Shown here: positions 1 to 64,000 of the stretch, one piece after another | Layout of the letters: every line of letters begins with the position of its first letter | Position numbering within the stretch: the stretch's first letter is position 1 | Origin: a virus | Reading direction: 5' to 3' (one strand) | DNA length: 64,000 nucleotides | Virus record (IMG/VR): IMGVR_UViG_3300028030_000007 | Location: 1-64,000 of that record | Program-made: the position numbers and the translations under genes | The notes under the pieces: generated by a model | Seen by the model: only the letters and a program-made list of their open reading frames with translations | Told to the model about the DNA's origin: nothing | The model's database searches: none

Positions 1-1749
1 CTAAAATTATACTATAATATTAAATTAGATGACACACTACCTGAAAAAGTATCCGATAGAATAAGAATAACCGATAAATTTAATACAAAAGTACTAGCTG
101 AAATGACAGAAGTACAATACCTGAAATATTTATATGAACAAGGTAGATGCAATATAAAACAACAAGATCTTGATCATCCACGAAAAGAGCTTATTCTTGT
201 TGTTGGTCGTAGGTCCGGTAAGTCTATGATGTCGTCTATCATCAGCGCTTACGAACTGTATAAACTACTTGCTAGAGGAAATCCACAAAAATATTATGGG
301 ATCCCCTCATCGTCAGAAATACGAATAGTTTGTGTCGCTAATGACAAAGATCAGGCGTCCATCGTTTATGGCGACATGGCTGGATATGTTGAAAACATTG
401 AATATTTTAAATCATCGATAGTTAACGACACGCAGACATACATGAAGTTCCAAACGGATCATGATAAAAAGGTATATGGTCCTGGAGGGAAATCATCAAT
501 TACTGCGACGTTCAAATCATCGATCGCTAAAGGTCTCCGTGGTCGAGGTGTCATAACGTTTGTGCTTGACGAGATCGCGTTCTTTGTGAATGACGGTAAA
601 TCATCGGCGGAACAGGTCTACAGAGCGATGAACCCGTCATTGGCTCAGTTTTCACCTAAGGGCGATGACGGTCGAACTCCTATGGGTCCGTCTGATGGTA
701 GAGCGATTTCTATCTCATCCCCAGACGCTAAAGCCGGGTTTTTCTACAATTTGTATCAAAAAGCATTATCCAACAGTAAGGGTAGTCAAAATATGCTTAT
801 GATACAGGCCCCGACTTGGGAGGTCAACCCTACACTTTCATCTGATTATTATATTAACGAGTATGAAAAAGATCCGAACTCATTTATGGTTGAGTTTGGT
901 GCTAGGTTTTCTGATCGTGTTAGAGGCTGGATTGAAGATGAAAAAGACCTTATGCTATGCGTTGACAAAAACCATCGACCTGTCAATTACGGCGATCACA
1001 ATAGCGCTTATTTTGCTGGAATAGACTTCGCGTTAGTTAACGACGGTACGGCGATTTCACTGTTCCGTTTCCATGATAAAAAATTAGAGCTTGCATATCA
1101 TGAAGTTTGGTACGCTAAAATCCCCTGGAAAGAGTCTAATCCACACTTGGATAAGCCGATAGTTCCTTATGCTAATCTACTAGGTAATCTAAATAGATTA
1201 GATATCATTGAAATAGTAAATTGGATCAAACAGTTATCTAAAAGATTTTATATACAAGAGGGAATATTCGACCAATGGGCCGGGCCGGTTTTTGAATCCG
1301 AGCTTATGAAGGTCGGTATTGATCAAATAAAGATGAAGCATTTCTCTGCATATGAATCTGCTTCCATGTATAATGATTTCAAAATGTTTATCATAGGTGA
1401 AAAGATTAGACTATATGATTGGCCTATCATTGAAAATAATGTTGATGGAAGTTCCCTTCATTCACCGCTAATTACGGAGCTTTTAGAACTTCAAGCTACA
1501 TCAATAGGTAAAAACATGTACTCTATTGAGGCCCCTGGTGTTGTAGGTAAACACGATGACGTTTCTGACTCCATGGCTCGTGGTGTTTATTTAGCCTCGC
1601 AGCATTTATCGGAAAATCCTAACCTGATGGAGTTTGGGGGTTTACGACAACCTAATAATAGGGGCGTAACGCCGCATATGACATATAGATCTTATCATAA
1701 TAGAAGAAGACAACTCCATGGGCCTGTAAAATATAGAAGTATTAAATAA
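1..1749 (+). CDS. terL: Terminase large subunit (5' end outside window)
   Basis: ATP-driven DNA-packaging motor and headful nuclease. Numbered from the ATG at 103, the ATPase shows Walker A GRRSGKS (residues 35-41) and Walker B VLDE (154-157). The C-terminal RNase H-like nuclease has its acidic residues in GIDFALVNDGTA (D308), IFDQWAGP (D390) and KHDDVSDS (D485/D486). The reading frame is open from base 1 to that ATG (34 more codons, no stop) and no SD precedes position 103, so the gene very probably starts upstream of the window and 103 is an internal Met. The portal gene follows at once, as usual for terL. Function is clear from the motifs; only the start is unknown. Confidence 0.95.
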   Translation, partial: LKLYYNIKLDDTLPEKVSDRIRITDKFNTKVLAEMTEVQYLKYLYEQGRCNIKQQDLDHPRKELILVVGRRSGKSMMSSIISAYELYKLLARGNPQKYYGIPSSSEIRIVCVANDKDQASIVYGDMAGYVENIEYFKSSIVNDTQTYMKFQTDHDKKVYGPGGKSSITATFKSSIAKGLRGRGVITFVLDEIAFFVNDGKSSAEQVYRAMNPSLAQFSPKGDDGRTPMGPSDGRAISISSPDAKAGFFYNLYQKALSNSKGSQNMLMIQAPTWEVNPTLSSDYYINEYEKDPNSFMVEFGARFSDRVRGWIEDEKDLMLCVDKNHRPVNYGDHNSAYFAGIDFALVNDGTAISLFRFHDKKLELAYHEVWYAKIPWKESNPHLDKPIVPYANLLGNLNRLDIIEIVNWIKQLSKRFYIQEGIFDQWAGPVFESELMKVGIDQIKMKHFSAYESASMYNDFKMFIIGEKIRLYDWPIIENNVDGSSLHSPLITELLELQATSIGKNMYSIEAPGVVGKHDDVSDSMARGVYLASQHLSENPNLMEFGGLRQPNNRGVTPHMTYRSYHNRRRQLHGPVKYRSIK

Positions 1750-1773
1750 TTTTTATTGTATGGTGTTGTAATT

Positions 1774-3492
1774 ATGCCGAAAGTAAAATTAACAAAGTTA
1801 GAAAAGCAGGCTAGAAGAGAGTCACAATCCATTAGAATGGCGTCAGCATACGGTGGTAATGGCGCTTTCGGCGGGTCCGGGGCTGACATAGCTACGGGAA
1901 ACTCTTCATTTTACAGCCCCCAGCTTTCAACAGATTTTCTTGAGCTTCCTCAATCAGAAAGAGAAAAAAGGGAGCTTTTTAGATTTTGGTATACTAGACA
2001 TCCGATTGTCGGTGCTGCAATAGACTTTCACACTGACGTTCCGATGTCCAAGGTTCGTCTTTCACTTCCAAAGGGGAAAGACGAAAAACGAAATAAAGAA
2101 ATTCTAGCATTCTTCCAAAGAATGAGCGATAGAGTTAACTTGTTTCAATCATTGTATGACATAACTCACGAATACTGGCTTCATGGAAATGTGTTTATAT
2201 TCTGTGAAGACCACGACTTGTCTGATGATATTCCTGAAGAGTTTTTATATGATTACGAGGAAGAACAGGTCGGTGAGCTTGAATATGACGGTAATGAGAT
2301 AAAGAAAACAGTAATGAATAAGGTTCCTAAATCCAAGGAACAAAAAGAAGAACTAATTAGAAAATACGTACAAAAGAAATATGACGGATATCAAAGAATA
2401 CAAATACTGCCTCCAGAGCAAATAAAAATAGAGACGTATCAGTATACAAATCGCATAAAGATGGAACTCATTCCGTCAGAAAAGGATAAAAGCGCGATCA
2501 TAGAGGCTCAGGATGGCAATGCACAATCTGCTAGAATAGCGGACGATATACCGAATGAAATAAGAAAATCTCTGATCGAGGGAGGATCAATTCCCCTTAA
2601 TACAAGCCCGTATGATGATTTCCTCTGTTCTTCATTCTGTTATCATCTTTCACACAAAAGATCCCCGTACGATGAACGTGGGATCTCGATTTTAGAAAGA
2701 TGTCTGACAACGCTACTTTATCAAGATAAACTTCGTCAGGCTCAGACATCTATCGCTTCGAGGGCCATGACTCCGAAACGTGTGATCTGGGCGGATAAAG
2801 CGTCTGTTATGGACGTTGAGGATCTACGCGCTCAAATCGATCAAGCGTTGATTGATCCTGACTATTCTATCATTACAAACTACGAAGTACACTGGGACGA
2901 AATTGGGTCAAGGGATCGTCTGTTGGACTTGGCGTCTGAATATGAATCAACAAACAAACTTCTGTATATCGGGCTAAGAATAACCGAGTCGATGCTTACC
3001 GGTGAGTCCACTTATACCGGGGAACGCATTCACTTGGATGTTATGAACACGATGTACTTGCTTTATAGAGAGCAAGTTGCTGGTTCATTTGTTGAGGAAA
3101 ATCTGTTCAAGCCGGTGGCGGAAAAGAAAGGATTTTGGGAGGAAGATGAATTCGGAAATAAGATCTTGCTCTATCCAAAACTTCAGTTTACACGTCTTGC
3201 GCTCCGTGACAATAGTGAGCTTTCTGATTATATGTTCAATTTGTATCAAAAAGGCTCACTACCTGTGGAGTATATTTATGAACTTCTTAACATAGATCCT
3301 GGTGATGCGCATGAACTATTGAAACGGGATTTGTTCACTGTTAAGGATAGCACGTTCAATGAGTTCTTGAGAAACGTCATGCAAGCCTCTGCTGCTGATA
3401 TCGCTCAAAATTCAAATATCAGTGAAGTTATATCAGAAAATAGCGGTCTTCAATACACGTCAACAGATAAAAAAGAAGAGAGTAGATTCTAG
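1774..3492 (+). CDS. Portal protein
   Basis: Dodecameric head-vertex ring through which DNA passes. The protein is 572 residues from the ATG at 1774; an upstream TTG at 1756 is in frame but no SD supports either. The stretch RHPIVGAAIDFHTDVP near residue 75 resembles the N-terminal part of many myovirus portals. The centre holds a long helical, charge-rich segment, and the region around residues 380-440 (LLYIGLRITESMLTGESTYT) looks like the portal crown/stem junction. Position directly after terL and upstream of the prohead protease supports the call. The acidic C-terminus (KKEESRF) is probably flexible. Confidence 0.88.
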   Translation: MPKVKLTKLEKQARRESQSIRMASAYGGNGAFGGSGADIATGNSSFYSPQLSTDFLELPQSEREKRELFRFWYTRHPIVGAAIDFHTDVPMSKVRLSLPKGKDEKRNKEILAFFQRMSDRVNLFQSLYDITHEYWLHGNVFIFCEDHDLSDDIPEEFLYDYEEEQVGELEYDGNEIKKTVMNKVPKSKEQKEELIRKYVQKKYDGYQRIQILPPEQIKIETYQYTNRIKMELIPSEKDKSAIIEAQDGNAQSARIADDIPNEIRKSLIEGGSIPLNTSPYDDFLCSSFCYHLSHKRSPYDERGISILERCLTTLLYQDKLRQAQTSIASRAMTPKRVIWADKASVMDVEDLRAQIDQALIDPDYSIITNYEVHWDEIGSRDRLLDLASEYESTNKLLYIGLRITESMLTGESTYTGERIHLDVMNTMYLLYREQVAGSFVEENLFKPVAEKKGFWEEDEFGNKILLYPKLQFTRLALRDNSELSDYMFNLYQKGSLPVEYIYELLNIDPGDAHELLKRDLFTVKDSTFNEFLRNVMQASAADIAQNSNISEVISENSGLQYTSTDKKEESRF

Positions 3493-3518
3493 GTCATTTT
3501 TGAATCTTAATTTTTGAA

Positions 3519-5618
3519 ATGAAACCTGAAGAATACTCAGCTGAAGAAGAACGTCAGGCATTGAAAGAGGACAGAAGACGGAAGCGTCCTGGCGATAAAA
3601 GAAAAAGATACAGAACACTCACTCCGTCAAATAAAGTGACGGAAAGACACAACATAGATGTTGATGTACTTGAGAGTGAAAAAGATTTTAGCGATGGGGC
3701 AATAAGCCACGGTCCTAAAGACAGAGATATGTCTTTGGATAACAGATACGCGTCATATGATGATTTGTTAGATCACATAGATTCCGCGTTGTATGGTCCT
3801 GGTTCTTTTTCGTCCATTTACATGTCATTGAGAACTGCTGCTGATGAACAAGATGACGAAGAAGAGCTTAAAGGTGACATCGATGGTTTAAACATCGATG
3901 GAGACATAAGTAGCCTGAGTGATATACTACATAAAATTGAAAAAACGAGAAAACTACTTAGGGAAAAACCAGGTAAAAAAGAGAAGAAAAAGTTAAGGAA
4001 AGAGCTTAAGGAATACAAAGAAGATTATAAATCAGAATATGCTAAAATTAGCGGTAGAATCTTCAATACATCATCGGTTAAGCGTATAGAAACTAAATTA
4101 AATAAGGTAAAAAATATAGCATTAGGTGGTGACATAGGGTATCCAATAAATGGTGAAGTACGCAAAAAGATAGATAAAATGCGTAACAATCTATTTAATA
4201 GTATATTTTATGAATTTAGAAATCAGATGGACATGAAACCGTCAGATTATGTAATACTTAAGTTAAGGGAGTTAGACAATAAAATCGATGATGTATATGT
4301 ATCAAGGGATATAAGAAATGAATCAATACAAAAATCATATTCGTCAATAATTGACGAGATCAATAAACAAAGTACAAGTAGTACAAAATATATAGATGAG
4401 TTTTTCCATCTAGTAAAATTAGTTACAATAATAAAAGACTCCGTTAGACGCCATGGTGTACAGGGTATATTTAGAAACATCATGAAGGTTTGGAGAGACG
4501 GAGATAGCATAGAAAAGTTTAAGGCAAAGTTGAGCGATGACGATGAAACAAATCTGTATTCAATAGCTTTGTCCGCTATGGCAAATGATCTTCTCATAGA
4601 TGGTGACATACTCGGTGTCATAGAAACTCCTAGTTTGATCGGTGAAAAAAGCAATGAATACATGGATCAAGCAAGAAGCGAGTATGAAGTAATAAAGAGA
4701 ATACACGACGAAAGTAACGTAAAAGAAACAAAATCTAAGTGTGGGAAGATTAAAAATGCCAGGTCTTTCGATAAACTAATAAGAAGATCAAAGTTAATAG
4801 ATGACAATAACATAATAGAAAATTATATATACGGATTGGTTAGATATGCGTCTAGTGTGTGTGAAGAAAATTATGAGTTAGCAGAATCTATAGTTGAAAA
4901 AAGTGAAGAGATAAGAAGTAATGCTAACACGCAGTATAGCGCTATCATGAATGGCGATGGACTGTCTGGTTTTTCATCTCTTGATTTTGATGTGTCCACC
5001 GTTAGTGGCGCTATTACATTGAATAATACACTAGCTAAGGTTATCGATCATACTAGTAGCACAATAAGAAATAAGGCTAGTGGAAAATTGATCGATATGA
5101 TAATGAACGATTACCTTGATAGGAGGTCTGAAGAAAGCATAAGACAACTTATGGGTAATAAAAAAGATTTGAATGAAGTAATGAATAGCATGCTGAAATT
5201 AATGACAGCAAAAGAAATACACAGTGAGGTATTTGGCGTTAGTGGAATATTGAGTGGGACTGATCCGAAAGATGTCACTCTTAACGGTGAACGAATAAGA
5301 GATAAAGTCTTAAGTAAAGTCATGGACTCTATGAACAAAGCTAAGAAATGGTTCAGTAGTGTCGGTGGAAAGATTAAGAGTAACTTTGAAGACGCGTATA
5401 ATACAAAAGTAATAATGAGAAATTTAAGGGACAGTGATAAAAATAAGAAAATCGGTGATAGATTGAAAGAGATGAAAAAATTCTCGGAAACTAGATTTGA
5501 GAGTGTTGATGATATGATGAGAAGGAATGATGAAAAATCATTTAAAAAACAGTTAGGTAAAAATCTAGATTTTAAGTTGGATAAATCTGTTTTGGGAATA
5601 AATGACTGGTCTGTTTGA
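3519..5618 (+). CDS. Uncharacterised helical virion protein
   Basis: A 699-residue protein I do not recognise. The N-terminus is strongly charged (a KEDRRRKRPGDKRKRYR basic patch around residues 14-30). It continues with an acidic stretch near residue 110 and a Lys/Glu-rich helix near residues 145-175. The rest is predicted helical by eye, with no signal peptide, membrane segment or catalytic motif. Lying between portal and prohead protease, it could be an internal head protein, an inner-core component or a portal-associated protein. ATA isoleucine codons are frequent, unlike in the major capsid gene, so it is probably made at modest level. Function is inferred from position only. Confidence 0.6.
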   Translation: MKPEEYSAEEERQALKEDRRRKRPGDKRKRYRTLTPSNKVTERHNIDVDVLESEKDFSDGAISHGPKDRDMSLDNRYASYDDLLDHIDSALYGPGSFSSIYMSLRTAADEQDDEEELKGDIDGLNIDGDISSLSDILHKIEKTRKLLREKPGKKEKKKLRKELKEYKEDYKSEYAKISGRIFNTSSVKRIETKLNKVKNIALGGDIGYPINGEVRKKIDKMRNNLFNSIFYEFRNQMDMKPSDYVILKLRELDNKIDDVYVSRDIRNESIQKSYSSIIDEINKQSTSSTKYIDEFFHLVKLVTIIKDSVRRHGVQGIFRNIMKVWRDGDSIEKFKAKLSDDDETNLYSIALSAMANDLLIDGDILGVIETPSLIGEKSNEYMDQARSEYEVIKRIHDESNVKETKSKCGKIKNARSFDKLIRRSKLIDDNNIIENYIYGLVRYASSVCEENYELAESIVEKSEEIRSNANTQYSAIMNGDGLSGFSSLDFDVSTVSGAITLNNTLAKVIDHTSSTIRNKASGKLIDMIMNDYLDRRSEESIRQLMGNKKDLNEVMNSMLKLMTAKEIHSEVFGVSGILSGTDPKDVTLNGERIRDKVLSKVMDSMNKAKKWFSSVGGKIKSNFEDAYNTKVIMRNLRDSDKNKKIGDRLKEMKKFSETRFESVDDMMRRNDEKSFKKQLGKNLDFKLDKSVLGINDWSV

Positions 5619-5644
5619 TAAATTTCTTATATTATATTTAAAGT

Positions 5645-6580
5645 ATGAAGTATAAAGATATACTAGATGAGATGAGCCGTGTCGCGGCGTATCACGGGAT
5701 AGTTAGAAAAATACCAATAGAGGGTGAAGAGGCTCATTTTAAGAGTATTAATGGGTATGGCGTTAATAGATACGTCAATGATACTACTCATTATGATTAT
5801 ATATTGAATATTGCAAAATCATTGATGAAGGAACCGGTATTCAATGATCCATACTTTGATGATGAAGATGTAGCAGATCATGCATTGAATATGGCTATAT
5901 ATGGAACCCCGATTTTTCAAAATAGAATAGACTCGTACACTTACGAACGATTACTCAATGACCTATCTGGTGTTGGGCATGGTCCTGCTGGATATAATGA
6001 CAAACAAGAAGTGTGGAATAAAACTGCTTCAGTTGCGGAGAAACAAATGAATAGCGATTATGTTAATGGTATCCTTGGCCTTTTAAAGTCTGCAGATCGT
6101 ATGGCATTTTCTGATCCGAACGTATCAGCTAGAATTTTGAAGTTCATAGTTGACTACAATGGATCAAGGATGGCCGCTGAAGAAGAGGCAATGAGTCCTG
6201 AAGCCGCCGCTAGAATTAGTGAGATAATTCAAGAGGCTCTTGATGGATTCAAGGCTGCTGAAGAAGCAGCCGAGGAAGCAAAGACCTCAATCAAAGATAT
6301 GCAAAAGAAGAAGCGTCTTCAGCAAGAGAGTTTAAAGCTAAAGAAAGAGCGTGAGGCCCTTCAGGCTATCCTAAGAGAGTATAACCCTGAGGATATCTTC
6401 GGTGAAATTGATAAAATAATGATGGAAACCGAACAGGGCGAAGGCGAAGAGAAAACGTCTTCATTGATAAATAGGGCAATCAATATTGCTATAAAAGACA
6501 ACGAGTTTATGCCTAAGATAGCTGGATCTGTAGCTTCAATAGTTGTTACCAAGATCAGTATGGCTAAACTGTCTAAATAA
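5645..6580 (+). CDS. Uncharacterised coiled-coil head-module protein
   Basis: A 311-residue protein of unknown function. The first 140 residues have a mixed composition (HYDYILNIAKSL, DPYFDDEDVADHALNMAIYG). Residues about 180-250 form a clear Ala/Glu/Lys coiled coil (AEEAAEEAKTSIKDMQKKKR and onward), followed by an acidic segment and a short hydrophobic C-terminus. The N-terminal MKYKDILDEMSRVAAYHGIV resembles the helical N-termini of several other small proteins in this window. A scaffold or core role is possible but unproven. Confidence 0.6.
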   Translation: MKYKDILDEMSRVAAYHGIVRKIPIEGEEAHFKSINGYGVNRYVNDTTHYDYILNIAKSLMKEPVFNDPYFDDEDVADHALNMAIYGTPIFQNRIDSYTYERLLNDLSGVGHGPAGYNDKQEVWNKTASVAEKQMNSDYVNGILGLLKSADRMAFSDPNVSARILKFIVDYNGSRMAAEEEAMSPEAAARISEIIQEALDGFKAAEEAAEEAKTSIKDMQKKKRLQQESLKLKKEREALQAILREYNPEDIFGEIDKIMMETEQGEGEEKTSSLINRAINIAIKDNEFMPKIAGSVASIVVTKISMAKLSK

Positions 6581-6644
6581 GTTATTTATTATTGTTTTTA
6601 GCTAGAATTTTCAGTTATAACTGTGAATCGGAGAAGATACTAAA

Positions 6645-7145
6645 ATGGATAAAAGAATTGCAGCCAAGGTTTTAGACGAGCTTGATTCTATCGCTAATGG
6701 AATTGAATCGATCACTGCTTCAGGTAAAATCAACGAAAGAGTAGCGTCTGACATTCTTACGAGAATCGATGGCCTATCTGATAAGATTGAGTCATCAGTC
6801 TTTGGACAGGAGCAAATGCGTAATCGAGTCGCCGCTGTTCTTCGTGCCGACGCTGATGAGCCTTACATGAAGGATCACTTCGTCAACACCGTTATGCCTC
6901 GTCGCACTGAGCCCGATGAGCCTTACATGCATGAAGTTGGTGCTTCTTACAGGTCCAGAGCGATTAAGACGTTTGATGCTGATAGAAGTTCATCGATGTA
7001 TAATCGCGATGAGTATGCTGTTCGTGGTGCTGATAGTACAGAGGTGCAGCCTTCATGGCAGCATGGTCCCGTTAAGGACCCATCGTACAGATCAGCATCG
7101 GCGCGTCGTCGTGCTATGATGAGAAAAATTGCTAAAGAGCAGTAA
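6645..7145 (+). CDS. Small uncharacterised head-module protein
   Basis: A 166-residue protein with no recognised domain. The first 55 residues form an amphipathic helix pair (RIAAKVLDELDSIANGIES; NERVASDILTRIDGLSDKIE). The rest is polar and disordered-looking, with a duplicated DEPYM motif (DEPYMKDHF and DEPYMHEVG) and a basic end (SASARRRAMMRKIAKEQ). GGAG lies 11 bases before the ATG, within usable distance. The helical N-terminus and disordered body suggest a protein packaged in or processed inside the prohead; this is inference from context. Confidence 0.6.
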   Translation: MDKRIAAKVLDELDSIANGIESITASGKINERVASDILTRIDGLSDKIESSVFGQEQMRNRVAAVLRADADEPYMKDHFVNTVMPRRTEPDEPYMHEVGASYRSRAIKTFDADRSSSMYNRDEYAVRGADSTEVQPSWQHGPVKDPSYRSASARRRAMMRKIAKEQ

Positions 7146-7207
7146 AACCTAAATTCTCTGATTTAGGGTTATCACATCAGGCCCCCATATAATAGTGGGA
7201 TCTGTGA
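7146..7207 (+). other. Two adjacent weak intergenic hairpins
   Basis: CCTAAAT (7148-7154) pairs with ATTTAGG (7161-7167). A second stem, TCACA (7172-7176) with TGTGA (7203-7207), encloses a CCCA/TGGG pairing. Neither is followed by a T-run, so a role in mRNA processing or stability is as likely as termination. Chance pairing is possible. Confidence 0.3.
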
Positions 7208-7223
7208 ATAGCAAGCAAAAGAT

Positions 7224-7742
7224 ATGGGAACACATAGAAAAGCTTTTCTTGATTTTAGAAGACTTAGTCGTGGCTTTGATAGAGGCGACATAGTGCAAAA
7301 GTCTTCAATGAAAGATAACCTTATAACTCCGTATCATGGTAAGGTTTTCTATGTGAATCATGAGTCTGGATATCTTATGGTCATGTGGCCGTGGGGAATG
7401 GAACAGGAACTTCCTGACCAGTTAGTTAAGATTGGTCATGAGGATGCTGATCAATTTGACATGGATTTCATGTATGATACGTGGGATGCTAGAACTCATG
7501 GTGCATACTCTGGTGTAAATCAGCCTGGACATATGGGTTTGTCATACAGACAGGACAGTTCTCGTAGCAACTATAGCAAGGCTTATAAGGTAGCAAGCCA
7601 TTCCATGCATCATGGAAATGACATTTACCAGACTGTTTCAATAATGAGAAACAATGGTATAAATGGTGATGAAGCAAAACGAGTTGCTAGAGATCTGTAT
7701 GGGCTAAGGTATAAACTTTATCTACAGAAGAAAGTTAGATAG
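7224..7742 (+). CDS. Uncharacterised protein with SH3-like N-terminal half
   Basis: A 172-residue protein of unknown function. Residues about 18-75 have the look of a small beta-barrel (RGDIVQKSSMKD, GKVFYVNHESGYLMVMWPWG, LVKIGHE), similar to KOW/SH3-like modules; this is pattern judgement, not a database match. A polar linker follows, then a helical C-terminus (NDIYQTVSIMRNNGINGDEA) ending in a basic KLYLQKKVR. It is followed one base later by the next gene, so both are translated from the same message. Confidence 0.55.
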   Translation: MGTHRKAFLDFRRLSRGFDRGDIVQKSSMKDNLITPYHGKVFYVNHESGYLMVMWPWGMEQELPDQLVKIGHEDADQFDMDFMYDTWDARTHGAYSGVNQPGHMGLSYRQDSSRSNYSKAYKVASHSMHHGNDIYQTVSIMRNNGINGDEAKRVARDLYGLRYKLYLQKKVR

Positions 7743-7743
7743 A

Positions 7744-8553
7744 ATGTATAATGGGAAACAAGCCGCTGAACTCATTCGTTTAGCTAGTAAGTCAGACGCA
7801 TTTTCAGGCTCGGTTATTGCTGCCTCGATTATGAAGTTAGCAACATCAGAGTTAGAGCCCTTGGATCTTAGAAATGAATTTTCTAAGGTTAACAGGCTTC
7901 AGTACAAATCATCTGAGGATATCATCGATGAGGTTTACTCACTTCTCGGTGAAATGTACTCAGATCTTATGATCGATAAGATGGAAAAGATTGAGGAGAT
8001 ATTTGGTACTAATAGTGGCAGATATTCAGTCACCATCACGTCTGGTCTTTGGGATAAATTCAAGAAAAATGTCAAAAGTCTGCTTTATGGTGAGCAGTTT
8101 GAACCGGTGATGAATGAAGAGACTAACTTTGATTCCGGTGAGAAGATAGACAGAGATATTGTTAACGCTCAGAGAGCTTCAGATATTTTTGAAAATGTAT
8201 ACGCCAAATATGAAACTGCGATATCGGACATCAATGAACTTATAAAGCAGCATGATGGTGGAAACGCAATATTTGACGTTTCCTATGTTTCACTTCCAAT
8301 AAAGAGATTTATCTCTGGTGTTTTGAAGCCTGCTATGATGGAAATAAAGCAGATGATGAGATCTCCTAAGGTTTCATCGAAGATAGTCGATTACGTTATC
8401 AAATCGATTGAAAAGAACTCCAGCGTTCAAGATAACTACATCAGTGAGCTGAAACAGATCGTTTCAACTGACAAATCAGCTGTTAGGATCATCAAACTTG
8501 CTGCTACAAATCCTGCTGGTCGTCATCATTTGATGAGCATACTTAATTCTTAA
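7744..8553 (+). CDS. Uncharacterised helical head-module protein
   Basis: A 269-residue, mainly helical protein with no recognised domain. The N-terminus (QAAELIRLASKSDAFSG, then IAASIMKLAT) belongs to the group of amphipathic Ile/Leu/Ala-rich N-termini seen in several small proteins here. The middle is acidic and the C-terminus alternates short helices (SVQDNYISELKQIVSTDKSA). It starts one base after the previous stop and is followed by a strong inverted repeat at 8567-8607. Head-internal location is plausible from context only. Confidence 0.58.
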   Translation: MYNGKQAAELIRLASKSDAFSGSVIAASIMKLATSELEPLDLRNEFSKVNRLQYKSSEDIIDEVYSLLGEMYSDLMIDKMEKIEEIFGTNSGRYSVTITSGLWDKFKKNVKSLLYGEQFEPVMNEETNFDSGEKIDRDIVNAQRASDIFENVYAKYETAISDINELIKQHDGGNAIFDVSYVSLPIKRFISGVLKPAMMEIKQMMRSPKVSSKIVDYVIKSIEKNSSVQDNYISELKQIVSTDKSAVRIIKLAATNPAGRHHLMSILNS

Positions 8554-8566
8554 ATTTTAGTAACAC

Positions 8567-8607
8567 CATGTGCCCATTCAATTATCTCCTGGTTGAGTGG
8601 GCACATG
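8567..8607 (+). terminator. Strong hairpin after gene at 7744-8553
   Basis: A 15-bp stem with one G-U pair, CATGTGCCCATTCAA (8567-8581) against TTGAGTGGGCACATG (8593-8607), with an 11-nt loop. There is no T-run after it, so it may be a factor-dependent terminator, a processing site or a 3'-end stabiliser rather than an intrinsic terminator. It separates the preceding genes from the protease gene. Confidence 0.6.
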
Positions 8608-8674
8608 AGTATAGAAAATTTATATTATATTAATGATGTAGATGCATCAGTATGCTATAAAGAGGTTTCGTTAA

Positions 8675-10264
8675 ATGGCTCACAAAAAATACGCACATGC
8701 AGTCCTGACAGATAAAGTATTTCCATTCGAAAAGTGGATGGATGAGATAGTAAGTCATAACGATACGTCAATACTGCATGATAACTCAAAATACAGGAGA
8801 GCCTCTAAAGTATTACAAAAGGTAGATCCGAGTAAGTATTTACTATCACATGCTACTATTATAGCATCGGTTGATACATATGCTCCTAAAAATGTTAAAT
8901 TAGGAAAACGTATGTATGCCGGTAATCAGATAAATGTTAAATATCCTGATTATAGAATGAAGCCATATGGATTTAAGATTATAAATAATAATGGTGACGC
9001 ATGGGAAAGATCATTACTACTCTCTACATATAGAACCTTCATTGGTGCTCCAAATTATCTTGAACATGTTCAAATACCGGATTTATCAAAGGGCTTTATA
9101 ATTGATGCTGTAGCTAGAGATCTCGGTGAATCGTGTTATATTGACATTTTAGTGGCCACTGATAAAAAGCACTCAAAATTAGTTACTGACATTGAAAATG
9201 ATGTTATCACCGGTCTTTCAATGGGCTGCATATCACAGTTCACTATATGTACGAAATGTGGAAATGTTGCTTATGATGATTCACAACTCTGCTCTTGTAT
9301 TCAATATGAGGGTAAGGGAACGATGTTCACAGATGAAAATGGAGATGAGCACCCGATCTGTGAGCTAGTAGGACACGTTAGTGATCCAACGTCAAATCAG
9401 TTTATTGAGGCTTCGTGGGTACATTCACCGGCATTCGCTGGAGCTGTAAAAAGAAACATACTAAATTATGATATTAAAGAAGTAACCAATAAGATGGCGA
9501 CAGCGGTTGAAAACAGTTCTGGCATTTTCATTGATGGGAAAATGAAAAAAGTCGCTGCCGATGAAGATGCTGCCGATGAACCGGCACCGGCACCGGAACC
9601 GGAATCGGATGGACCTAGCATGCCTGGTCTCGATGGACCTGGTAGTTTATTAGGTGGTCCTGGTGGATCCGATGATGAACCTGACGACAAACAAGAAGAT
9701 GATAAAGAAGGTGGGATCGTACTGGATTCTATTGATGATATTAAAAAAGAAATACTAAATATGGTTAGAAAAGAGATTAAGAGGGAACTATCATCTCTTA
9801 ATATAAATGAAATAGATACAGTAGATTTCGCAGAGGCTAACGTAACAAATTCACACGGTGAAAAGAATAAGGGCAGTGAAGCTTCTGTAGATAAAGAAAA
9901 TAGTAATGTTCAGCACGCATTCATTGAAAATGTTAAATCTAAGATTAAGGATCCGAGAATCGTTGATTGGACGGTAAAAATGTCCAGTCGATTAGCATCT
10001 AATAACCTATCAAACATAACTGATAAACATATACTATCATTTTCATTAATTAATGATGCTATATCAGGTAAAAAATATAATAAGAAATTATATAAGGTTA
10101 TGAATAAAGTAGGTAGGATTAGTAAATATAGTAGTAAAAAACAATTCTTAATGAAATGCGGATCTATTTTAAATAGGAAGATGACCCATGATGAAATGAA
10201 ATTTTTCATTGAGAAGGGTACTATATTAAATGATGTTTACAATGTTAAGAAACATAGTAAATAA
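8675..10264 (+). CDS. Prohead maturation protease with fused acidic tail
   Basis: Probable serine protease that trims scaffold and head proteins during capsid maturation. The first 250 residues carry an S78-like arrangement: His131 in APNYLEHVQIPD before a beta-strand (GFIIDAVARDL), and Ser182 in the motif GLSMGC. A Cys cluster (CTKCG at 192-195, CSC at 206-208) directly after the Ser motif probably binds zinc. Residues 300-350 are a Pro/Asp/Glu-rich linker, and the C-terminal 180 residues are helical, as expected of a fused scaffold or core domain. Position upstream of the scaffold-like and capsid genes fits. The protease call rests on motif order, not an alignment. Confidence 0.72.
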   Translation: MAHKKYAHAVLTDKVFPFEKWMDEIVSHNDTSILHDNSKYRRASKVLQKVDPSKYLLSHATIIASVDTYAPKNVKLGKRMYAGNQINVKYPDYRMKPYGFKIINNNGDAWERSLLLSTYRTFIGAPNYLEHVQIPDLSKGFIIDAVARDLGESCYIDILVATDKKHSKLVTDIENDVITGLSMGCISQFTICTKCGNVAYDDSQLCSCIQYEGKGTMFTDENGDEHPICELVGHVSDPTSNQFIEASWVHSPAFAGAVKRNILNYDIKEVTNKMATAVENSSGIFIDGKMKKVAADEDAADEPAPAPEPESDGPSMPGLDGPGSLLGGPGGSDDEPDDKQEDDKEGGIVLDSIDDIKKEILNMVRKEIKRELSSLNINEIDTVDFAEANVTNSHGEKNKGSEASVDKENSNVQHAFIENVKSKIKDPRIVDWTVKMSSRLASNNLSNITDKHILSFSLINDAISGKKYNKKLYKVMNKVGRISKYSSKKQFLMKCGSILNRKMTHDEMKFFIEKGTILNDVYNVKKHSK

Positions 10265-10311
10265 ATAAAATTTTTTTAATTACTTTGTAGGTAGAAGTTA
10301 AATTCTGAATT

Positions 10312-10332
10312 GTTAGTTATGTTGTAACTAAC
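10312..10332 (+). promoter_or_regulatory. Hairpin in leader of the scaffold-like gene
   Basis: GTTAGTTA (10312-10319) and TAACTAAC (10325-10332) form a perfect 8-bp stem with a 5-nt loop. It is followed by a small CCGC-TG-GCGG inverted repeat and by TTATAATTT at 10364-10372, which could be a promoter -10 element. GGAG at 10376-10379 serves the gene at 10391. Confidence 0.4.
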
Positions 10333-10390
10333 CGCTGGCGGAGACCAAAACAAACGGCACGAGTTATAATTTACTGGAGCTATACGAGCT

Positions 10391-11527
10391 ATGAGAAAGA
10401 GAATTACTTGGAAAAATGGTAAAAGAAACGCTTCATCAACGCGAGAGGCTTCAAGAAGAAGGCTTGCTGCTGAAGGGTCATCTGTTGATATTTACAATGT
10501 GAACAACCCAAGTCACATTAACCCTGACGCTGATGCGTACATGTTCCAGGATCGACCCTGGGAAGATGTGGTGAACACTGAAATGCGTCACATCTATGAT
10601 GGATATGATGGTGAGTTTGAAGCTCGTGATGAAGTTGGTCTTCCCAGAATGAAGCCTGAAACATTTTCCGGTTATGGAGCCACTAAGGGTTGGGGTGTTT
10701 CCAAGGGATATGATAATCAGAAATTAGCCGTTGCTCGTGGTAGGTCTGCTGTCATCAAGCGTGTTGCTGCTAGAATGGCTGATCCTTCTGACACTCAGAA
10801 GTATCGAAGAGTCGTTGCTTCGCTTAAGAGACTTCCTGATGAGAAGCTCATTTCTCTTTATACTAATAAAGAGGCTTCTGTCAAGAAGGAAAACGACAAG
10901 GACGCATACAAGAAGGCTCTTGTCGCGACGAAACTTGCTGCAATAACCGCTCCTAATGCTTCAAGCGCTAGCATTAAGAGACTGGCTACTCTTTTCAATT
11001 CAATGCCTGATGATGAGTTGAAGAGCATGGCGAAGGTTGTTGTTGAGGGTAAGAAGAAGTCCAATAGAGTCGCTTCTTTGGACTCAAATGACCTTGACGC
11101 CATCAAGGATATTGTTAAGTCAGCTATCCTTGAAAGTGAAGCGCTTAGCAAGGTCGAGGCCATGCCGGTTGAAGAGCCGATCGAGCTTCCCGAAGAGCCC
11201 GTCATCGAGGAAGAGGTTCCCGAAGAGCCTGTCATTGAGGAAGCTCCTGTCGAGACTCCTGAGGAAGAGGCCATGGAGACTCCTGAGGAAGAGGCCATGG
11301 AGACTCCTGAGGAAGAGGCTGCTGAAGCTGCTGCTGGTATCGAGGAAGAGGTTCCTGAGAATCTTGAAGAGATCTTTGCTGAAGAGCCTGTTGCAAAACA
11401 GTCTTCAACTAAGATGAACGCACGTGGGATTTCACGCAAGGCTTCCGGCGTCAAGAAATTGGGATCTGTTAAGATCGGCAAAGACATGTCTGAAGAGGAC
11501 ATAGTCGCTGCACTTTTGGGTAAGTAA
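10391..11527 (+). CDS. Acidic scaffold-like head protein with internal repeats
   Basis: A 378-residue protein between protease and capsid genes, the usual place of a scaffold or head core protein. The N-terminus is basic (MRKRITWKNGKRNASS). Residues 115-225 are helical with repeated RVAARMAD / RRVVASLKRLPDEKL-type segments. Residues 255-330 are a very acidic Pro/Glu low-complexity region with EEPVIEE and ETPEEEAM repeats, and the C-terminus is basic again (KKLGSVKIGKDMSEEDIVAALLGK region). Codon use is richer in G/C-ending codons than in the flanking genes, pointing to high expression. Scaffold is favoured; another internal head protein cannot be excluded. Confidence 0.6.
   Translation: MRKRITWKNGKRNASSTREASRRRLAAEGSSVDIYNVNNPSHINPDADAYMFQDRPWEDVVNTEMRHIYDGYDGEFEARDEVGLPRMKPETFSGYGATKGWGVSKGYDNQKLAVARGRSAVIKRVAARMADPSDTQKYRRVVASLKRLPDEKLISLYTNKEASVKKENDKDAYKKALVATKLAAITAPNASSASIKRLATLFNSMPDDELKSMAKVVVEGKKKSNRVASLDSNDLDAIKDIVKSAILESEALSKVEAMPVEEPIELPEEPVIEEEVPEEPVIEEAPVETPEEEAMETPEEEAMETPEEEAAEAAAGIEEEVPENLEEIFAEEPVAKQSSTKMNARGISRKASGVKKLGSVKIGKDMSEEDIVAALLGK
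11252..11323 (+). repeat. 24-bp tandem repeat coding ETPEEEAM
   Basis: Three head-to-tail 24-bp units start at 11252, 11276 and 11300. The first two are identical and the third diverges at its end. They encode the acidic ETPEEEAM repeat, so copy number may vary between related phages. Confidence 0.8.
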
Positions 11528-11622
11528 TTGTCTGATGTTGTTTAGTAGTCAAATAGAAATATCTTCGCGTTATTGCGGTCTGAAGGGTCTGTTTGATACT
11601 TCACAGTCATTGGACTTAGTTG

Positions 11623-11646
11623 TGCAGGGTAAGATCCTGCAAGGAG
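11623..11646 (+). promoter_or_regulatory. Leader hairpin abutting a strong SD
   Basis: TGCAGG (11623-11628) and CCTGCA (11636-11641) form a 6-bp hairpin with a 7-nt loop. It ends exactly where the strong SD AAGGAG (11641-11646) begins, 7 bases before the ATG at 11654. A 5' hairpin next to an exposed SD is a common way to stabilise a highly translated message. Confidence 0.5.
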
Positions 11647-11653
11647 ACAAATC

Positions 11654-12292
11654 ATGAGTGGTATTGGTGGACAAGCTTCTGGCGATTTCCTGCTTTCGTA
11701 TGGAGCGCTCAGAATACTTTACAAGAGTTTTTCTAACACGGTTCCGGAGCTTACTCCGGATTCATTTACCGTGTCGAACCCCGGCGTCGTAACAGCTCAT
11801 AAGAGTGACGTTCTCGACACAACTCCCAAGAACGGTGTTCTTGGTGGATCAGTGGCGTTCACTCGCCCTGACATCGGCGACAATTATGTCGGCCCGGCTG
11901 TCTTAATCAGTTCGGCTTACAGTTCAACGTTAGTTCCGGTCGGCATTTTTGTTAATGACGCACTCGGCAACTCATACGAAAACACTCCTGGAACGGCTTC
12001 AAACAAGGGTCCGTTCCTTCAAGGTCCGTCTGCATTTGGTACTAGACTTTACGAGACTAAGAATCAGACTGGTCATGGTGGCACTGCTGGTGCTACTCTT
12101 ACGTATGCCTCTGGTGACAAGCTTTACGCTTCAGTCAACGGATACTTGACAAACAATTTTGAGGATTCATATGAGGCTATGGCGATTCGTGCTGCTTCAG
12201 GAACTCCTCATTGGTATGAGTGCACTGTTATGGGGATCGTCCTTTCGGCCCCTGATTCCACTAACACTGAAATGTTTGTCTTGGGCAAATAA
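11654..12292 (+). CDS. Candidate capsid decoration protein
   Basis: A 212-residue Gly/Ser/Thr/Ala-rich, beta-type protein with no membrane segment or catalytic motif. Signs of very high expression are a near-ideal SD (AAGGAG, 7-base spacing) and optimised codons with at most one AUA. It lies 20 bases upstream of the major capsid gene in the same transcript. Proteins of this size in this place are often outer-capsid decoration or cement proteins made in stoichiometric amounts; lambda gpD is smaller but occupies the same position. No sequence family is recognised, so the role is inferred from context and composition. Confidence 0.6.
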   Translation: MSGIGGQASGDFLLSYGALRILYKSFSNTVPELTPDSFTVSNPGVVTAHKSDVLDTTPKNGVLGGSVAFTRPDIGDNYVGPAVLISSAYSSTLVPVGIFVNDALGNSYENTPGTASNKGPFLQGPSAFGTRLYETKNQTGHGGTAGATLTYASGDKLYASVNGYLTNNFEDSYEAMAIRAASGTPHWYECTVMGIVLSAPDSTNTEMFVLGK

Positions 12293-12312
12293 GGCTGAAA
12301 GGAATAACTAAA

Positions 12313-13206
12313 ATGAGTCTTTTTGATTTCAATAAGTCCGTTGATCCCATTGCTGCCGAAAAGTTCTTCGGTGGGCTAGTCGGTAGTCCGCAAGGACGCA
12401 TGAGAATTGCGTCTGGCATGACCCAATCTCTCCGCGAGCGCAGAGATTATTCATCCGTTGGACGCCGAGCGTTCCTCGTCGAGCAGATTCCTGATGGAGT
12501 TCTGCCCTATTATGACAAGGATCCTGACGTCGTGGCCTACGTGGTTGGTGAAGAGGGTGACTCAATTACCGCTAAAGCTAAGCCTCGCCGCGTTACGTTC
12601 CCCCTGTTCGAGATTGCTGCTCTCGTCAAGACCCCGCTTTCTCAGGTCAAAGAGCGTCGTTATGACATGCTCAAGAGAATGCAGGACCTTGGCAAAGCCC
12701 AGATTCAAGCTGCTGAGGACGATCGAGTTTTCTCAATTATGGACGCTATCGCCCTTAATGGTTTCGACTCACTTCCCGGCCAGTTGAACGCTGACATTCC
12801 CGTCGCCGCTCCTCTTACTTCAGAGGTCTTGGCTGATGCTTTCGCTCAGATCGACCGCCATGACTTGAGGACGTCAAACGTCTTCATGAACGCTGTTGAC
12901 TACGCCGACCTTCGTAAGTTCGGTCGAGAGGTCTTGGACATCGAGTCACAGGCCACTCTCTGGAAGACGGGCGTGATGGCTTCTGGCTGGAATGCCAAGT
13001 TCATCGTTTCACGCCTTGTCCCGCCAGGCGTCGTTTACGTCACTGGTGAGCCTGAGCATTTCGGTCGTATTCCGGTCCGAACCGAGCTTACCGTCATCTC
13101 CGCTGACAACCCCGAAGAGCGAACCATCGGTTTCTCGATGTTTGAGCAGCTCGGAATCGGTGCGTTCAACCCGCGTGCTCTCGTCCGCATCCTGATCGCT
13201 CGATAA
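12313..13206 (+). CDS. Major capsid protein (HK97 fold)
   Basis: A 297-residue shell protein. The N-terminal arm (FFGGLVGSPQGRMRIASG) is followed by a segment like the E-loop and spine helix (VEQIPDGVLPYYD, then LKRMQDLGKAQIQAAEDDRV). The P and A domains follow (VFMNAVDYADLRKFGREVLD; VVYVTGEPEHFGRIPVRTEL) and it ends ALVRILIAR. It is homologous along its length to the next gene. It shows the strongest codon optimisation in the window: I found no AUA isoleucine codon, although AUA is common elsewhere. The SD AAGGAA precedes the ATG. A large inverted repeat follows the stop. Confidence 0.9.
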   Translation: MSLFDFNKSVDPIAAEKFFGGLVGSPQGRMRIASGMTQSLRERRDYSSVGRRAFLVEQIPDGVLPYYDKDPDVVAYVVGEEGDSITAKAKPRRVTFPLFEIAALVKTPLSQVKERRYDMLKRMQDLGKAQIQAAEDDRVFSIMDAIALNGFDSLPGQLNADIPVAAPLTSEVLADAFAQIDRHDLRTSNVFMNAVDYADLRKFGREVLDIESQATLWKTGVMASGWNAKFIVSRLVPPGVVYVTGEPEHFGRIPVRTELTVISADNPEERTIGFSMFEQLGIGAFNPRALVRILIAR

Positions 13207-13228
13207 CGTCATTTTTCCTCCTGCATGC

Positions 13229-13268
13229 TTTTCATCCCCATCAGTCATAAGATTGGTGGGGATGAAAA
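13229..13268 (+). terminator. Strong hairpin after the major capsid gene
   Basis: TTTTCATCCCCA (13229-13240) pairs with TGGGGATGAAAA (13257-13268). The stem can extend by two more pairs inward, one of them G-U, leaving a 12-nt loop. No T-run follows, so it may protect the 3' end of the capsid message or reduce read-through into the paralogue rather than act as a full intrinsic terminator. It is arm P2 of the larger fold. Confidence 0.6.
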
Positions 13269-13288
13269 CTATTTGGTTATTGTATGGT

Positions 13289-13316
13289 ATGACTGTTATA
13301 ATTTAATAACAGTCAT
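13289..13316 (+). promoter_or_regulatory. Perfect 11-bp inverted repeat before the minor capsid gene
   Basis: ATGACTGTTAT (13289-13299) and ATAACAGTCAT (13306-13316) are exact inverted repeats around a 6-nt AATTTA loop. It also contains TTATAATTT, a possible -10 or late-promoter core. It could act as DNA (operator or promoter) or as RNA (arm P3 of the junction). Confidence 0.5.
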
Positions 13317-13340
13317 ATCGACATGCAGGAGACTACCATA

Positions 13341-14336
13341 ATGAATATCAAAAGAGTGATTAACTTTATCAAAAATGACAACACTATTGGTTATATAAAA
13401 AAGTTTTTATACTTAGTTGAAAACCTTGATAAGTTAGATAATGTATATAATAAACTAAAACAACAGGAGTGGATTGAATCATTTGATTTTAATAATTATG
13501 ATGAATCAAATGACGAGCAGTATATAATTGATTTTATTAATGGTAACATAAACGATAGAACCCATATTGCATCAAAAATAAATAAATTGATAAAGAATGA
13601 TGTAGGTGCTAGGTCATTAGCAAGAAATATTCTTTGTGTTGATCATATTCCCGATTATATAATTCCGATGTATTCAATAAATGAAAATGGAACTCCATAC
13701 GTAATAGGTGATGAGGATGGCATAACAAGAATAGACGCTGATAAAACTTTCACCGTTCCAATATTTGACATAACACATAATGTACATTCAAGCTCACGTA
13801 ATGTTAAGAGTGGTGTCTACAGCCTACTCAAAACAATGCGTAATTTATGCTCATCACAAATACTAGTGGCTGAGAGCATGCATTTGTTATCATTAATCAA
13901 TGCTTCTTATAATGATGACAATGAAAAAGTAAAAAATATCATGTCAATAAATGATAAACTTACACCTGATGTGATATCTGATGCATTTTCTATAATAGAG
14001 GATAATGATGTGGAGGTATCATCGATAATAATAAACCCTAATGATTATTCAGAAATAAGAAAATTTAATGGTGAAATTTTGGATACAGATTTTAATACAA
14101 ATAATGTTATTAAATCACGTATTTGGGGAGCGAACGTATTTGTTACAGGAATGGCAACCGCCGGGACCATTACGGTTCTTGGATCACCTAAGCATGTTGG
14201 TGCTATGCCAATTAGAACAGATATCACATCGTTACCCTATGATAACCCAGAACAGAGAAAAATTGGATTTAATACATTTGAGAATATCGGTATAATGTAT
14301 AATGGTCAAAAGAATACAGTTAGAATTACATTGTAA
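13341..14336 (+). CDS. Second capsid protein (diverged paralogue; probable vertex protein)
   Basis: A 331-residue protein, collinear with the major capsid protein from about residue 100 on. Matching pairs include VDHIPDYIIPMY with VEQIPDGVLPYY, DYSEIRKFNGEILD with DYADLRKFGREVLD, GSPKHVGAMPIRTDIT with GEPEHFGRIPVRTELT, and DNPEQRKIGFNTFENIGI with DNPEERTIGFSMFEQLGI. The N-terminal 95 residues are different, acidic and helical. Codon use is ordinary and AUA-rich, so it is made at much lower level. By analogy with T4 gp24 beside gp23 it probably forms the pentamers. The start is set by AGGAG (13327-13331) 9 bases before ATG 13341; an in-frame ATG at 13323 lies inside the RNA stem. Confidence 0.8.
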   Translation: MNIKRVINFIKNDNTIGYIKKFLYLVENLDKLDNVYNKLKQQEWIESFDFNNYDESNDEQYIIDFINGNINDRTHIASKINKLIKNDVGARSLARNILCVDHIPDYIIPMYSINENGTPYVIGDEDGITRIDADKTFTVPIFDITHNVHSSSRNVKSGVYSLLKTMRNLCSSQILVAESMHLLSLINASYNDDNEKVKNIMSINDKLTPDVISDAFSIIEDNDVEVSSIIINPNDYSEIRKFNGEILDTDFNTNNVIKSRIWGANVFVTGMATAGTITVLGSPKHVGAMPIRTDITSLPYDNPEQRKIGFNTFENIGIMYNGQKNTVRITL

Positions 14337-14819
14337 TTATTCATCGAGATCATCTATCATCGTATTGTAGTCATAATCAGTAGGGCTTGTGTCATGGTTT
14401 CTTGAAACCGGAAGTGTATCTTGCTCGTCATAGTCCATGATTGTTGGGCTATGAGCATTATACTCTGTGTCATTCATTTTTTCGGTTTCTCTATCGTCAA
14501 TGGCTTTATTGATTTCTTCTTCCATCTCTTTTTTAAATTCATCGACAGTAAACGTTCCCCTAATGTTTTCAAGGAACCAGTTGACATCTGCTTCGGTTCC
14601 AGTTTCATCAGGGTTCATCGCCGATTCGTATATAGCCTCGCCATAAGTGTAGTTTAACAAACTGAGGATCGATTGAAACTCATCCTTCGGGTCTGTGGCG
14701 TTCATGACGTTTTCGTATGAACGCATTAACATTTTCCCAGTTAGATGATTTTCAAGATCTTCTCTGGCGGCTGTTTTGTAGATAGCTTTGGCTATTTTGC
14801 TTATGGTTTTGTTATTCAT
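14337..14819 (-). CDS. Uncharacterised acidic protein
   Basis: A 160-residue protein on the minus strand, meeting the end of the capsid paralogue with no gap. The N-terminus is a short basic helix (TISKIAKAIYKTAARED) like that of several other small proteins here. The rest is acidic, with a disordered Asp/Thr-rich C-terminus (DYDYNTMIDDLDE). Only 24 bases separate its start from the divergent gene at 14844, so one of the two promoters must lie inside coding sequence. No domain recognised. Confidence 0.6.
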   Translation of the reverse strand: MNNKTISKIAKAIYKTAAREDLENHLTGKMLMRSYENVMNATDPKDEFQSILSLLNYTYGEAIYESAMNPDETGTEADVNWFLENIRGTFTVDEFKKEMEEEINKAIDDRETEKMNDTEYNAHSPTIMDYDEQDTLPVSRNHDTSPTDYDYNTMIDDLDE

Positions 14820-14843
14820 TTAAATAAACTCCGGAAATAAAAA

Positions 14844-16178
14844 ATGAAAAAAGTTTTAATAGCTTTGATTTCAATACTTGCGATAGCTATCATATCATCA
14901 AAGTTATACTATAATAGTTTATTAACTAAGTATAACATAACATCGATTTATTTACTGTTAGACAAAACAATTTTAGTTCATAAAAATTCAGTCACAATAG
15001 GAAAAAATTTATTTAAATCATGTGACGCACACGTTAACGTAGAAACTAAAGACGTTGACGTGTACTGCAAATCAGGAGCTGTATACACTAACAGTAAAAT
15101 AAAATCTCATAGTCCCGGTAAGAGAAAGTGGAATATTAAGTCTGTATATGTCGAAAATGTTGTAGTAAATGGTAAGTATAGGGTCCATGGATTGTTAAAA
15201 TCTAACGGAACGTACATCGCAGTGTCTACTAAATACAGGGGCGCATCGTTATCATACGTGGTGAAATATAATAATGGTATGTACGTAATAAATCATGCCA
15301 ATTACAAAACTGTTGACTTACACAGTGTGATGGTAAAGGATGATGAAGTTAACATCGGAAAATTTAGTCTGTCGAATTCAATGTTATCATCAAAGAAATT
15401 TGAATACAATAACATACTCATAAAATCAACGAATAAGATTACTAGAATATCGTTTCCCATGAGTTTGTCACTGTCTATTGATGGGACGAAACTTGGATAT
15501 TTAACGTTAGAATCAAAGAGTAAACTTAGTTATAAATTAGACACTAATTGTAATAATCTGACAAAAATTGCCGATGATGTTAGATTAAAGAAAGTAAAGT
15601 TTGGAGGATCTTATCATTTATCGTTTTCATATGATAACGGAAAAACCCATTTTAGCATGAGACATTCCTGTTTTGTCAAGCATTTACCTAAAAGTATAAG
15701 ATCAGTCTTGCAATATAGAAGTAGAAATTGGGTTAGTATTACAAATATATCAGATTACATGATAGAAGCCATTATTCATCATGAGGATCCTGGATTTATG
15801 GTAAACAACGGATTTTCAATAGGGGCGATCCGAAATTCAATAAAATATGATTTAAAACATAAAGCTTTCAAAAAGGGGGCGAGCACAATAACTATGCAGC
15901 TCGCTAAGAATCTCTTTCTTAAAAAAGAAAAAACAATCATGAGAAAATATGATGAAATGTTATATACTATGATACTAAACAATGCATTAACTAAGAGATC
16001 TATAATGGAAATGTACATGAATAGCGTTGAATTTGGTCCAGGTATTTATGGAATAAATAAAACAGCGTTAAAAATGTTTGATACGACACCAGCAAACCTG
16101 ACTCAAGATCAGTCAGAGTACATAGCTCGCATTCATCCAAATCCTAAACTTTTTTCAAGAAAATACGTGAAGCCATGA
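14844..16178 (+). CDS. Membrane-anchored peptidoglycan glycosyltransferase (GT51)
   Basis: Polymerises lipid II into glycan strands, as MtgA and the glycosyltransferase domain of class A PBPs do. Residues 4-19 form a membrane anchor (VLIALISILAIAIISS), so the rest should face the periplasm or outside. Residues 30-290 are a beta-rich region of unknown family. Residues 305-440 carry the GT51 motifs in order: HEDPGFMVNNGF (catalytic Glu314; the usual His of EDxxFxxHxG is Asn), KGASTITMQLAKNLFL (344-359), RKYDE (Glu371) and YMNSVEFGPGIYG (391-403). There is no transpeptidase domain. The stop overlaps the next start (ATGA). A biosynthetic cell-wall enzyme is unusual in a phage, where lytic enzymes are expected. 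Confidence 0.85.
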   Translation: MKKVLIALISILAIAIISSKLYYNSLLTKYNITSIYLLLDKTILVHKNSVTIGKNLFKSCDAHVNVETKDVDVYCKSGAVYTNSKIKSHSPGKRKWNIKSVYVENVVVNGKYRVHGLLKSNGTYIAVSTKYRGASLSYVVKYNNGMYVINHANYKTVDLHSVMVKDDEVNIGKFSLSNSMLSSKKFEYNNILIKSTNKITRISFPMSLSLSIDGTKLGYLTLESKSKLSYKLDTNCNNLTKIADDVRLKKVKFGGSYHLSFSYDNGKTHFSMRHSCFVKHLPKSIRSVLQYRSRNWVSITNISDYMIEAIIHHEDPGFMVNNGFSIGAIRNSIKYDLKHKAFKKGASTITMQLAKNLFLKKEKTIMRKYDEMLYTMILNNALTKRSIMEMYMNSVEFGPGIYGINKTALKMFDTTPANLTQDQSEYIARIHPNPKLFSRKYVKP

Positions 16179-16732
16179 AAGTTTATTTTGTAGGAGCGCA
16201 TTCAACCGGTAAAACAACACTGGCTAGGTACGTGTCATCTAAGTATGATATGCCAATGCTCAATGAAGTAGCCAGAGTTGTGATGAATGAGATGGAACTG
16301 TCTATAGACCAACTTAGGTCAAACATAGACTTGATAAATAAGTATCAAAGTGAAGTATTTAAAAGACAGGTGCAGCAAGAAATAGGGCTTACAAATTTTG
16401 TGTCAGATAGATCGTTTGATAATATAGCATACTCAATAATGCACTCGACGATAACACAATCAATAATAAGGTCTGATGATTTTAAAGATTATATACATAC
16501 TATAAATAATAGTGATTCAATAATATTCTTCGTTAGACCTAGCAAAGCAACAATGAAAAACGATGGCGTGAGAGAAAATGTAGTATGGGACGACATTCTG
16601 ATGATTGACGCTTCAGTAAAAACCCTGATGGAAATTTACGGAGTTCAATATATTCAAATCAACACTCCAATTCTTCAAGAAAGGATAAAACTCGTTGAAA
16701 ACATAATCAAAATAACAAATAGAAATAATTGA
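16175..16732 (+). CDS. P-loop nucleotide kinase-like ATPase (AAA_28/NadR-like)
   Basis: A 185-residue P-loop protein. Walker A is GAHSTGKTTLA (residues 8-18). NEVAR (residues 31-35) and VSDRSFDNIAYS (around residues 75-86) match the pattern of the NadR-kinase/AAA_28 group, whose members phosphorylate nucleosides or nicotinamide riboside. The substrate cannot be read from the sequence. The start overlaps the GT51 stop (ATGA), so the two are translationally coupled, but no shared pathway is evident. Codon use is ordinary for the window. Confidence 0.72.
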   Translation: MKVYFVGAHSTGKTTLARYVSSKYDMPMLNEVARVVMNEMELSIDQLRSNIDLINKYQSEVFKRQVQQEIGLTNFVSDRSFDNIAYSIMHSTITQSIIRSDDFKDYIHTINNSDSIIFFVRPSKATMKNDGVRENVVWDDILMIDASVKTLMEIYGVQYIQINTPILQERIKLVENIIKITNRNN

Positions 16733-16755
16733 CTTGAACGATTGTAATGTATAAA
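16728..16755 (+). promoter_or_regulatory. Sigma70-like promoter
   Basis: TTGACT (16728-16733), a 16-nt spacer and TATAAA (16750-16755) resemble a host housekeeping promoter. It lies about 30 bases before the gene at 16782, whose SD is AAGGA. The -35 hexamer overlaps the end of the kinase gene. Confidence 0.45.
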
Positions 16756-16781
16756 TATAAATTTTACACAAAGGAACGATA

Positions 16782-17747
16782 ATGAAAATCAACTGGCAAA
16801 AGAATAACTACCAAACCTTTTACGCGTACACAAAGATTTCCATCGGGTCGAAAGACTCTCCAATCATGTACATTGAGAGTGAGGACGAATTTGAGTTTGA
16901 TGGAACGACGTTAAGGTACTCAGGGGCTGAGATGAACAAACCGTCACTTCGTTCTGTTATTGAAAAGCGAGGATGGGCCGGAACTGAGCCAAATGGACAC
17001 GTCAAGCCATTCGTAGTGAACAGGAAGGTGGCAAAATCAAAGACCGTACGAACAAATATGGGAGCTACTGATATTGAAAAAGAAGATATAATGGTGGTTG
17101 AGGAAGACGATATTGCAATTTCTAGAGTGAAAAGCGGTGACGAAAGAATCGCTGATTCAATATCAACGACAGTCATGAGTAACAATGACCCGGTTTCCGA
17201 TGAGGGGATGGTCGTTGGGATGATTTCGTCATCGAACAATTCAGTCATAGATATGTCTTCTGGCCACGGAAATACTATCGAAACTCATAAACAAGTTCGG
17301 ATGGCCTCAGATACGTCAGGAGAGCAAAAGGCCAAGGGAGGGCAAAGAAGAGTAATTCGTGACGGTATGATCGTTGGAAGGATCTCTTCACCGACAAGAT
17401 TTACAACGGACATGTCAAAATCTAATCTTACCGCTAAAGCCGTTGAAAACACAGTTGGCACGGGTAGGGTTATTGTTGAAGAACAGCCAGAACGAATTGT
17501 GAAACCGGCGGCGAAAAAACCGGCAGCGAAAAAACCAGTAGCGAAGACTGGTTCGAAGGTTGAAATTGCCAAGTCCATTTACAGTGGATTCCCTGATAAG
17601 TGGAATCTGTTCGGGAAGAAAGACTGGAAGATCGAACAGATCAAAAATTACGGGGAGCACCCGGATTTCATTCGTGCTCTTTATGCTATAGAGTCCAAAT
17701 CTATGAAAAAATATCTAGTATCTAAATATCCTAACATTCTGAAGTAG
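16782..17747 (+). CDS. Uncharacterised modular protein with duplicated motif and AK-rich linker
   Basis: A 321-residue protein of unknown function. Residues 1-95 look like a small folded domain (beta-rich, ending VVNRKV). A polar middle holds a duplicated motif: GMVVGMISSSNNSVIDMS near residue 141 and GMIVGRISSPTRFTTDMS near residue 194. A Lys/Ala/Pro linker with PAAKKPAAKKPVAK follows near residue 245. The C-terminal 60 residues form a compact helical module (EIAKSIYSGFPDKWNLFGKK, then IRALYAIESKSMKKYL). It has its own promoter candidate and hairpins on both sides, so it may be a separate transcription unit. A virion role is likely but unproven. Confidence 0.58.
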   Translation: MKINWQKNNYQTFYAYTKISIGSKDSPIMYIESEDEFEFDGTTLRYSGAEMNKPSLRSVIEKRGWAGTEPNGHVKPFVVNRKVAKSKTVRTNMGATDIEKEDIMVVEEDDIAISRVKSGDERIADSISTTVMSNNDPVSDEGMVVGMISSSNNSVIDMSSGHGNTIETHKQVRMASDTSGEQKAKGGQRRVIRDGMIVGRISSPTRFTTDMSKSNLTAKAVENTVGTGRVIVEEQPERIVKPAAKKPAAKKPVAKTGSKVEIAKSIYSGFPDKWNLFGKKDWKIEQIKNYGEHPDFIRALYAIESKSMKKYLVSKYPNILK

Positions 17748-17769
17748 ACAACACAAAGTCACTTAGTAT

Positions 17770-17800
17770 CAGCCCACCATCAATGTGGCTGTTGATTTTA
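17770..17800 (+). terminator. Possible intrinsic terminator
   Basis: CAGCC-C-AC (17770-17777, one bulged C) pairs with GTGGCTG (17785-17791) around a 7-nt loop and is followed by TTGATTTT. It sits 23 bases after the stop of the gene at 16782. The following 50 bases are an unusual CA-rich, gene-free stretch. Confidence 0.4.
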
Positions 17801-17851
17801 ACCACCACCATCACAAACAACAACAATACACACACCATGGATTACGCTATT

Positions 17852-17868
17852 TATGTATGATATACATA
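17852..17868 (+). promoter_or_regulatory. Inverted repeat beside the SD of the SWIM gene
   Basis: TATGTAT (17852-17858) and ATACATA (17862-17868) are exact inverted repeats with a 3-nt centre, directly before GAGGAA and the ATG at 17882. It could be an operator or a small hairpin limiting ribosome access. Confidence 0.35.
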
Positions 17869-17881
17869 GAGGAATAAAAGT

Positions 17882-19639
17882 ATGTCCATTGGAAAAGGTT
17901 TCGTTCTTAATGATGCTGCCATTTATTCATTTGAAGATCAAGATGTATACGACGACATAGTATCATTTGCCGCAGCAATACCATATAATCTACGCCCCCT
18001 TTTCCTAATTCCGATAGAAGTAGAAATTGAATATGAGGACAATCCACCTAGTGGAGTAGCCTCAACGAAGGTAGCGTCTGACGCCGCTGATCTGTTTAGT
18101 TATAGAACGCTCGTAACAGATGAAGACGCAAATTCTAAGGGCGTGTCGAACGGAATTTCGTCACCGGATACCACTGAGGTTGACTACCCGGTGTATGAGA
18201 GTCTTGATGGTGATTTCGGGACGAATGATGACGGACCACTTTTTAACAGATCGATAGACCTGGACCTGGACGGAAGACAATGGGGTCCGAATACTGGGTA
18301 CATGTCTGACGTTGATATAACAGAAACATATGATGAAGGTTATCCATATAGATCAAAAAATTTACCATCGGGTTATGTACATCATTCATCGATACTTCCT
18401 GTATATATTGTTAAGCTCGCCGCCGGAGCTATGGACTTTGCTGAAAGAACCAACATAAGACAAAAGAAATATTCTGAGTGGTGTTTACCGAAGATTAGAT
18501 CATATGATTTAGCTTTACATACTATGACGTTTAATGTTAAGTGTTCAAATAGTAACAAATCTCATGAAGTAATAGTGGCACTAAATCCAAACAATGAAGT
18601 CGCGGTCAGGTGTGATTGCGAATTCTGGAGATATTCAGGCCCTGATTATCATGCTGCGATAATTGGATATCTTTATGGGAAACAGAGGTCTAATGGTTTG
18701 CAACCTAAGATAAGGGACAAGGAGCATAATAACTACCTGTGCAAGCATTCATACTCTGTGTTAAAAATATTGGATGACACTATTACAAGTGTCATGAAAC
18801 AATATAAAGACAATGGCATAGATTATGAGAAAAATTTTAATAATGCATTTCGTGATATCATAAATGGTGTTTATAATAATAAAAAGGAAGTTAGCCAGGA
18901 ACCATTTAGATGGGATAGTAGAAGCACGTCAATACGTTATAGTGAAAAGACGCTTGAAAGAGTGTTGAGTGCTGTAAGCATGTATGAAGAAGCGAATGAT
19001 AAAGATATAATAACAAAGTTCAATAACTTAATGAAACTAAAGGGTGTTGAAATCTTTAGTGGAATAAGTGACGCTAGACTCGATACAGCGGTAAGAGCGT
19101 TTCAAAAAATGAGTCAGATAATGAATAATTTGATAAAGGGGATAGAATACGTTGAGAGTAAATACGAAGAAATAAATAAAATGGCTGAAAAGGGTCAAAA
19201 GGTTATGCCGACTCAATTTTATGAATATGATATGTATAGAGAAAAAGCCGTCGAATTGAAGGATATACTAAAGGGTAGGATTGAAGTCGCTGATGAGATA
19301 ATAAAAATACTTAAATACATGAAGGGCATGAAACCTGGTGATTATGTAAGACAGGGTTTGATGGAGGAATACCTAGAAAAAGTTAAGCAGTATGATGATT
19401 CAATAGGATCCATGTCAGAGTTTTCTGATAGCCTGAATGATGATGGTCTTTATGGAAGTGAAGATATGGAAGAAAATACCGATCCATCAACTGGCGTTGA
19501 AATCGATGAAGAAGAGATTGACAATGATGTCGTTGAACTCGTTGAAGACGCTAATGAAGAAATAGAACAAGATAGCGATATAGACGAAATTTCAGATATG
19601 CTGGAAGACTTTGAGTTTGAAGACGAGGATGAGATATAA
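17882..19639 (+). CDS. SWIM-type zinc-finger protein
   Basis: A 585-residue protein. The clearest element is a SWIM zinc finger: C244 and C246 in VRCDCEFW, then C287 and H289 in YLCKHS (CxC...CxH with a 40-residue spacer). SWIM modules bind nucleic acid or proteins. The N-terminal 180 residues contain an acidic, disordered segment. The C-terminal half is helical (residues 380-510, AFQKMSQIMNNLIKGIEYVE and onward) and ends in a very acidic tail (DISDMLEDFEFEDEDEI-like). The spacing and zinc ligands are directly visible; the role is unknown. Given its place in the structural block it may be a packaged or head-associated protein. Confidence 0.68.
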   Translation: MSIGKGFVLNDAAIYSFEDQDVYDDIVSFAAAIPYNLRPLFLIPIEVEIEYEDNPPSGVASTKVASDAADLFSYRTLVTDEDANSKGVSNGISSPDTTEVDYPVYESLDGDFGTNDDGPLFNRSIDLDLDGRQWGPNTGYMSDVDITETYDEGYPYRSKNLPSGYVHHSSILPVYIVKLAAGAMDFAERTNIRQKKYSEWCLPKIRSYDLALHTMTFNVKCSNSNKSHEVIVALNPNNEVAVRCDCEFWRYSGPDYHAAIIGYLYGKQRSNGLQPKIRDKEHNNYLCKHSYSVLKILDDTITSVMKQYKDNGIDYEKNFNNAFRDIINGVYNNKKEVSQEPFRWDSRSTSIRYSEKTLERVLSAVSMYEEANDKDIITKFNNLMKLKGVEIFSGISDARLDTAVRAFQKMSQIMNNLIKGIEYVESKYEEINKMAEKGQKVMPTQFYEYDMYREKAVELKDILKGRIEVADEIIKILKYMKGMKPGDYVRQGLMEEYLEKVKQYDDSIGSMSEFSDSLNDDGLYGSEDMEENTDPSTGVEIDEEEIDNDVVELVEDANEEIEQDSDIDEISDMLEDFEFEDEDEI

Positions 19640-19642
19640 CAA

Positions 19643-19984
19643 CTATCCGTTTTTCTTCTTGTCTTCTTTCCTTAACCGATCTACATCTGACCAAGAATCA
19701 ACAACTTCCCCTTTATAATTTGGGATCAATCGCATTTTTCCGTGATTGTCTTTCTGTCTTCTAGCGGCAGCAGCATTTTTCCTTTTCATCTGGCTTTGAA
19801 TTCTACCAGCTTTAGTTTCCCATCCGGGACCCTTAAATACAATATTTGTAGCAGGTGAAAAAGTATATTTGCATGTGCCTCCGCACATTTCACATTTTAC
19901 AGTAAACTCTTCCCTGTCATTTATGGAGCATATACCGTCCTGCACATTACCGCAATCTTCACACACAAAGTTATAAGTCGGCAT
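19643..19984 (-). CDS. FmdB-like zinc-ribbon protein
   Basis: A 113-residue minus-strand protein. It begins MPTYNFVCEDCG and continues with KCEMCGGTCKYTFSP, giving two CxxC pairs in the FmdB-type zinc-ribbon arrangement. The rest is a basic, probably disordered tail (QMKRKNAAAARRQKDNHGK). A paralogue is encoded at 29554-30000 on the other strand. FmdB-type ribbons are small nucleic-acid or protein-binding modules with poorly known roles. The stop lies 3 bases from the SWIM gene stop (convergent). Confidence 0.78.
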   Translation of the reverse strand: MPTYNFVCEDCGNVQDGICSINDREEFTVKCEMCGGTCKYTFSPATNIVFKGPGWETKAGRIQSQMKRKNAAAARRQKDNHGKMRLIPNYKGEVVDSWSDVDRLRKEDKKKNG

Positions 19985-19995
19985 TTTTTATAGAT

Positions 19996-20011
19996 CCTTT
20001 TATTTAAAAGG
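19996..20011. promoter_or_regulatory. Palindrome in a divergent intergenic region
   Basis: CCTTTTA-TT-TAAAAGG is a perfect 7-bp inverted repeat about 12 bases upstream of the minus-strand FmdB start and 50 bases before the plus-strand gene. Its place between divergent starts makes an operator plausible. Confidence 0.4.
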
Positions 20012-20020
20012 TTAGGTTTG

Positions 20021-20043
20021 TTATAGGTATTTGTAATAGATAA
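20021..20043 (+). promoter_or_regulatory. Candidate late-promoter motif, copy 1
   Basis: TTATAGGTATTTGTAATAGA closely matches TTATAAGTATTTGTTAACAG upstream of the sheath gene (31037). Both lie about 40-45 bases before a start codon. The shared TTATARGTATTTGT block is more than a generic -10 box and may be read by a phage-modified RNA polymerase. Confidence 0.5.
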
Positions 20044-20060
20044 CTATACACGAGGTAGTC

Positions 20061-20609
20061 ATGGCTAGTGTTTTAAGAGTAATTAATGGTCAACTTTACA
20101 ACAGGAGCATTTTGATAAATTCGTTAGATAACGGTTTACCAAATTCTCTTCCAGATGAGAGACATAAGCAACAAGTATATGTCCCGTACACGAATCCTAT
20201 CGACAGTAATGTCCCAGGATACTCAGATTTCACTCTGACCGATAGAGTTTTGAGATCAACAAATTCAGGGGTTATCAATAAACTCAATTCTGCCGGTATA
20301 ATCTCAATTGGTATAATAGATTCTGCTGATACTGTCGCTCCGACTGTTACATCGGCTTCTTACACTGATCCGACGATAACGATAAATGGAACCAAGTTCA
20401 CATCAATTTCACCGGACGTTACCTATGTAACATTCACAAATAACTCATCTGGTTTGTCTGTGACTGTTCCTAGCACTGATTTTGCCTCGGCTTCAGCTAC
20501 TCAAATTACTGTAAATAAGTCAAAGGTCGCAGCGATCGGTACTCCAGCTTCTGGTTGGACTCTTGTTGTGATGGCAAATTCAAAAACTGCTTCTGGCACC
20601 ATAGCGTAA
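20061..20609 (+). CDS. Virion protein with Ig/IPT-like C-terminal domain
   Basis: A 182-residue protein. The N-terminal 80 residues are polar without recognised features. Residues 90-182 look like an IPT/TIG or Ig-like beta-sandwich (SADTVAPTVTSASYTDPTIT, then VTFTNNSSGLSVTVPS and WTLVVMANSKTASGTIA). Such modules are common on phage capsids, necks and fibres, where they are surface-exposed. It leads the cluster running to 24.1 kb and has the motif at 20021 as probable promoter. Confidence 0.6.
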   Translation: MASVLRVINGQLYNRSILINSLDNGLPNSLPDERHKQQVYVPYTNPIDSNVPGYSDFTLTDRVLRSTNSGVINKLNSAGIISIGIIDSADTVAPTVTSASYTDPTITINGTKFTSISPDVTYVTFTNNSSGLSVTVPSTDFASASATQITVNKSKVAAIGTPASGWTLVVMANSKTASGTIA

Positions 20610-20622
20610 AGGTTTACCTAAA

Positions 20623-21408
20623 ATGAAGATAGTTACACTTAGAAGTGATATAGTCGGACTGAAAGTTGATGATATTGATCCAGTTAACAGAATAGCTGTT
20701 TGTAGGGAACCGCCAGGCCAGAACATAGAGATAAGTTATCCGTCTGATGATGAGATTCAGACAGTGATTGATAACTATGTTTATGTGTCAGTTCTTGGAT
20801 CTGATACTGCTGCTAGCATTGACACGTCGTCAGCGTATAATCTTCAACTAAAAAGAAGCGCTGCTGGCGTTACGGAAACGTTTGCTATAACGACTCATGG
20901 TGCTGGTACTGCTAAAACAGCGATCGTTAGCGAGCTTAATACAGCGTTTGCGTCTGCTTCAGCGACATTTGTTGCTAGGCTTGACGCTAGTAACAGAGTG
21001 ATAATCTCTAGCACTATCATTGGATCTAACTCTTACATTCAAGTGATAACTGGTGGCGCTAATGATATTGCCGGTGCACTTGGTTTGTCAGGGACAGTTA
21101 CCAGCACTACAGTTTCAGACATTAGAACTAACATCGTTCTTGGTGTTTCACCGTGGGCTGACATATCAATTACCAACATCGCTTCGATCGGAACTCATGA
21201 CCTGATGTTAGATTCGGACTTTAGTCCATTCTACTATGATCTGGTGCAAGTTTTAGGTGGAGTTATCGTTGAATCCGCTGAAGCGTTGACATCGTTTACT
21301 AGTGGCAAACTCCACGTTCTTAATGACACCTCGTTTACGTGGAATGGAACAGCTGGGATCGCAATAGCCTGTCTTGAAGACGACGGATCGACTCAGTTTA
21401 CGGTGTAA
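20623..21408 (+). CDS. Virion protein with flagellin-IN-like domain
   Basis: A 261-residue beta-rich protein. Residues 65-165 have the pattern of the 'IN' type module found in flagellins and some tail proteins: SSAYNLQLKRSAAGVTETFA, a helix (AKTAIVSELNTAF), then NRVIISSTIIGSNSYIQV and GANDIAGALGLSG. The same layout occurs in the sheath protein. The final 80 residues form another beta domain. It probably belongs to the neck, head completion or decoration set. Domain assignment is by pattern. Confidence 0.58.
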   Translation: MKIVTLRSDIVGLKVDDIDPVNRIAVCREPPGQNIEISYPSDDEIQTVIDNYVYVSVLGSDTAASIDTSSAYNLQLKRSAAGVTETFAITTHGAGTAKTAIVSELNTAFASASATFVARLDASNRVIISSTIIGSNSYIQVITGGANDIAGALGLSGTVTSTTVSDIRTNIVLGVSPWADISITNIASIGTHDLMLDSDFSPFYYDLVQVLGGVIVESAEALTSFTSGKLHVLNDTSFTWNGTAGIAIACLEDDGSTQFTV

Positions 21409-21411
21409 GCC

Positions 21412-21621
21412 ATGATTGATAACGACACCATAGTTAGAATAGCAAAGCAAATAGTCAAATCACGGGTTGCCAAGACTCATATCGTGAAAACGAAGGATGG
21501 CTATTGCATCAAGTCCACTAAAAACAAGCATTGGAACGGTGGATGCTACAAGACTAAGGAACAAGCTGAAGATCGAAACGATCAAATTGCCATGTTCTAC
21601 CACATGAATGGCGGCAAGTAA
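21412..21621 (+). CDS. Small basic uncharacterised protein
   Basis: A 69-residue basic protein starting 3 bases after the previous stop. The N-terminus (DTIVRIAKQIVKSRVAKTHI) is one of the family of basic amphipathic helices. The remainder (HIVKTKDGYCIKSTKNKHWN; GGCYKTKEQAEDRNDQIA) looks like a small beta-hairpin plus helix domain. No database family recognised. Confidence 0.62.
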   Translation: MIDNDTIVRIAKQIVKSRVAKTHIVKTKDGYCIKSTKNKHWNGGCYKTKEQAEDRNDQIAMFYHMNGGK

Positions 21622-21638
21622 CTGTAAAGTGAGTCATC

Positions 21639-22535
21639 ATGAGTGTTGTATTCAAACGTGGTGACGAACTTGGACGTCAAGATCTAAACGTCTTTCTAAA
21701 AGATTCCAACGACAAACCAGTAAACGCGGCGGAAATATCGTATAACATATACGATATGACCTCTGGAATGGAAGTGCTTCTTCCACCGGACGATCGTTCC
21801 CCGGTCAATCCGGCAGTCGGTGAATACTACGCGTCATTTGTCATTCCAAATGACGCTAACATTGGTGATTATAGAATTCGTTGGAAGGTAAAGCAATATC
21901 TGAATAGTAAGACTGTGAACATCGTTCAAGACTTTGCCGTTGTATCACAGCCAACAGAGGTTATAGCTTTACCAGGCGCTAGTGCGATTGAAATGGATCT
22001 ACTTCGTGGTCTTAGGATCATGTTGCGCGATAACAAACCTGATCGTAATTATCATTTCATACCACCAGCCGGTGAGTCCACTGTCAATGAATTTAATAGA
22101 GTGTTTGGGTTTATTTGGGAAGATGAAGAACTCATTGAATTCATGAGAATCGCTCTAGATTCAATAAATATGTATGCACCCCAAACATTCTATAACTCTC
22201 TAGATAGTTTGATGCAGGGTCATTCAAATTGGAGATCAGTGTTATATATGGGTGCTATGATATATGCGCTTAATGCTTTATCTATAAATTGGATACATGA
22301 TGAATTTAGCTATTCTATAGGCGGAGTATCATTAGATATCGATAAATCATCAAAATATATGGGTATGGCTGATTCAATATACTCAAAGTTTAATGAGATG
22401 GTTGAATCTGCGAAGTCCACAGTCCTGATCACTAAGGGACTGAAACAACAAAAGTTTGGTATTGGAATAAGGTCGTCATTTGGTCCATCGGTCGGTCGTG
22501 GAGCTTTGACTCCTAAGAGATTCATGGGAGTTTAA
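21639..22535 (+). CDS. Probable neck or head-completion protein with N-terminal Ig-like domain
   Basis: A 298-residue protein. Residues 1-105 look like a bacterial Ig/MG-type sandwich (QDLNVFLKDSNDKPVNAAEI, then GEYYASFVIPNDANIGDYRI). The C-terminal part is mainly helical (DLLRGLRIMLRDNKPDRNYH, IEFMRIALDSINMYAPQTFY) and resembles adaptor-like helical domains of head-tail connectors. It shares a transcript with the next two genes and lies upstream of the tail genes, which fits a neck location. Assignment is from architecture and position. Confidence 0.55.
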   Translation: MSVVFKRGDELGRQDLNVFLKDSNDKPVNAAEISYNIYDMTSGMEVLLPPDDRSPVNPAVGEYYASFVIPNDANIGDYRIRWKVKQYLNSKTVNIVQDFAVVSQPTEVIALPGASAIEMDLLRGLRIMLRDNKPDRNYHFIPPAGESTVNEFNRVFGFIWEDEELIEFMRIALDSINMYAPQTFYNSLDSLMQGHSNWRSVLYMGAMIYALNALSINWIHDEFSYSIGGVSLDIDKSSKYMGMADSIYSKFNEMVESAKSTVLITKGLKQQKFGIGIRSSFGPSVGRGALTPKRFMGV

Positions 22536-22538
22536 TTA

Positions 22539-22859
22539 ATGGTTAGCAAAAAACAAATAGGTAAAATAGCTAGTTCAATCGTTGCTGCTAAGAAAAAGAA
22601 GAAGCCTCCGGTTGAAGAGTTTAAAGATCCTGACTCCATCGATGGAGTTGAGATGTCCATTCTCATGTCTATAGACCTGTCCTCTGAGTTTGTTTTAACG
22701 GACCCGGACAACCTTAAGAAGGTGAAGAGCAAGCTCAAGAGAGAGATAAGGAAGGCCGTGAAGAATGCCATCGGAAGTTCATTGGAGGGTTATGCTGACG
22801 GTGAGCCTAGAATCGGTAACGTTTCGGTGTCATTAAGAGGCGGCCCTAACACTCTGTAA
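22539..22859 (+). CDS. Small uncharacterised protein
   Basis: A 106-residue protein 3 bases after the previous stop. The N-terminus (KKQIGKIASSIVAAKKKKKP) is another basic Ile/Ala helix. The rest has an acidic middle (DSIDGVEMSILMSIDLSSEF) and a Lys-rich helix (KKVKSKLKREIRKAVKNAIG), ending in a possible beta strand (IGNVSVSLRGG). Unknown role; part of the neck-candidate operon. Confidence 0.58.
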   Translation: MVSKKQIGKIASSIVAAKKKKKPPVEEFKDPDSIDGVEMSILMSIDLSSEFVLTDPDNLKKVKSKLKREIRKAVKNAIGSSLEGYADGEPRIGNVSVSLRGGPNTL

Positions 22860-22865
22860 TATCTA

Positions 22866-24119
22866 ATGCCCGCCCCAGAGGATAGAGTACCCAGAATAAT
22901 AAAGTATAAGCTTCAAGAGAGGTGGTCTACTCAGTATCCTCTTCCCCCAAAAGACGTTCAATACATACCGTGCTACGATCGTGGAAGGAATGACATTCGT
23001 TGGTCAAACCCGTCAGAGCTTGTGGGTAATGATGAGTTTGAAATAATCGGTGTTAATATTTACAGGTCATTTGATTCTTCTAGTGGACCATTCACTAGGC
23101 TTAATACTCATCCGGTTTCTTCACAATTTTGGAGAGATGACACAAAAATACGTGTTATTATAGATGAGGATGTGCATCATCATCTGCTTTCTAATGGTGA
23201 TGATGTACATGGTGATATTATACTACAAACGCAATATAAACCAATTTATATACATACTAGTCGTGATACACATGCTACGCTATATCATAACATAGATGTA
23301 AAAGTAAATAAAAAGAAGGTTCCCATATACTCTGTTGATAAAGTTAACGGTGTTATAACGTTGGATCGTACTTGGGTATTTGATGTTATATCACAATCAT
23401 TTGATAGATCAGATCTATCTAATTTAGATAGTGTTCCATTCACGATATCATACAAATATACTGAGAATGAACTTAATCAAAATATTTCACATAAATGTTT
23501 TTATAGAATAACAACGGTGGCTATGCATGACGGTGAACTCATTGAAACACCGATCGAGAGAGCTACGTCAACTAATAACGGTGAACTTGAAAGATTAGAT
23601 TATATCTGGGAAGAAGCCATACGACGAAATATGTGGATACTTTACCAGGGCGGTGAAAGAGTAAAACTTTTCATAAGAAAAACGACTGGCATCAAATGTA
23701 CATGTTATTCAGAAGAACATGGAAGAGCCAGAAATGACTGTCCAACTTGTTATGGGACCGGTTACGTCGGTGGGTATGAAGGGCCATTTGACATGATAAT
23801 CGCCCCTGATGACTCAGAAAAACAGATAGCACAATCTAACTTAGGGCTTTCTATGCACCACTCGTATGAGACATGGACAAGCCCATACCCAATGTTATCA
23901 CAACGAGATTTCATAGTAAAAAGAAACGGAGACAGGTATGGTATTGGTCCGGTTAGGATGCCGACCAATAGAGGAATGCAACTGCAACAGCATTTCACCG
24001 TTTCCCATTTAGACGATTCTGACGTGAGATATAACGTTCGAGTTGACGACTCAGACGTGATAGTTGATCCGACGATAAAAGATTCTACGACTCAAGAAAA
24101 TATAATGCGTTATTACTAA
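22866..24119 (+). CDS. Structural protein with zinc-binding CxC/CxxCxGxG motif
   Basis: A 417-residue beta-rich protein. Residues 45-120 look like a fibronectin-III type segment (EFEIIGVNIYRSFDSSSGPF). Residues 140-200 repeat the beta module also seen in the sheath and elsewhere (DVKVNKKKVPIYSVDKVNGV then a SYKYTENE end). A zinc site follows near residue 280: CTCYSEE, then CPTCYGTGYVGGYEG, resembling the DnaJ CxxCxGxG pattern. A related CxxCYGxGY motif is in the baseplate gene at 61815. It could be a head-tail joining or neck protein. The stop overlaps the minus-strand TilS stop by 4 bases. Confidence 0.6.
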   Translation: MPAPEDRVPRIIKYKLQERWSTQYPLPPKDVQYIPCYDRGRNDIRWSNPSELVGNDEFEIIGVNIYRSFDSSSGPFTRLNTHPVSSQFWRDDTKIRVIIDEDVHHHLLSNGDDVHGDIILQTQYKPIYIHTSRDTHATLYHNIDVKVNKKKVPIYSVDKVNGVITLDRTWVFDVISQSFDRSDLSNLDSVPFTISYKYTENELNQNISHKCFYRITTVAMHDGELIETPIERATSTNNGELERLDYIWEEAIRRNMWILYQGGERVKLFIRKTTGIKCTCYSEEHGRARNDCPTCYGTGYVGGYEGPFDMIIAPDDSEKQIAQSNLGLSMHHSYETWTSPYPMLSQRDFIVKRNGDRYGIGPVRMPTNRGMQLQQHFTVSHLDDSDVRYNVRVDDSDVIVDPTIKDSTTQENIMRYY

Positions 24120-24919
24120 CGCTTAATCATACCGCCGTATTTCACTACAAATCCACCAGGTAATTGAACGATAGCGGACTTTTTCTTATTTTTGATCACA
24201 TCGCTAATCGCTTCAATGTGGGATCTTTTGATTGAGTTTTCCATTTTATACTCAGACAGGTCGTCTGCTATGTTGCAAAGATGTTTTACGACCGATGGAG
24301 AGATCTCTTCAAGTTGTGGCAGAATACTATGTCTAATTCTAGACCTTAAGTACTTTTCATTGAAATTTGATGGATCGATAGCGTATTCAACGCCAACATC
24401 GTCTAAATATTTTTGAATTTGATCTTTTCTTAAGTGAAGGATCGGTCTGATGATCGTTATGTTTTCATCACTATTTTTATTCATGGGTGGCATGACTGAA
24501 AGACCGTTCGGACCGGATCCTCGAAGGATTCTCATGAGAACGGTTTCAGCCTTATCGTCGGCGTGATGTCCTAGAGCTAGTTTATTACGATCGTGTTGTT
24601 TGGCTATTTTGTATATTACCTTGTATCTTTCATCCCTAGCATTTTGCATAACATTTCTTGACCCATCAAAATGAATAGAAACACCGGTAAACATGAACCC
24701 GAATGATTTAGCTAATTTCCCTGCCAGTTTTACTTCATCTTTTGACTCTGGTCTTAGGTTATGATCTACTGATATTACGTGTACGTTTTTATAACCCAGT
24801 TTCCCTAAGGCATAGACTAAAAGTTGTGAATCCGGCCCGCCGGACGATCCAACAGCGAGTCTATCGTCTTCGTTAATTAAACCGTGTTTTTTGATGTATG
24901 ATGCGATTGATGATATCAT
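24116..24919 (-). CDS. tilS: tRNA(Ile)-lysidine synthetase
   Basis: Converts C34 of the CAU-anticodon isoleucine tRNA to lysidine so that it reads AUA. It has the PP-loop motif SSGGPDS (residues 25-31), VDHNLRPES (51-59), NVMQNARDERY, LGHHADDKAETVLMRILRGS and GLSMP-type continuation, IRPILHLRKDQI and DPSNFNEKYLRSRIRHSILP. All are core TilS signatures in the right order. At 267 residues it is the catalytic core without the long C-terminal domains of the E. coli enzyme. It is a lone minus-strand gene, stop-overlapping the gene on its left. Heavy AUA use in neighbouring genes gives an obvious benefit. The substrate tRNA is not in this window. Confidence 0.92.
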   Translation of the reverse strand: MISSIASYIKKHGLINEDDRLAVGSSGGPDSQLLVYALGKLGYKNVHVISVDHNLRPESKDEVKLAGKLAKSFGFMFTGVSIHFDGSRNVMQNARDERYKVIYKIAKQHDRNKLALGHHADDKAETVLMRILRGSGPNGLSVMPPMNKNSDENITIIRPILHLRKDQIQKYLDDVGVEYAIDPSNFNEKYLRSRIRHSILPQLEEISPSVVKHLCNIADDLSEYKMENSIKRSHIEAISDVIKNKKKSAIVQLPGGFVVKYGGMIKR

Positions 24920-24978
24920 TTGTTTTTAAATCTTTTTTCTATTTTGTTTATGTAAAATTACACCTGTATGCTAAAAAT

Positions 24979-25386
24979 ATGAAGACATCATCTAAAATGA
25001 AACAATACTCTGGGTGGGGAGAGTATGAAAATAGTCAGCTTTGTATCGATATTAAAAACGATATTATAAAAAGGGCTAGAAGGCTTGCTTCAACGTTAAC
25101 GTTGGATGAAGACATTGTTAAATTTGACCCATACGCTAATGAGTTTATTGATTTCATTAAAAACACTATAGATGATATTTATAATTGTGATTTGATCAAG
25201 GAGTTAAGAAAAATCCTTGAGGGTGAGTTTAAATCTGTTCATGACAACGCGTACAAATTTGAAATAAATCCTCCGACATATAAACAATCAAGTGGTTGGA
25301 AAATTTACAATAAATTCATTGGAAAGATCTACGCTATAATATATTATACCGATAATATAGGTAAAGGAAATAGAACTTATTCATGA
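24979..25386 (+). CDS. Uncharacterised protein
   Basis: A 135-residue protein from the ATG at 24979. An in-frame upstream start at 24898 would add 27 hydrophobic residues overlapping tilS antisense and is less likely. It is helical with a basic patch (IIKRARRLASTLTLDED) and a Tyr/Lys-rich C-terminus (WKIYNKFIGKIYAIIYY). It starts a run of four genes joined by ATGA overlaps (to 26943). No domain recognised. Confidence 0.55.
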   Translation: MKTSSKMKQYSGWGEYENSQLCIDIKNDIIKRARRLASTLTLDEDIVKFDPYANEFIDFIKNTIDDIYNCDLIKELRKILEGEFKSVHDNAYKFEINPPTYKQSSGWKIYNKFIGKIYAIIYYTDNIGKGNRTYS

Positions 25387-25955
25387 AAAAGTCGGACGGA
25401 ATAAGGTCAAAAATAATTGACGCGGTTGTAAAGAGCACACCGTCAGTAATAAATAGAATACTAGTTGATGGACATGTAATAATAGATGGTACAGAAATTT
25501 CCGCGTATAAGAAGAAAGATGGTATCATAATAGAGATAGAGGTTCCGACAGACTCAATAAAAATTTCCGGGAAAGATGACAATAAACCTGCTAAAAAAAG
25601 AATAGAAACCGCTAGGGAAATATACGAAAAGAATCAAGATATAATACACGGCAGAAAAAATGTCAGTCGAGGGACTAAGGGGAAAGTAGGCGTTAGCAAA
25701 GCATATGCATCAAAGAATTTCAATCCAACAACGAAAAGAGACGTTAGACAATTGTCTAGAAAACAGGTTGAATATAACGTTGATATTGACGATGAAGTAG
25801 AAGTATTCATTGAAGACAATGGTAAAGTTATTAGTGTGAATTCCGATAAACAAAGGAATGACATACTAAACAAATACTCTGAAAAGATAACTAAGGTTAT
25901 AACTAAATCACTCTCTGAACATATTGAAAAACTGATCGGTGAAAGTAAATTATGA
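25383..25955 (+). CDS. Uncharacterised basic protein
   Basis: A 190-residue protein starting inside the previous stop (ATGA). An N-terminal helix is followed by a short beta segment (LVDGHVIIDGTEISAYKKKD), a basic linker (REIYEKNQDIIHGRKNVSRG) and an alternating-charge C-terminal domain (EYNVDIDDEVEVFIEDNGKV) ending in a helix. It may bind nucleic acid given the net positive middle, but nothing specific is visible. Confidence 0.55.
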   Translation: MKKSDGIRSKIIDAVVKSTPSVINRILVDGHVIIDGTEISAYKKKDGIIIEIEVPTDSIKISGKDDNKPAKKRIETAREIYEKNQDIIHGRKNVSRGTKGKVGVSKAYASKNFNPTTKRDVRQLSRKQVEYNVDIDDEVEVFIEDNGKVISVNSDKQRNDILNKYSEKITKVITKSLSEHIEKLIGESKL

Positions 25956-26572
25956 AAGCTTACAAAATAACAAATAACTCAAACATGAACATAAGAATAG
26001 AAGATATCGGTGTTCAGATAAACTCTAAATGTTCTTGTATCGTATCTCAACAACAACTCGGTTCATCGAGTGATATAAATAGATTTTCAGATTACATAAC
26101 AGTAAATGAAATAGTAGTAAATAACCCGTCATCAATACATAAACCGAGTTTTATAAAAAAGCATGGTCAGATAATATTCAATCCGATCATGGAAAAGAAA
26201 GAAAGTCATACCGAAGAAAGAATAGACGATATAAACAAACATTTAGTCGGGCTTAACAAATCGATAGAAGAATTGAAGAGTCTAATAAATGAAAGAGCAA
26301 GATTGATTGAAGAAAGTAAATCGATCATAAAGTATGAAATAGAGAAACAACCGGGGTCAGAAAGTAAAATTGATGAAGATCCGGAAAGTATGATAGTTGT
26401 TGGTGAACTTGTTCCGACACCTAAAGAAACACAGATCAATATTAGGTCAAAAGAAACTGAGTCAGAATCGTTTTCTTCTGCTAGAAAGGCGTTGAAAAAC
26501 GCTAGGAAATCCACTAAGAAGCCGTCAAGAAAATCAACCAAGAAACCCGCCAGGAAATCAACTAAAAAATGA
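25952..26572 (+). CDS. Protein with histone-H1-like basic C-terminal repeats
   Basis: A 206-residue protein linked by ATGA overlap. The N-terminal 65 residues are beta-type (MKAYKITNNSNMNIRIEDIG). Residues 85-130 form a coiled coil (RIDDINKHLVGLNKSIEELK and onward). The last 40 residues are a basic tail with the repeat RKSTKKP present about three times, like H1-type tails that neutralise DNA charge. A coiled coil plus basic tail suggests an oligomeric DNA-binding or packaged protein. Two other genes here have similar Lys/Pro repeats. Confidence 0.58.
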   Translation: MKAYKITNNSNMNIRIEDIGVQINSKCSCIVSQQQLGSSSDINRFSDYITVNEIVVNNPSSIHKPSFIKKHGQIIFNPIMEKKESHTEERIDDINKHLVGLNKSIEELKSLINERARLIEESKSIIKYEIEKQPGSESKIDEDPESMIVVGELVPTPKETQINIRSKETESESFSSARKALKNARKSTKKPSRKSTKKPARKSTKK

Positions 26573-26943
26573 ATAAAAAACAGTTTTTATTGCAACTAGC
26601 GGATCATCACTCTAGACTGGCGGCATCATTCAATAAGATCGCTCGCGATGAAGAGTGTCGTACATTATTGGACACTGCAAGCACACTTATAAAAAAGTCC
26701 ATACAATACTCATTTATGAGTAGACTTGATAATCCGATGTTGTATGTTCAACAGTTTAATAATATATTAAATAATAATCTTGATAAACTCATTGAATGCG
26801 GGATCACTAAAAGTTATATGTTACAACTTGTTCAAGATTTGACTAGATATGAAGTTGATAGAGCGTCAAAAGTATCCGATAACAAATTTCATGAAAATGT
26901 ATTAAGAAAACTAATACAAGTTGTAACCCGTCAAAATTGGTAA
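26569..26943 (+). CDS. Small protein with shared N-terminal HH motif, copy 1
   Basis: A 124-residue helical protein, last of the ATGA-coupled run. Its N-terminus MNKKQFLLQLADHHSRLAAS parallels MNKVEFLMSLSKHHERLASS of the gene at 30026: identical spacing of FL, HH, RLA and S, although the bodies differ. This points to a common N-terminal signal or docking helix. It is followed at once by a strong hairpin. Confidence 0.6.
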   Translation: MNKKQFLLQLADHHSRLAASFNKIARDEECRTLLDTASTLIKKSIQYSFMSRLDNPMLYVQQFNNILNNNLDKLIECGITKSYMLQLVQDLTRYEVDRASKVSDNKFHENVLRKLIQVVTRQNW

Positions 26944-26946
26944 AAA

Positions 26947-26991
26947 CGTAGGCGGCTGTTGTATTGTATTGTTATTCAATGACCGCCTACG
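26947..26991 (+). terminator. Hairpin between coupled gene run and actin-like gene
   Basis: CGTAGGCGG (26947-26955) pairs exactly with CCGCCTACG (26983-26991). The 27-nt loop can form a smaller ATTG/CAAT stem. It starts 3 bases after the preceding stop. There is no T-run; GGAG of the next gene follows 9 bases later, so it may insulate or regulate that gene. Confidence 0.5.
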
Positions 26992-27010
26992 AAAGTATTT
27001 GGAGATACTA

Positions 27011-27994
27011 ATGGAACCTGGAGTTGGACTAGATTGTGGAACAATGAACTTTGTCTCTGCCAGAAGAAATGGCAAGAAGATATCTACATCGAGACTTCGG
27101 GATGTGTTCATTGATCTTCCTAAAGAAAATAAAAGGATGCTTAAACTATCAAAAACCTCATACATAGAGTATGACGGAAAATTGATAGTAATAGGTGATG
27201 AAGCTATACAAACGGCGAACTTGTTTAATAAAGAGGTTCGTCGTCCAATGAATAACGGAATAATTTCATCAGGAGAGATTGAAGCCAGAAGCGTCATGGC
27301 AATAATGATGAAACAGCTTCTAGGCGATCCGATAGCAGAGAATGAAAAATGTTGTTACTCTGTTCCGGCGAAGTCCATAGATAACAATTCTGACATTATC
27401 TATCATAGAGCGATGTTAGGAATGATACTCGAAGAAATAGGGTATGACCCTGAGCCAATAAATGAATCTCTGGCCGTTATCTATTCTGAGTGTGAAAAAG
27501 ATAACTTTTCAGGGATCGCGCTTTCATTTGGGTCCGGGATGACCAACGTTTGTATGTCGTATAATGCTATGAGCGCTATGGAGTTTTCCCTAGGTAGAGG
27601 CGGCGATTGGGTTGACAATGGAGCGGCGAAGGCTGTTGGAAGTACATCAGCTAAGATGTGCTCAATAAAAGAAAAGGGTGTGAATATTAAAGCACCTAGT
27701 AGTAGAAATGAAGAGGCCATAGCGCTTTATATAAGGGAACTCATCGATTATTCCATTAAGGGAATCATTAAAGAGTTTTCATCGAATGATAACATAATGA
27801 CGATCCCAACATCTATCCCGATCGTTATATCTGGTGGTACGTCACTCGCTGATGGTTTCGCTGATATGTTCACTGAGAGATTCGAAAAATTTAAGGATAA
27901 GTTTCCTGTTAGCGTGTCAAACATCAGGCAGGCTAAGGATCCACTTACTTCTGTCGCTAATGGTCTTTTGTTAATATCATCACTTGATGATTAA
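27011..27994 (+). CDS. Actin/MreB-like ATPase
   Basis: A 327-residue actin-fold ATPase that probably forms filaments. Phosphate-1 is VGLDCGTMN (residues 5-13). An MreB-like segment EVRRPMNNGIISSGEIEA spans 75-92 (MreB has RPMKDGVIAD here). NESLAVIYSE (151-160) matches the 'NEP' region, phosphate-2 is IALSFGSGMTNV (169-180), and the adenosine motif is IVISGGTSLADG (271-282). No membrane helix is seen. The start is ATG 27011 with GGAG 6 bases upstream; a longer frame from 26969 would run through the hairpin. ParM, Alp and MreB-type filaments can move or position DNA; whether this one segregates, positions or assembles phage particles is open. Confidence 0.82.
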   Translation: MEPGVGLDCGTMNFVSARRNGKKISTSRLRDVFIDLPKENKRMLKLSKTSYIEYDGKLIVIGDEAIQTANLFNKEVRRPMNNGIISSGEIEARSVMAIMMKQLLGDPIAENEKCCYSVPAKSIDNNSDIIYHRAMLGMILEEIGYDPEPINESLAVIYSECEKDNFSGIALSFGSGMTNVCMSYNAMSAMEFSLGRGGDWVDNGAAKAVGSTSAKMCSIKEKGVNIKAPSSRNEEAIALYIRELIDYSIKGIIKEFSSNDNIMTIPTSIPIVISGGTSLADGFADMFTERFEKFKDKFPVSVSNIRQAKDPLTSVANGLLLISSLDD

Positions 27995-28003
27995 GATTTT
28001 TTT
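27976..28003 (+). terminator. Intrinsic terminator candidate after actin-like gene
   Basis: ATCATCA (27976-27982) and TGATGAT (27985-27991) form a short stem at the very end of the gene, followed by TAAGATTTTTTTATTT with seven consecutive T. The stem is AT-rich and weak, but the layout is canonical. Confidence 0.4.
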
Positions 28004-28013
28004 ATTTGATTAA

Positions 28014-28032
28014 GTTTAGACAATTTCTAAAC
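28014..28032 (+). promoter_or_regulatory. Leader hairpin of the Lys-Pro-Glu repeat gene
   Basis: GTTTAGA (28014-28020) pairs with TCTAAAC (28026-28032) around a CAATT loop, just before the AAGGAA SD of the gene at 28053. It resembles the other 5' hairpins that precede well-expressed genes here. Confidence 0.4.
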
Positions 28033-28052
28033 CTAACGCAAGGAATATATCG

Positions 28053-28361
28053 ATGGCGAAGATAATGTACAAGGGTGTTACTTTTGTAGTCGGAGATCCG
28101 AAAAAGCCTGAGCCCAAGAAGGTTGAAAAGAAGGCCGAAAAGAAGGCCGAGCCAAAGAAGGCCGAGCCAAAGAAGGTTGAAAAGGTTGAAAAGGTTGAAA
28201 AGGTTGAAAAGAAGCCTGAGCCCAAGAAGCCTGAGCCCAAGAAGCCTGAGCCCAAGAAGCCTGAGCCCAAGAAGCCTGAGCCCAAGAAGGAAGAGCCTAA
28301 GAAGGTGATCACCAGAAGGGCTACAAGAAAAAAGTCAACTAGAAGGTCATCAAAGAAGTAG
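28053..28361 (+). CDS. Lys/Pro/Glu repeat protein with basic tail
   Basis: A 102-residue low-complexity protein. After a short possible beta strand (MAKIMYKGVTFVVGDP) it consists of AEPKK, VEK and five PEPKK repeats and ends in a highly basic tail (ITRRATRKKSTRRSSKK). The repeats are likely an extended, mobile linker, as in bacterial PEPKK or TonB-like spacers, and the tail could bind DNA. It lies directly after the actin-like gene with its own SD; an adaptor role for the filament is speculative. Confidence 0.65.
   Translation: MAKIMYKGVTFVVGDPKKPEPKKVEKKAEKKAEPKKAEPKKVEKVEKVEKVEKKPEPKKPEPKKPEPKKPEPKKPEPKKEEPKKVITRRATRKKSTRRSSKK
28176..28211 (+). repeat. 9-bp tandem repeat (VEK)
   Basis: Four exact copies of GTTGAAAAG, in frame, coding VEK repeats. 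Perfect identity at DNA level suggests recent expansion by slippage or recombination. Confidence 0.85.
28214..28288 (+). repeat. 15-bp tandem repeat (PEPKK)
   Basis: Five identical 15-bp units (CCTGAGCCCAAGAAG) in frame, coding PEPKK. Copy number is expected to vary between related genomes. Confidence 0.88.
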
Positions 28362-28368
28362 ATGATAA

Positions 28369-29511
28369 ATGATATCATGGATATCAAACCCAATAAAGAA
28401 ACGGGTAGTTGAATTATTAAAGAATATACTATCCGAAAATCCTAAGTATGCACAATATTCCGATAATATTCTAAATAAATTTTCATATAAAGAGAGACAA
28501 TCTGTCGGAATAATAGTAAACTCCACATCATCAAATAAACTTCACATGTCAGCGGATAACTTCCTAGGGAATTATTATTCGTTTGTCATGTTATCATCGG
28601 TCGATGGTTACTCATCAAAATCCATTGAGTGGGTGAAAGAAGACAGGTATAAACTTCTTCAGTTATCGTCAAAGGCCGATAACTTCCCTACAAAGCCAGG
28701 ATCATACGTCGTTGAGATAACGAAAGTTCCGGACCAAACACCCGGTACTTTTGTTATTTACAGTTATCTCGATGTACGCAGTGAACAGTTAATTCTTGTA
28801 AATACCGGGTCATCTGTGGAGGCCCAACTTCCAGCGACCGATATCGTTGAAAATTCTGTTGATCTGTACTATGATGACAAATATGCGTTAATTAATGGAA
28901 GTGATTACACAATAGATTATGAGTCGGGTCTTATAACGTTCACAGAATTGACCGCTGATGCTAACGTAACCGCGTCATACCGTTATTATAGTGGTAAATC
29001 GTCCGAGTATGAGTATGAATATGACAAATACAATAACACGGCTTTACCTGGTGTTATAATAGCATTTGGTGAGTATTCACAACTAGGTGATAAACAAGTA
29101 ATAACAGTCACGGATGAGAGACTTCACGTTTATGATACATATGGTGGGAGATTTGAAACTGATTTTGGATTAACTTTATTCACTAAAGATCCAGAAGAAA
29201 GAGAAAGACTGACAGATTATATAATACTAAAGATACTTCAATCACAAAGTAGTCTAGCTGATGAGGGAATAGAAATTCTTAACGTAGGTCATGGCGGGGA
29301 AGACGAAGAAGCTTATAACTCAGAAACTGATGAGTATTACTACGAATCAAACGTAAGTTTGCAACTTCGCGTTGATTGGATGATTTACAAGCCAAAGGTT
29401 ATAACTTCAATAGGCTACAATTTGAATGATGATAATCATCCAGAAAAAGCTAGCACAGTTATAAATGTGTGCAATGTATACAGAAATACAACAATACCGA
29501 TGATGAGATAG
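28369..29511 (+). CDS. Virion protein, neck/tail-completion candidate
   Basis: A 380-residue protein starting 7 bases after the repeat gene. The N-terminus is helical (PIKKRVVELLKNILSENPKY). Residues 160-210 hold the recurrent beta module (VDLYYDDKYALINGSDYTID, GLITFTELTAD, VTASYRYYSG). The C-terminal half includes an acidic loop (GGEDEEAYNSETDEYYYE) and ends IPMMR. Its place before the sheath gene suggests a neck, tail terminator or sheath-adaptor protein. No specific family is identified. Confidence 0.55.
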   Translation: MISWISNPIKKRVVELLKNILSENPKYAQYSDNILNKFSYKERQSVGIIVNSTSSNKLHMSADNFLGNYYSFVMLSSVDGYSSKSIEWVKEDRYKLLQLSSKADNFPTKPGSYVVEITKVPDQTPGTFVIYSYLDVRSEQLILVNTGSSVEAQLPATDIVENSVDLYYDDKYALINGSDYTIDYESGLITFTELTADANVTASYRYYSGKSSEYEYEYDKYNNTALPGVIIAFGEYSQLGDKQVITVTDERLHVYDTYGGRFETDFGLTLFTKDPEERERLTDYIILKILQSQSSLADEGIEILNVGHGGEDEEAYNSETDEYYYESNVSLQLRVDWMIYKPKVITSIGYNLNDDNHPEKASTVINVCNVYRNTTIPMMR

Positions 29512-29553
29512 TGTATAGTTATATATGTTAACCCACTACAAGGAATCACTATA

Positions 29554-30000
29554 ATGCCGATATATGAATACTACTGTGAAAAATGTAACTATTTGTTTGA
29601 ACAGTTACTAAATAGTTCTGAAAAAGAAGAATATAAAGACGGTTATCCATGCCCACAATGCGGTAAGATCGCCACAAAGTTGATATCAAAGTCTAATTTT
29701 GTTTTTAAATCAGACACTCCCGGTAACTCTGGAGTCCATGATCTGGACTACCCATCGGTTGATAAAGCCGTAGGACGTTCAGCCAATAGAAAGTGGAAAG
29801 AAATACACAAACAACAAGAAGCTAGGGACAAGGTAAGGAAAGAAACCGGTAAACAAGCACTGTCTACCGTATCAATAGCTGAGAATAAATACAAGCCAGC
29901 TAGCAAGGACATACTAGAAGACAGAAAAAAACTAAACAAAAAACTATCCAATATACCAGAATCTAATTTCATTAAATACGAACCATCAGTGAAAAAATAA
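29554..30000 (+). CDS. FmdB-like zinc-ribbon protein (second copy)
   Basis: A 148-residue protein beginning MPIYEYYCEKCNYLFEQL with YPCPQCGKIATKL further on: two CxxC pairs of an FmdB-type ribbon, then SNFVFKSDTPG, which parallels TNIVFKGPGW of the minus-strand copy at 19643. The C-terminal 80 residues are a basic helical extension. SD AAGGAA precedes the ATG. Two different FmdB-like genes in one virion block suggest a real role in assembly or DNA handling, not yet defined. Confidence 0.78.
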   Translation: MPIYEYYCEKCNYLFEQLLNSSEKEEYKDGYPCPQCGKIATKLISKSNFVFKSDTPGNSGVHDLDYPSVDKAVGRSANRKWKEIHKQQEARDKVRKETGKQALSTVSIAENKYKPASKDILEDRKKLNKKLSNIPESNFIKYEPSVKK

Positions 30001-30025
30001 AACTACTATAAAGTTTGTTATACAA

Positions 30026-30490
30026 ATGAATAAAGTAGAATTTTTAATGTCGCTGTCAAAGCATCATGAAAGGTTAGCCTCATCGTTTAGAAAAGAGGCT
30101 TCACTCATTAGTGATGATGTTGATCAGTATGGTCCCCAGGAAGACTCTATTGACATTTGGAAGTTAATTCCCATTGTTGATAATGAGGTTGTCGGCATAG
30201 GTGATATGCTGGAGGACCTTAGAGAGACCATCATGGGCGAGTACAATGGTACACGCTCTGTTAACGATATACTATCTGTATTCTACACTATATATGACAT
30301 GATTTCTCATCTTGCAGAAAGTGTCAAGGAAATCGATAAAGCTATTGGTGGCGATGAATACACGAAAAAGTACAGGTCAAAGCTTTTGAACATGATCCAT
30401 TTTTCTGAAATGCCTAATAAAAAGTATGCATGGATGAAGAGTGAACTTGCAGAGTTTATCGGTGAAAAGCTTTCATCAAATTTGTGGTGA
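30026..30490 (+). CDS. Small protein with shared N-terminal HH motif, copy 2
   Basis: A 154-residue helical protein. The first 27 residues (MNKVEFLMSLSKHHERLASS) match those of the protein at 26569. The rest (DIWKLIPIVDNEVVGIGDML; DILSVFYTIYDMISHLAESV) is a different helical domain without recognised function. Confidence 0.6.
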   Translation: MNKVEFLMSLSKHHERLASSFRKEASLISDDVDQYGPQEDSIDIWKLIPIVDNEVVGIGDMLEDLRETIMGEYNGTRSVNDILSVFYTIYDMISHLAESVKEIDKAIGGDEYTKKYRSKLLNMIHFSEMPNKKYAWMKSELAEFIGEKLSSNLW

Positions 30491-30520
30491 TAAGACTGGC
30501 GTACGGTGGCGCATGGTTAA

Positions 30521-30919
30521 ATGTCAATTCTAAGAAAAGTTAGCCATCGATATAGAGTCGCCGCATTTACTAGAACAATACCTAATAACAGTGAATATTA
30601 TAAAAATCAAATAACATACGATAATGAAAAAATCAAATCATTAATACTAGAAGCCAACGAAAAACTTAATGACCTGAGAGAATCACTAAACAACGTAGGT
30701 AGTGTTATCACACCTCCGTCATTGATGATATACAGGATAATCAATATAGCTTACATATTACAGTATACAAATATGTTTAGCAATGATATATTAATGGACT
30801 ATATGTATGAAATAATGATTGTACTAAATAGTTCATTACCAAAAAGTTCACCCATTAGATTTAGATTGATCGATAAATTGATGTCCGCTGAGTCATTTTA
30901 TCGATCTAAATTTAAATGA
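30521..30919 (+). CDS. Uncharacterised small helical protein
   Basis: A 132-residue helical protein. The N-terminus (MSILRKVSHRYRVAAFTRTI) is basic and amphipathic as in neighbouring small proteins. The middle contains a mildly hydrophobic helix (LMIYRIINIAYILQYTNMF) too polar for a clear membrane span. No SD is obvious. Unknown role. Confidence 0.52.
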   Translation: MSILRKVSHRYRVAAFTRTIPNNSEYYKNQITYDNEKIKSLILEANEKLNDLRESLNNVGSVITPPSLMIYRIINIAYILQYTNMFSNDILMDYMYEIMIVLNSSLPKSSPIRFRLIDKLMSAESFYRSKFK

Positions 30920-30986
30920 TATAAACAAAACCATACCGAGTAATTTACAAAAACCATGTCAGTTAAAAGTTTTTTAGGGAATCATA

Positions 30987-31023
30987 CATGTAAAATATGA
31001 CTATACGTCACAAATTTTACATG
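30987..31023 (+). promoter_or_regulatory. Inverted repeat upstream of the sheath gene
   Basis: CATGTAAAAT (30987-30996) and ATTTTACATG (31014-31023) are exact 10-bp inverted repeats with a 17-nt loop, in the longest gene-free gap of the window (30920-31081). It lies just before the promoter motif at 31037 and could end upstream transcription or act as an operator. Confidence 0.5.
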
Positions 31024-31036
31024 AGATATGAAACTA

Positions 31037-31060
31037 TTATAAGTATTTGTTAACAGATAA
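31037..31060 (+). promoter_or_regulatory. Candidate late-promoter motif, copy 2
   Basis: TTATAAGTATTTGTTAACAG, 45 bases before the sheath ATG, matches the motif at 20021. The sheath is among the most highly expressed late proteins, which supports a strong promoter here. SD AAGAGG precedes the start. Confidence 0.5.
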
Positions 31061-31081
31061 AAACATCTAAGAGGTTATAAC

Positions 31082-34000
31082 ATGGGTATCGGACCTTACA
31101 CCACTTATGCTCCCCCTGGCGTATACACTAGAACGATTAACGAACCAACCGGTGGAGTTTCTACCGGTGGAGTTAGAATCCCCGCTATCATCGGAACTTC
31201 TGTAGAATACATTTCACAGTATAACTATGAAATGATCAGAGGTTCCTCGTCTGTTGCAGATACTCAAGTTTTCAATGAAAACGTTGCATACAGATGGGTT
31301 ACTGGCGGAACTGATGATAACCCAAAGTTTGGACAGCAAAACGGATCACTCACTAAGTTTAGAGTGGCTAACTACCCGATCGTTGATGGTAACGGTTCTG
31401 GGACTGTGGCTATTAACTCTTCATCAATATCAGTCACTGTTAACGGTGAAGAAGTTCCGGTTCAATCAGTTAACGGTAGCTACGGAATAGTTTCCCTTGT
31501 TGCTCCTACTACGACTACTGATGAGGTTCTCGTAACTTATTACTTTGATCGTAAAGATACCCAGATCACTGATGATGTATCTGACCAGGTTACGTCAGGT
31601 GTTGCTTCATTGACCTCTAGTAAAGCCGAGTCATACGAGATAACTAGCGGTACGAATGAAAACCTCTACGTTAAGGTTGATGACACCACTGATGTTACGA
31701 TACCGCTTACTGCTGGTACAAGATCTGCTCAACAGATCGTTGATGATATTAATCTAGTCTCAGCTACCACTGGGTTATCAGCAACCGTTCACTCTGATAA
31801 TAACAATGAAAACAGAGTGAAGCTCGTTGCCACAAGTAATATAGAAATTCTGAGCACGACCAATAATGCGGCTTTCGCACTTGGTTTCACCTCAGGTCAA
31901 TATTCTGGCAGAAACCTCGTTTTCACTGTTTTCAACGGTCCGATCGTTGATGGTTCAGACGGTGGTATTACCACGACTGATCCGACTAAGGTCACAGTGA
32001 CGATTAACGGATCCACTGTTGCAGCTTCTGAAGTTAACGGTTCTACTAGAGCGGTGACGCTACCCTACGCCCCGGCTTCCGGGTCTACGGTTAAAATTAC
32101 CTATTACTTCAATACCTTCCAGGATACGTTTGACTATCTTCCAAATTCAAACATCCTTACTATCAACTCAGTAGGTATCGCTCCTGATAACACTGATTAT
32201 ACTGAGGGTAACGATTTTGTCATAGTTAATGATGGTGATCAGTCCTACATTAAGTGGGGGACTAGCGCTCTTGTTTTTGAGGGGACCACAACTGGAACCA
32301 AGCCTTTCAACACGCAAGAGACTATTAATCTTATCGATGATAGAATCTACATGGAACAGTGCTCTGATTACACTGATCCATCAACGAATACGGTTTCATT
32401 GGTTAAGTTCTCTCTTCAGTCAATCCCCACTACCGGTAATGGAAGAGACACGGTACTTGATTCATCTACCTATAATTCAGTCTCGAATGGTAGAATTGGG
32501 CTGACGACTGATAATCCCGGTCTTATCAAGGCTTACGTCGGTAAAGATGTTATCGACGCGATGTCACGATCTAACGTGACAATTAAGAGTGTTGATGGGT
32601 CTAACGGGATCATTGAGCTTGTTGACGCCATACCGAGTGGTAGTAAGGTATTCGTTACTTACTGGTACAATAGAATATCTGACGATGAGTACACACTTAC
32701 TTGTACTACGTCCGGAGCATCTGGTATTGGTAAATACAAGATCACCGATAAGTCTGGTAACACGATATACACCACGAAGTTTGGTTCAAAGTCTGGAATG
32801 TCAAAGGATGTGAACTGGCCCTCCGGCGTTGAGTCAACCCCTGATGCGTTCCACTCTGGTGGGAACCCGGTGAATGAAACCGTTACGGTAACGTTCGATA
32901 ACACGATTTATCCTGCTACTCACGCTACCATAACGACTGATCCTGGTCCATTTGATATTTATTCAACAAAATCAATCTTCGGACCGATTCTTGTTGATAA
33001 CGCTACGGTTGCTGGTGCTAATCTTGGACATGGATCAGTAGCTACATATATTGGTGATCTTGTTGATAACCCTGGATCAATGTCGTTCACTGCAAGTGAC
33101 TATCTTTCAATAACAGTGGATAGCATTGATATCGATCCAATAGCACTGTCATCAGCTACATCACTTGCAAATGTTGCTGCATTGATCGATACTGCCATTT
33201 CTAATGACACTCAGACTCATAGTGATGGATCCGACATTTTCGCTGCAGGAACTGTTGCAACATTAGTTACAGCGGTGAATGAGCTTAAAGCTAATTACAA
33301 TCATCACGTGAGTAATGAGGATAATAGTGGTGGTCACGCTACACCAGCAAATGATTATCATAACAACCTAGGAACTGCAATATCTACTGCAGATGCTACT
33401 GATTGGGCCACTGCTAAAGCTTTGATAGATGAAATAGCAACGGCTTATGAGTTACATAGAGTTGATACTCCTACTTTGCATGCCGCAGCTGATAATACAA
33501 ATAAATTGGATCTAACATTAACATCAGATACTCCATACGATGCAGTTGACAAATTAAATGATATAATAAGTAAGTTTAATAGTCACATTTCAAATGATTC
33601 CGGTGTATCTGGTTATCATACAAATGCTGACACATTCAACGGAGTGATAACAACAGCGGTGTTTTCACCTAACAATCTTGTAGATAGCATTACTTATGGA
33701 TCACAAGGATTCTTGGTGATCAAGAGCAATGAATCATCAGGATCAGATTACTACGTTAACGTAAAAATTAATAAGCCATCAGGCAGTGGACAGTCAGATG
33801 CTTCTGCTAAGGTTGGACTTGACACTACCAGAGAAGCTAACGCGTATGATTGGTTAGCAGTCGATTATCCTGCATTTGTTTACGGAACGAAAACCCCGAG
33901 CTTTAACATTCAGTCACTCGTTAGCGATTCACTGAGTCTTGGTATCGATGGACTTTCGTTCTCCGTTCCTCTTGTTACAGGATCAGCTAGATCGATAAGA

Positions 34001-36142
34001 TCAGTTGTTGATAGGGTTAATGCATCATTTGTTGGTGCAACTCAATCATCAACGATCCAATTGATGGCATTGTCCTCACTCATTCTTACATTAAACAATG
34101 TAAAGAGCGTATACAATGTGCATGAGGCTAGCGTAACATATCATAATGCACCCGGTGGAACAAACCCGGTAACAGCTGCAAATGCCACTGATTTAGCTAC
34201 ATCTATTACGCTAGTTAATGACATCAAGTCTATGTTTAATAATCATATAGTTGAAGCTGGCATTCACAAAACTGATGATTTGAACTCAATAACAACAGCT
34301 GATGCAACAGATCTTGGATCTGCTTGGCTGCTTGCCGCTGAAATAGTTGAATTATACAGTACACATATTGTATTAACAGTATATCATACTAATCCTGACA
34401 CTACTGATGTCGTGTCTGTCTTCCTTGGTCAGTACGTAGCAGAAATTGGTGTACATGCTCATGATAACATGCTGAAATTAACATCACTAACGGATTCTGT
34501 TGAATCACAAGTTTATATCGGTAGTGGCCTAGCCAATGATGTCCTTGGTTTAACACAGGGTACTTATAGTAGACATCAACCTACTGCTGATGATATTATT
34601 AATTACCTTGATCCTAGTTCAAATATCATTTATCCTAGGGTTATACTTGGAACGAATGGCAAGTACATCGAGATTAACTCACTGACAACAGGAACATCAT
34701 CGGCTCTCACCGTTAACTCTTTCGCTACATCAGCGTTCACCGATGAGTCCGGAATTGGATTCGTGCAAGGATCAACGAGTGATATTGGTGAAAACGCCAC
34801 AATGGCCTACAACGTCGGATCATCTGACGCGGCACATGGGTCATCTGGTGTTGGCATTCCCGACCAGACTTACAAAGATGCAAGAACCGGTCTTACGTTT
34901 ACCGTTCTCAAGCCTTCAACCGGTGATTACACGAACGGTGGATCATTTACACTGATAGTGTCAGACACCGCTACTACTGACGCGGCGATCCCCGTTAAGT
35001 CAATTGCTGGTGTTGAGATGACGGTATCTGACACCACTGATGTCGCGTTGAACTCAACGGCTATCGTTAAGACCTACAAGAAGAGTGGGTACGAGCCCGA
35101 CATAGGCGATATTTACTACATCTCCTATGATTATGAAAAGACTGACATGAGCCCGACTCTTGTTAATAGCACGAGCCAGATTCAATCTCAGTTCGGATCA
35201 TCAGACACTACGAATCAACTTTCGTTAGCTGGTTCAATTGCTATGGCTAATGGGGCCGAATTAGTGGCGTTGGTTCAGGTTCAAAAATCGACCGGTTCAG
35301 AATCCGCTCCTTCAACGGCGTTCATGGCAGCGATCGATGAACTTAACAAGCCGATCGATGGTTACAACAAGGTTGATGTGATCGTTCCTATGTCAACCGA
35401 CACGTCGGTTTACAGTTACTTGAGCCGAAATTGTTCTGTGATGTCATCGCCTAGAATGGCCAGTGAAAGAACCGGGATAATCGGCGTTGCAGCTGGAACC
35501 TCAGAATCAACAGTTAAGGCGCTTGCCAAGTCAATTAAGTCAGAGCTGATCACCCTGGTTTACCCGGACATGTTCATCGTAACCACTGTTGATTCCTATG
35601 GTAATCAAAGTGATAACCTAGTTGACGGAACTTACGCTGCTGTGGCAGTGGCTGGAATGTCCTGTAACCCACAGAATGACGTTGCCACACCGTGGACCAG
35701 GCAACGAATTTCTGGATTTAAGGGAATAGGAAGGTACATTGATCAGGTTACTGCTAATAGCATAGCGGCAACCGGAATTACTGTTATCGAGGATAGCAGT
35801 AGCGGAATGATCATAAGGCATGGTCTTACGACTGATGTAACTACTATTCTGACTAGAACTCCGACTGTTATCACGACGAAGCATTTCGTTCAGATTAAGC
35901 TGCGAGAAACCCTGGATCCTTACATAGGCTTGAAGCTTGATGGATCGCTTCTGTCATCCGTTGATCGCTCAGTTAGGGATTTGTTTGAATACCTGATGTC
36001 GTCAAAGATCGTTAACACTACTGAGACGATAAACGTCGGTATTGATGAATCGGACCCAACGATAATTATGGTTGAGGTGATATACTCACCTGTTCTTCCT
36101 GCTGAGTACATTGTTGCGACAATGCAGATTAAAACTAGGTAA
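31082..36142 (+). CDS. Tail sheath protein, unusually large
   Basis: Contractile tail sheath subunit, 1686 residues against roughly 500-700 in most myoviruses. The N-terminus GIGPYTTYAPPGVYTRTINE and the conserved C-terminal part (residues 1350-1686, with VIVPMSTDTSVYSYL, TVDSYGNQSDNLVDGTYAAV, GIGRYIDQVTANSIAATGIT and VEVIYSPVLPAEYIVATMQI) are typical of sheaths. Between them lie three copies of a 50-residue beta module and a flagellin-IN-like domain. Two further domain copies are each interrupted by His-rich helical repeats (about residues 720-855 and 1000-1130). Codons are optimised in the outer parts but less so in the inserted blocks. The tube gene follows 1 kb later. Confidence 0.9.
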   Translation: MGIGPYTTYAPPGVYTRTINEPTGGVSTGGVRIPAIIGTSVEYISQYNYEMIRGSSSVADTQVFNENVAYRWVTGGTDDNPKFGQQNGSLTKFRVANYPIVDGNGSGTVAINSSSISVTVNGEEVPVQSVNGSYGIVSLVAPTTTTDEVLVTYYFDRKDTQITDDVSDQVTSGVASLTSSKAESYEITSGTNENLYVKVDDTTDVTIPLTAGTRSAQQIVDDINLVSATTGLSATVHSDNNNENRVKLVATSNIEILSTTNNAAFALGFTSGQYSGRNLVFTVFNGPIVDGSDGGITTTDPTKVTVTINGSTVAASEVNGSTRAVTLPYAPASGSTVKITYYFNTFQDTFDYLPNSNILTINSVGIAPDNTDYTEGNDFVIVNDGDQSYIKWGTSALVFEGTTTGTKPFNTQETINLIDDRIYMEQCSDYTDPSTNTVSLVKFSLQSIPTTGNGRDTVLDSSTYNSVSNGRIGLTTDNPGLIKAYVGKDVIDAMSRSNVTIKSVDGSNGIIELVDAIPSGSKVFVTYWYNRISDDEYTLTCTTSGASGIGKYKITDKSGNTIYTTKFGSKSGMSKDVNWPSGVESTPDAFHSGGNPVNETVTVTFDNTIYPATHATITTDPGPFDIYSTKSIFGPILVDNATVAGANLGHGSVATYIGDLVDNPGSMSFTASDYLSITVDSIDIDPIALSSATSLANVAALIDTAISNDTQTHSDGSDIFAAGTVATLVTAVNELKANYNHHVSNEDNSGGHATPANDYHNNLGTAISTADATDWATAKALIDEIATAYELHRVDTPTLHAAADNTNKLDLTLTSDTPYDAVDKLNDIISKFNSHISNDSGVSGYHTNADTFNGVITTAVFSPNNLVDSITYGSQGFLVIKSNESSGSDYYVNVKINKPSGSGQSDASAKVGLDTTREANAYDWLAVDYPAFVYGTKTPSFNIQSLVSDSLSLGIDGLSFSVPLVTGSARSIRSVVDRVNASFVGATQSSTIQLMALSSLILTLNNVKSVYNVHEASVTYHNAPGGTNPVTAANATDLATSITLVNDIKSMFNNHIVEAGIHKTDDLNSITTADATDLGSAWLLAAEIVELYSTHIVLTVYHTNPDTTDVVSVFLGQYVAEIGVHAHDNMLKLTSLTDSVESQVYIGSGLANDVLGLTQGTYSRHQPTADDIINYLDPSSNIIYPRVILGTNGKYIEINSLTTGTSSALTVNSFATSAFTDESGIGFVQGSTSDIGENATMAYNVGSSDAAHGSSGVGIPDQTYKDARTGLTFTVLKPSTGDYTNGGSFTLIVSDTATTDAAIPVKSIAGVEMTVSDTTDVALNSTAIVKTYKKSGYEPDIGDIYYISYDYEKTDMSPTLVNSTSQIQSQFGSSDTTNQLSLAGSIAMANGAELVALVQVQKSTGSESAPSTAFMAAIDELNKPIDGYNKVDVIVPMSTDTSVYSYLSRNCSVMSSPRMASERTGIIGVAAGTSESTVKALAKSIKSELITLVYPDMFIVTTVDSYGNQSDNLVDGTYAAVAVAGMSCNPQNDVATPWTRQRISGFKGIGRYIDQVTANSIAATGITVIEDSSSGMIIRHGLTTDVTTILTRTPTVITTKHFVQIKLRETLDPYIGLKLDGSLLSSVDRSVRDLFEYLMSSKIVNTTETINVGIDESDPTIIMVEVIYSPVLPAEYIVATMQIKTR
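33235..34475 (+). repeat. Degenerate His-rich helical repeats inside the sheath
   Basis: Two blocks (about 33235-33640 and 34085-34475) encode repeats of the form LxxxIxxxYxxHxxxxxxxH. Visible units include ELKANYNHHVSN, IATAYELHRVDTPTLHAA, IISKFNSHISND, VKSVYNVHEASVTYHN, IKSMFNNHIVEAGIHKT and IVELYSTHIVLTVYHTN. The linker ADATD recurs three times. The repeats are conserved as protein, not DNA. His pairs could bind metal. Confidence 0.75.
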
Positions 36143-36155
36143 TAGAAAGTTAATC

Positions 36156-36194
36156 TACCCGGTTTAGTAGGAATTAAAACTACTAAACCGGGTA
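36156..36194 (+). terminator. Perfect 15-bp hairpin after the sheath gene
   Basis: TACCCGGTTTAGTAG (36156-36170) pairs exactly with CTACTAAACCGGGTA (36180-36194), with a 9-nt loop. It starts 14 bases after the sheath stop. No T-run follows, as with the hairpin after the capsid gene, so it probably stabilises the 3' end of an abundant message or terminates with a factor. Confidence 0.65.
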
Positions 36195-36228
36195 TGGTTA
36201 TAAAGGCTATAACATTTCAGGAAATAAG

Positions 36229-36891
36229 ATGAAAAGAAGAAATAAAAGAGTTTCATGCGGTGATTGGTACTCAGGTATGGGTCAGGGTCCTATGATGCCT
36301 CCCCGTGGTGGTAAAAGAGCCCCTGGTATGGGTCCTATGATGCCTATGCAAGAAGAGCAGGTTCCAGAATTTCAGCCCGATCCTGATTATAGCAAGATCA
36401 TGCAGCACGGACCGTTTGAGGCTGAGTCAAAGGGTGAATACGCTGAGGTCAATGGCGAGCCTGTTGTGAATGAATTGGAATACAAGGATTCATTCGGAAA
36501 TTACGAAGAGGGTCCTATGGTTCCTGAATTCCAGTCAATCGGTCCGGTTTCTCCCCTATCTGATAGACATGATTATGGATCCGACCCGATCGGTGACATG
36601 ATGGTCGTGGCTTCAAGGGCCGCTAGAAATTATAGAAGAATTGCTAGCGTGCTTTCAAAGCTCTATCAAATCCGCAAGTCAACTAAGGGCAATCGACGCA
36701 TGGCTTCCGATGTCAGTAACATGACGAAAAAGGTTGCTGGCCTTTTCTCCCTTATAGACACTGTTGATGACCTTGATCGTCCGTTGGATGAAATCGAACG
36801 CGCCGTTCATTCAATGTATGGAGATCAGTCAAAGAATTCGACTTTTTACCTCAAGAGAAGAGGTAAGGGTCATCTTGAAGACAAGGAATAA
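36229..36891 (+). CDS. Uncharacterised protein with Met/Pro/Gly-rich N-terminus
   Basis: A 220-residue protein between sheath and tube. The first 45 residues are Gly/Met/Pro-rich (MGQGPMMPPRGGKRAPGMGP). An acidic linker with repeats of GPM and VPEFQ follows. Residues 125-180 are a basic helical segment (VVASRAARNYRRIASVLSKL). Codon use is optimised, so it is probably abundant. It could be a virion protein processed by the prohead protease or a tail-associated factor; no family recognised. Confidence 0.58.
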   Translation: MKRRNKRVSCGDWYSGMGQGPMMPPRGGKRAPGMGPMMPMQEEQVPEFQPDPDYSKIMQHGPFEAESKGEYAEVNGEPVVNELEYKDSFGNYEEGPMVPEFQSIGPVSPLSDRHDYGSDPIGDMMVVASRAARNYRRIASVLSKLYQIRKSTKGNRRMASDVSNMTKKVAGLFSLIDTVDDLDRPLDEIERAVHSMYGDQSKNSTFYLKRRGKGHLEDKE

Positions 36892-36897
36892 ACTCTG

Positions 36898-37125
36898 ATG
36901 GACTTGAATGAATCAATAAAAAACCTTGATAAATTCAAGTTAAACCCTGGTTTGGCTCTTCACCATTATGACAAAGAGCCAAACTGGAGGCCAGAGTCTA
37001 TCCCCGCTCCTTTTGTTGACGATTACAAACCAACAAAGCTATCATATATTAATAGTGAGCCTTTTGTTGAATTTGAATACGAAGGAGACATATGGGCGCA
37101 AAAGTTGCCTAACGAACAGCTCTAA
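36898..37125 (+). CDS. Small uncharacterised protein upstream of tube
   Basis: A 75-residue acidic protein starting 6 bases after the preceding stop. It is Pro-rich and without obvious secondary structure (HHYDKEPNWRPESIPAPFVD). It probably shares the transcript of the tube gene 18 bases downstream. Unknown role. Confidence 0.55.
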   Translation: MDLNESIKNLDKFKLNPGLALHHYDKEPNWRPESIPAPFVDDYKPTKLSYINSEPFVEFEYEGDIWAQKLPNEQL

Positions 37126-37143
37126 AATGTAAAAGGGAACGAA

Positions 37144-37842
37144 ATGAGAACACAAGACAAATCCTACATCTACTACAAAGGCGCATCACCTAACACTAGG
37201 GTAGCACTTTCACAAAAAAACAAGATTTACTCAAAGCCTTATGGCAGTAGTAAAATCTTGCAGATAGGCGTAGTTTCTTCATTCAGTTATAATGAGTCAA
37301 GAAACATCAGCCCAGTGAGAGGTGTCGGATTTGGCGATCGTCTTCAGGATCTTGTCCCCTCAGTGACTGAGCCTGTTAACATTTCGATGAATCGAACCCT
37401 GCTTTACACTTCTTCCATCGCTCAGGAAGTTGGTTATAAGGGCGGCTCTGACGGTATTGTTCGTTCCCTTCGTCATCATAAATGGCCGTTTGACATAAGG
37501 TCTGAGCTTGTTTTCTCAGAGCTTGTTATGAACACTGACTACAATGACATGGACCCGTCATTCAAATCAAAGTCATTCGCTACGGACTCTGATCAGATGG
37601 CAGGGAACAACATCGGTGGTGGCGTGTTAGCCATCATAACTATGCTCCATACTTGTTGGTTCAGTTCCCTTAGCGTTAACTTCACGTCAGACAATAGCAC
37701 TGTTGCTGAAGACGCTAACGCTGTCGCTATGGATATCACCGATGGCGTGACATCAATCATTGAATACAACGATCTGCTCGAATCCGGTAATAACCCATTT
37801 AATGGGGATAAAGCTTACGCCGGTTGGTACAAGCAGTCATAA
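37144..37842 (+). CDS. Tail tube protein
   Basis: Inner tail tube subunit, 232 residues. The segment RGVGFGDRLQDLVPSVTEPV, then NISMNRTLLYTS, followed by a beta-rich C-terminal half fits the myovirus tube (T4 gp19-like) pattern of a small beta-barrel with a hairpin. It comes after the sheath and before chaperones and tape measure, the standard order. Codons are optimised and AGGGA precedes the start. A perfect hairpin follows the stop. Confidence 0.78.
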   Translation: MRTQDKSYIYYKGASPNTRVALSQKNKIYSKPYGSSKILQIGVVSSFSYNESRNISPVRGVGFGDRLQDLVPSVTEPVNISMNRTLLYTSSIAQEVGYKGGSDGIVRSLRHHKWPFDIRSELVFSELVMNTDYNDMDPSFKSKSFATDSDQMAGNNIGGGVLAIITMLHTCWFSSLSVNFTSDNSTVAEDANAVAMDITDGVTSIIEYNDLLESGNNPFNGDKAYAGWYKQS

Positions 37843-37853
37843 CATACCTCACT

Positions 37854-37881
37854 TCAATCATGTATAGTATCACATGATTGA
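37854..37881 (+). promoter_or_regulatory. Hairpin enclosing the start codon of the tail-chaperone gene
   Basis: TCAATCATGT (37854-37863) pairs exactly with ACATGATTGA (37872-37881) around an 8-nt loop. The start codon of the next gene (37874-37876) is inside the 3' arm, and no SD precedes it. A 5-codon ORF beginning at 37860 ends in TGA overlapping that start as ATGA, so a translating ribosome could open the stem and restart. Confidence 0.6.
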
Positions 37882-38572
37882 CATACAACTCCTCGAACAA
37901 CTCGACAAATCAATTTCAAACATAGGCACATCAGTCATTTGGAAACAAAAGATTGGTGACATAACCGTTTGGTTATCTCCTATATCGTTTGAAAATCAAC
38001 AAAAAATCACTAGCAGGATAAGTGAATCTGATAATACGATGGAAATCGTGTTTGATGTGAAACGTATAACACTATCTTACGCTATAGTCGGACTCAATGA
38101 TGTAGACTTAACGCCATACACCAACGAAGAGCCGAATTTCAAAATTTATAATAAGAAGATAAAAAAGGACGTTAACGTTCCTCTTCATACTTATATCTAT
38201 GAAAAGATAATGACCTGGTCGTCAGAGTATGTTGATAAAACATTTTCAGTATACTCAACTTTGTTGGATAGTTATAAGGATAAAATATCAACAGATGTTA
38301 AATTCGATGACGTAAAAGATCCACAGGATGAACTCAATGAGCTTGAGTTCAGAATCAACGAGCTTCGTTTGAAGTTAAACATGAAACCCATTAATTTCCA
38401 ATCATATAACGAGCAAGAACAAGAAGACGCCACGAAAAGCGATTTTGACCCGTTCAAGCCCGTAAATAGCAAAAAAGGCGAAGAGGCCGAGGAAGATACC
38501 ACGGAAGCCAAGAACGATACCATAGAAAAACCAAACCCCGATCAGCCGACTGAAAATATAAGATTCAAATAA
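37874..38572 (+). CDS. Tail-assembly chaperone candidate (first ORF)
   Basis: A 232-residue protein between tube and tape measure, the place of the chaperones that coat the tape measure during tail assembly. The N-terminal 145 residues look globular (ISNIGTSVIWKQKIGDITVW). The last 60 are an acidic Glu/Lys/Pro low-complexity tail ending NIRFK. The start codon lies in a hairpin arm with no SD, implying low or coupled translation. The frame continues after its UAA stop into the next ORF, so a longer fused product may be made at low frequency. The chaperone role is inferred from position and layout. Confidence 0.65.
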   Translation: MIDIQLLEQLDKSISNIGTSVIWKQKIGDITVWLSPISFENQQKITSRISESDNTMEIVFDVKRITLSYAIVGLNDVDLTPYTNEEPNFKIYNKKIKKDVNVPLHTYIYEKIMTWSSEYVDKTFSVYSTLLDSYKDKISTDVKFDDVKDPQDELNELEFRINELRLKLNMKPINFQSYNEQEQEDATKSDFDPFKPVNSKKGEEAEEDTTEAKNDTIEKPNPDQPTENIRFK

Positions 38573-38575
38573 AAG

Positions 38576-39565
38576 TTGGTCGATAAAAAAGACATAGTAA
38601 TAGATATACCCGATGATTCAACTGTTGTTGGTCAAGAGGTATGGGATGGAATCGAAGAGTATATAACTAACGGTTTTTTATACTCTAAGGGGATGATACT
38701 AGGGAAACCATTTGTAATTAAAAGTATCAATCATAATGAGATCAAAAATATAAATCTAAGGATACCGCTTAATTACGATATAGTTAAACGAAAAAATTTA
38801 CACCTTTCCATTTTGATATCATACGGGATATTTATGTATGATGGATATAATATGCTAATAAATAGAGAAGACAATATTTATAAATTAGTTCAAACAATAA
38901 ATAAACTTCCTGAAAAGTTAAAATATGAGATAGTTTTTGGTATAAACTCTCTTAACATGAAAGCGTCAAGACTCCATCCACTTGTTGAGTTTTACGTAAA
39001 AGAAAATAGGTCAAAATATCTTTGGTATATAGTAAAGAATAATGGATCAATAAATCAGGTTATCAATGGTATACAGGGGACTGATAATATAGGACTTAAT
39101 TATACACAAATGTCATGGATAGCCTTAAATGAAATAGATGATATAAAACAAATTAACGATGTTAACTGGGAACACTCAAAGTTTGTTGGATCATGTCTAG
39201 CCTCAGATGGCGTAAAACAAATAAACGAACAGGAAAGATCAAAAAGACAATTCGATGAACAAGAGTTTGATGACAAAAGAAACGCGGCAATAAATACGTA
39301 TATGAGAAGAAAAAATAATGACCAGTTCATGCCGGTCATTGAACTTCCTGACGGTAGAACGGCGGTCGTTGAAGGAAGATACAACGCCATGAGTTCAAAG
39401 GAACTCGCTGAACAAATGAGGATGGCTTTAGTCGGTGAAAAAGACTATCATGATATGATGATACAGAAGTATATAGAGCAAAAGAGAGCCGAACTAAATA
39501 AAAAGAAAAAGAAGTCAATGGCCAGTAGAATATTCAAATCTGCTATTGATAAAATAAAAAAGTAA
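38576..39565 (+). CDS. Tail-assembly chaperone candidate (second ORF, same frame)
   Basis: A 329-residue ORF starting at most at TTG 38576, one codon after the stop of the previous ORF and in the same frame. There is no SD, and the first ATG is about 40 residues in, after sequence that looks genuinely coding (DIVIDIPDDSTVVGQEVWDG). Readthrough of the UAA, or termination-reinitiation, is the likely way it is made. It would mirror the G/GT or E/E' chaperone pairs that use frameshifting. The C-terminus is helical, Glu/Lys-rich (KELAEQMRMALVGEKDYHDM) with a basic end. Confidence 0.62.
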   Translation: MVDKKDIVIDIPDDSTVVGQEVWDGIEEYITNGFLYSKGMILGKPFVIKSINHNEIKNINLRIPLNYDIVKRKNLHLSILISYGIFMYDGYNMLINREDNIYKLVQTINKLPEKLKYEIVFGINSLNMKASRLHPLVEFYVKENRSKYLWYIVKNNGSINQVINGIQGTDNIGLNYTQMSWIALNEIDDIKQINDVNWEHSKFVGSCLASDGVKQINEQERSKRQFDEQEFDDKRNAAINTYMRRKNNDQFMPVIELPDGRTAVVEGRYNAMSSKELAEQMRMALVGEKDYHDMMIQKYIEQKRAELNKKKKKSMASRIFKSAIDKIKK

Positions 39566-39616
39566 ATATTTATAACCTTGTGTATATAGGATCAATCTGT
39601 ACTGATGGGACTATAA

Positions 39617-42600
39617 ATGGCTGATAATACATCAAATATTACCGTAGGCGTTGGATTTAATGTCGATCAGACTCAATTCAATGATATAATAAAACAAGTA
39701 AATAGTATCGGCGATGCGATGAGTAGAGGGATGTCAGATTCCCTTTCTGAATCGAGTAAATTGTTAAGTGATTTGGCTAAAGTTAGTTCAACTATGGGTC
39801 AAGTCATGAATATGGCTAAAAATATAGAACACGCTAGCGCCGCGTTCGGAAGAAGACTCGATGAAACATCACGAAAGGAGCTTGAGGTAGCTAGAAAAAA
39901 GGCCAAAGAATATGAAAAAATGGCGAAAGAGCTTCGTGATGTAGCTGAAAAAAGTTCAAAAACGAGTGATCCATCTAGAAAAGCTGAGTATGGAAGACAG
40001 ATGGAACAGCTTATGAAAAGCTTGGATAAGCTCGGTAAAGACATGAGGTTGAATGACAAAACGTTAAAGAAATTAACAAAACAATATGATAAGATGTCTC
40101 GCAGATATGGAAATCTAAAAGACGTCGTTGATAACACATCAGTCAGTAAAACAATATCGGAATCATTTAAGAAACTTGATCTAGGTAATCTTAGCTCGAT
40201 GTCACCGGAAAAACTGGGCGGATTTATGAAATCCGCTGCTGAGGGTAGCGCGAAGAATATCATAAAGATGATGGGGAAGGGGAAAGTAAATAAGGTTGAA
40301 GCAGCAGGCGGTATTGAGACTACTGAGGGGGCTGCAGCAGCAGGAGAAATGAGTGGGGCAATAGAAGCATTAGGGACCGCTGTGGCTGGTTTATCGGCTG
40401 GTGTTGCTTTATTCGCGGTTTTTGTTAAGTTAGTAGCTGATGCATCTGAATCTATGACAAAGCTTAATAAGGCTTTAGTTGAGGGTCATGGATTTGCAAG
40501 AGATATGAATGGTACAGCTCAAGATTACTCAAAGAGTCTTGAAAACATAAGAAGCGCCACGATAGCTATTAACAGTGAGCTAGGCGCTACGTTCCAACAG
40601 CAAAGTGCGGACGTAATGAAGACTGTTAAGTCATACATGGATAAAACGTCTTCATCACTTCATGGCGTTTCTGACGCGATGGAAGAAATAGGAAGAGGGA
40701 AGGGGCAAGAGGCGTTAGAAAGAGGCATTAAATCATTTTATACAAAAGCCGCGTCGTATGGTATGGCTCTTGGGAAGTCTGCTCAAGATGTTGCGGCCAT
40801 GATGGGATCTTTCGAAACTTCAATGGGACTGTCGCACAAGTCAGTAGACAAACTCATGAAAAAAGTTGTCATTTTCGCTAGAGATGCGAGAATGCCGATG
40901 GAAAATTTTATGGACATATTTAAAAATGTCATACCATCAGTCGATCTTTATAGGAACCGACTCGATGAACTTACTGCTACGATCGTTAACCTATCAAGAA
41001 ACATGAGCCCTGATGCAGTAAAACAGTTCATGGACGCATTTGCCAATGGTTTTAAGGGACAATCGTTCATGGAACGTCTTCATACAGTGTTTACAGCTGG
41101 ACCTAAAAATGTTCAAAGTGCGTTAACTGAAGATGTAAAACTTAAAGCTCAACATATAAGTAATGACATAAAAGAATTAATAAAAGGAAAAAAAGGAGAT
41201 CAATTCGCAGTAGCACTAAAAAAAGCTATAGAAAGTGGTAATGCGAAAAGAACAAGGGATGTGATAGCACAGATACAAGATTCAACAAATGGTAAACTTA
41301 ATGGGGCGATGATAGAAAAAGCTACGAAAGCTACATATTATGCTAAAAATGTTGCATCTGGCAGTCCACTTAATATGGCCACAGCAATGAAAGATACCGG
41401 CATGTATGGTATGTATAAAATACTTGAGAAAAAAGCTGGTAACTTTGGTGTAAACATTGAAAACATAGCTGGTTTGAATGAACATGTTTTGGACAAACTT
41501 GGTATTAACAAACAAATGCAAGAAGCTCTTCAAAATTTCAGAAGATCCGTTCTTCAGTATAAGGAAAACATATCAACAGCAGGAACAACAGGAAGCAAAT
41601 CTCTCAACGAGATGATACTTAAGGTGATGAAAGATAGAGGGGCTAAAAATATTGATTTGAGTAAAGCTACCGTCGATGATATAACAAAAGCAACATCAAT
41701 GTCTCAACAAGACTTAACAGAAAGGCAGCAAAGAGCGGCGGCAGAGGCTAAAGATTTCTCAAGAGAACAAACAAATGCTTTAAACTCAATAATGGATATG
41801 ATCAAGAATCAAATCACATATATGTTGGAAAAAATGTATGGCGTACTTAATCAGATAGCTGAATGGGCCAAAGGTATATTCTCATGGTTTAGTAGTGATA
41901 AAAGTAAACAAGAAGAAATGAGAAATCAAAAAAAGTCACTGGATGACTATTTTGGTGGTATTAAGAATGCAGTCGGTGGTGATCAAAATGCAATTCGTAG
42001 AGCTGAATCTATAAAATCATCACTTACAGATGATATTAACTCTGGCATGAGTAAGGATGAAATTTTATTTAAGCATAGAGGGATAATTAAAAAGTCAATT
42101 GCATCTAAAAGTGATGAAGAATTATTGAAAGACTATAATAGACTTAGAAAAAGTAAGGGTGAAACATTATTAAAAAATACAAAAGAGATGAATAGAAAGG
42201 GTGCAATAAAAGAGTTAAATAAATCAATAGATAGTGGCAATGAAGATGTATTAGGTAAAGTATATAACGCTGGTGATTTGTTGAATATGTATATGTATGA
42301 TAAAAATGGTTTGACTCCTGATATGGCTGAAAAGTTAAAGGATAGAACAACATTTAAAAGACCTGGCGCTAAGAGTATCAAGGAACATGAAAAAGGTCCT
42401 GAAGGTTTAGGCAAAGGATCTGATAGGGATGATAGTGATTGGAGAGGAACAGGAACTGGACTGGATGAGATCACTAAGGCAAAAAGTGCTACAGGATCAG
42501 CGACAGTAACACAAAAAGAACTTAAGACACAAAGCGTTTCAGGTGGCGCGCTGAATGCCCAACCGGCAACTCAGTCAAGAGCGGAAGAAACCGGTAAAAA

Positions 42601-43102
42601 GTCACTTGAAGAGTCAAAGAAGACTAAAAAGATAAATGAAAAACAAGAAAAGCATCTGAAGAAAACTCAGGATGCTATGGTTAGTTTGAATAAAAATATA
42701 AATAAAATAATGTATAGTAGTGTATATGCTGCTGTTAGCAAAGCATTACAGGAATATCTAGTAATGAAATTGGCCGCAGAGGATGAAAATAGTCCGATAA
42801 GAACATATATAAATGAAAATTTTGAGGCTTTGCAAACAGATCCTACATACAAGGGATGGTATAAATCTGCAAATCAGGCTATGTCAAAACCTAAAGATAG
42901 TAAAGATGGTGGTGGTATAATTCCAGAAACTGGTTTATATAAATTAAATAAGGGTGAAAAAGTTATAACACAAATGGGTGCTGGTTATGGACAGAGTAAT
43001 AATGTTAATGTTACTATTCACGTTAACGGCGCTCAGGACCCGACTGAGGTGTCAAGACAAATAAAGAGCACACTACTCAACATTTCATCTAAGGGTAACT
43101 GA
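39617..43102 (+). CDS. Tape measure protein
   Basis: Determines tail length and is ejected with the DNA. It has 1161 residues with a long helical N-terminal half (coiled coil about residues 60-190, ETSRKELEVARKKAKEYEKM). A hydrophobic segment spans about residues 251-276 (GTAVAGLSAGVALFAVFVKL), and a further helical region and a Ser/Thr/Lys-rich C-terminal part follow. At about 0.15 nm per residue the tail would be roughly 170 nm. No lytic domain is visible. The C-terminal motif NNVNVTIHVNGAQDPTEVSR is common at the ends of tape measures. It follows the chaperone pair directly. Confidence 0.88.
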   Translation: MADNTSNITVGVGFNVDQTQFNDIIKQVNSIGDAMSRGMSDSLSESSKLLSDLAKVSSTMGQVMNMAKNIEHASAAFGRRLDETSRKELEVARKKAKEYEKMAKELRDVAEKSSKTSDPSRKAEYGRQMEQLMKSLDKLGKDMRLNDKTLKKLTKQYDKMSRRYGNLKDVVDNTSVSKTISESFKKLDLGNLSSMSPEKLGGFMKSAAEGSAKNIIKMMGKGKVNKVEAAGGIETTEGAAAAGEMSGAIEALGTAVAGLSAGVALFAVFVKLVADASESMTKLNKALVEGHGFARDMNGTAQDYSKSLENIRSATIAINSELGATFQQQSADVMKTVKSYMDKTSSSLHGVSDAMEEIGRGKGQEALERGIKSFYTKAASYGMALGKSAQDVAAMMGSFETSMGLSHKSVDKLMKKVVIFARDARMPMENFMDIFKNVIPSVDLYRNRLDELTATIVNLSRNMSPDAVKQFMDAFANGFKGQSFMERLHTVFTAGPKNVQSALTEDVKLKAQHISNDIKELIKGKKGDQFAVALKKAIESGNAKRTRDVIAQIQDSTNGKLNGAMIEKATKATYYAKNVASGSPLNMATAMKDTGMYGMYKILEKKAGNFGVNIENIAGLNEHVLDKLGINKQMQEALQNFRRSVLQYKENISTAGTTGSKSLNEMILKVMKDRGAKNIDLSKATVDDITKATSMSQQDLTERQQRAAAEAKDFSREQTNALNSIMDMIKNQITYMLEKMYGVLNQIAEWAKGIFSWFSSDKSKQEEMRNQKKSLDDYFGGIKNAVGGDQNAIRRAESIKSSLTDDINSGMSKDEILFKHRGIIKKSIASKSDEELLKDYNRLRKSKGETLLKNTKEMNRKGAIKELNKSIDSGNEDVLGKVYNAGDLLNMYMYDKNGLTPDMAEKLKDRTTFKRPGAKSIKEHEKGPEGLGKGSDRDDSDWRGTGTGLDEITKAKSATGSATVTQKELKTQSVSGGALNAQPATQSRAEETGKKSLEESKKTKKINEKQEKHLKKTQDAMVSLNKNINKIMYSSVYAAVSKALQEYLVMKLAAEDENSPIRTYINENFEALQTDPTYKGWYKSANQAMSKPKDSKDGGGIIPETGLYKLNKGEKVITQMGAGYGQSNNVNVTIHVNGAQDPTEVSRQIKSTLLNISSKGN

Positions 43103-43103
43103 G

Positions 43104-43640
43104 ATGTCGCAGTCTATAATAACTAACGTACAGGACGGGGTAGAAGACGCCAGAGGTTATATAATGATGGCGTTCCAATTAGCGAAGATTGGAACAGTAA
43201 CGGAACCGCTTTCACCATATACTCTGATACTAAAAGCATCACCTAACTCATTCTCAGAGTCCATGTCAAAATCAAAGAGTGTTGCTGTGACAAAGGGAGG
43301 GTACGTTGAATTTCTTTGGGCAGATGAACTCGATTCAGTTTCCGCTTCCGGTAGTACTGGGGCATTTATAGGTCCCGAGTTTGGCTTAAACAACGTCCAC
43401 AAAAATGAATCGATAGCATATAAGAAATACAAACAATTGATAAAAATTTATGAAAATAATGGTCAAATATTTAATAATAATGGTACACCAACTATAAGAA
43501 CATCAGTAATAATGATATATGATAGAGGTATATATAACGGTCATTTTAAGAGTTTTGACGTATCTGAAGATTCAAACGTTCCCTATGCTTTTAATCTGAG
43601 TTGGACATTCGTTATAGATAATCATAGGATGTATAAATGA
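43104..43640 (+). CDS. Baseplate/tail-tip protein
   Basis: A 178-residue protein one base after the tape measure stop. It carries a beta-type domain: LILKASPNSFSESMSKSKSV near the start and VIMIYDRGIYNGHFKSFDVS near the end. The same arrangement is at the C-terminus of the next protein (VIIYDNVAYFGKFDQLSIDD), so the two are partial paralogues. Genes directly after the tape measure usually encode tube-initiator or baseplate-hub connecting proteins. Its stop overlaps the next start (ATGA). Confidence 0.65.
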   Translation: MSQSIITNVQDGVEDARGYIMMAFQLAKIGTVTEPLSPYTLILKASPNSFSESMSKSKSVAVTKGGYVEFLWADELDSVSASGSTGAFIGPEFGLNNVHKNESIAYKKYKQLIKIYENNGQIFNNNGTPTIRTSVIMIYDRGIYNGHFKSFDVSEDSNVPYAFNLSWTFVIDNHRMYK

Positions 43641-45427
43641 ATTTTTACCAGTTATTAAGCAAAGTAAAAGCGGGAGGTTATAATAACATAATTCAGATGT
43701 TATATTACTATAAGGATAGAAAACCTAATGAATATAGTATATCAGGCGATACGAATTATGCGAGTGTAGCATCATCAGCTAACCCATATCCTATGCTAAT
43801 AGGATTAGTTTCACCGGACAATACCGCTGATTTCGTCCCATATAGACCGATAATGAATGTAGTTAGTCCAAGATTGTCAGCACTTCATACGGGGTCTGGA
43901 GGTGGAAAAACAGAAGTAGTTAAAATGGAGTATGAATTTGCTCGTTACACTGATATAGTAAACGAAATATCAGCAAAGGTATACGCTTGTACAGAAAGCA
44001 GACCTAGCCAAGCAACTATAAAATTGTTACTAGCTCAAATAATGATAGAAAATGGAGCTATAAGGAAATTTAACCCGAACGGTGGTATACAAGTACCAAA
44101 TTATAACATGGCGTCGATACATGCTGGTAAACCAGGATCATTTCATGAAACTCTTACATGTGGTATCCATGGTGACATTAGTACAAGAGGTGTAGCTAAC
44201 GCCAGACAAATTAAAAAATGGTTTGACTCCGGTGAATGCCCTAACTTATTTAATGATGCACTACCAGTTAAGTTAAAAGGCGCTGCTAAGGATGCTTTAA
44301 AAGAAAAAGAGAAAAAGTTAATTGATAAGTATAACAGTGAGACTGATGCTAAAAAAAAGAAAAAGATAGGTGAAGAACTTGATCAAGTAAAATCTGACAT
44401 TGAGTATAGAGACCAGATGAATACATTTGGATCATCTAGTAGTAATAATCAAAGTGTTGATGGCACAGGTAGCATATCAAAACAACCGAAACCAGTCGGA
44501 AAAGCTTTTCTTTCTATAGACACACAGGGTGCTAAGGCTTATCCAACGTATTTTAAATCATTCGATAGTCTTGGCGATGGTATGGCATATTATATTAACC
44601 TACTGTGTAATGTATACCCTGACGCCATGAAGGCTACATCTTCAGATGAATTTGTTGAAGGTTTAGTTAACGGTAAAAAGACTAAAGATGGTAGAGCACG
44701 AAGTTATATGGATGCTGGTGCTAAAAACCATTATAAGCAATCAATAGATATAAGATTAGAAGAAATAAATAAAAATATTGATCAGTTAGGTATATCTGAT
44801 GGTAATACAACGATGGAAAGCGCTACATTAATAACTAGTGGTGAAAATGCTACGAAATTAACTGGTGATGGTGATAGAGCTTGGCTAGATAGTAAAATAG
44901 CGACAATTGACATGGATAGGGTACTGGTTGAGGCTAATAACAATCTGTGGATAAATTCTCAGATAAATATAATAGACAACACTCCATTTTTACGTTTGTT
45001 GGTTAACCCAGATCGAATATCAATAGCTAGGGTGTCTAATGTTAACCCAAATATTAAAACTAGGTATGGAAACATAATAGCGACATGGTTTGATCAACCA
45101 ATAAAAATACAAGCTAATGGTCAAACGGCTACTCAGTATATAATAACAGAAGATTTAAGTGGTGGAATTACTACAAGATATAGGGTACATACAATAAGTT
45201 ATGCTAATTTAATGAGTTTGATTAGGATATATAGAAGTAATGGAATAATATACTCAAAATCAGATCCACCGATCCCAGTAGCTATCGGTAATGCGGTTAT
45301 TATATATGATAACGTAGCTTATTTTGGGAAATTTGATCAGTTATCGATCGATGACGACGCCGAGAACACGGCAAACATGAAGTATAGTTTTTCGTTCACT
45401 GTGAATTATACCCTTCAAAGTCAGTAA
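43637..45427 (+). CDS. Tail-associated peptidoglycan hydrolase candidate with baseplate domain
   Basis: A 596-residue protein. Residues 110-200 resemble a lysozyme/transglycosylase catalytic half: a helix with LLAQIMIENGAIRKF (candidate catalytic Glu138) and then NYNMASIHAG. A Lys/Glu-rich insertion follows, and the second half of the fold appears at residues 298-375 (AYPTYFKSFDSLGDGMAYYI, then AGAKNHYKQSI). The C-terminal 150 residues are a beta domain shared with the preceding protein. Enzymes of this type at the tail tip make a local hole in the cell wall during injection. The last 32 bases overlap a minus-strand gene. Confidence 0.62.
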   Translation: MNFYQLLSKVKAGGYNNIIQMLYYYKDRKPNEYSISGDTNYASVASSANPYPMLIGLVSPDNTADFVPYRPIMNVVSPRLSALHTGSGGGKTEVVKMEYEFARYTDIVNEISAKVYACTESRPSQATIKLLLAQIMIENGAIRKFNPNGGIQVPNYNMASIHAGKPGSFHETLTCGIHGDISTRGVANARQIKKWFDSGECPNLFNDALPVKLKGAAKDALKEKEKKLIDKYNSETDAKKKKKIGEELDQVKSDIEYRDQMNTFGSSSSNNQSVDGTGSISKQPKPVGKAFLSIDTQGAKAYPTYFKSFDSLGDGMAYYINLLCNVYPDAMKATSSDEFVEGLVNGKKTKDGRARSYMDAGAKNHYKQSIDIRLEEINKNIDQLGISDGNTTMESATLITSGENATKLTGDGDRAWLDSKIATIDMDRVLVEANNNLWINSQINIIDNTPFLRLLVNPDRISIARVSNVNPNIKTRYGNIIATWFDQPIKIQANGQTATQYIITEDLSGGITTRYRVHTISYANLMSLIRIYRSNGIIYSKSDPPIPVAIGNAVIIYDNVAYFGKFDQLSIDDDAENTANMKYSFSFTVNYTLQSQ

Positions 45428-46079
45428 GTTTTACTATTGTTTTCTTTCTGTCTTTGATTATGCTAATAGTATTGCCATCCCCTGTTAATACTGTATCGAC
45501 AGGATCATGTGATGTATCAAACAGTGAATAGCCAACATTTCCTTTATGCGTGTGTCTATATAGTATAAGATTTTCTTTTGACCTTTTCCTTATGATAAAG
45601 ATTCCTCCATTGTTCATTGAGTATACATTACCATAATAAAATGACAGTCTTTTAACGTCAACGGAAAATACGCTTCTGCTCACGCTTTTGAAATCAACGA
45701 TTCCTACTTTTTCCCATCTTGTGTTGTCAAGCTTATGTAAGTACAGTCCCAATTCTGAGTACAGTTCATGATACATAAGCCCCCATCCATTCAAATCATC
45801 ATATAGTCCGGACAGTTGTGGCCTGATGTCGTTTTTTACACAGATTTCCTTATACTTTCCCTTCGGGATATTGGTTAATGATGGTGATCTTAAGGTATTT
45901 CCGTTTACGTTATATCCTAACCTATTGTTTGGCTCGTTAGCGAACTTAAACCACAGTAATTTTAGTCTTTCATAGCTATGATTTGAATTCGTAATCCAGC
46001 TTCTTCCCTCTTTTGATCGCATAAACTCAGTGAAAAACTGTTCTTTATTGATCGACAACTTTTCTTTAGATTTTTCCAT
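45396..46079 (-). CDS. Uncharacterised minus-strand protein
   Basis: A 227-residue protein, lone on the minus strand, overlapping the hydrolase gene tail-to-tail by 32 bases. It is beta-rich in the C-terminal half (GGIFIIRKRSKENLILYRHT, TVLTGDGNTISIIKDRKKTI), with an N-terminal helical stretch (EQFFTEFMRSKEGRSWITNS). No recognised domain or signal peptide. Its sense and length, with no competing plus-strand ORF, support a real gene. Confidence 0.6.
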   Translation of the reverse strand: MEKSKEKLSINKEQFFTEFMRSKEGRSWITNSNHSYERLKLLWFKFANEPNNRLGYNVNGNTLRSPSLTNIPKGKYKEICVKNDIRPQLSGLYDDLNGWGLMYHELYSELGLYLHKLDNTRWEKVGIVDFKSVSRSVFSVDVKRLSFYYGNVYSMNNGGIFIIRKRSKENLILYRHTHKGNVGYSLFDTSHDPVDTVLTGDGNTISIIKDRKKTIVKLTDFEGYNSQ

Positions 46080-46153
46080 AACGTGTACATTACATTTAAA
46101 TACCGGGTTATTATGGACTGTTTAATGTGTATCGTTTTGTTGAAGGTTAAAAA

Positions 46154-49100
46154 ATGAATAGACCGTTCATATCGCTCGCTCCAGACGCCTACATATCACT
46201 TCAAGGAAGCACAGACACGGTAACGTGTGGGAAGTGTCAAGTAAAAGTAGACTTCAATAAATTTGTTACAAGTATATCAACAGATTGTGATGTAAACTCT
46301 CCTCCAGGGTCGGCATCCATACAGATGCAAATTCCTGATACAGAACTAAATCAGTTCATGATTGATGATGAGTTTATAGTAAAACCTATGATGGAGATAG
46401 AAATATTTGGCAAGGGATACTATAGCATAGGTGGAACGCCACGTTATTACAGGATCTTTTGGGGTCTTGTGATGAATATAAATAAAAGTTGGTCAAATGG
46501 CGTAACAAATATAAGTATATCATGTAGTGATATGTTAAAATGGTGGGAACTTACATATGCTGTTATGAATCCTGCGTATATCACCCCAGAAGGATCATCG
46601 GCTGGAAACTTTCAATTTTGGGGTAACAAATTAGCGGGAATGAACCCGTATGCTGTTATAATAGCCATGGCAAAAGATAGCATGAGCGATTTTTTGCTTA
46701 CTACCGGATCTTTTACATCATATAAGCCTGAAATAGGTCCGGAAAAAAGAGCTATTGGCAAGTATATGCTTGAGGCCATGGAATATTGGCAACTTAAATT
46801 TGGAGAAATATGGAATAACCTGGTTCTTTATGGCGTATCCGGAACCCCATATCAATTTACTGATAGTATGATAGGTAGGTCGCCTGTTTTCCTATCAAAG
46901 AGTATATTTGAAAATGAAATGAGCCATACCCTTTTCAATAGAGAGACAACGCGATTTAGAATACAGCCTACGGAAGTAGCAGCGTATAAAAGAGAATTGG
47001 CTCGTGTTGTTGATATTAAATTTTTTCAACAAGAAGCTCAAACCAAACTTCAAATAGCTCAAACGGCTCGCGATCAGATAATGTACGAATTTTATCAGGA
47101 TCCAAATGGGACAATAATATTTAAACCACCGTTTTATAACATGAACGTAATACCGAATAAACCAGTATCATGGATCAATGATTTCGAAATAATGCAGGAA
47201 CAAATAACAGAGTCAGGAAATGAGGTATATACACATGTTACGTCAAATGGTCATGCATTTGGCGGAATTATGGATTATGGGATGAATGATGAAATTTTGA
47301 CACCAAATACAGGAGTGATCGATTATCATCTTCTAAAACAATTTGGGTGGAGAAAGACTAACGTAGTTTGTGAGTGGTGTGGAAATCCAAGAAAACTTTT
47401 CTATTATCTACTAGATTATTTGGATCGCCAAAATTCAAAGAGAGTTTCCGGATCTTTTACTATTCCGATGAGACCTGAACTTCGACCCGGTTTTCCAATA
47501 TGGGTTCCTTCGCATGATGCATTTTATTACATACGATCGATTTCTCATGCTTATTCTATAGGTGGACAGGCTACTACTACAATAAACGTGATAGCTAAGA
47601 GGGGTAAATTTATAGCGCCTAAAAATATAGGAATGATGACATCACACGTTATTCATAAACCTCCAGAGAAAAAACTTAGCAGAAGAGAGGAAATGGAAAA
47701 GGCCAAAAGGGAAAAACAAAAAACAAATAGGATGTCCGGCAATAAATATTTTGCATATAATAAGGAAAAACAAAGAAAAGCTAGGTGGGCGAAAGAAAAG
47801 CATGAAGCTAGAGGAAATAATCTAGCATTTAAAATTACGTTTCCTGAAGACGTTGGATCATCGATCGGTTTCACATCTGGAGACAAATCATCTGGTGACG
47901 CTAACGCTCCCATGATAATAAGGGATCCTGAAACCGGAAAGATAATGGGATATCCGAATGTTGTTATGGTATATAGAAGGTCGCTTGACAATGTAAGAAG
48001 AGCCAGACTAAAAGAAGAAACACAGCTTAAAACATACGGAAAAAGTGCTAAATTTAAGGGACAGAAAAAGTATTCATTACCAAATTATACATATGACGCT
48101 ACTGTTGGTAGAACAGCCAGAATGATAGCAACAGATAAAAAAGAAAAAATAGTAGAACAGTTAAGAAATAATAGATATGAAATAGGGTTTGATAATTCAG
48201 GACTCTATGATTATGCAGTTGATAAATCAAAGATCATAAATGAAATCACAGTAGTTAACGCTTCATCAGTTACATGGGGTGATGAAAGTGCGGCTCCTCA
48301 GGGATATTCATCATATAGTGATCCAAAATTAAAGGAGATGAAGGAGAAACTATCAAAAAGAAAGAACGATATAATACAAGAGATTAAACTAGCTAAAAAA
48401 CAAAAATCCGCACTTGAAAAACAAAAATCTAAGGCATACAGAAATCTAGCAATAGTAAAGGGTAAATGGAAAGGCTTACGTGATGAGAAAAAAATTGCGG
48501 AAAAACCAGATGTTAAAAAAGCTAGTGAAGATGTTAAATCAATAAGTGATAAAACAAATGATATAAATGATAAATTAATAAAACTAAAAGAAGAATATAG
48601 TGACATAATGTTTAGCTTAAGTAACGTGGGTTATGGAGCTAAAGATATAAACATAGTGATAAGACCAGTTTCGGATGAATTTGGATTCGAGGTTATAGGA
48701 CATAATAGATACGGAAGAGGATCATTCATAGATATAGGCAGACTTCGCGTTGAAAGTTTGGATGAAAGTAATGGATCTAGCAAGCCAAGTACGGAAGAAG
48801 TGAATAATATTAGAATACAATTTGCAGCCGGATCATCCATGGCTAGTATGTCAGATCCCATGACGTCCCATAATTTTTCCGCTGTTAAATCGGCTGAAAT
48901 GTTGAATGAACTTCAACCATCAGATTACAAAACAGGGGCGTCAGCGTACTCTGGAGATAAGATAAACTTCACAAATAGCAGAACGTACACAGATCAAATA
49001 AACAGAGAGCGAACGTACGCCGGTAAAGTTATCTATGCAGACGTTGACTCAATAATGAAAGCTAAGGGCTTAGATCAACTAAAACCGACAATAAATAAAG

Positions 49101-49483
49101 ATATTTATATGACAGCCGATTGTGATTGTGGGATGATGAAGAGAGGTATTCTTGACATATTGCCCAAGTCAACGATAAAACAAATCTTGACTAGAAAACC
49201 AGAACTTAACGATAGTGCGATAAAAAGTTTGAAAGCAGAAAAAGAACAGCTTAAAAAAGAACTTGAAGATGCAAGAATAGAGGGTTGTATAATTGAAGAT
49301 GGTGGAGTTGAAGATGCGTGTACAATAATAGAAAAACAAATAGCGATAATAGATAAAAAGATAAGAGATAACACCACACAAAGTGTAACGTCAGCAGTAG
49401 TGACACAGAAGAGTTTCGTGGACGCGATCAATGAACATCTAACGCGCGTTCTAGAACAAGCAGCGAAAAAGGCTAATAAATGA
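46154..49483 (+). CDS. Baseplate hub protein with coiled-coil C-terminal extension
   Basis: A 1109-residue protein. Residues 1-520 have the layout of a gp27/gpD-type hub: VKVDFNKFVTSISTDCDVNS, SIQMQIPDTELNQFMIDDEF, YYRIFWGLVMNINKSWSNGV, and the end IWVPSHDAFYYIRSISHAYS with TTTINVIAKRGKF. The second half is charged and partly coiled coil (about residues 720-810, KLKEMKEKLSKRKNDIIQEI) and is absent from ordinary hubs. A final helical segment (KSLKAEKEQLKKELEDARIE) precedes the stop, which overlaps the PhoH start (ATGA). Confidence 0.75.
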   Translation: MNRPFISLAPDAYISLQGSTDTVTCGKCQVKVDFNKFVTSISTDCDVNSPPGSASIQMQIPDTELNQFMIDDEFIVKPMMEIEIFGKGYYSIGGTPRYYRIFWGLVMNINKSWSNGVTNISISCSDMLKWWELTYAVMNPAYITPEGSSAGNFQFWGNKLAGMNPYAVIIAMAKDSMSDFLLTTGSFTSYKPEIGPEKRAIGKYMLEAMEYWQLKFGEIWNNLVLYGVSGTPYQFTDSMIGRSPVFLSKSIFENEMSHTLFNRETTRFRIQPTEVAAYKRELARVVDIKFFQQEAQTKLQIAQTARDQIMYEFYQDPNGTIIFKPPFYNMNVIPNKPVSWINDFEIMQEQITESGNEVYTHVTSNGHAFGGIMDYGMNDEILTPNTGVIDYHLLKQFGWRKTNVVCEWCGNPRKLFYYLLDYLDRQNSKRVSGSFTIPMRPELRPGFPIWVPSHDAFYYIRSISHAYSIGGQATTTINVIAKRGKFIAPKNIGMMTSHVIHKPPEKKLSRREEMEKAKREKQKTNRMSGNKYFAYNKEKQRKARWAKEKHEARGNNLAFKITFPEDVGSSIGFTSGDKSSGDANAPMIIRDPETGKIMGYPNVVMVYRRSLDNVRRARLKEETQLKTYGKSAKFKGQKKYSLPNYTYDATVGRTARMIATDKKEKIVEQLRNNRYEIGFDNSGLYDYAVDKSKIINEITVVNASSVTWGDESAAPQGYSSYSDPKLKEMKEKLSKRKNDIIQEIKLAKKQKSALEKQKSKAYRNLAIVKGKWKGLRDEKKIAEKPDVKKASEDVKSISDKTNDINDKLIKLKEEYSDIMFSLSNVGYGAKDINIVIRPVSDEFGFEVIGHNRYGRGSFIDIGRLRVESLDESNGSSKPSTEEVNNIRIQFAAGSSMASMSDPMTSHNFSAVKSAEMLNELQPSDYKTGASAYSGDKINFTNSRTYTDQINRERTYAGKVIYADVDSIMKAKGLDQLKPTINKDIYMTADCDCGMMKRGILDILPKSTIKQILTRKPELNDSAIKSLKAEKEQLKKELEDARIEGCIIEDGGVEDACTIIEKQIAIIDKKIRDNTTQSVTSAVVTQKSFVDAINEHLTRVLEQAAKKANK

Positions 49484-50763
49484 AGAAAAACTACGTGATC
49501 GATACTAACGTTCTTATTCATGACCCTGACTGTATATACAAATTTGAAGATAATAACGTATACATACCGATATACGTTATTGAAGAAGTAGATAATTTCA
49601 AAAAAGAGTCTTCTGAGAGAGGAAGAAATGCAAGAAGGGTAATACGGATCATAGATGGTATGTTATCATCGAATGATAGACTAGAAAACGTTAGTATAAA
49701 TGATGGACAACTTTTCCTTTATGTTCCTGATTTTCTAAATTTCGATACAAAGGTTGCTGTAGACAGTAATAAATATGACTATAGAATATTACAAACTGCT
49801 ATTGAAATAAAACAAAAATCAGATTTGAAAACCATAATGGTATCTATGGACGCTAATCTAAGGGTTAGAGCCCAAGCTATGAAACTTCCATCACAGAATT
49901 ATAAAAATAACTCTGTTAGTGTGAATTCAATAAAGAAAGATTATGAAATACACTATGTTGATGATAATACAATAGATCTTCTTTACTCAAAACAAACAGT
50001 TAACATTCCCTCATTGCAATTAAAAAACAATGAGTATGTAAAACTCATATCATCAGAAAACGGATCTAAAACGGTCCTTTGTAGAAATCTTCCTGGGGGA
50101 CAATTATCAAGAATACAAACAAGTTCCGAAATTTGTGGAATAAAACCACTTAATATGGAACAACATTTTGCACTTGACGCTTTGCTAGATCCGGCGGTAA
50201 ACTTTGTAACGCTGATAGGGAAAGCTGGAACAGGAAAGACGTTGTTGGCTCTAGCTGCAGCTTTTCAAGGTGTAAAAAGAAAGCAATATACATCAATACT
50301 CGTAGCACGACCGGTAATCCCTATGGGTAAAGATATAGGATACATACCGGGGGATATCAATGAAAAAATGCAGCCGTGGATGCAGCCTATTTATGATAAC
50401 ATTGACATATTATCTATGAATGATAATGAAGACTATAATTTGTATTTCAATGATGGAACGATAAAAATAGAGCCTCTTACCTATATAAGAGGTAGAAGTA
50501 TACCGAATCAATACATGATAATAGATGAGTCACAGAATCTTACCCCTCATGAGGTAAAAACAATACTAACTAGGGCTGGTGATGGGACTAAAATAGTTCT
50601 TACCGGCGATCCAAATCAGATAGACAACCCATACATGGATTCAACATCAAACGGTCTTTCCGTTACGATGAAAAAGTTTTTAGGGAATGAAATATTTGCT
50701 AGTGTCGTTTTGCATAAGAGTGAAAGAAGTAAACTAGCCGATATTGCCGCTTCCATTCTCTAA
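49480..50763 (+). CDS. PIN-PhoH ATPase (PhoH2-like)
   Basis: A 427-residue fusion of an N-terminal PIN ribonuclease domain and a PhoH ATPase. PIN residues visible: D8 in YVIDTNVLIHDPD, E35/E36 in YVIEEVDNF, and a later acidic residue in VSMDANLRVRA. PhoH: Walker A GKAGTGKT (about 247-254), VARPVIPMGKDIGYIPGD, Walker B YMIIDESQN (about 344-352), VLTGDPNQIDNPY. Bacterial PhoH2 proteins have RNA-unwinding and RNase activity. Here it could act on host or phage RNA. It is ATGA-coupled to the hub gene, so it is made late, which is odd for a housekeeping-type RNA enzyme. Confidence 0.9.
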   Translation: MKKNYVIDTNVLIHDPDCIYKFEDNNVYIPIYVIEEVDNFKKESSERGRNARRVIRIIDGMLSSNDRLENVSINDGQLFLYVPDFLNFDTKVAVDSNKYDYRILQTAIEIKQKSDLKTIMVSMDANLRVRAQAMKLPSQNYKNNSVSVNSIKKDYEIHYVDDNTIDLLYSKQTVNIPSLQLKNNEYVKLISSENGSKTVLCRNLPGGQLSRIQTSSEICGIKPLNMEQHFALDALLDPAVNFVTLIGKAGTGKTLLALAAAFQGVKRKQYTSILVARPVIPMGKDIGYIPGDINEKMQPWMQPIYDNIDILSMNDNEDYNLYFNDGTIKIEPLTYIRGRSIPNQYMIIDESQNLTPHEVKTILTRAGDGTKIVLTGDPNQIDNPYMDSTSNGLSVTMKKFLGNEIFASVVLHKSERSKLADIAASIL

Positions 50764-51066
50764 CTTTTTTAGTATGATGTCTATAGCGTTGTCTGGTGAT
50801 ATAAGCATAACATTTGTCTCTATGTTCCCATTTTCTCTTAGCATATGACTCACAGATTCTATCTTTAGTTTAATTATTATATTTTCATCTATGCTTATAT
50901 TCTTTGGATGTTTCTCATTTATGAACGCTAACATTTTCTTGTCATCTGTTTTAAACTCCGTGTAAAAATCTTCACCGATGTGTACGTTATATAGATCCTT
51001 CACTGTCCATGAAAGCCCATTCACTATCGTACCGTTTGTATAACACACGTTTACAGTAGTTTCCAT
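50734..51066 (-). CDS. Small uncharacterised minus-strand protein
   Basis: A 110-residue protein whose 3' end overlaps the PhoH gene by 30 bases. It has a beta-hairpin-like N-terminus (METTVNVCYTNGTIVNGLSW) and a mixed C-terminal part (IENVMLISPDNAIDIILKKL-like). No known domain. The arrangement (convergent left, divergent right) is the same as for the other four minus-strand genes. Confidence 0.55.
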   Translation of the reverse strand: METTVNVCYTNGTIVNGLSWTVKDLYNVHIGEDFYTEFKTDDKKMLAFINEKHPKNISIDENIIIKLKIESVSHMLRENGNIETNVMLISPDNAIDIILKKLENGSGNIG

Positions 51067-51148
51067 TTTTAACCGACCTAACTAAAAAATTATTATTCAA
51101 AGTTACTATACATTAGTTATGATGTGTGTACAGTAGGGTAAGTATATC

Positions 51149-53347
51149 ATGAATGACGCACCGTTTATTGTAACAGATGACTTTGAATTATACGACAGAT
51201 TAAGTAATAACCCAAAGCAGTTCATAACAAGTGGTTTCATAACGTATATAGATAATGAAACCATGAAATGTTCTGTACGAATGGATGACAATAATGAGTA
51301 TATAGGTGTTCCAATATACATGTCCGGGGCTGGTCCTAGGTCTCAGTTTACTTTGATGCCAGAATTGGGGTCTAAGGTACTCGTTGGATGGAAACAGTCA
51401 GGAAGACGCCTTGTCGAGCCAGTAATACTAGGTTATGTGAATACCGGTATTTATCAATCTAAAGATTTTAAACCATTTTCTGTCGGATCACCTGAAGAAA
51501 TTAAAAATATACTGAATGAATTCCCTGATTTAGGTGACATAGGTGCTTTGAACCTAGGTGTTACTCGTCTAAAATCTAAAAAAGTAAACTCCGGTGACGT
51601 GTTAGCACTGTCGTCGAAGGGGTCAGATCTTACGTTAGACAAAAATTTCTATTTGTCATCCAGAGACGGGCAAGAGATTTTCACAACAGACGATTCTGTA
51701 ATTCATCGGATTAAAAATACGTTCGTTTCTGGATCTCATGGATATGAACGAAAGGGAATTATAAAAAGGTCCGGGTTTAATCTACCACCCGATTTAATAA
51801 TGTCTGGTCAGGAGACCGATGGAGAGATTAACGGAAAAGATATCGAAGATTATATAAATGAAAATATAGACGGTAATGGTGAGTTTAATGTAAAAAAGAT
51901 TGATATAAACTCTCCGGCATTCAGGAAACTCTCCCAATTTGGTTTAGTGGATACTGAGGGAAATGTACTAATAGATTATGATAAAGAGCACAAATCATAT
52001 CCATATGTTACAACTCCGTCAGGAAATCGAGTATCATATGTTCATAATATGTTCCCAGATTCTGAGTATGATGATACTAAAGAAATGTATGTGGAGAATA
52101 GGCTAGAACTATTTCATACAGATGACGGTTCCCTGAAAGTCAACGAAGAGACTGACGGATTTCAAATTGACCATCCCCTGCAACGTGTGTTTATAACAGA
52201 TGTGGTAGGCACGGTAGTCGGAAACGACGCTTATTCAAAACAAGGGAGACAACTTTATAAGAAAATATTGTCGGCTTCACTTTTCACTGATCCCAGTGGA
52301 TGGGTTAGCCCTGATAAAAAACCGGCGTTGGAACCGATTGACATGATACACCACAAAAGTTGGTGTGATTCAACCGCATTAGCTAAATACTTTAGTATAA
52401 AAGCTCCGGAAGATTCATCAAATGAATATGTGTTTGGTGTTACAAAAGAGGGTAGGGTATTCCTTCACGTTCCAAAAAGTAAAACAGGGAACGTGGATCA
52501 GATAGGCAAATCCGTTGATATGACAGTTTCCGGGCTCATTAACGCGGTGATAGGAAGTGATACAGACGGTAAATCACTTCGAATGAAAACGTCAGGTGGT
52601 ATGGAACTTGACATAGGAACGTTTAAAGACGATGAAAATAAAAACATCTCTCTTGACGTTAAGCTTAGGGGAAGGGTAAATTTAGCCTATCTTGGGGCGG
52701 AAGCTGTAGAAACCACATACGGCGGTGATAACGTAAACAGCGTCGCTGGTAGAAGTGCTAACATTGTTGGTGGCGATAGCATAAACATAACATCAGCAAG
52801 ACATGTGATTCAAGCTGAAAGAATAGAAAATAACGCCAGTAGTATGGCTTCCATGATCGGCGGATCTACGCATTTAACGGTGCTTGGCAATGCAAATCAA
52901 TACTACGGTATGCAAAAATCAACGACTTTAGCGTTAGGTCGTTCAGAAAAAATGCTAACTGGAACAGACTCTCAGATAATACTTGCCGGTGCAAAATCAC
53001 TTAATATGATAAGTGGGTCATTCTCAGAAAACATAGCCGCAGGGTCTAAAACAGTTAATGTTGGAACTGGTAATTTTTCAGCTACAGTAGGAGCTGGTAA
53101 TCTGTCGATGACAGTAGGAGCCGGGTCACTTTCCCTTTCAACTGGTGGAGGATCTTCAAGTATACAATCTGCAATTATGACAAACGTAACAAGCGGAGCA
53201 GTAACAAACATAACATCGCCGCTTGTTAGAATAGGAATGGTAGGATCGTTTGGATCTGTTTCTGGCATCCCAGGCCCTCCTGGTCCACATATTGATTATG
53301 TAACTGGAGTTCCAATAATGGGTATGTCAACAATACTCGTTGGTTAG
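51149..53347 (+). CDS. Baseplate spike protein (gp5/gpV-like)
   Basis: Central spike that pierces the outer cell envelope. Residues 27-100 form an OB-fold typical of gpV/gp5/VgrG (ITYIDNETMKCSVRMDDNNE, LMPELGSKVLVGWKQSGRRL, VEPVILGYVNTG). A large middle domain follows. From about residue 540 the chain becomes a Gly/Ser/Val beta-helix (SENIAAGSKTVNVGTGNFSA, TVGAGNLSMTVGAGSLSLST). It ends with a probable tip, SGIPGPPGPHIDYV and then MGMSTILVG. There is no lysozyme domain, which fits the separate hydrolase at 43637. The long PhoH/minus-gene insertion separates it from the hub. Confidence 0.8.
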   Translation: MNDAPFIVTDDFELYDRLSNNPKQFITSGFITYIDNETMKCSVRMDDNNEYIGVPIYMSGAGPRSQFTLMPELGSKVLVGWKQSGRRLVEPVILGYVNTGIYQSKDFKPFSVGSPEEIKNILNEFPDLGDIGALNLGVTRLKSKKVNSGDVLALSSKGSDLTLDKNFYLSSRDGQEIFTTDDSVIHRIKNTFVSGSHGYERKGIIKRSGFNLPPDLIMSGQETDGEINGKDIEDYINENIDGNGEFNVKKIDINSPAFRKLSQFGLVDTEGNVLIDYDKEHKSYPYVTTPSGNRVSYVHNMFPDSEYDDTKEMYVENRLELFHTDDGSLKVNEETDGFQIDHPLQRVFITDVVGTVVGNDAYSKQGRQLYKKILSASLFTDPSGWVSPDKKPALEPIDMIHHKSWCDSTALAKYFSIKAPEDSSNEYVFGVTKEGRVFLHVPKSKTGNVDQIGKSVDMTVSGLINAVIGSDTDGKSLRMKTSGGMELDIGTFKDDENKNISLDVKLRGRVNLAYLGAEAVETTYGGDNVNSVAGRSANIVGGDSINITSARHVIQAERIENNASSMASMIGGSTHLTVLGNANQYYGMQKSTTLALGRSEKMLTGTDSQIILAGAKSLNMISGSFSENIAAGSKTVNVGTGNFSATVGAGNLSMTVGAGSLSLSTGGGSSSIQSAIMTNVTSGAVTNITSPLVRIGMVGSFGSVSGIPGPPGPHIDYVTGVPIMGMSTILVG

Positions 53348-53354
53348 AATAAAT

Positions 53355-53936
53355 ATGCCGATTAGCCTTCCAACATTTGTTTCTTCATTTGAAACATCAT
53401 TAAGATCTAGTGGACTTAATGGTTCAATGATTTCACAAATGTCTACTGCATTAGGTAGTGGTATGGCATCTATTATGGCAACGTCTGTTCAAGTATCTAC
53501 CGTCGATGCAGGAACTAGTGGTGTTGGGACCGGTTATATGGTGGGAATAATAACAACAAAGAAAACAGATTATACACAAATGGTATCAAACCTTCATTCA
53601 AATGGAGTGAGTGGATCGTACGCTAATAATCTAGCTAATGCATTGAGTGATGGTGTATTAAAAAATTTACTTTCTTGCGCTGTTAGTACTACGCATCCTA
53701 TTGTTGGTAGTGGAAGTGGCACTGTTAAATTTACTATGAATCCACTGCAGGCGTTACCAATACTTCAGCAGTCTATGGCTAGTAGTGGTATTAATGGTGA
53801 AAGTTCAATGAAAATTGCTAACGCTTTTGTTTTCTCTCTCAGTTCCATACTGAGTTTAACCTCTATGATCATTCCAATAGTTGGTCCAACCGGTGGCGTT
53901 TCGTTTACTGGAATTGGTAGTGGAAAAATAGTATGA
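53355..53936 (+). CDS. Small Ser/Gly/Thr-rich tail protein
   Basis: A 193-residue protein from ATG 53355; a TTG at 53340 in frame would overlap the spike gene. Two related halves are visible: LPTFVSSFETSLRSSGLNGS and LPILQQSMASSGINGESSMK, plus QMVSNLHSNGVSGSYANNLA, each a helix followed by SGxxG, suggesting a three-fold internal repeat. It ends with a hydrophobic region (ILSLTSMIIPIVGPTGG). The spike and the next large gene flank it, so it is probably a baseplate component. ATGA overlap with the next gene. Confidence 0.62.
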   Translation: MPISLPTFVSSFETSLRSSGLNGSMISQMSTALGSGMASIMATSVQVSTVDAGTSGVGTGYMVGIITTKKTDYTQMVSNLHSNGVSGSYANNLANALSDGVLKNLLSCAVSTTHPIVGSGSGTVKFTMNPLQALPILQQSMASSGINGESSMKIANAFVFSLSSILSLTSMIIPIVGPTGGVSFTGIGSGKIV

Positions 53937-56900
53937 AATTACTTGATGGAATAAGATACGGTGACTATAACAATGTTAATACATTTCCACCAAATGTGGA
54001 AAAATATGCGACAATAAATGAACAACAACAATACTTGATGGTCGTTGATGGGCCTGATAAAAATTATGATATAGGATCTGAAAATTTAAGATTCCTGATC
54101 TCAAAGTCAAACTTCAAGTATGAAAATTCGTCCGGTCGTTGGGTTGTAAACGCCGGTATATTTGAAGAAACTAACAGTAAATTCGCTGACGTTGGTAAGG
54201 ACCTAACATTAGACCCGATACCACCTGATGGGTCTTATCCAATAGTTAAATTTTGCAATGAACTAGGTCTAACTCCTGTTCAAATGACAGATGAAACGTT
54301 GTCTAAACCATCAAGCGGAAAAGTTGCGTGGTCAGTAGATTCAGGGAAAATCTTACTTAATGACGATGACGTTTCTAAACATGAAGGAAAACAGATATCG
54401 TACGACGGTTATTATGATGACATAATGTCATTTGCTAGGAGCAAGATACAACACCCAGAGACTGACGCTAGTGTTGTATTTGATAAGATAAATAAATCTA
54501 TATATGTGTTTGGAGTAAAGTCTGGATCACCGAATTACTATTTTATGACAGAGTGGAAAGATGATCACAATCCACCAAAAGATTATGCATACATAGATCC
54601 AGATACTGGCGCGTTGTACATAAACCAGGATAGCGTTTCACAACTAAAATCCGATGGATATGACATATACTATGTTATAGCATCACTTAAAATTGATGGA
54701 GCTATAACTTACTTTTATAGAAGTTCAAACAATACAAACGGTGAACCTGAGGTTCCCGATTTCACTATGATAACGAGCTTCACCGATGAAATGATCGTAA
54801 GTGAACTCATTCCATCACATACTGTAAGTCTTAGCCCTGTTCCATTGACATACAGCTTAACGGTAGAAATAAAAGACAATCCGAATAACAATAATGATTA
54901 TACCGGGCAACTTTCTAGTGCTTACAATCCGAAATACAGGTATAATTATGTGATTGATTGTTTAACGTCACAGCTTAGCATGTATGAAAACAAAAAGATG
55001 CTAAAAGTGATGGAGAAAGACTCGCCATTCATAAACTTAGATGATTCGTATTTGTTTGGATATAACTCATATGTAAAGAAAAACGGTCAATTCCTGGTAA
55101 GTGATCAAGATTATTTTTTGAACGCTCAAGCCGGAATAATTGAGTTTATAAAACCGATGGGTGTCGGTAGTGCTTACTCACACATGGATGAGAAAGCATA
55201 TTTTAATGGAACAATACTATCATTAGACAATATAGTATTTACTGATAGTTATGTTGGATACTATGTTAGAAATGGATCTGAATATTATAAAATACTGTCT
55301 GTTACTAATGGACTAGCTACTATAGACTCTAACGTTACCAGCGGGGAAGCTACAGTAGATATAATAGACGGTTATGAAGTATCAGTTGAAAACGTTTTAT
55401 ATAAATTAAACTCAATACCTAAAAAATTCAATATGGTCATTGAAAACTCTGGTAACTCACTTGTTGTTGAGTGGTCAGACATAACGGTGAATGCTCAAGC
55501 CGGGCAAATAATGTTATCATTTAGGCTAAAACCCGGTGATAAAGTAACTACAACATATACTTATGTTGAAAGTGACGGATCCGAACACACAACAACAGAA
55601 GTCGCTGAGTGGGAAAATAGTGAAGTCGCCTCGATTTCTAACGGAATAATAACATTCAATGAGCATGGAAATGAACTTGTACACACGTCAATAGACGTGT
55701 ACGTTGGTGGCAGAGAATACGTATCGGGAATATTAATTAAAGACAATAGTCACATACAACTGTTGGAAAAAGTTGACGAAAGTAAAAATATAAGGATTAG
55801 ATACAGCACGTATCAATCCAATGGCGGTCAAGGTGTTGTTCAATTACAAAATGAAAACGTTTTAGTCGATGAACTTAAAACAAACAAAAATACGAATAAA
55901 ATAGTCCTGAACGGTAAATATGATATACCTAATAATGCAGCAATATTGATAGATAATATGGAATGCATAATTGAAACAGCGTCATCATATGACTCCAGCA
56001 ATGATGAAACAACAATATACATGGCACGAAATCCAACGATAGAATCTGACAACATTATGGTGTCGGATTCTAAGATTGTGTTTGACGGGGTAGTCGATGA
56101 ATCTCTCGTTGAATCAATAGCTAAAAACTCAAACTCAGTCAGTCTAACTGGACAGTTTGACATACCGCCGAATTCAATAATAACTGTTGGTGGTGACTCG
56201 TACATCGTATCTCATTCAGAGTTCGCAGATGGAAAAACCAAGGTAACTGTCAAACAATCATTCATAAAAAGCTACGTGGTATCTTCCTTGCTCTTTACGA
56301 CTCTTCCGGTATATCAGGAAGGTGACAGTGTTCTGAAGCCAGGAAAACCCATCCACGGGCCTTCAGGACTATATGTTATAAGAAATGGTCAAAAACTACC
56401 ATCATCTGATTATTCATACTCAGACAGTAGTGATGTTACTCTGAATAGTCCAATAGGGAAGGGTGACAAGATACAACTTCTTTATGCATACCATAACATG
56501 CAACACGCAGGAGACATGTTTGAAGTTGATTATCTTTATGGAATTATACCATCAAATGACAATGAGATACTAGGTCAATCCCTTGTGATGACGTTTGATG
56601 TTTATTCACCGGACACATTCTTTTATAGAACTATAGAAGACGAAAAATTTAAGCCAGATGTCATAAGTTTTATAAATTCACTCTCACCTAGTAGAACAGC
56701 AACCGGACCCGTTGTGATGAAGTCATCCTCGGTATCAAATTATGATAGTGGAATACCGGGGTTTTATTACAATCTAAAATTTTTGAATAATTGTGACTAT
56801 TTTGTGGGAACGGCACTACTTTACTATTGTGACATTATAGACGTACTTGATAATATAGTATCCAACTGTGACGGAACAGTTGTTGGTGGGTCTGATGGGA

Positions 56901-58618
56901 AGTTTAGGTATGACGGTGAATACAGGGTAGCAGATACTATTAAAGATGTGAAAAATGATATAAACGATGATCTAAGGTATAAATTAACATCTTCAATATC
57001 ATCGATGACTCCATACACAATATCATATGAGTATGAATACAAACGAATGTATGAAACGTTTTCATACAGTAGAATTTATCCACAACTTGTTACTATTGAT
57101 TGTCCAATAAATGATAAAACAGGGAAAGATGACGCTGGGGAAATAATAGGATCAACCGGATACGCGAATGTTACTGACGTGTATGAACTCGTTGAATCAA
57201 GACCTAGAGTAATTTTCACTAGTACCGTTGAAACATCTGGTCAAACTAACATGTTTGTCTCATACGATGACAATGAGCCAATACTTCATATAAAATTTGG
57301 TGATGAAATAGATGTATATGATGGATATGGAAACAAGTTCAATAGTTATCCAGTTGTATATGCAGATGATGATCGTGTAATAATTAATGGTGTGTTACCA
57401 TTTACATCAGGATCTGTACAAAAGAAAACCATAACTCAAGATTATGTGATAGGCGCGAGTTATGTTATAAACTCCGAGACCGGTGAAATTAAAAATGCTT
57501 ATTGTAAAGGATGTGATTCATACTTCAAGGCCATAGATGAAAACTCAGTCGTTAAAGTGACTCTGGCGTTTAATAACTCTGACACATCACCACTCAGATT
57601 ACCGGCTTTGTTCAGTAGTCCCCATTGCGACGATGGAAATTTACCGGAACCGTTACTTTTCCGTGATAATGAAATTTCGTTCATTGAACAAGAAAAGTAC
57701 ACAATGAACAAGATTGGGTTTGGGAAAGTAGACTCTATAACAAATAAGATATATGACGCTAATGGAATGGTAGTAGCGGGTGATACGATAAAATTTGTAA
57801 ATGGTCCGAACTCAGGTCAGACAGCTAACGTGTTGTCAACGACTGGCTCTAGTTTTATTGTTGATAAGTACTTTTCAAATGCAGATCCTACCGGAAGTGA
57901 TTTCATTTTATCAGATTTAGTATACAAAGTGTTAGACAGTGAAATTGATATAATATCAACAAATACTTATTCTAGTGGGAACGTTGATCATCTAGCCTCA
58001 CAATTCCAACAATTTGATGATTTTGTTTCTAAAATTAGTGACATCGTAGCGTCCGGCTCATATACTGTAATAAGTTCGAATTCAATAGGAACAAATGGAG
58101 TTGGAGATGCGAAATCCGGTGACGTTCTATATATGAGAACTAACGGTGGTAGTAGATCCATCTATATGATAAAGGAAGTTAACGGAACGTCAATAACAAT
58201 TGATGGTAATCTAGACTTTCCTGTAGATGGAACATTTCAAGTGGCTCGTATGAGTATGATAACGTCAACGACGTTGATCGTTGCATTAAACGATTTCATG
58301 GTTTCTACATCAAACTTCCTTGATGATACGCAAGCGTGGAAGGCTTCTGTATCGTATAGTGGCATATCGGGTCGAATGATAAAATTCAATGAAAGAAGAT
58401 CTGATATCGAATCATTTCTGACTTCAATAAGACAAACGCTCAAACAACTCAATGAGGAGAGATATCTGTGGGTAAAACTAAAGACGGACAAACTGTCGGG
58501 AATAACAATACTGATAGGAAGAGAGGAAGAAAGTATAGACGACGCGATCAAAGAGCTGCAGCAAAATCAAAAAGTACAACTTTTAATGGAAAAAATGAGT
58601 GGTCTGACTGGAACATGA
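53933..58618 (+). CDS. Very large baseplate structural protein
   Basis: A 1561-residue beta-rich protein, second longest in the window after the sheath. It contains several copies of a 60-80 residue module with a polar turn, a hydrophobic strand and an end like GDKVTTTYTYVE or GDKIQLLYAYHN, plus paired segments LNGKYDIPNNAAILIDNMEC and LTGQFDIPPNSIITVGGDSY that clearly derive from one another. No enzymatic motif is seen. The C-terminus is helical (WVKLKTDKLSGITILIGREE). It is probably a baseplate wedge or connector scaffold; similar giant proteins occur in this place in other large myoviruses. ATA codons are very frequent. Confidence 0.68.
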   Translation: MKLLDGIRYGDYNNVNTFPPNVEKYATINEQQQYLMVVDGPDKNYDIGSENLRFLISKSNFKYENSSGRWVVNAGIFEETNSKFADVGKDLTLDPIPPDGSYPIVKFCNELGLTPVQMTDETLSKPSSGKVAWSVDSGKILLNDDDVSKHEGKQISYDGYYDDIMSFARSKIQHPETDASVVFDKINKSIYVFGVKSGSPNYYFMTEWKDDHNPPKDYAYIDPDTGALYINQDSVSQLKSDGYDIYYVIASLKIDGAITYFYRSSNNTNGEPEVPDFTMITSFTDEMIVSELIPSHTVSLSPVPLTYSLTVEIKDNPNNNNDYTGQLSSAYNPKYRYNYVIDCLTSQLSMYENKKMLKVMEKDSPFINLDDSYLFGYNSYVKKNGQFLVSDQDYFLNAQAGIIEFIKPMGVGSAYSHMDEKAYFNGTILSLDNIVFTDSYVGYYVRNGSEYYKILSVTNGLATIDSNVTSGEATVDIIDGYEVSVENVLYKLNSIPKKFNMVIENSGNSLVVEWSDITVNAQAGQIMLSFRLKPGDKVTTTYTYVESDGSEHTTTEVAEWENSEVASISNGIITFNEHGNELVHTSIDVYVGGREYVSGILIKDNSHIQLLEKVDESKNIRIRYSTYQSNGGQGVVQLQNENVLVDELKTNKNTNKIVLNGKYDIPNNAAILIDNMECIIETASSYDSSNDETTIYMARNPTIESDNIMVSDSKIVFDGVVDESLVESIAKNSNSVSLTGQFDIPPNSIITVGGDSYIVSHSEFADGKTKVTVKQSFIKSYVVSSLLFTTLPVYQEGDSVLKPGKPIHGPSGLYVIRNGQKLPSSDYSYSDSSDVTLNSPIGKGDKIQLLYAYHNMQHAGDMFEVDYLYGIIPSNDNEILGQSLVMTFDVYSPDTFFYRTIEDEKFKPDVISFINSLSPSRTATGPVVMKSSSVSNYDSGIPGFYYNLKFLNNCDYFVGTALLYYCDIIDVLDNIVSNCDGTVVGGSDGKFRYDGEYRVADTIKDVKNDINDDLRYKLTSSISSMTPYTISYEYEYKRMYETFSYSRIYPQLVTIDCPINDKTGKDDAGEIIGSTGYANVTDVYELVESRPRVIFTSTVETSGQTNMFVSYDDNEPILHIKFGDEIDVYDGYGNKFNSYPVVYADDDRVIINGVLPFTSGSVQKKTITQDYVIGASYVINSETGEIKNAYCKGCDSYFKAIDENSVVKVTLAFNNSDTSPLRLPALFSSPHCDDGNLPEPLLFRDNEISFIEQEKYTMNKIGFGKVDSITNKIYDANGMVVAGDTIKFVNGPNSGQTANVLSTTGSSFIVDKYFSNADPTGSDFILSDLVYKVLDSEIDIISTNTYSSGNVDHLASQFQQFDDFVSKISDIVASGSYTVISSNSIGTNGVGDAKSGDVLYMRTNGGSRSIYMIKEVNGTSITIDGNLDFPVDGTFQVARMSMITSTTLIVALNDFMVSTSNFLDDTQAWKASVSYSGISGRMIKFNERRSDIESFLTSIRQTLKQLNEERYLWVKLKTDKLSGITILIGREEESIDDAIKELQQNQKVQLLMEKMSGLTGT

Positions 58619-58734
58619 GAAATGATGATTTTGTACAAAAGCTCAAGAATCTAAAAGGTATACTTGAAGCGTCTATGGAGAAGGAAAAGAAAAAAGTAAG
58701 AATCATACAACAAAAAATAGAAAAGTATAAATAA
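58615..58734 (+). CDS. Short Lys-rich helical protein
   Basis: A 39-residue basic helix (MRNDDFVQKLKNLKGILEAS and a KKKVRIIQQKIEKYK end) starting in an ATGA overlap with the previous stop and ending directly before the next ATG. An in-frame GTG at 58468 with a good SD (AGGAG, about 9 bases upstream) would add 49 residues read inside the previous gene in another frame. Both starts are possible; the coupled ATG is preferred because it follows the rule of the operon. Confidence 0.5.
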   Translation: MRNDDFVQKLKNLKGILEASMEKEKKKVRIIQQKIEKYK

Positions 58735-61122
58735 ATGTCTGAAGAGAAACAAAGTTGGCAAAATGGTATTATAAAGTTTAGTGGTTTTGACACAGAACCA
58801 CTAGATAGTATCATAGACGCTCTTCAATCTGTAGAAGATGCTCTTCAAGCTATCATAGACATTTTGCAAGCATTTATGATCGATGTTAATCCGTTTAGCA
58901 TCGGTGGTATCATAAATGCTTTTATCCAAGCTATAAAAGATTTTCTTGAACAAATAACTAACTCAGGATTATTTATACTACCGATCATTCCTGATATGTC
59001 AAGGGATGACCTTCAATCAATCATTGAATCAATACACGGTGGATATGATAAGTTTGAGTCAAAAGTAGTTGGAAAACTTTTAGATGAAGCTGATATAAAT
59101 CGTCCTGAGTTTAATACTAAGATGAGCGTGGCTATGATGGTCATGTATATGGGTGCTGATTATCCATACGAACTCATTAGAGAAATAATGGCATTGATGC
59201 AGCTTCTTAATGTTGCTAACAAAGAGCTGTTTCTTCCCGCCCCAATAAATGTAAAAGTAAATCAAATAAAACAAAGTGGAGATGTTGTCGGAAGTTTCAA
59301 AGAACTTTTTGACTCTGATGATGAACTGAATAATTCTTCCCTTGTCGTTGAGTGGACTATGGGAAGTGCGTCTGCTAACGTTGAGGGAGCGATAATAAAT
59401 AGAGTAACGTCAATGATATCTACCTATAGCTATCCGAATTTTCTTATTGAAAGATTTGAAAGTAAGAAAAAGACAATTGTTAAATTAGACTCACCGGGCG
59501 GGACGTTTGTAAGCAAGGCAAATGAATCAATAAAGGTATATACAGAAAATTCAAACCCACTAGTTACCACTAAGGTTTCATTAAGAGAGAAGGATGGGTC
59601 AATATTTAATGTACCTAATAAGGTAATGTTTTATGATAGTTCTGATGGTACGTCAAATATTATAGATAACATAACAGATAGTTTTAAATTCACTGATAGT
59701 AATCTAGAACCAGAAACCAGTTATTATTACAGGGTGAGAGCTTGTTTTGGTGACCCAAGCAAGTATATTGAGGCTGTTGACGATTTCAATAGCGGTAATG
59801 ACAAAGCCTTTGATAATTATTATAAGAAAACTCCTGCAAATGAATGCATACTTGAATTCGGTGGTGACTTTCATATGGGAAGATCATCACTTATGGTTGA
59901 TGGTAAGATAGTAGACGCGATAACAAAGGTCCCAGGATCATTGTCTAGTGATAATGATTTATATAATCAGGTTCATACTGTTATACTAGCCGGTGCTATA
60001 CTTGGGATGGACATGCAGCCGTATAGACAGTATGATGATGATTACCTTGTAAAAATGAAGACAGGATTTGGACTATTATCTAGTCTTCATAGCGATCTTC
60101 AAATGCTTAGGGGTGTTGAAAAATACTCATATGGATTTGCTAGGAGTAAATTAGTCTCAATATCTGTAAGAAAGTTAGCCAATAAAATAGTTGAAAGTCT
60201 GATAAATAATTATGAATTTAGGAATGATGTAGTCTATAAACTCAGTGAAGCGTTCGAAATAGCAAGTACAATAACACATAGTAATGTAAGCTACATGTTA
60301 TTCTATGATAAAACAGCGTCAGTTGGAATACAAAATGACGTGTTACTCGATGAATACCTAAGATTACCACTAAAGGATCCATTCAGAGTTGAGTATGCTC
60401 AGATAACGTCAGATAAACAGATACGTTTAGATTTCCCAATACCACTTGAGCACGTTTCATATGAGTCTAGACAAAAGATAGCGGACGCTATAAATCAAAT
60501 GATGGTATTAGACTCGTACAATAGTGGATATTTACAGTGGAGGTCAATAACTGTTGGGGACCTGTTTAATACAATAGTGCCATTCGTTATGGATCTGATT
60601 AATTATCTAGACTCACTCATGCATGCTTTAAAGAGTATACTATCTAAAATAATACGTTTGTTAGAAAATCTTAAACAAAAAATAAATGATCTTAAATATA
60701 TCATAGAAGCGATAGAAGCAATAATAAAGATGCTCGTGTTAGACATTAACGTATCGCTTCTAACCTATAGTGGTGATGCTACAAATCAAGATTTGGTTGA
60801 TATAATGAGAAATTCTGACAATAAACCAAGTCTAAACTCTAATAATAACTGTCATTCGGGTATTGTGTTCTTAGCTGGCGGTCCTGGGTCTGGTGCCGTT
60901 CGAGCGGTGGAAACGTTGGCGTTTTTACTAACGTTAGGGCAGATGAAACCGGAGTCAGGAGTTAACCCACAAATTGATAAATTGTTAGAATCATACGATG
61001 ACACAAAAGAAAAGATCGATGAAACGTATGATGATATATTTGAACCGGATGATATATCAGAAGATGAAGAAAAGAACAAGAAAATAATAAGAGGCGATAT
61101 TGATAAACTTTCAAATCTTTAG
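58735..61122 (+). CDS. Baseplate structural protein with amphipathic and FN3-like segments
   Basis: A 795-residue protein. The N-terminus contains repeated amphipathic helices (IIDALQSVEDALQAIIDILQ, IGGIINAFIQAIKDFLEQIT). Residues 215-345 look like an FN3-type sandwich (VVEWTMGSASANVEGAIINR; SNLEPETSYYYRVRACFG). The C-terminal half has hydrophobic helices (FNTIVPFVMDLINYLDSLMH, then a long Leu/Ile/Lys helix) and an acidic end (DDIFEPDDISEDEEKNKK). No enzyme motif. It is probably a baseplate wedge component that may touch the membrane; function inferred. Confidence 0.62.
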   Translation: MSEEKQSWQNGIIKFSGFDTEPLDSIIDALQSVEDALQAIIDILQAFMIDVNPFSIGGIINAFIQAIKDFLEQITNSGLFILPIIPDMSRDDLQSIIESIHGGYDKFESKVVGKLLDEADINRPEFNTKMSVAMMVMYMGADYPYELIREIMALMQLLNVANKELFLPAPINVKVNQIKQSGDVVGSFKELFDSDDELNNSSLVVEWTMGSASANVEGAIINRVTSMISTYSYPNFLIERFESKKKTIVKLDSPGGTFVSKANESIKVYTENSNPLVTTKVSLREKDGSIFNVPNKVMFYDSSDGTSNIIDNITDSFKFTDSNLEPETSYYYRVRACFGDPSKYIEAVDDFNSGNDKAFDNYYKKTPANECILEFGGDFHMGRSSLMVDGKIVDAITKVPGSLSSDNDLYNQVHTVILAGAILGMDMQPYRQYDDDYLVKMKTGFGLLSSLHSDLQMLRGVEKYSYGFARSKLVSISVRKLANKIVESLINNYEFRNDVVYKLSEAFEIASTITHSNVSYMLFYDKTASVGIQNDVLLDEYLRLPLKDPFRVEYAQITSDKQIRLDFPIPLEHVSYESRQKIADAINQMMVLDSYNSGYLQWRSITVGDLFNTIVPFVMDLINYLDSLMHALKSILSKIIRLLENLKQKINDLKYIIEAIEAIIKMLVLDINVSLLTYSGDATNQDLVDIMRNSDNKPSLNSNNNCHSGIVFLAGGPGSGAVRAVETLAFLLTLGQMKPESGVNPQIDKLLESYDDTKEKIDETYDDIFEPDDISEDEEKNKKIIRGDIDKLSNL

Positions 61123-61131
61123 GACGTAGTA

Positions 61132-61788
61132 ATGTTTAATTTCAATGGAGTATTTACAGATAAACAATGGGAAGCTTTCAGAGCTTTCACACTCGTTCAA
61201 AGAGTTGATATAGAAAAAAGAATGACGTGGCTAAAAAGGGAGATACTGAAAACAGGCATATTCACTGCTGAGTATGAGGGAAACTTTCCTAAAAAGTTTT
61301 CGGTTTTTCCGTTAGATTCTTATGGTGCTAAATTACTTGACGCATACAGAATGTTAGGTGGTGTACCTGAGAGGGACATGCTACTTCGTAATAAAGAGTA
61401 CCCAGCGTATTTACAAAAGGGTACACAGTCAAGTATGGATGGCGACGCTACTAAATCGTTTGGATCATCATTCTCTGACGGATTTCAAATAAAGAGTGAA
61501 AACATAGACGATAGAGATACAGCTGGTGTCATAATGAGACTTAAAAGTTGGCAGTCTGACGTGATACAGGCTAAAAGAGAAGCCATTCAATATAGAATAA
61601 AAAAAGCGATGGACATGTCAGATCAAATAATTAATGAATACGAACTTTTAAGTAAATCATTGAAAGACCAAATAGATCATGATATTGTAATAATATCTAT
61701 GTATGTATATGATCCAAATAACATACAAATATATGAGGGAGACCGATTCGGTCTAGAGAAATTTGAGCATGAAGATCCTCTTACATAA
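61132..61788 (+). CDS. Uncharacterised baseplate-region protein
   Basis: A 218-residue protein in the baseplate operon. It starts MFNFNGVFTDKQWEAFRAFT and has a central polar loop (QKGTQSSMDGDATKSFGSSF), a helical segment (REAIQYRIKKAMDMSDQIIN) and a mixed C-terminus. No family recognised. Its place between two baseplate proteins suggests a structural or assembly role. Confidence 0.58.
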   Translation: MFNFNGVFTDKQWEAFRAFTLVQRVDIEKRMTWLKREILKTGIFTAEYEGNFPKKFSVFPLDSYGAKLLDAYRMLGGVPERDMLLRNKEYPAYLQKGTQSSMDGDATKSFGSSFSDGFQIKSENIDDRDTAGVIMRLKSWQSDVIQAKREAIQYRIKKAMDMSDQIINEYELLSKSLKDQIDHDIVIISMYVYDPNNIQIYEGDRFGLEKFEHEDPLT

Positions 61789-61814
61789 ACCTTTAGTTTA
61801 CGGTTGTTTGTAAG

Positions 61815-62933
61815 ATGTCTTATGACTTTAGAACACTTAGACCGTGCAAGCATAGAGTAGAAAGAGCACAAGCTGTTCTTTCAGTTGATGGGCTCGGTCT
61901 TGTATTCGATGATGACGTGGCGTCAACGTCATCGGTAAAACTTTATTATGATGGTACGGAAGTCCCCAGAGATGGTCTTTATTCGACGCCACAGCATTTA
62001 ATAAAAAGTAAACTATCATATAGATTCACATCATCATGCAATAAGTTTAAAATAAAGGTTAGTGGTAGTCCGGAAAGAGTTGTGCAACTTCCGATAAAAA
62101 CAATGCTGACTGCTGACCTATATAGTGTACTGCGATCAAATCTGTCAGATATACTGTCAGTGTCACTAGTTGACAATGGGATATTATTAAAATCAAAATC
62201 AATAAATCAATCGATAGCATTTATAGATCCTAGATCAACCGATAAAGGTGAACTGTTTGATATAACTAAAAATATGTTGTGCACATTGAATACTATCGGT
62301 GTTACACCCGGAAGAGTAGCTAAAAGGAAACTGATCGTACCTGGATGGGACGCTGTAAAATCACCGAGTAACGTCTCCGTGCACACATACATGTTGATGT
62401 TTAGGTCAACATTTAAAAGTAAATCGGCTTTGTTTGAACTTTCGTACAACACAACACCGAGTTCTTGTAGAAGATGTTATGGACTCGGATACGAGTTTGA
62501 CTATGGGAGACAAAACGATTCATATGAAACTGTTAATGGAAGGAACTTACTTGTTCAAGAATTTGACAAATTTCTTTATACAAAGTATGGATCGCATTTC
62601 AAGTGGCGCTGGTTTGGAACTCAAATCCTGGATAGGATAGGCGCAAAATCCGTTGGGTATATGATCCAGTCTGATGTAAATAAAGCATTTGATATTTATA
62701 AGGATATAAAAACACAACAGATGCATAGTTTCTTGTTTCAAAATGTGTCTGACGCTGAATTCCCTCAAAACTTAGATGATATATCGGTTTCAATAGATCC
62801 AAACGACCCAACTATAACAAAACTTAACATAGTAGTCTCTAACTCAACATACGAATCTATTGATCTGTACAAACAAATCAATTCTAACCTTGGAGTTGTC
62901 ATGTACGACAACTCTTACCTGCTTCGTGGATAA
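61815..62933 (+). CDS. Baseplate wedge-like protein with CxxCYGxGY motif
   Basis: A 372-residue protein. Residues 1-210 are beta-rich (LYYDGTEVPRDGLYSTPQHL, YRFTSSCNKFKIKVSGSPER). SSCRRCYGLGYEFDYGR (about 213-229) recalls the CxxCYGTGY zinc motif in the neck-candidate gene at 22866. The C-terminal 145 residues resemble a gp25/wedge-type domain: LVQEFDKFLYTKYGSHFKWR, VGYMIQSDVNKAFDIYKDIK, then acidic-strand SVSIDPNDPTITKLNIVVSN. It probably builds the baseplate wedge; the next gene starts 5 bases later. Confidence 0.6.
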   Translation: MSYDFRTLRPCKHRVERAQAVLSVDGLGLVFDDDVASTSSVKLYYDGTEVPRDGLYSTPQHLIKSKLSYRFTSSCNKFKIKVSGSPERVVQLPIKTMLTADLYSVLRSNLSDILSVSLVDNGILLKSKSINQSIAFIDPRSTDKGELFDITKNMLCTLNTIGVTPGRVAKRKLIVPGWDAVKSPSNVSVHTYMLMFRSTFKSKSALFELSYNTTPSSCRRCYGLGYEFDYGRQNDSYETVNGRNLLVQEFDKFLYTKYGSHFKWRWFGTQILDRIGAKSVGYMIQSDVNKAFDIYKDIKTQQMHSFLFQNVSDAEFPQNLDDISVSIDPNDPTITKLNIVVSNSTYESIDLYKQINSNLGVVMYDNSYLLRG

Positions 62934-62938
62934 AACCT

Positions 62939-64000
62939 ATGGCTTCTACTCCTGTTGTATCAGTTTTTGATAATAATTATGTGGAAAGCTTGAGCTTTTA
63001 CACGAATAGCCAGGATGTGTTCATTCATGGAATCATAGATAGTAATGCTGTTGATGTACAAGTTTCAATAGATGGAGGTCAATACACATCAGACAGTTCA
63101 TTAGTTAAAATTGATGGAACGTCAATCACGGTTCCTAACCCAGATAGTTTCCAAGATGGCTATGAACTTCATGACGGGTCGAATGAGATAAAAATAAGGT
63201 CAATAGACATAAACGGATCTGCGAGTCAAGCGGCTGTTGTGTCTATCAATTATATATCATCATCCCCTACCATGTATTACCCACCGTCTGGTGTTTATGT
63301 AAAAAGGAATTCGAATGACGTTGAGGTTTTCTGGTCAATAACTGGAAACGTATCAAAACTTGTCGGGTTTAACGTCTATGCGTCAACATTGCCCGGTGGG
63401 CTAGGTTCTGGATATTTGAAACTTAATCTAAACACCGTACCTAGTGATTCAATATATGATACTAAAGCACAATATGATGAAATAGACTCAATATCATACA
63501 CTAGTATTGACACTACTAACGGATATTTAAATATAAAATCATCAGTTAGTAGCCTGATTAATCCAACAAATGAAACTACAAAAACAATAAATTCTATAGA
63601 TGTATTGGATTATAGCGCTGTAAAACTTGACGTTACTGTATCTGAAACTACGCTAACTAACGTATATAGATTTGTCCATGATAGGTCTGGTCTTGCGTCA
63701 AAAGGGATCTTAAACAGTGACACGTTTGACGCCGTTAACACTGAGGATGATATATACTATGTTGTTACGGCACTATATAAGGATTCAAATAATAACGTGT
63801 ATGAAAGCGCATACTCTATCGAAATATCAGGGAAACCACTTAATATGGACTCAACGATAGTTGGTATAGACATAAGATCCGATAGTGATATATCGACTAG
63901 CTACATTCAATATATTCAATCAACGAATCCAGAACTTTCATTGATTCCCGGATCGACGATAAGAGAGATTCACATTGAACCGTTGGCTAATGAGGTTCAA
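62939..64000 (+). CDS. FN3-containing baseplate/tail protein (3' end outside window)
   Basis: An open frame of 354 codons with no stop, beginning ATGGCTTCTACTCC 5 bases after the wedge-like gene and cut by the window end. Residues 1-105 look like an Ig-type domain (FIHGIIDSNAVDVQVSIDGG, NEIKIRSIDINGSASQAAVV). Residues 110-290 look like FN3 modules (PPSGVYVKRNSNDVEVFWSI, KLVGFNVYASTLPGG; DDIYYVVTALYKDSNNNVYE). Such proteins are usually baseplate or tail-fibre connectors. Full length and C-terminal domain are unknown. Confidence 0.75.
   Translation, partial: MASTPVVSVFDNNYVESLSFYTNSQDVFIHGIIDSNAVDVQVSIDGGQYTSDSSLVKIDGTSITVPNPDSFQDGYELHDGSNEIKIRSIDINGSASQAAVVSINYISSSPTMYYPPSGVYVKRNSNDVEVFWSITGNVSKLVGFNVYASTLPGGLGSGYLKLNLNTVPSDSIYDTKAQYDEIDSISYTSIDTTNGYLNIKSSVSSLINPTNETTKTINSIDVLDYSAVKLDVTVSETTLTNVYRFVHDRSGLASKGILNSDTFDAVNTEDDIYYVVTALYKDSNNNVYESAYSIEISGKPLNMDSTIVGIDIRSDSDISTSYIQYIQSTNPELSLIPGSTIREIHIEPLANEVQ

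Follow-up and report, generated by a model that had tools for sequence, protein, structure and literature searches.

A GT51 peptidoglycan polymerase homolog encoded in the structural region of a huge-phage lineage

In the capsid and structural region of the window (the whole stretch of 64,000 nucleotides analyzed here, part of an 88,341-base IMG/VR record), we found a gene that very probably encodes a phage homolog of GT51 peptidoglycan polymerases and that, judging from its relatives, is conserved in a huge-phage lineage whose capsid protein is akin to the one in Bacillus phage G. The best reading is that the phage would produce it during infection as a periplasmic polymerase of lipid II, thereby preserving or extending the host's cell wall. 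GT51 enzymes, which polymerize lipid II at the outer face of the inner membrane, are well known, and it is their viral setting that is new; no report of GT51 in huge phages was found in the literature searched, which covered few subscription papers and preprints, so that earlier reports may exist.

Genomic context

The open reading frame begins with an ATG codon, encodes 444 amino acids and lies near several phage marker genes:

103-1749: terminase, phage marker near the GT51 gene
1756-3492: portal, phage marker near the GT51 gene
8675-10264: head-protease-like gene, phage marker near the GT51 gene
12313-13206, plus strand: major head protein 1 (phrog_2522, E = 5.7e-44)
13323-14336: second phrog_2522 major head protein (MCP2)
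14844-16178, plus strand: membrane-anchored GT51 peptidoglycan glycosyltransferase homolog, whole gene (open reading frame, PF00912, PDB matches by sequence and fold)
16175-16732, plus strand: AAA_28 P-loop NTPase, the next gene, with a 4-bp overlap (ATGA) with the GT51 stop
16782-17747, plus strand: orf16782, adjoins GT51 in relatives (synteny)
17882-19639, plus strand: orf17882, adjoins GT51 in relatives (synteny)
19643-19984, minus strand: zinc-ribbon gene, kept in most syntenic relatives

A preliminary description of this DNA had called the gene phage-encoded, and this is borne out by the terminase, portal, protease and capsid genes of the record, by the overlap with the next phage gene and by synteny in other huge phages. 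The GC content of the GT51 gene is 0.31, close to those of MCP2 (0.30) and the next gene (0.33), and the correlation of its codon use with that of pooled phage genes is 0.76. The signal of a promoter scan was no higher than in shuffled sequences, and a pattern search of the phage's own genome gave no match.

The two tandem head-protein genes differ strongly in GC content (0.54 for 12313-13206 and 0.30 for 13323-14336, in a window of 0.38), and the codon use of the first correlates with that of pooled phage genes at just 0.15. Between them lies a strong terminator-like hairpin with an 18-pair stem (13229-13268, plus strand). A TilS-like PP-loop ATPase gene at 24116-24919 on the minus strand (PF01171, E = 2.3e-45) is surrounded by plus-strand structural genes.

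Protein architecture

From N- to C-terminus, the encoded protein has a membrane anchor, a domain rich in beta-strands and the GT51 domain:

14847-14933, plus strand: N-terminal membrane helix (residues 2-30 in the model; hydrophobic residues 4-22)
14934-15698, plus strand: beta-rich N-domain (residues 31-285), a shortened AsmA/bridge-like domain (hhalign to the viral N-domain profile; model; weak TamB fold match)
15549-15551, plus strand: Cys236, one of two cysteines invariant in the viral family (alignment)
15669-15671, plus strand: Cys276, the second invariant cysteine (alignment)
15702-16157, plus strand: GT51 domain (residues 287-438; PF00912, E = 9.6e-43; model pLDDT mostly >85; PDB fold match)
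15783-15785, plus strand: catalytic Glu314 (motif I, EDPGF), invariant in 37 viral and 80 bacterial homologs
15804-15806, plus strand: Asn321 in place of the usual motif-I His (His in 37/37 viral and 75/80 bacterial homologs, Asn in five bacterial ones)
15954-15956, plus strand: catalytic Glu371 (motif III, RKYDE), invariant in 37 viral and 80 bacterial homologs

An HMM search and a structure prediction, both proposed in the preliminary description, agree on the GT51 domain (for structural background on GT51 see PMC6053601). PF00912 aligns with the catalytic residues at 146.1 bits against a curated cut-off of 27, and the predicted structure has a GT51 fold whose best match is 3nb6 (E = 2.1e-9, TM-score of 0.71 by target). 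The closest solved structures by sequence are likewise GT51 domains, headed by Aquifex aeolicus PBP1A (phmmer, E = 2.8e-19). PF00912 is the sole Pfam domain found in the window protein, with neither the transpeptidase PF00905 nor a direct AsmA or DUF748 match, and there was no match to lytic families.

Glu314 and Glu371 indeed sit where the preliminary description had placed them, and its further claim that all GT51 motifs are present needs only a partial correction: the D, F, T, Q, K, N and R residues of motifs I-III are conserved as well, but the motif-I His, which we take to be the position of E. coli PBP1b H240, is Asn321, the sole change among the residues checked, and the PF00912 profile is matched only up to position 158 of its 178, leaving the C-terminus trimmed. 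Polymerase activity of the window's own copy is likely, though less sure than that of the family, because this copy is both divergent and short, with the motif-I Asn and trimming of its N-domain and C-terminus.

Among known enzymes, the best NCBIfam match by E-value is MtgA (TIGR02070, E = 5.5e-42), which shares the N-terminal anchor, the GT51 domain and the lack of a transpeptidase; a motif IV of the NSVEFG type is presumably another common feature. Nevertheless, the window protein scores 143.8 bits against the TIGR02070 equivalog cut-off of 182.65 and differs from MtgA by an extra beta-rich domain of about 255 amino acids, by the motif-I Asn in place of His and by being encoded by a phage. 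Class A PBPs (PBP1a, PBP1b) have the same GT51 catalytic residues together with a transpeptidase domain that the window protein lacks. The architecture of the viral family is instead that of Myxococcota proteins (e.g., L067, L069 and L071) and Bacteroidota proteins in which an AsmA-like N-domain precedes GT51. These bacterial proteins are longer (about 650 to 840 amino acids compared to 444), and we found no function for them in the literature searched.

The anchor noted earlier is recovered as a single N-terminal membrane segment by hydrophobicity (residues 4-22, mean KD 2.33). The large extracytoplasmic domain behind it had been called novel; a beta-rich domain is present, but it is not wholly new, being AsmA/bridge-like and common to Myxococcota and Bacteroidota GT51 proteins. 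This kinship is clearest for the viral family, whose N-domain is homologous to those of the Myxococcota (hhalign, E = 4e-26) and Bacteroidota proteins (E = 1e-14). The window's own N-domain matches the viral N-domain profile weakly (hhalign, P = 1.7e-4, probability 49%) and, taken alone, has no significant match to the Myxococcota profile (P = 0.13). In the window model, the GT51 part is good, residues 23-155 are poor and the TamB fold match is weak. A full-length viral relative was modeled with a pLDDT of 86.5 and comprises a helix (6-39), a long run of beta-strands (43-334) and then GT51; beyond GT51, its fold matches are bridge-like or beta-taco proteins (LPD-3, E = 9.5e-7; LptD, probability 0.92-0.99) at low TM-scores.

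Cys236 and Cys276 align with a cysteine pair ahead of GT51 that is invariant in 28 aligned viral members, though with a different spacing to the GGST motif, and a disulfide between them is possible. This pair is found in most Myxococcota homologs but not in those of Bacteroidota, so that the viral family resembles the Myxococcota AsmA-GT51 proteins in this respect. Together with the AsmA-like domain, the cysteines give a hint that the host may have an outer membrane.

Distribution and synteny

A single-protein scan of viral contigs with the window protein found no relative, and alignment-based scans were therefore needed. Run on IMG/VR, these gave 36 and then 41 loci and, overall, GT51 relatives on 44 distinct other contigs of up to 619 kb, two of which were also reached via the MCP. 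The window's MCP family is present on 34 of these 44 contigs and in none of 14 control genomes, and ribosomal protein S7 shows the opposite distribution (0/28 tested GT51 contigs, 13/14 controls). Matches to the phrog_2 terminase, seen in 22 of the first 36, are weak evidence since 11 of the 14 control genomes have them too. On a related contig of 273,770 bases with a 74% identical MCP, a GT51 protein of 633 amino acids is encoded next to an Amidase_2 gene.

Among contigs of at least 150 kb selected by their MCP, nine of twelve carry GT51 (G002, G011, G012, G013, G015, G016, G023, G048 and G051), which is a lower bound because contigs may be incomplete. It is absent from the other three (G047, G049 and G050) and from the named MCP relatives LR745208 (485 kb), Tunturi_5 (309 kb, an Acidobacteriota isolate) and Bacillus phage G, so that GT51 is not essential to the lineage.

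Viral members share the layout of anchor, beta-rich N-domain and GT51 and are mostly 530 to 720 amino acids long, compared to the 444 of the window protein, to which they are 22% to 27% identical. Their GT51 domain is far better conserved than the N-domain, and a TM-like segment is found at the N-terminus in 31 of 35. None of 28 aligned members has a transpeptidase; besides PF00912, they gave single weak YdbH-like and LmeA-like matches. All 18 scanned proteins match phrog_33002, an unnamed PHROGs family, and a BFVD fold search returned nothing at E ≤ 0.001.

At 13 loci (L030-L038, L044, L048, L061 and L062), the GT51 gene adjoins homologs of orf16782 and orf17882, and the zinc-ribbon gene, orf20061 and orf20623 also have homologs in most of these loci, with the gene order of the window. 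The loci represent nine distinct arrangements, since L030 and L044 belong to one contig and the members of three further pairs (L033/L034, L037/L038 and L061/L062) duplicate or nearly duplicate each other. Where a locus extends to the MCP (L061 and L062), it lies on the other side of GT51. The GT51 gene is divergent from its neighbors in the syntenic loci, in contrast to its co-directional position in the window, and a second set of relatives (mostly 530 to 580 amino acids) has no such neighbors.

The window also encodes a Volactin-matching actin-like protein (26969-27994, plus strand; PF25216, E = 1.1e-80) that is present in 23 of 33 GT51-bearing records. As it is found in the GT51-less G047, G049, G050 and LR745208 as well, Volactin seems to belong to the core genes of the lineage and not to a GT51 module, and we rejected it as a GT51-specific partner. 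In a relative (L009, 3-1631), the portal homolog has an N-terminal stretch that, as a sequence impression, resembles a LAGLIDADG or intein insert.

Phylogeny and selection

In the phylogenetic tree, 29 viral rows group with four Myxococcota proteins (support 100/91), one of which (L071) has chromosomal-looking neighbors. The window protein sits on a long end branch (1.35) without a firm position, and AU tests neither reject nor prove its grouping with the viral members (p = 0.34). Monophyly of the viral members is shown neither by the tree nor by the AU tests. The one informative viral pair gave a dN/dS of 0.16 (NG86) or 0.10 (YN00), pointing to purifying selection in that pair. If the kinship to Myxococcota AsmA-GT51 proteins is any guide, it may be a pointer to donors or hosts.

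Proposed function

The sequence itself attests to a phage gene in a conserved slot, with a GT51 fold and its catalytic residues, an anchor and an N-domain of traceable kinship. On this basis, we propose that the product would sit in the host's inner membrane with most of its mass outside the cytoplasm; at the outer surface of that membrane, its C-terminal GT51 domain would join lipid II into glycan strands, with the beta-groove N-domain as a spacer or lipid-handling stalk. Such a wall polymerase of the phage's own could maintain or extend the host sacculus over a long infection that builds very large virions, so that the cell would not burst early. Cross-linking would have to come from the host since the phage protein has no transpeptidase. 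We give this reading as a whole (an inner-membrane GT51 lipid II polymerase with an N-domain stalk and a wall-keeping role in huge-phage infection) a probability of about one half.

Of the roles considered, we infer that the best fit is upkeep or extension of the wall over the course of a long infection. The host cell enlarges substantially in infections by phage Goslar (2026 jumbo-phage review, PMC13282480), an analogy that would fit a wall-extending role, though it is not specific to it. Our findings suggest that these huge phages might maintain or extend the wall of the infected cell besides breaking it at the end. It is a more tentative idea, and one that we would not yet favor, that the lineage routinely runs its own peptidoglycan-synthesis arm in which an AsmA-GT51 polymerase enlarges or stabilizes the cell for very large virions, which would mean viral control of wall growth beyond wall destruction alone.

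Phages are known for enzymes that degrade the cell wall, and their lytic transglycosylases and endolysins act on the same polymer during infection, though with folds unrelated to the window protein and by the opposite reaction. A conserved wall-synthesizing enzyme in the structural region of huge phages would be a different strategy. It would also be relevant to how cells stay alive and enlarge for long enough to make particles with genomes of several hundred kilobases.

An active polymerase could also serve a narrower use such as local wall repair after injection or a wall change that excludes other phages. The position of the gene in the capsid and structural region would allow co-expression with virion genes, but most relatives carry GT51 on the strand opposite its structural neighbors and neither a virion-targeting signal nor an exclusion partner was seen, which makes this use somewhat unlikely. 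Less probable still is that the window copy is divergent or decaying and polymerizes poorly, with the binding of lipid II or of host wall enzymes as its remaining activity, if it has any. Its motif-I Asn, shortened N-domain, trimmed C-terminus and long end branch would agree with decay; yet both glutamates and the other motif residues are kept at an identity to relatives of 22% to 27%, Asn replaces the motif-I His in five bacterial homologs as well, and the gene has an uninterrupted frame that is coupled to the following gene.

We consider it very unlikely that the protein works mainly through its N-domain, as a carrier of lipids or lipid II across the periplasm for which GT51 is an anchor or sensor: the N-domain of the full-length relative does match bridge-like or beta-taco lipid carriers, but these matches have low TM-scores, GT51 is far better conserved and the window protein has kept it while losing much of the N-domain. 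Finally, bacterial contamination or an assembly chimera, as might be suspected since most inspected INPHARED GT51 matches resemble bacterial DNA or host flanks, is so improbable that we reject it in light of the 4-bp overlap with the next phage gene, the low GC shared with neighbors, the same slot in independent assemblies and the 34 contigs with the same MCP.

The inspected INPHARED matches themselves were discarded as phage precedents for a GT51 polymerase, including those of MaAM05 (with gatD and glyS as neighbors), MW462191 (a PBP outside the head genes) and a PBP1c at a record end. Microcystis phage MaAM05 (MW495066.1; L003) is labeled a jumbo phage, but the stretch seen has a bacterial rather than a phage appearance, with secF, gatD, glyS, engB, fabI and a transpeptidase-bearing class A PBP.
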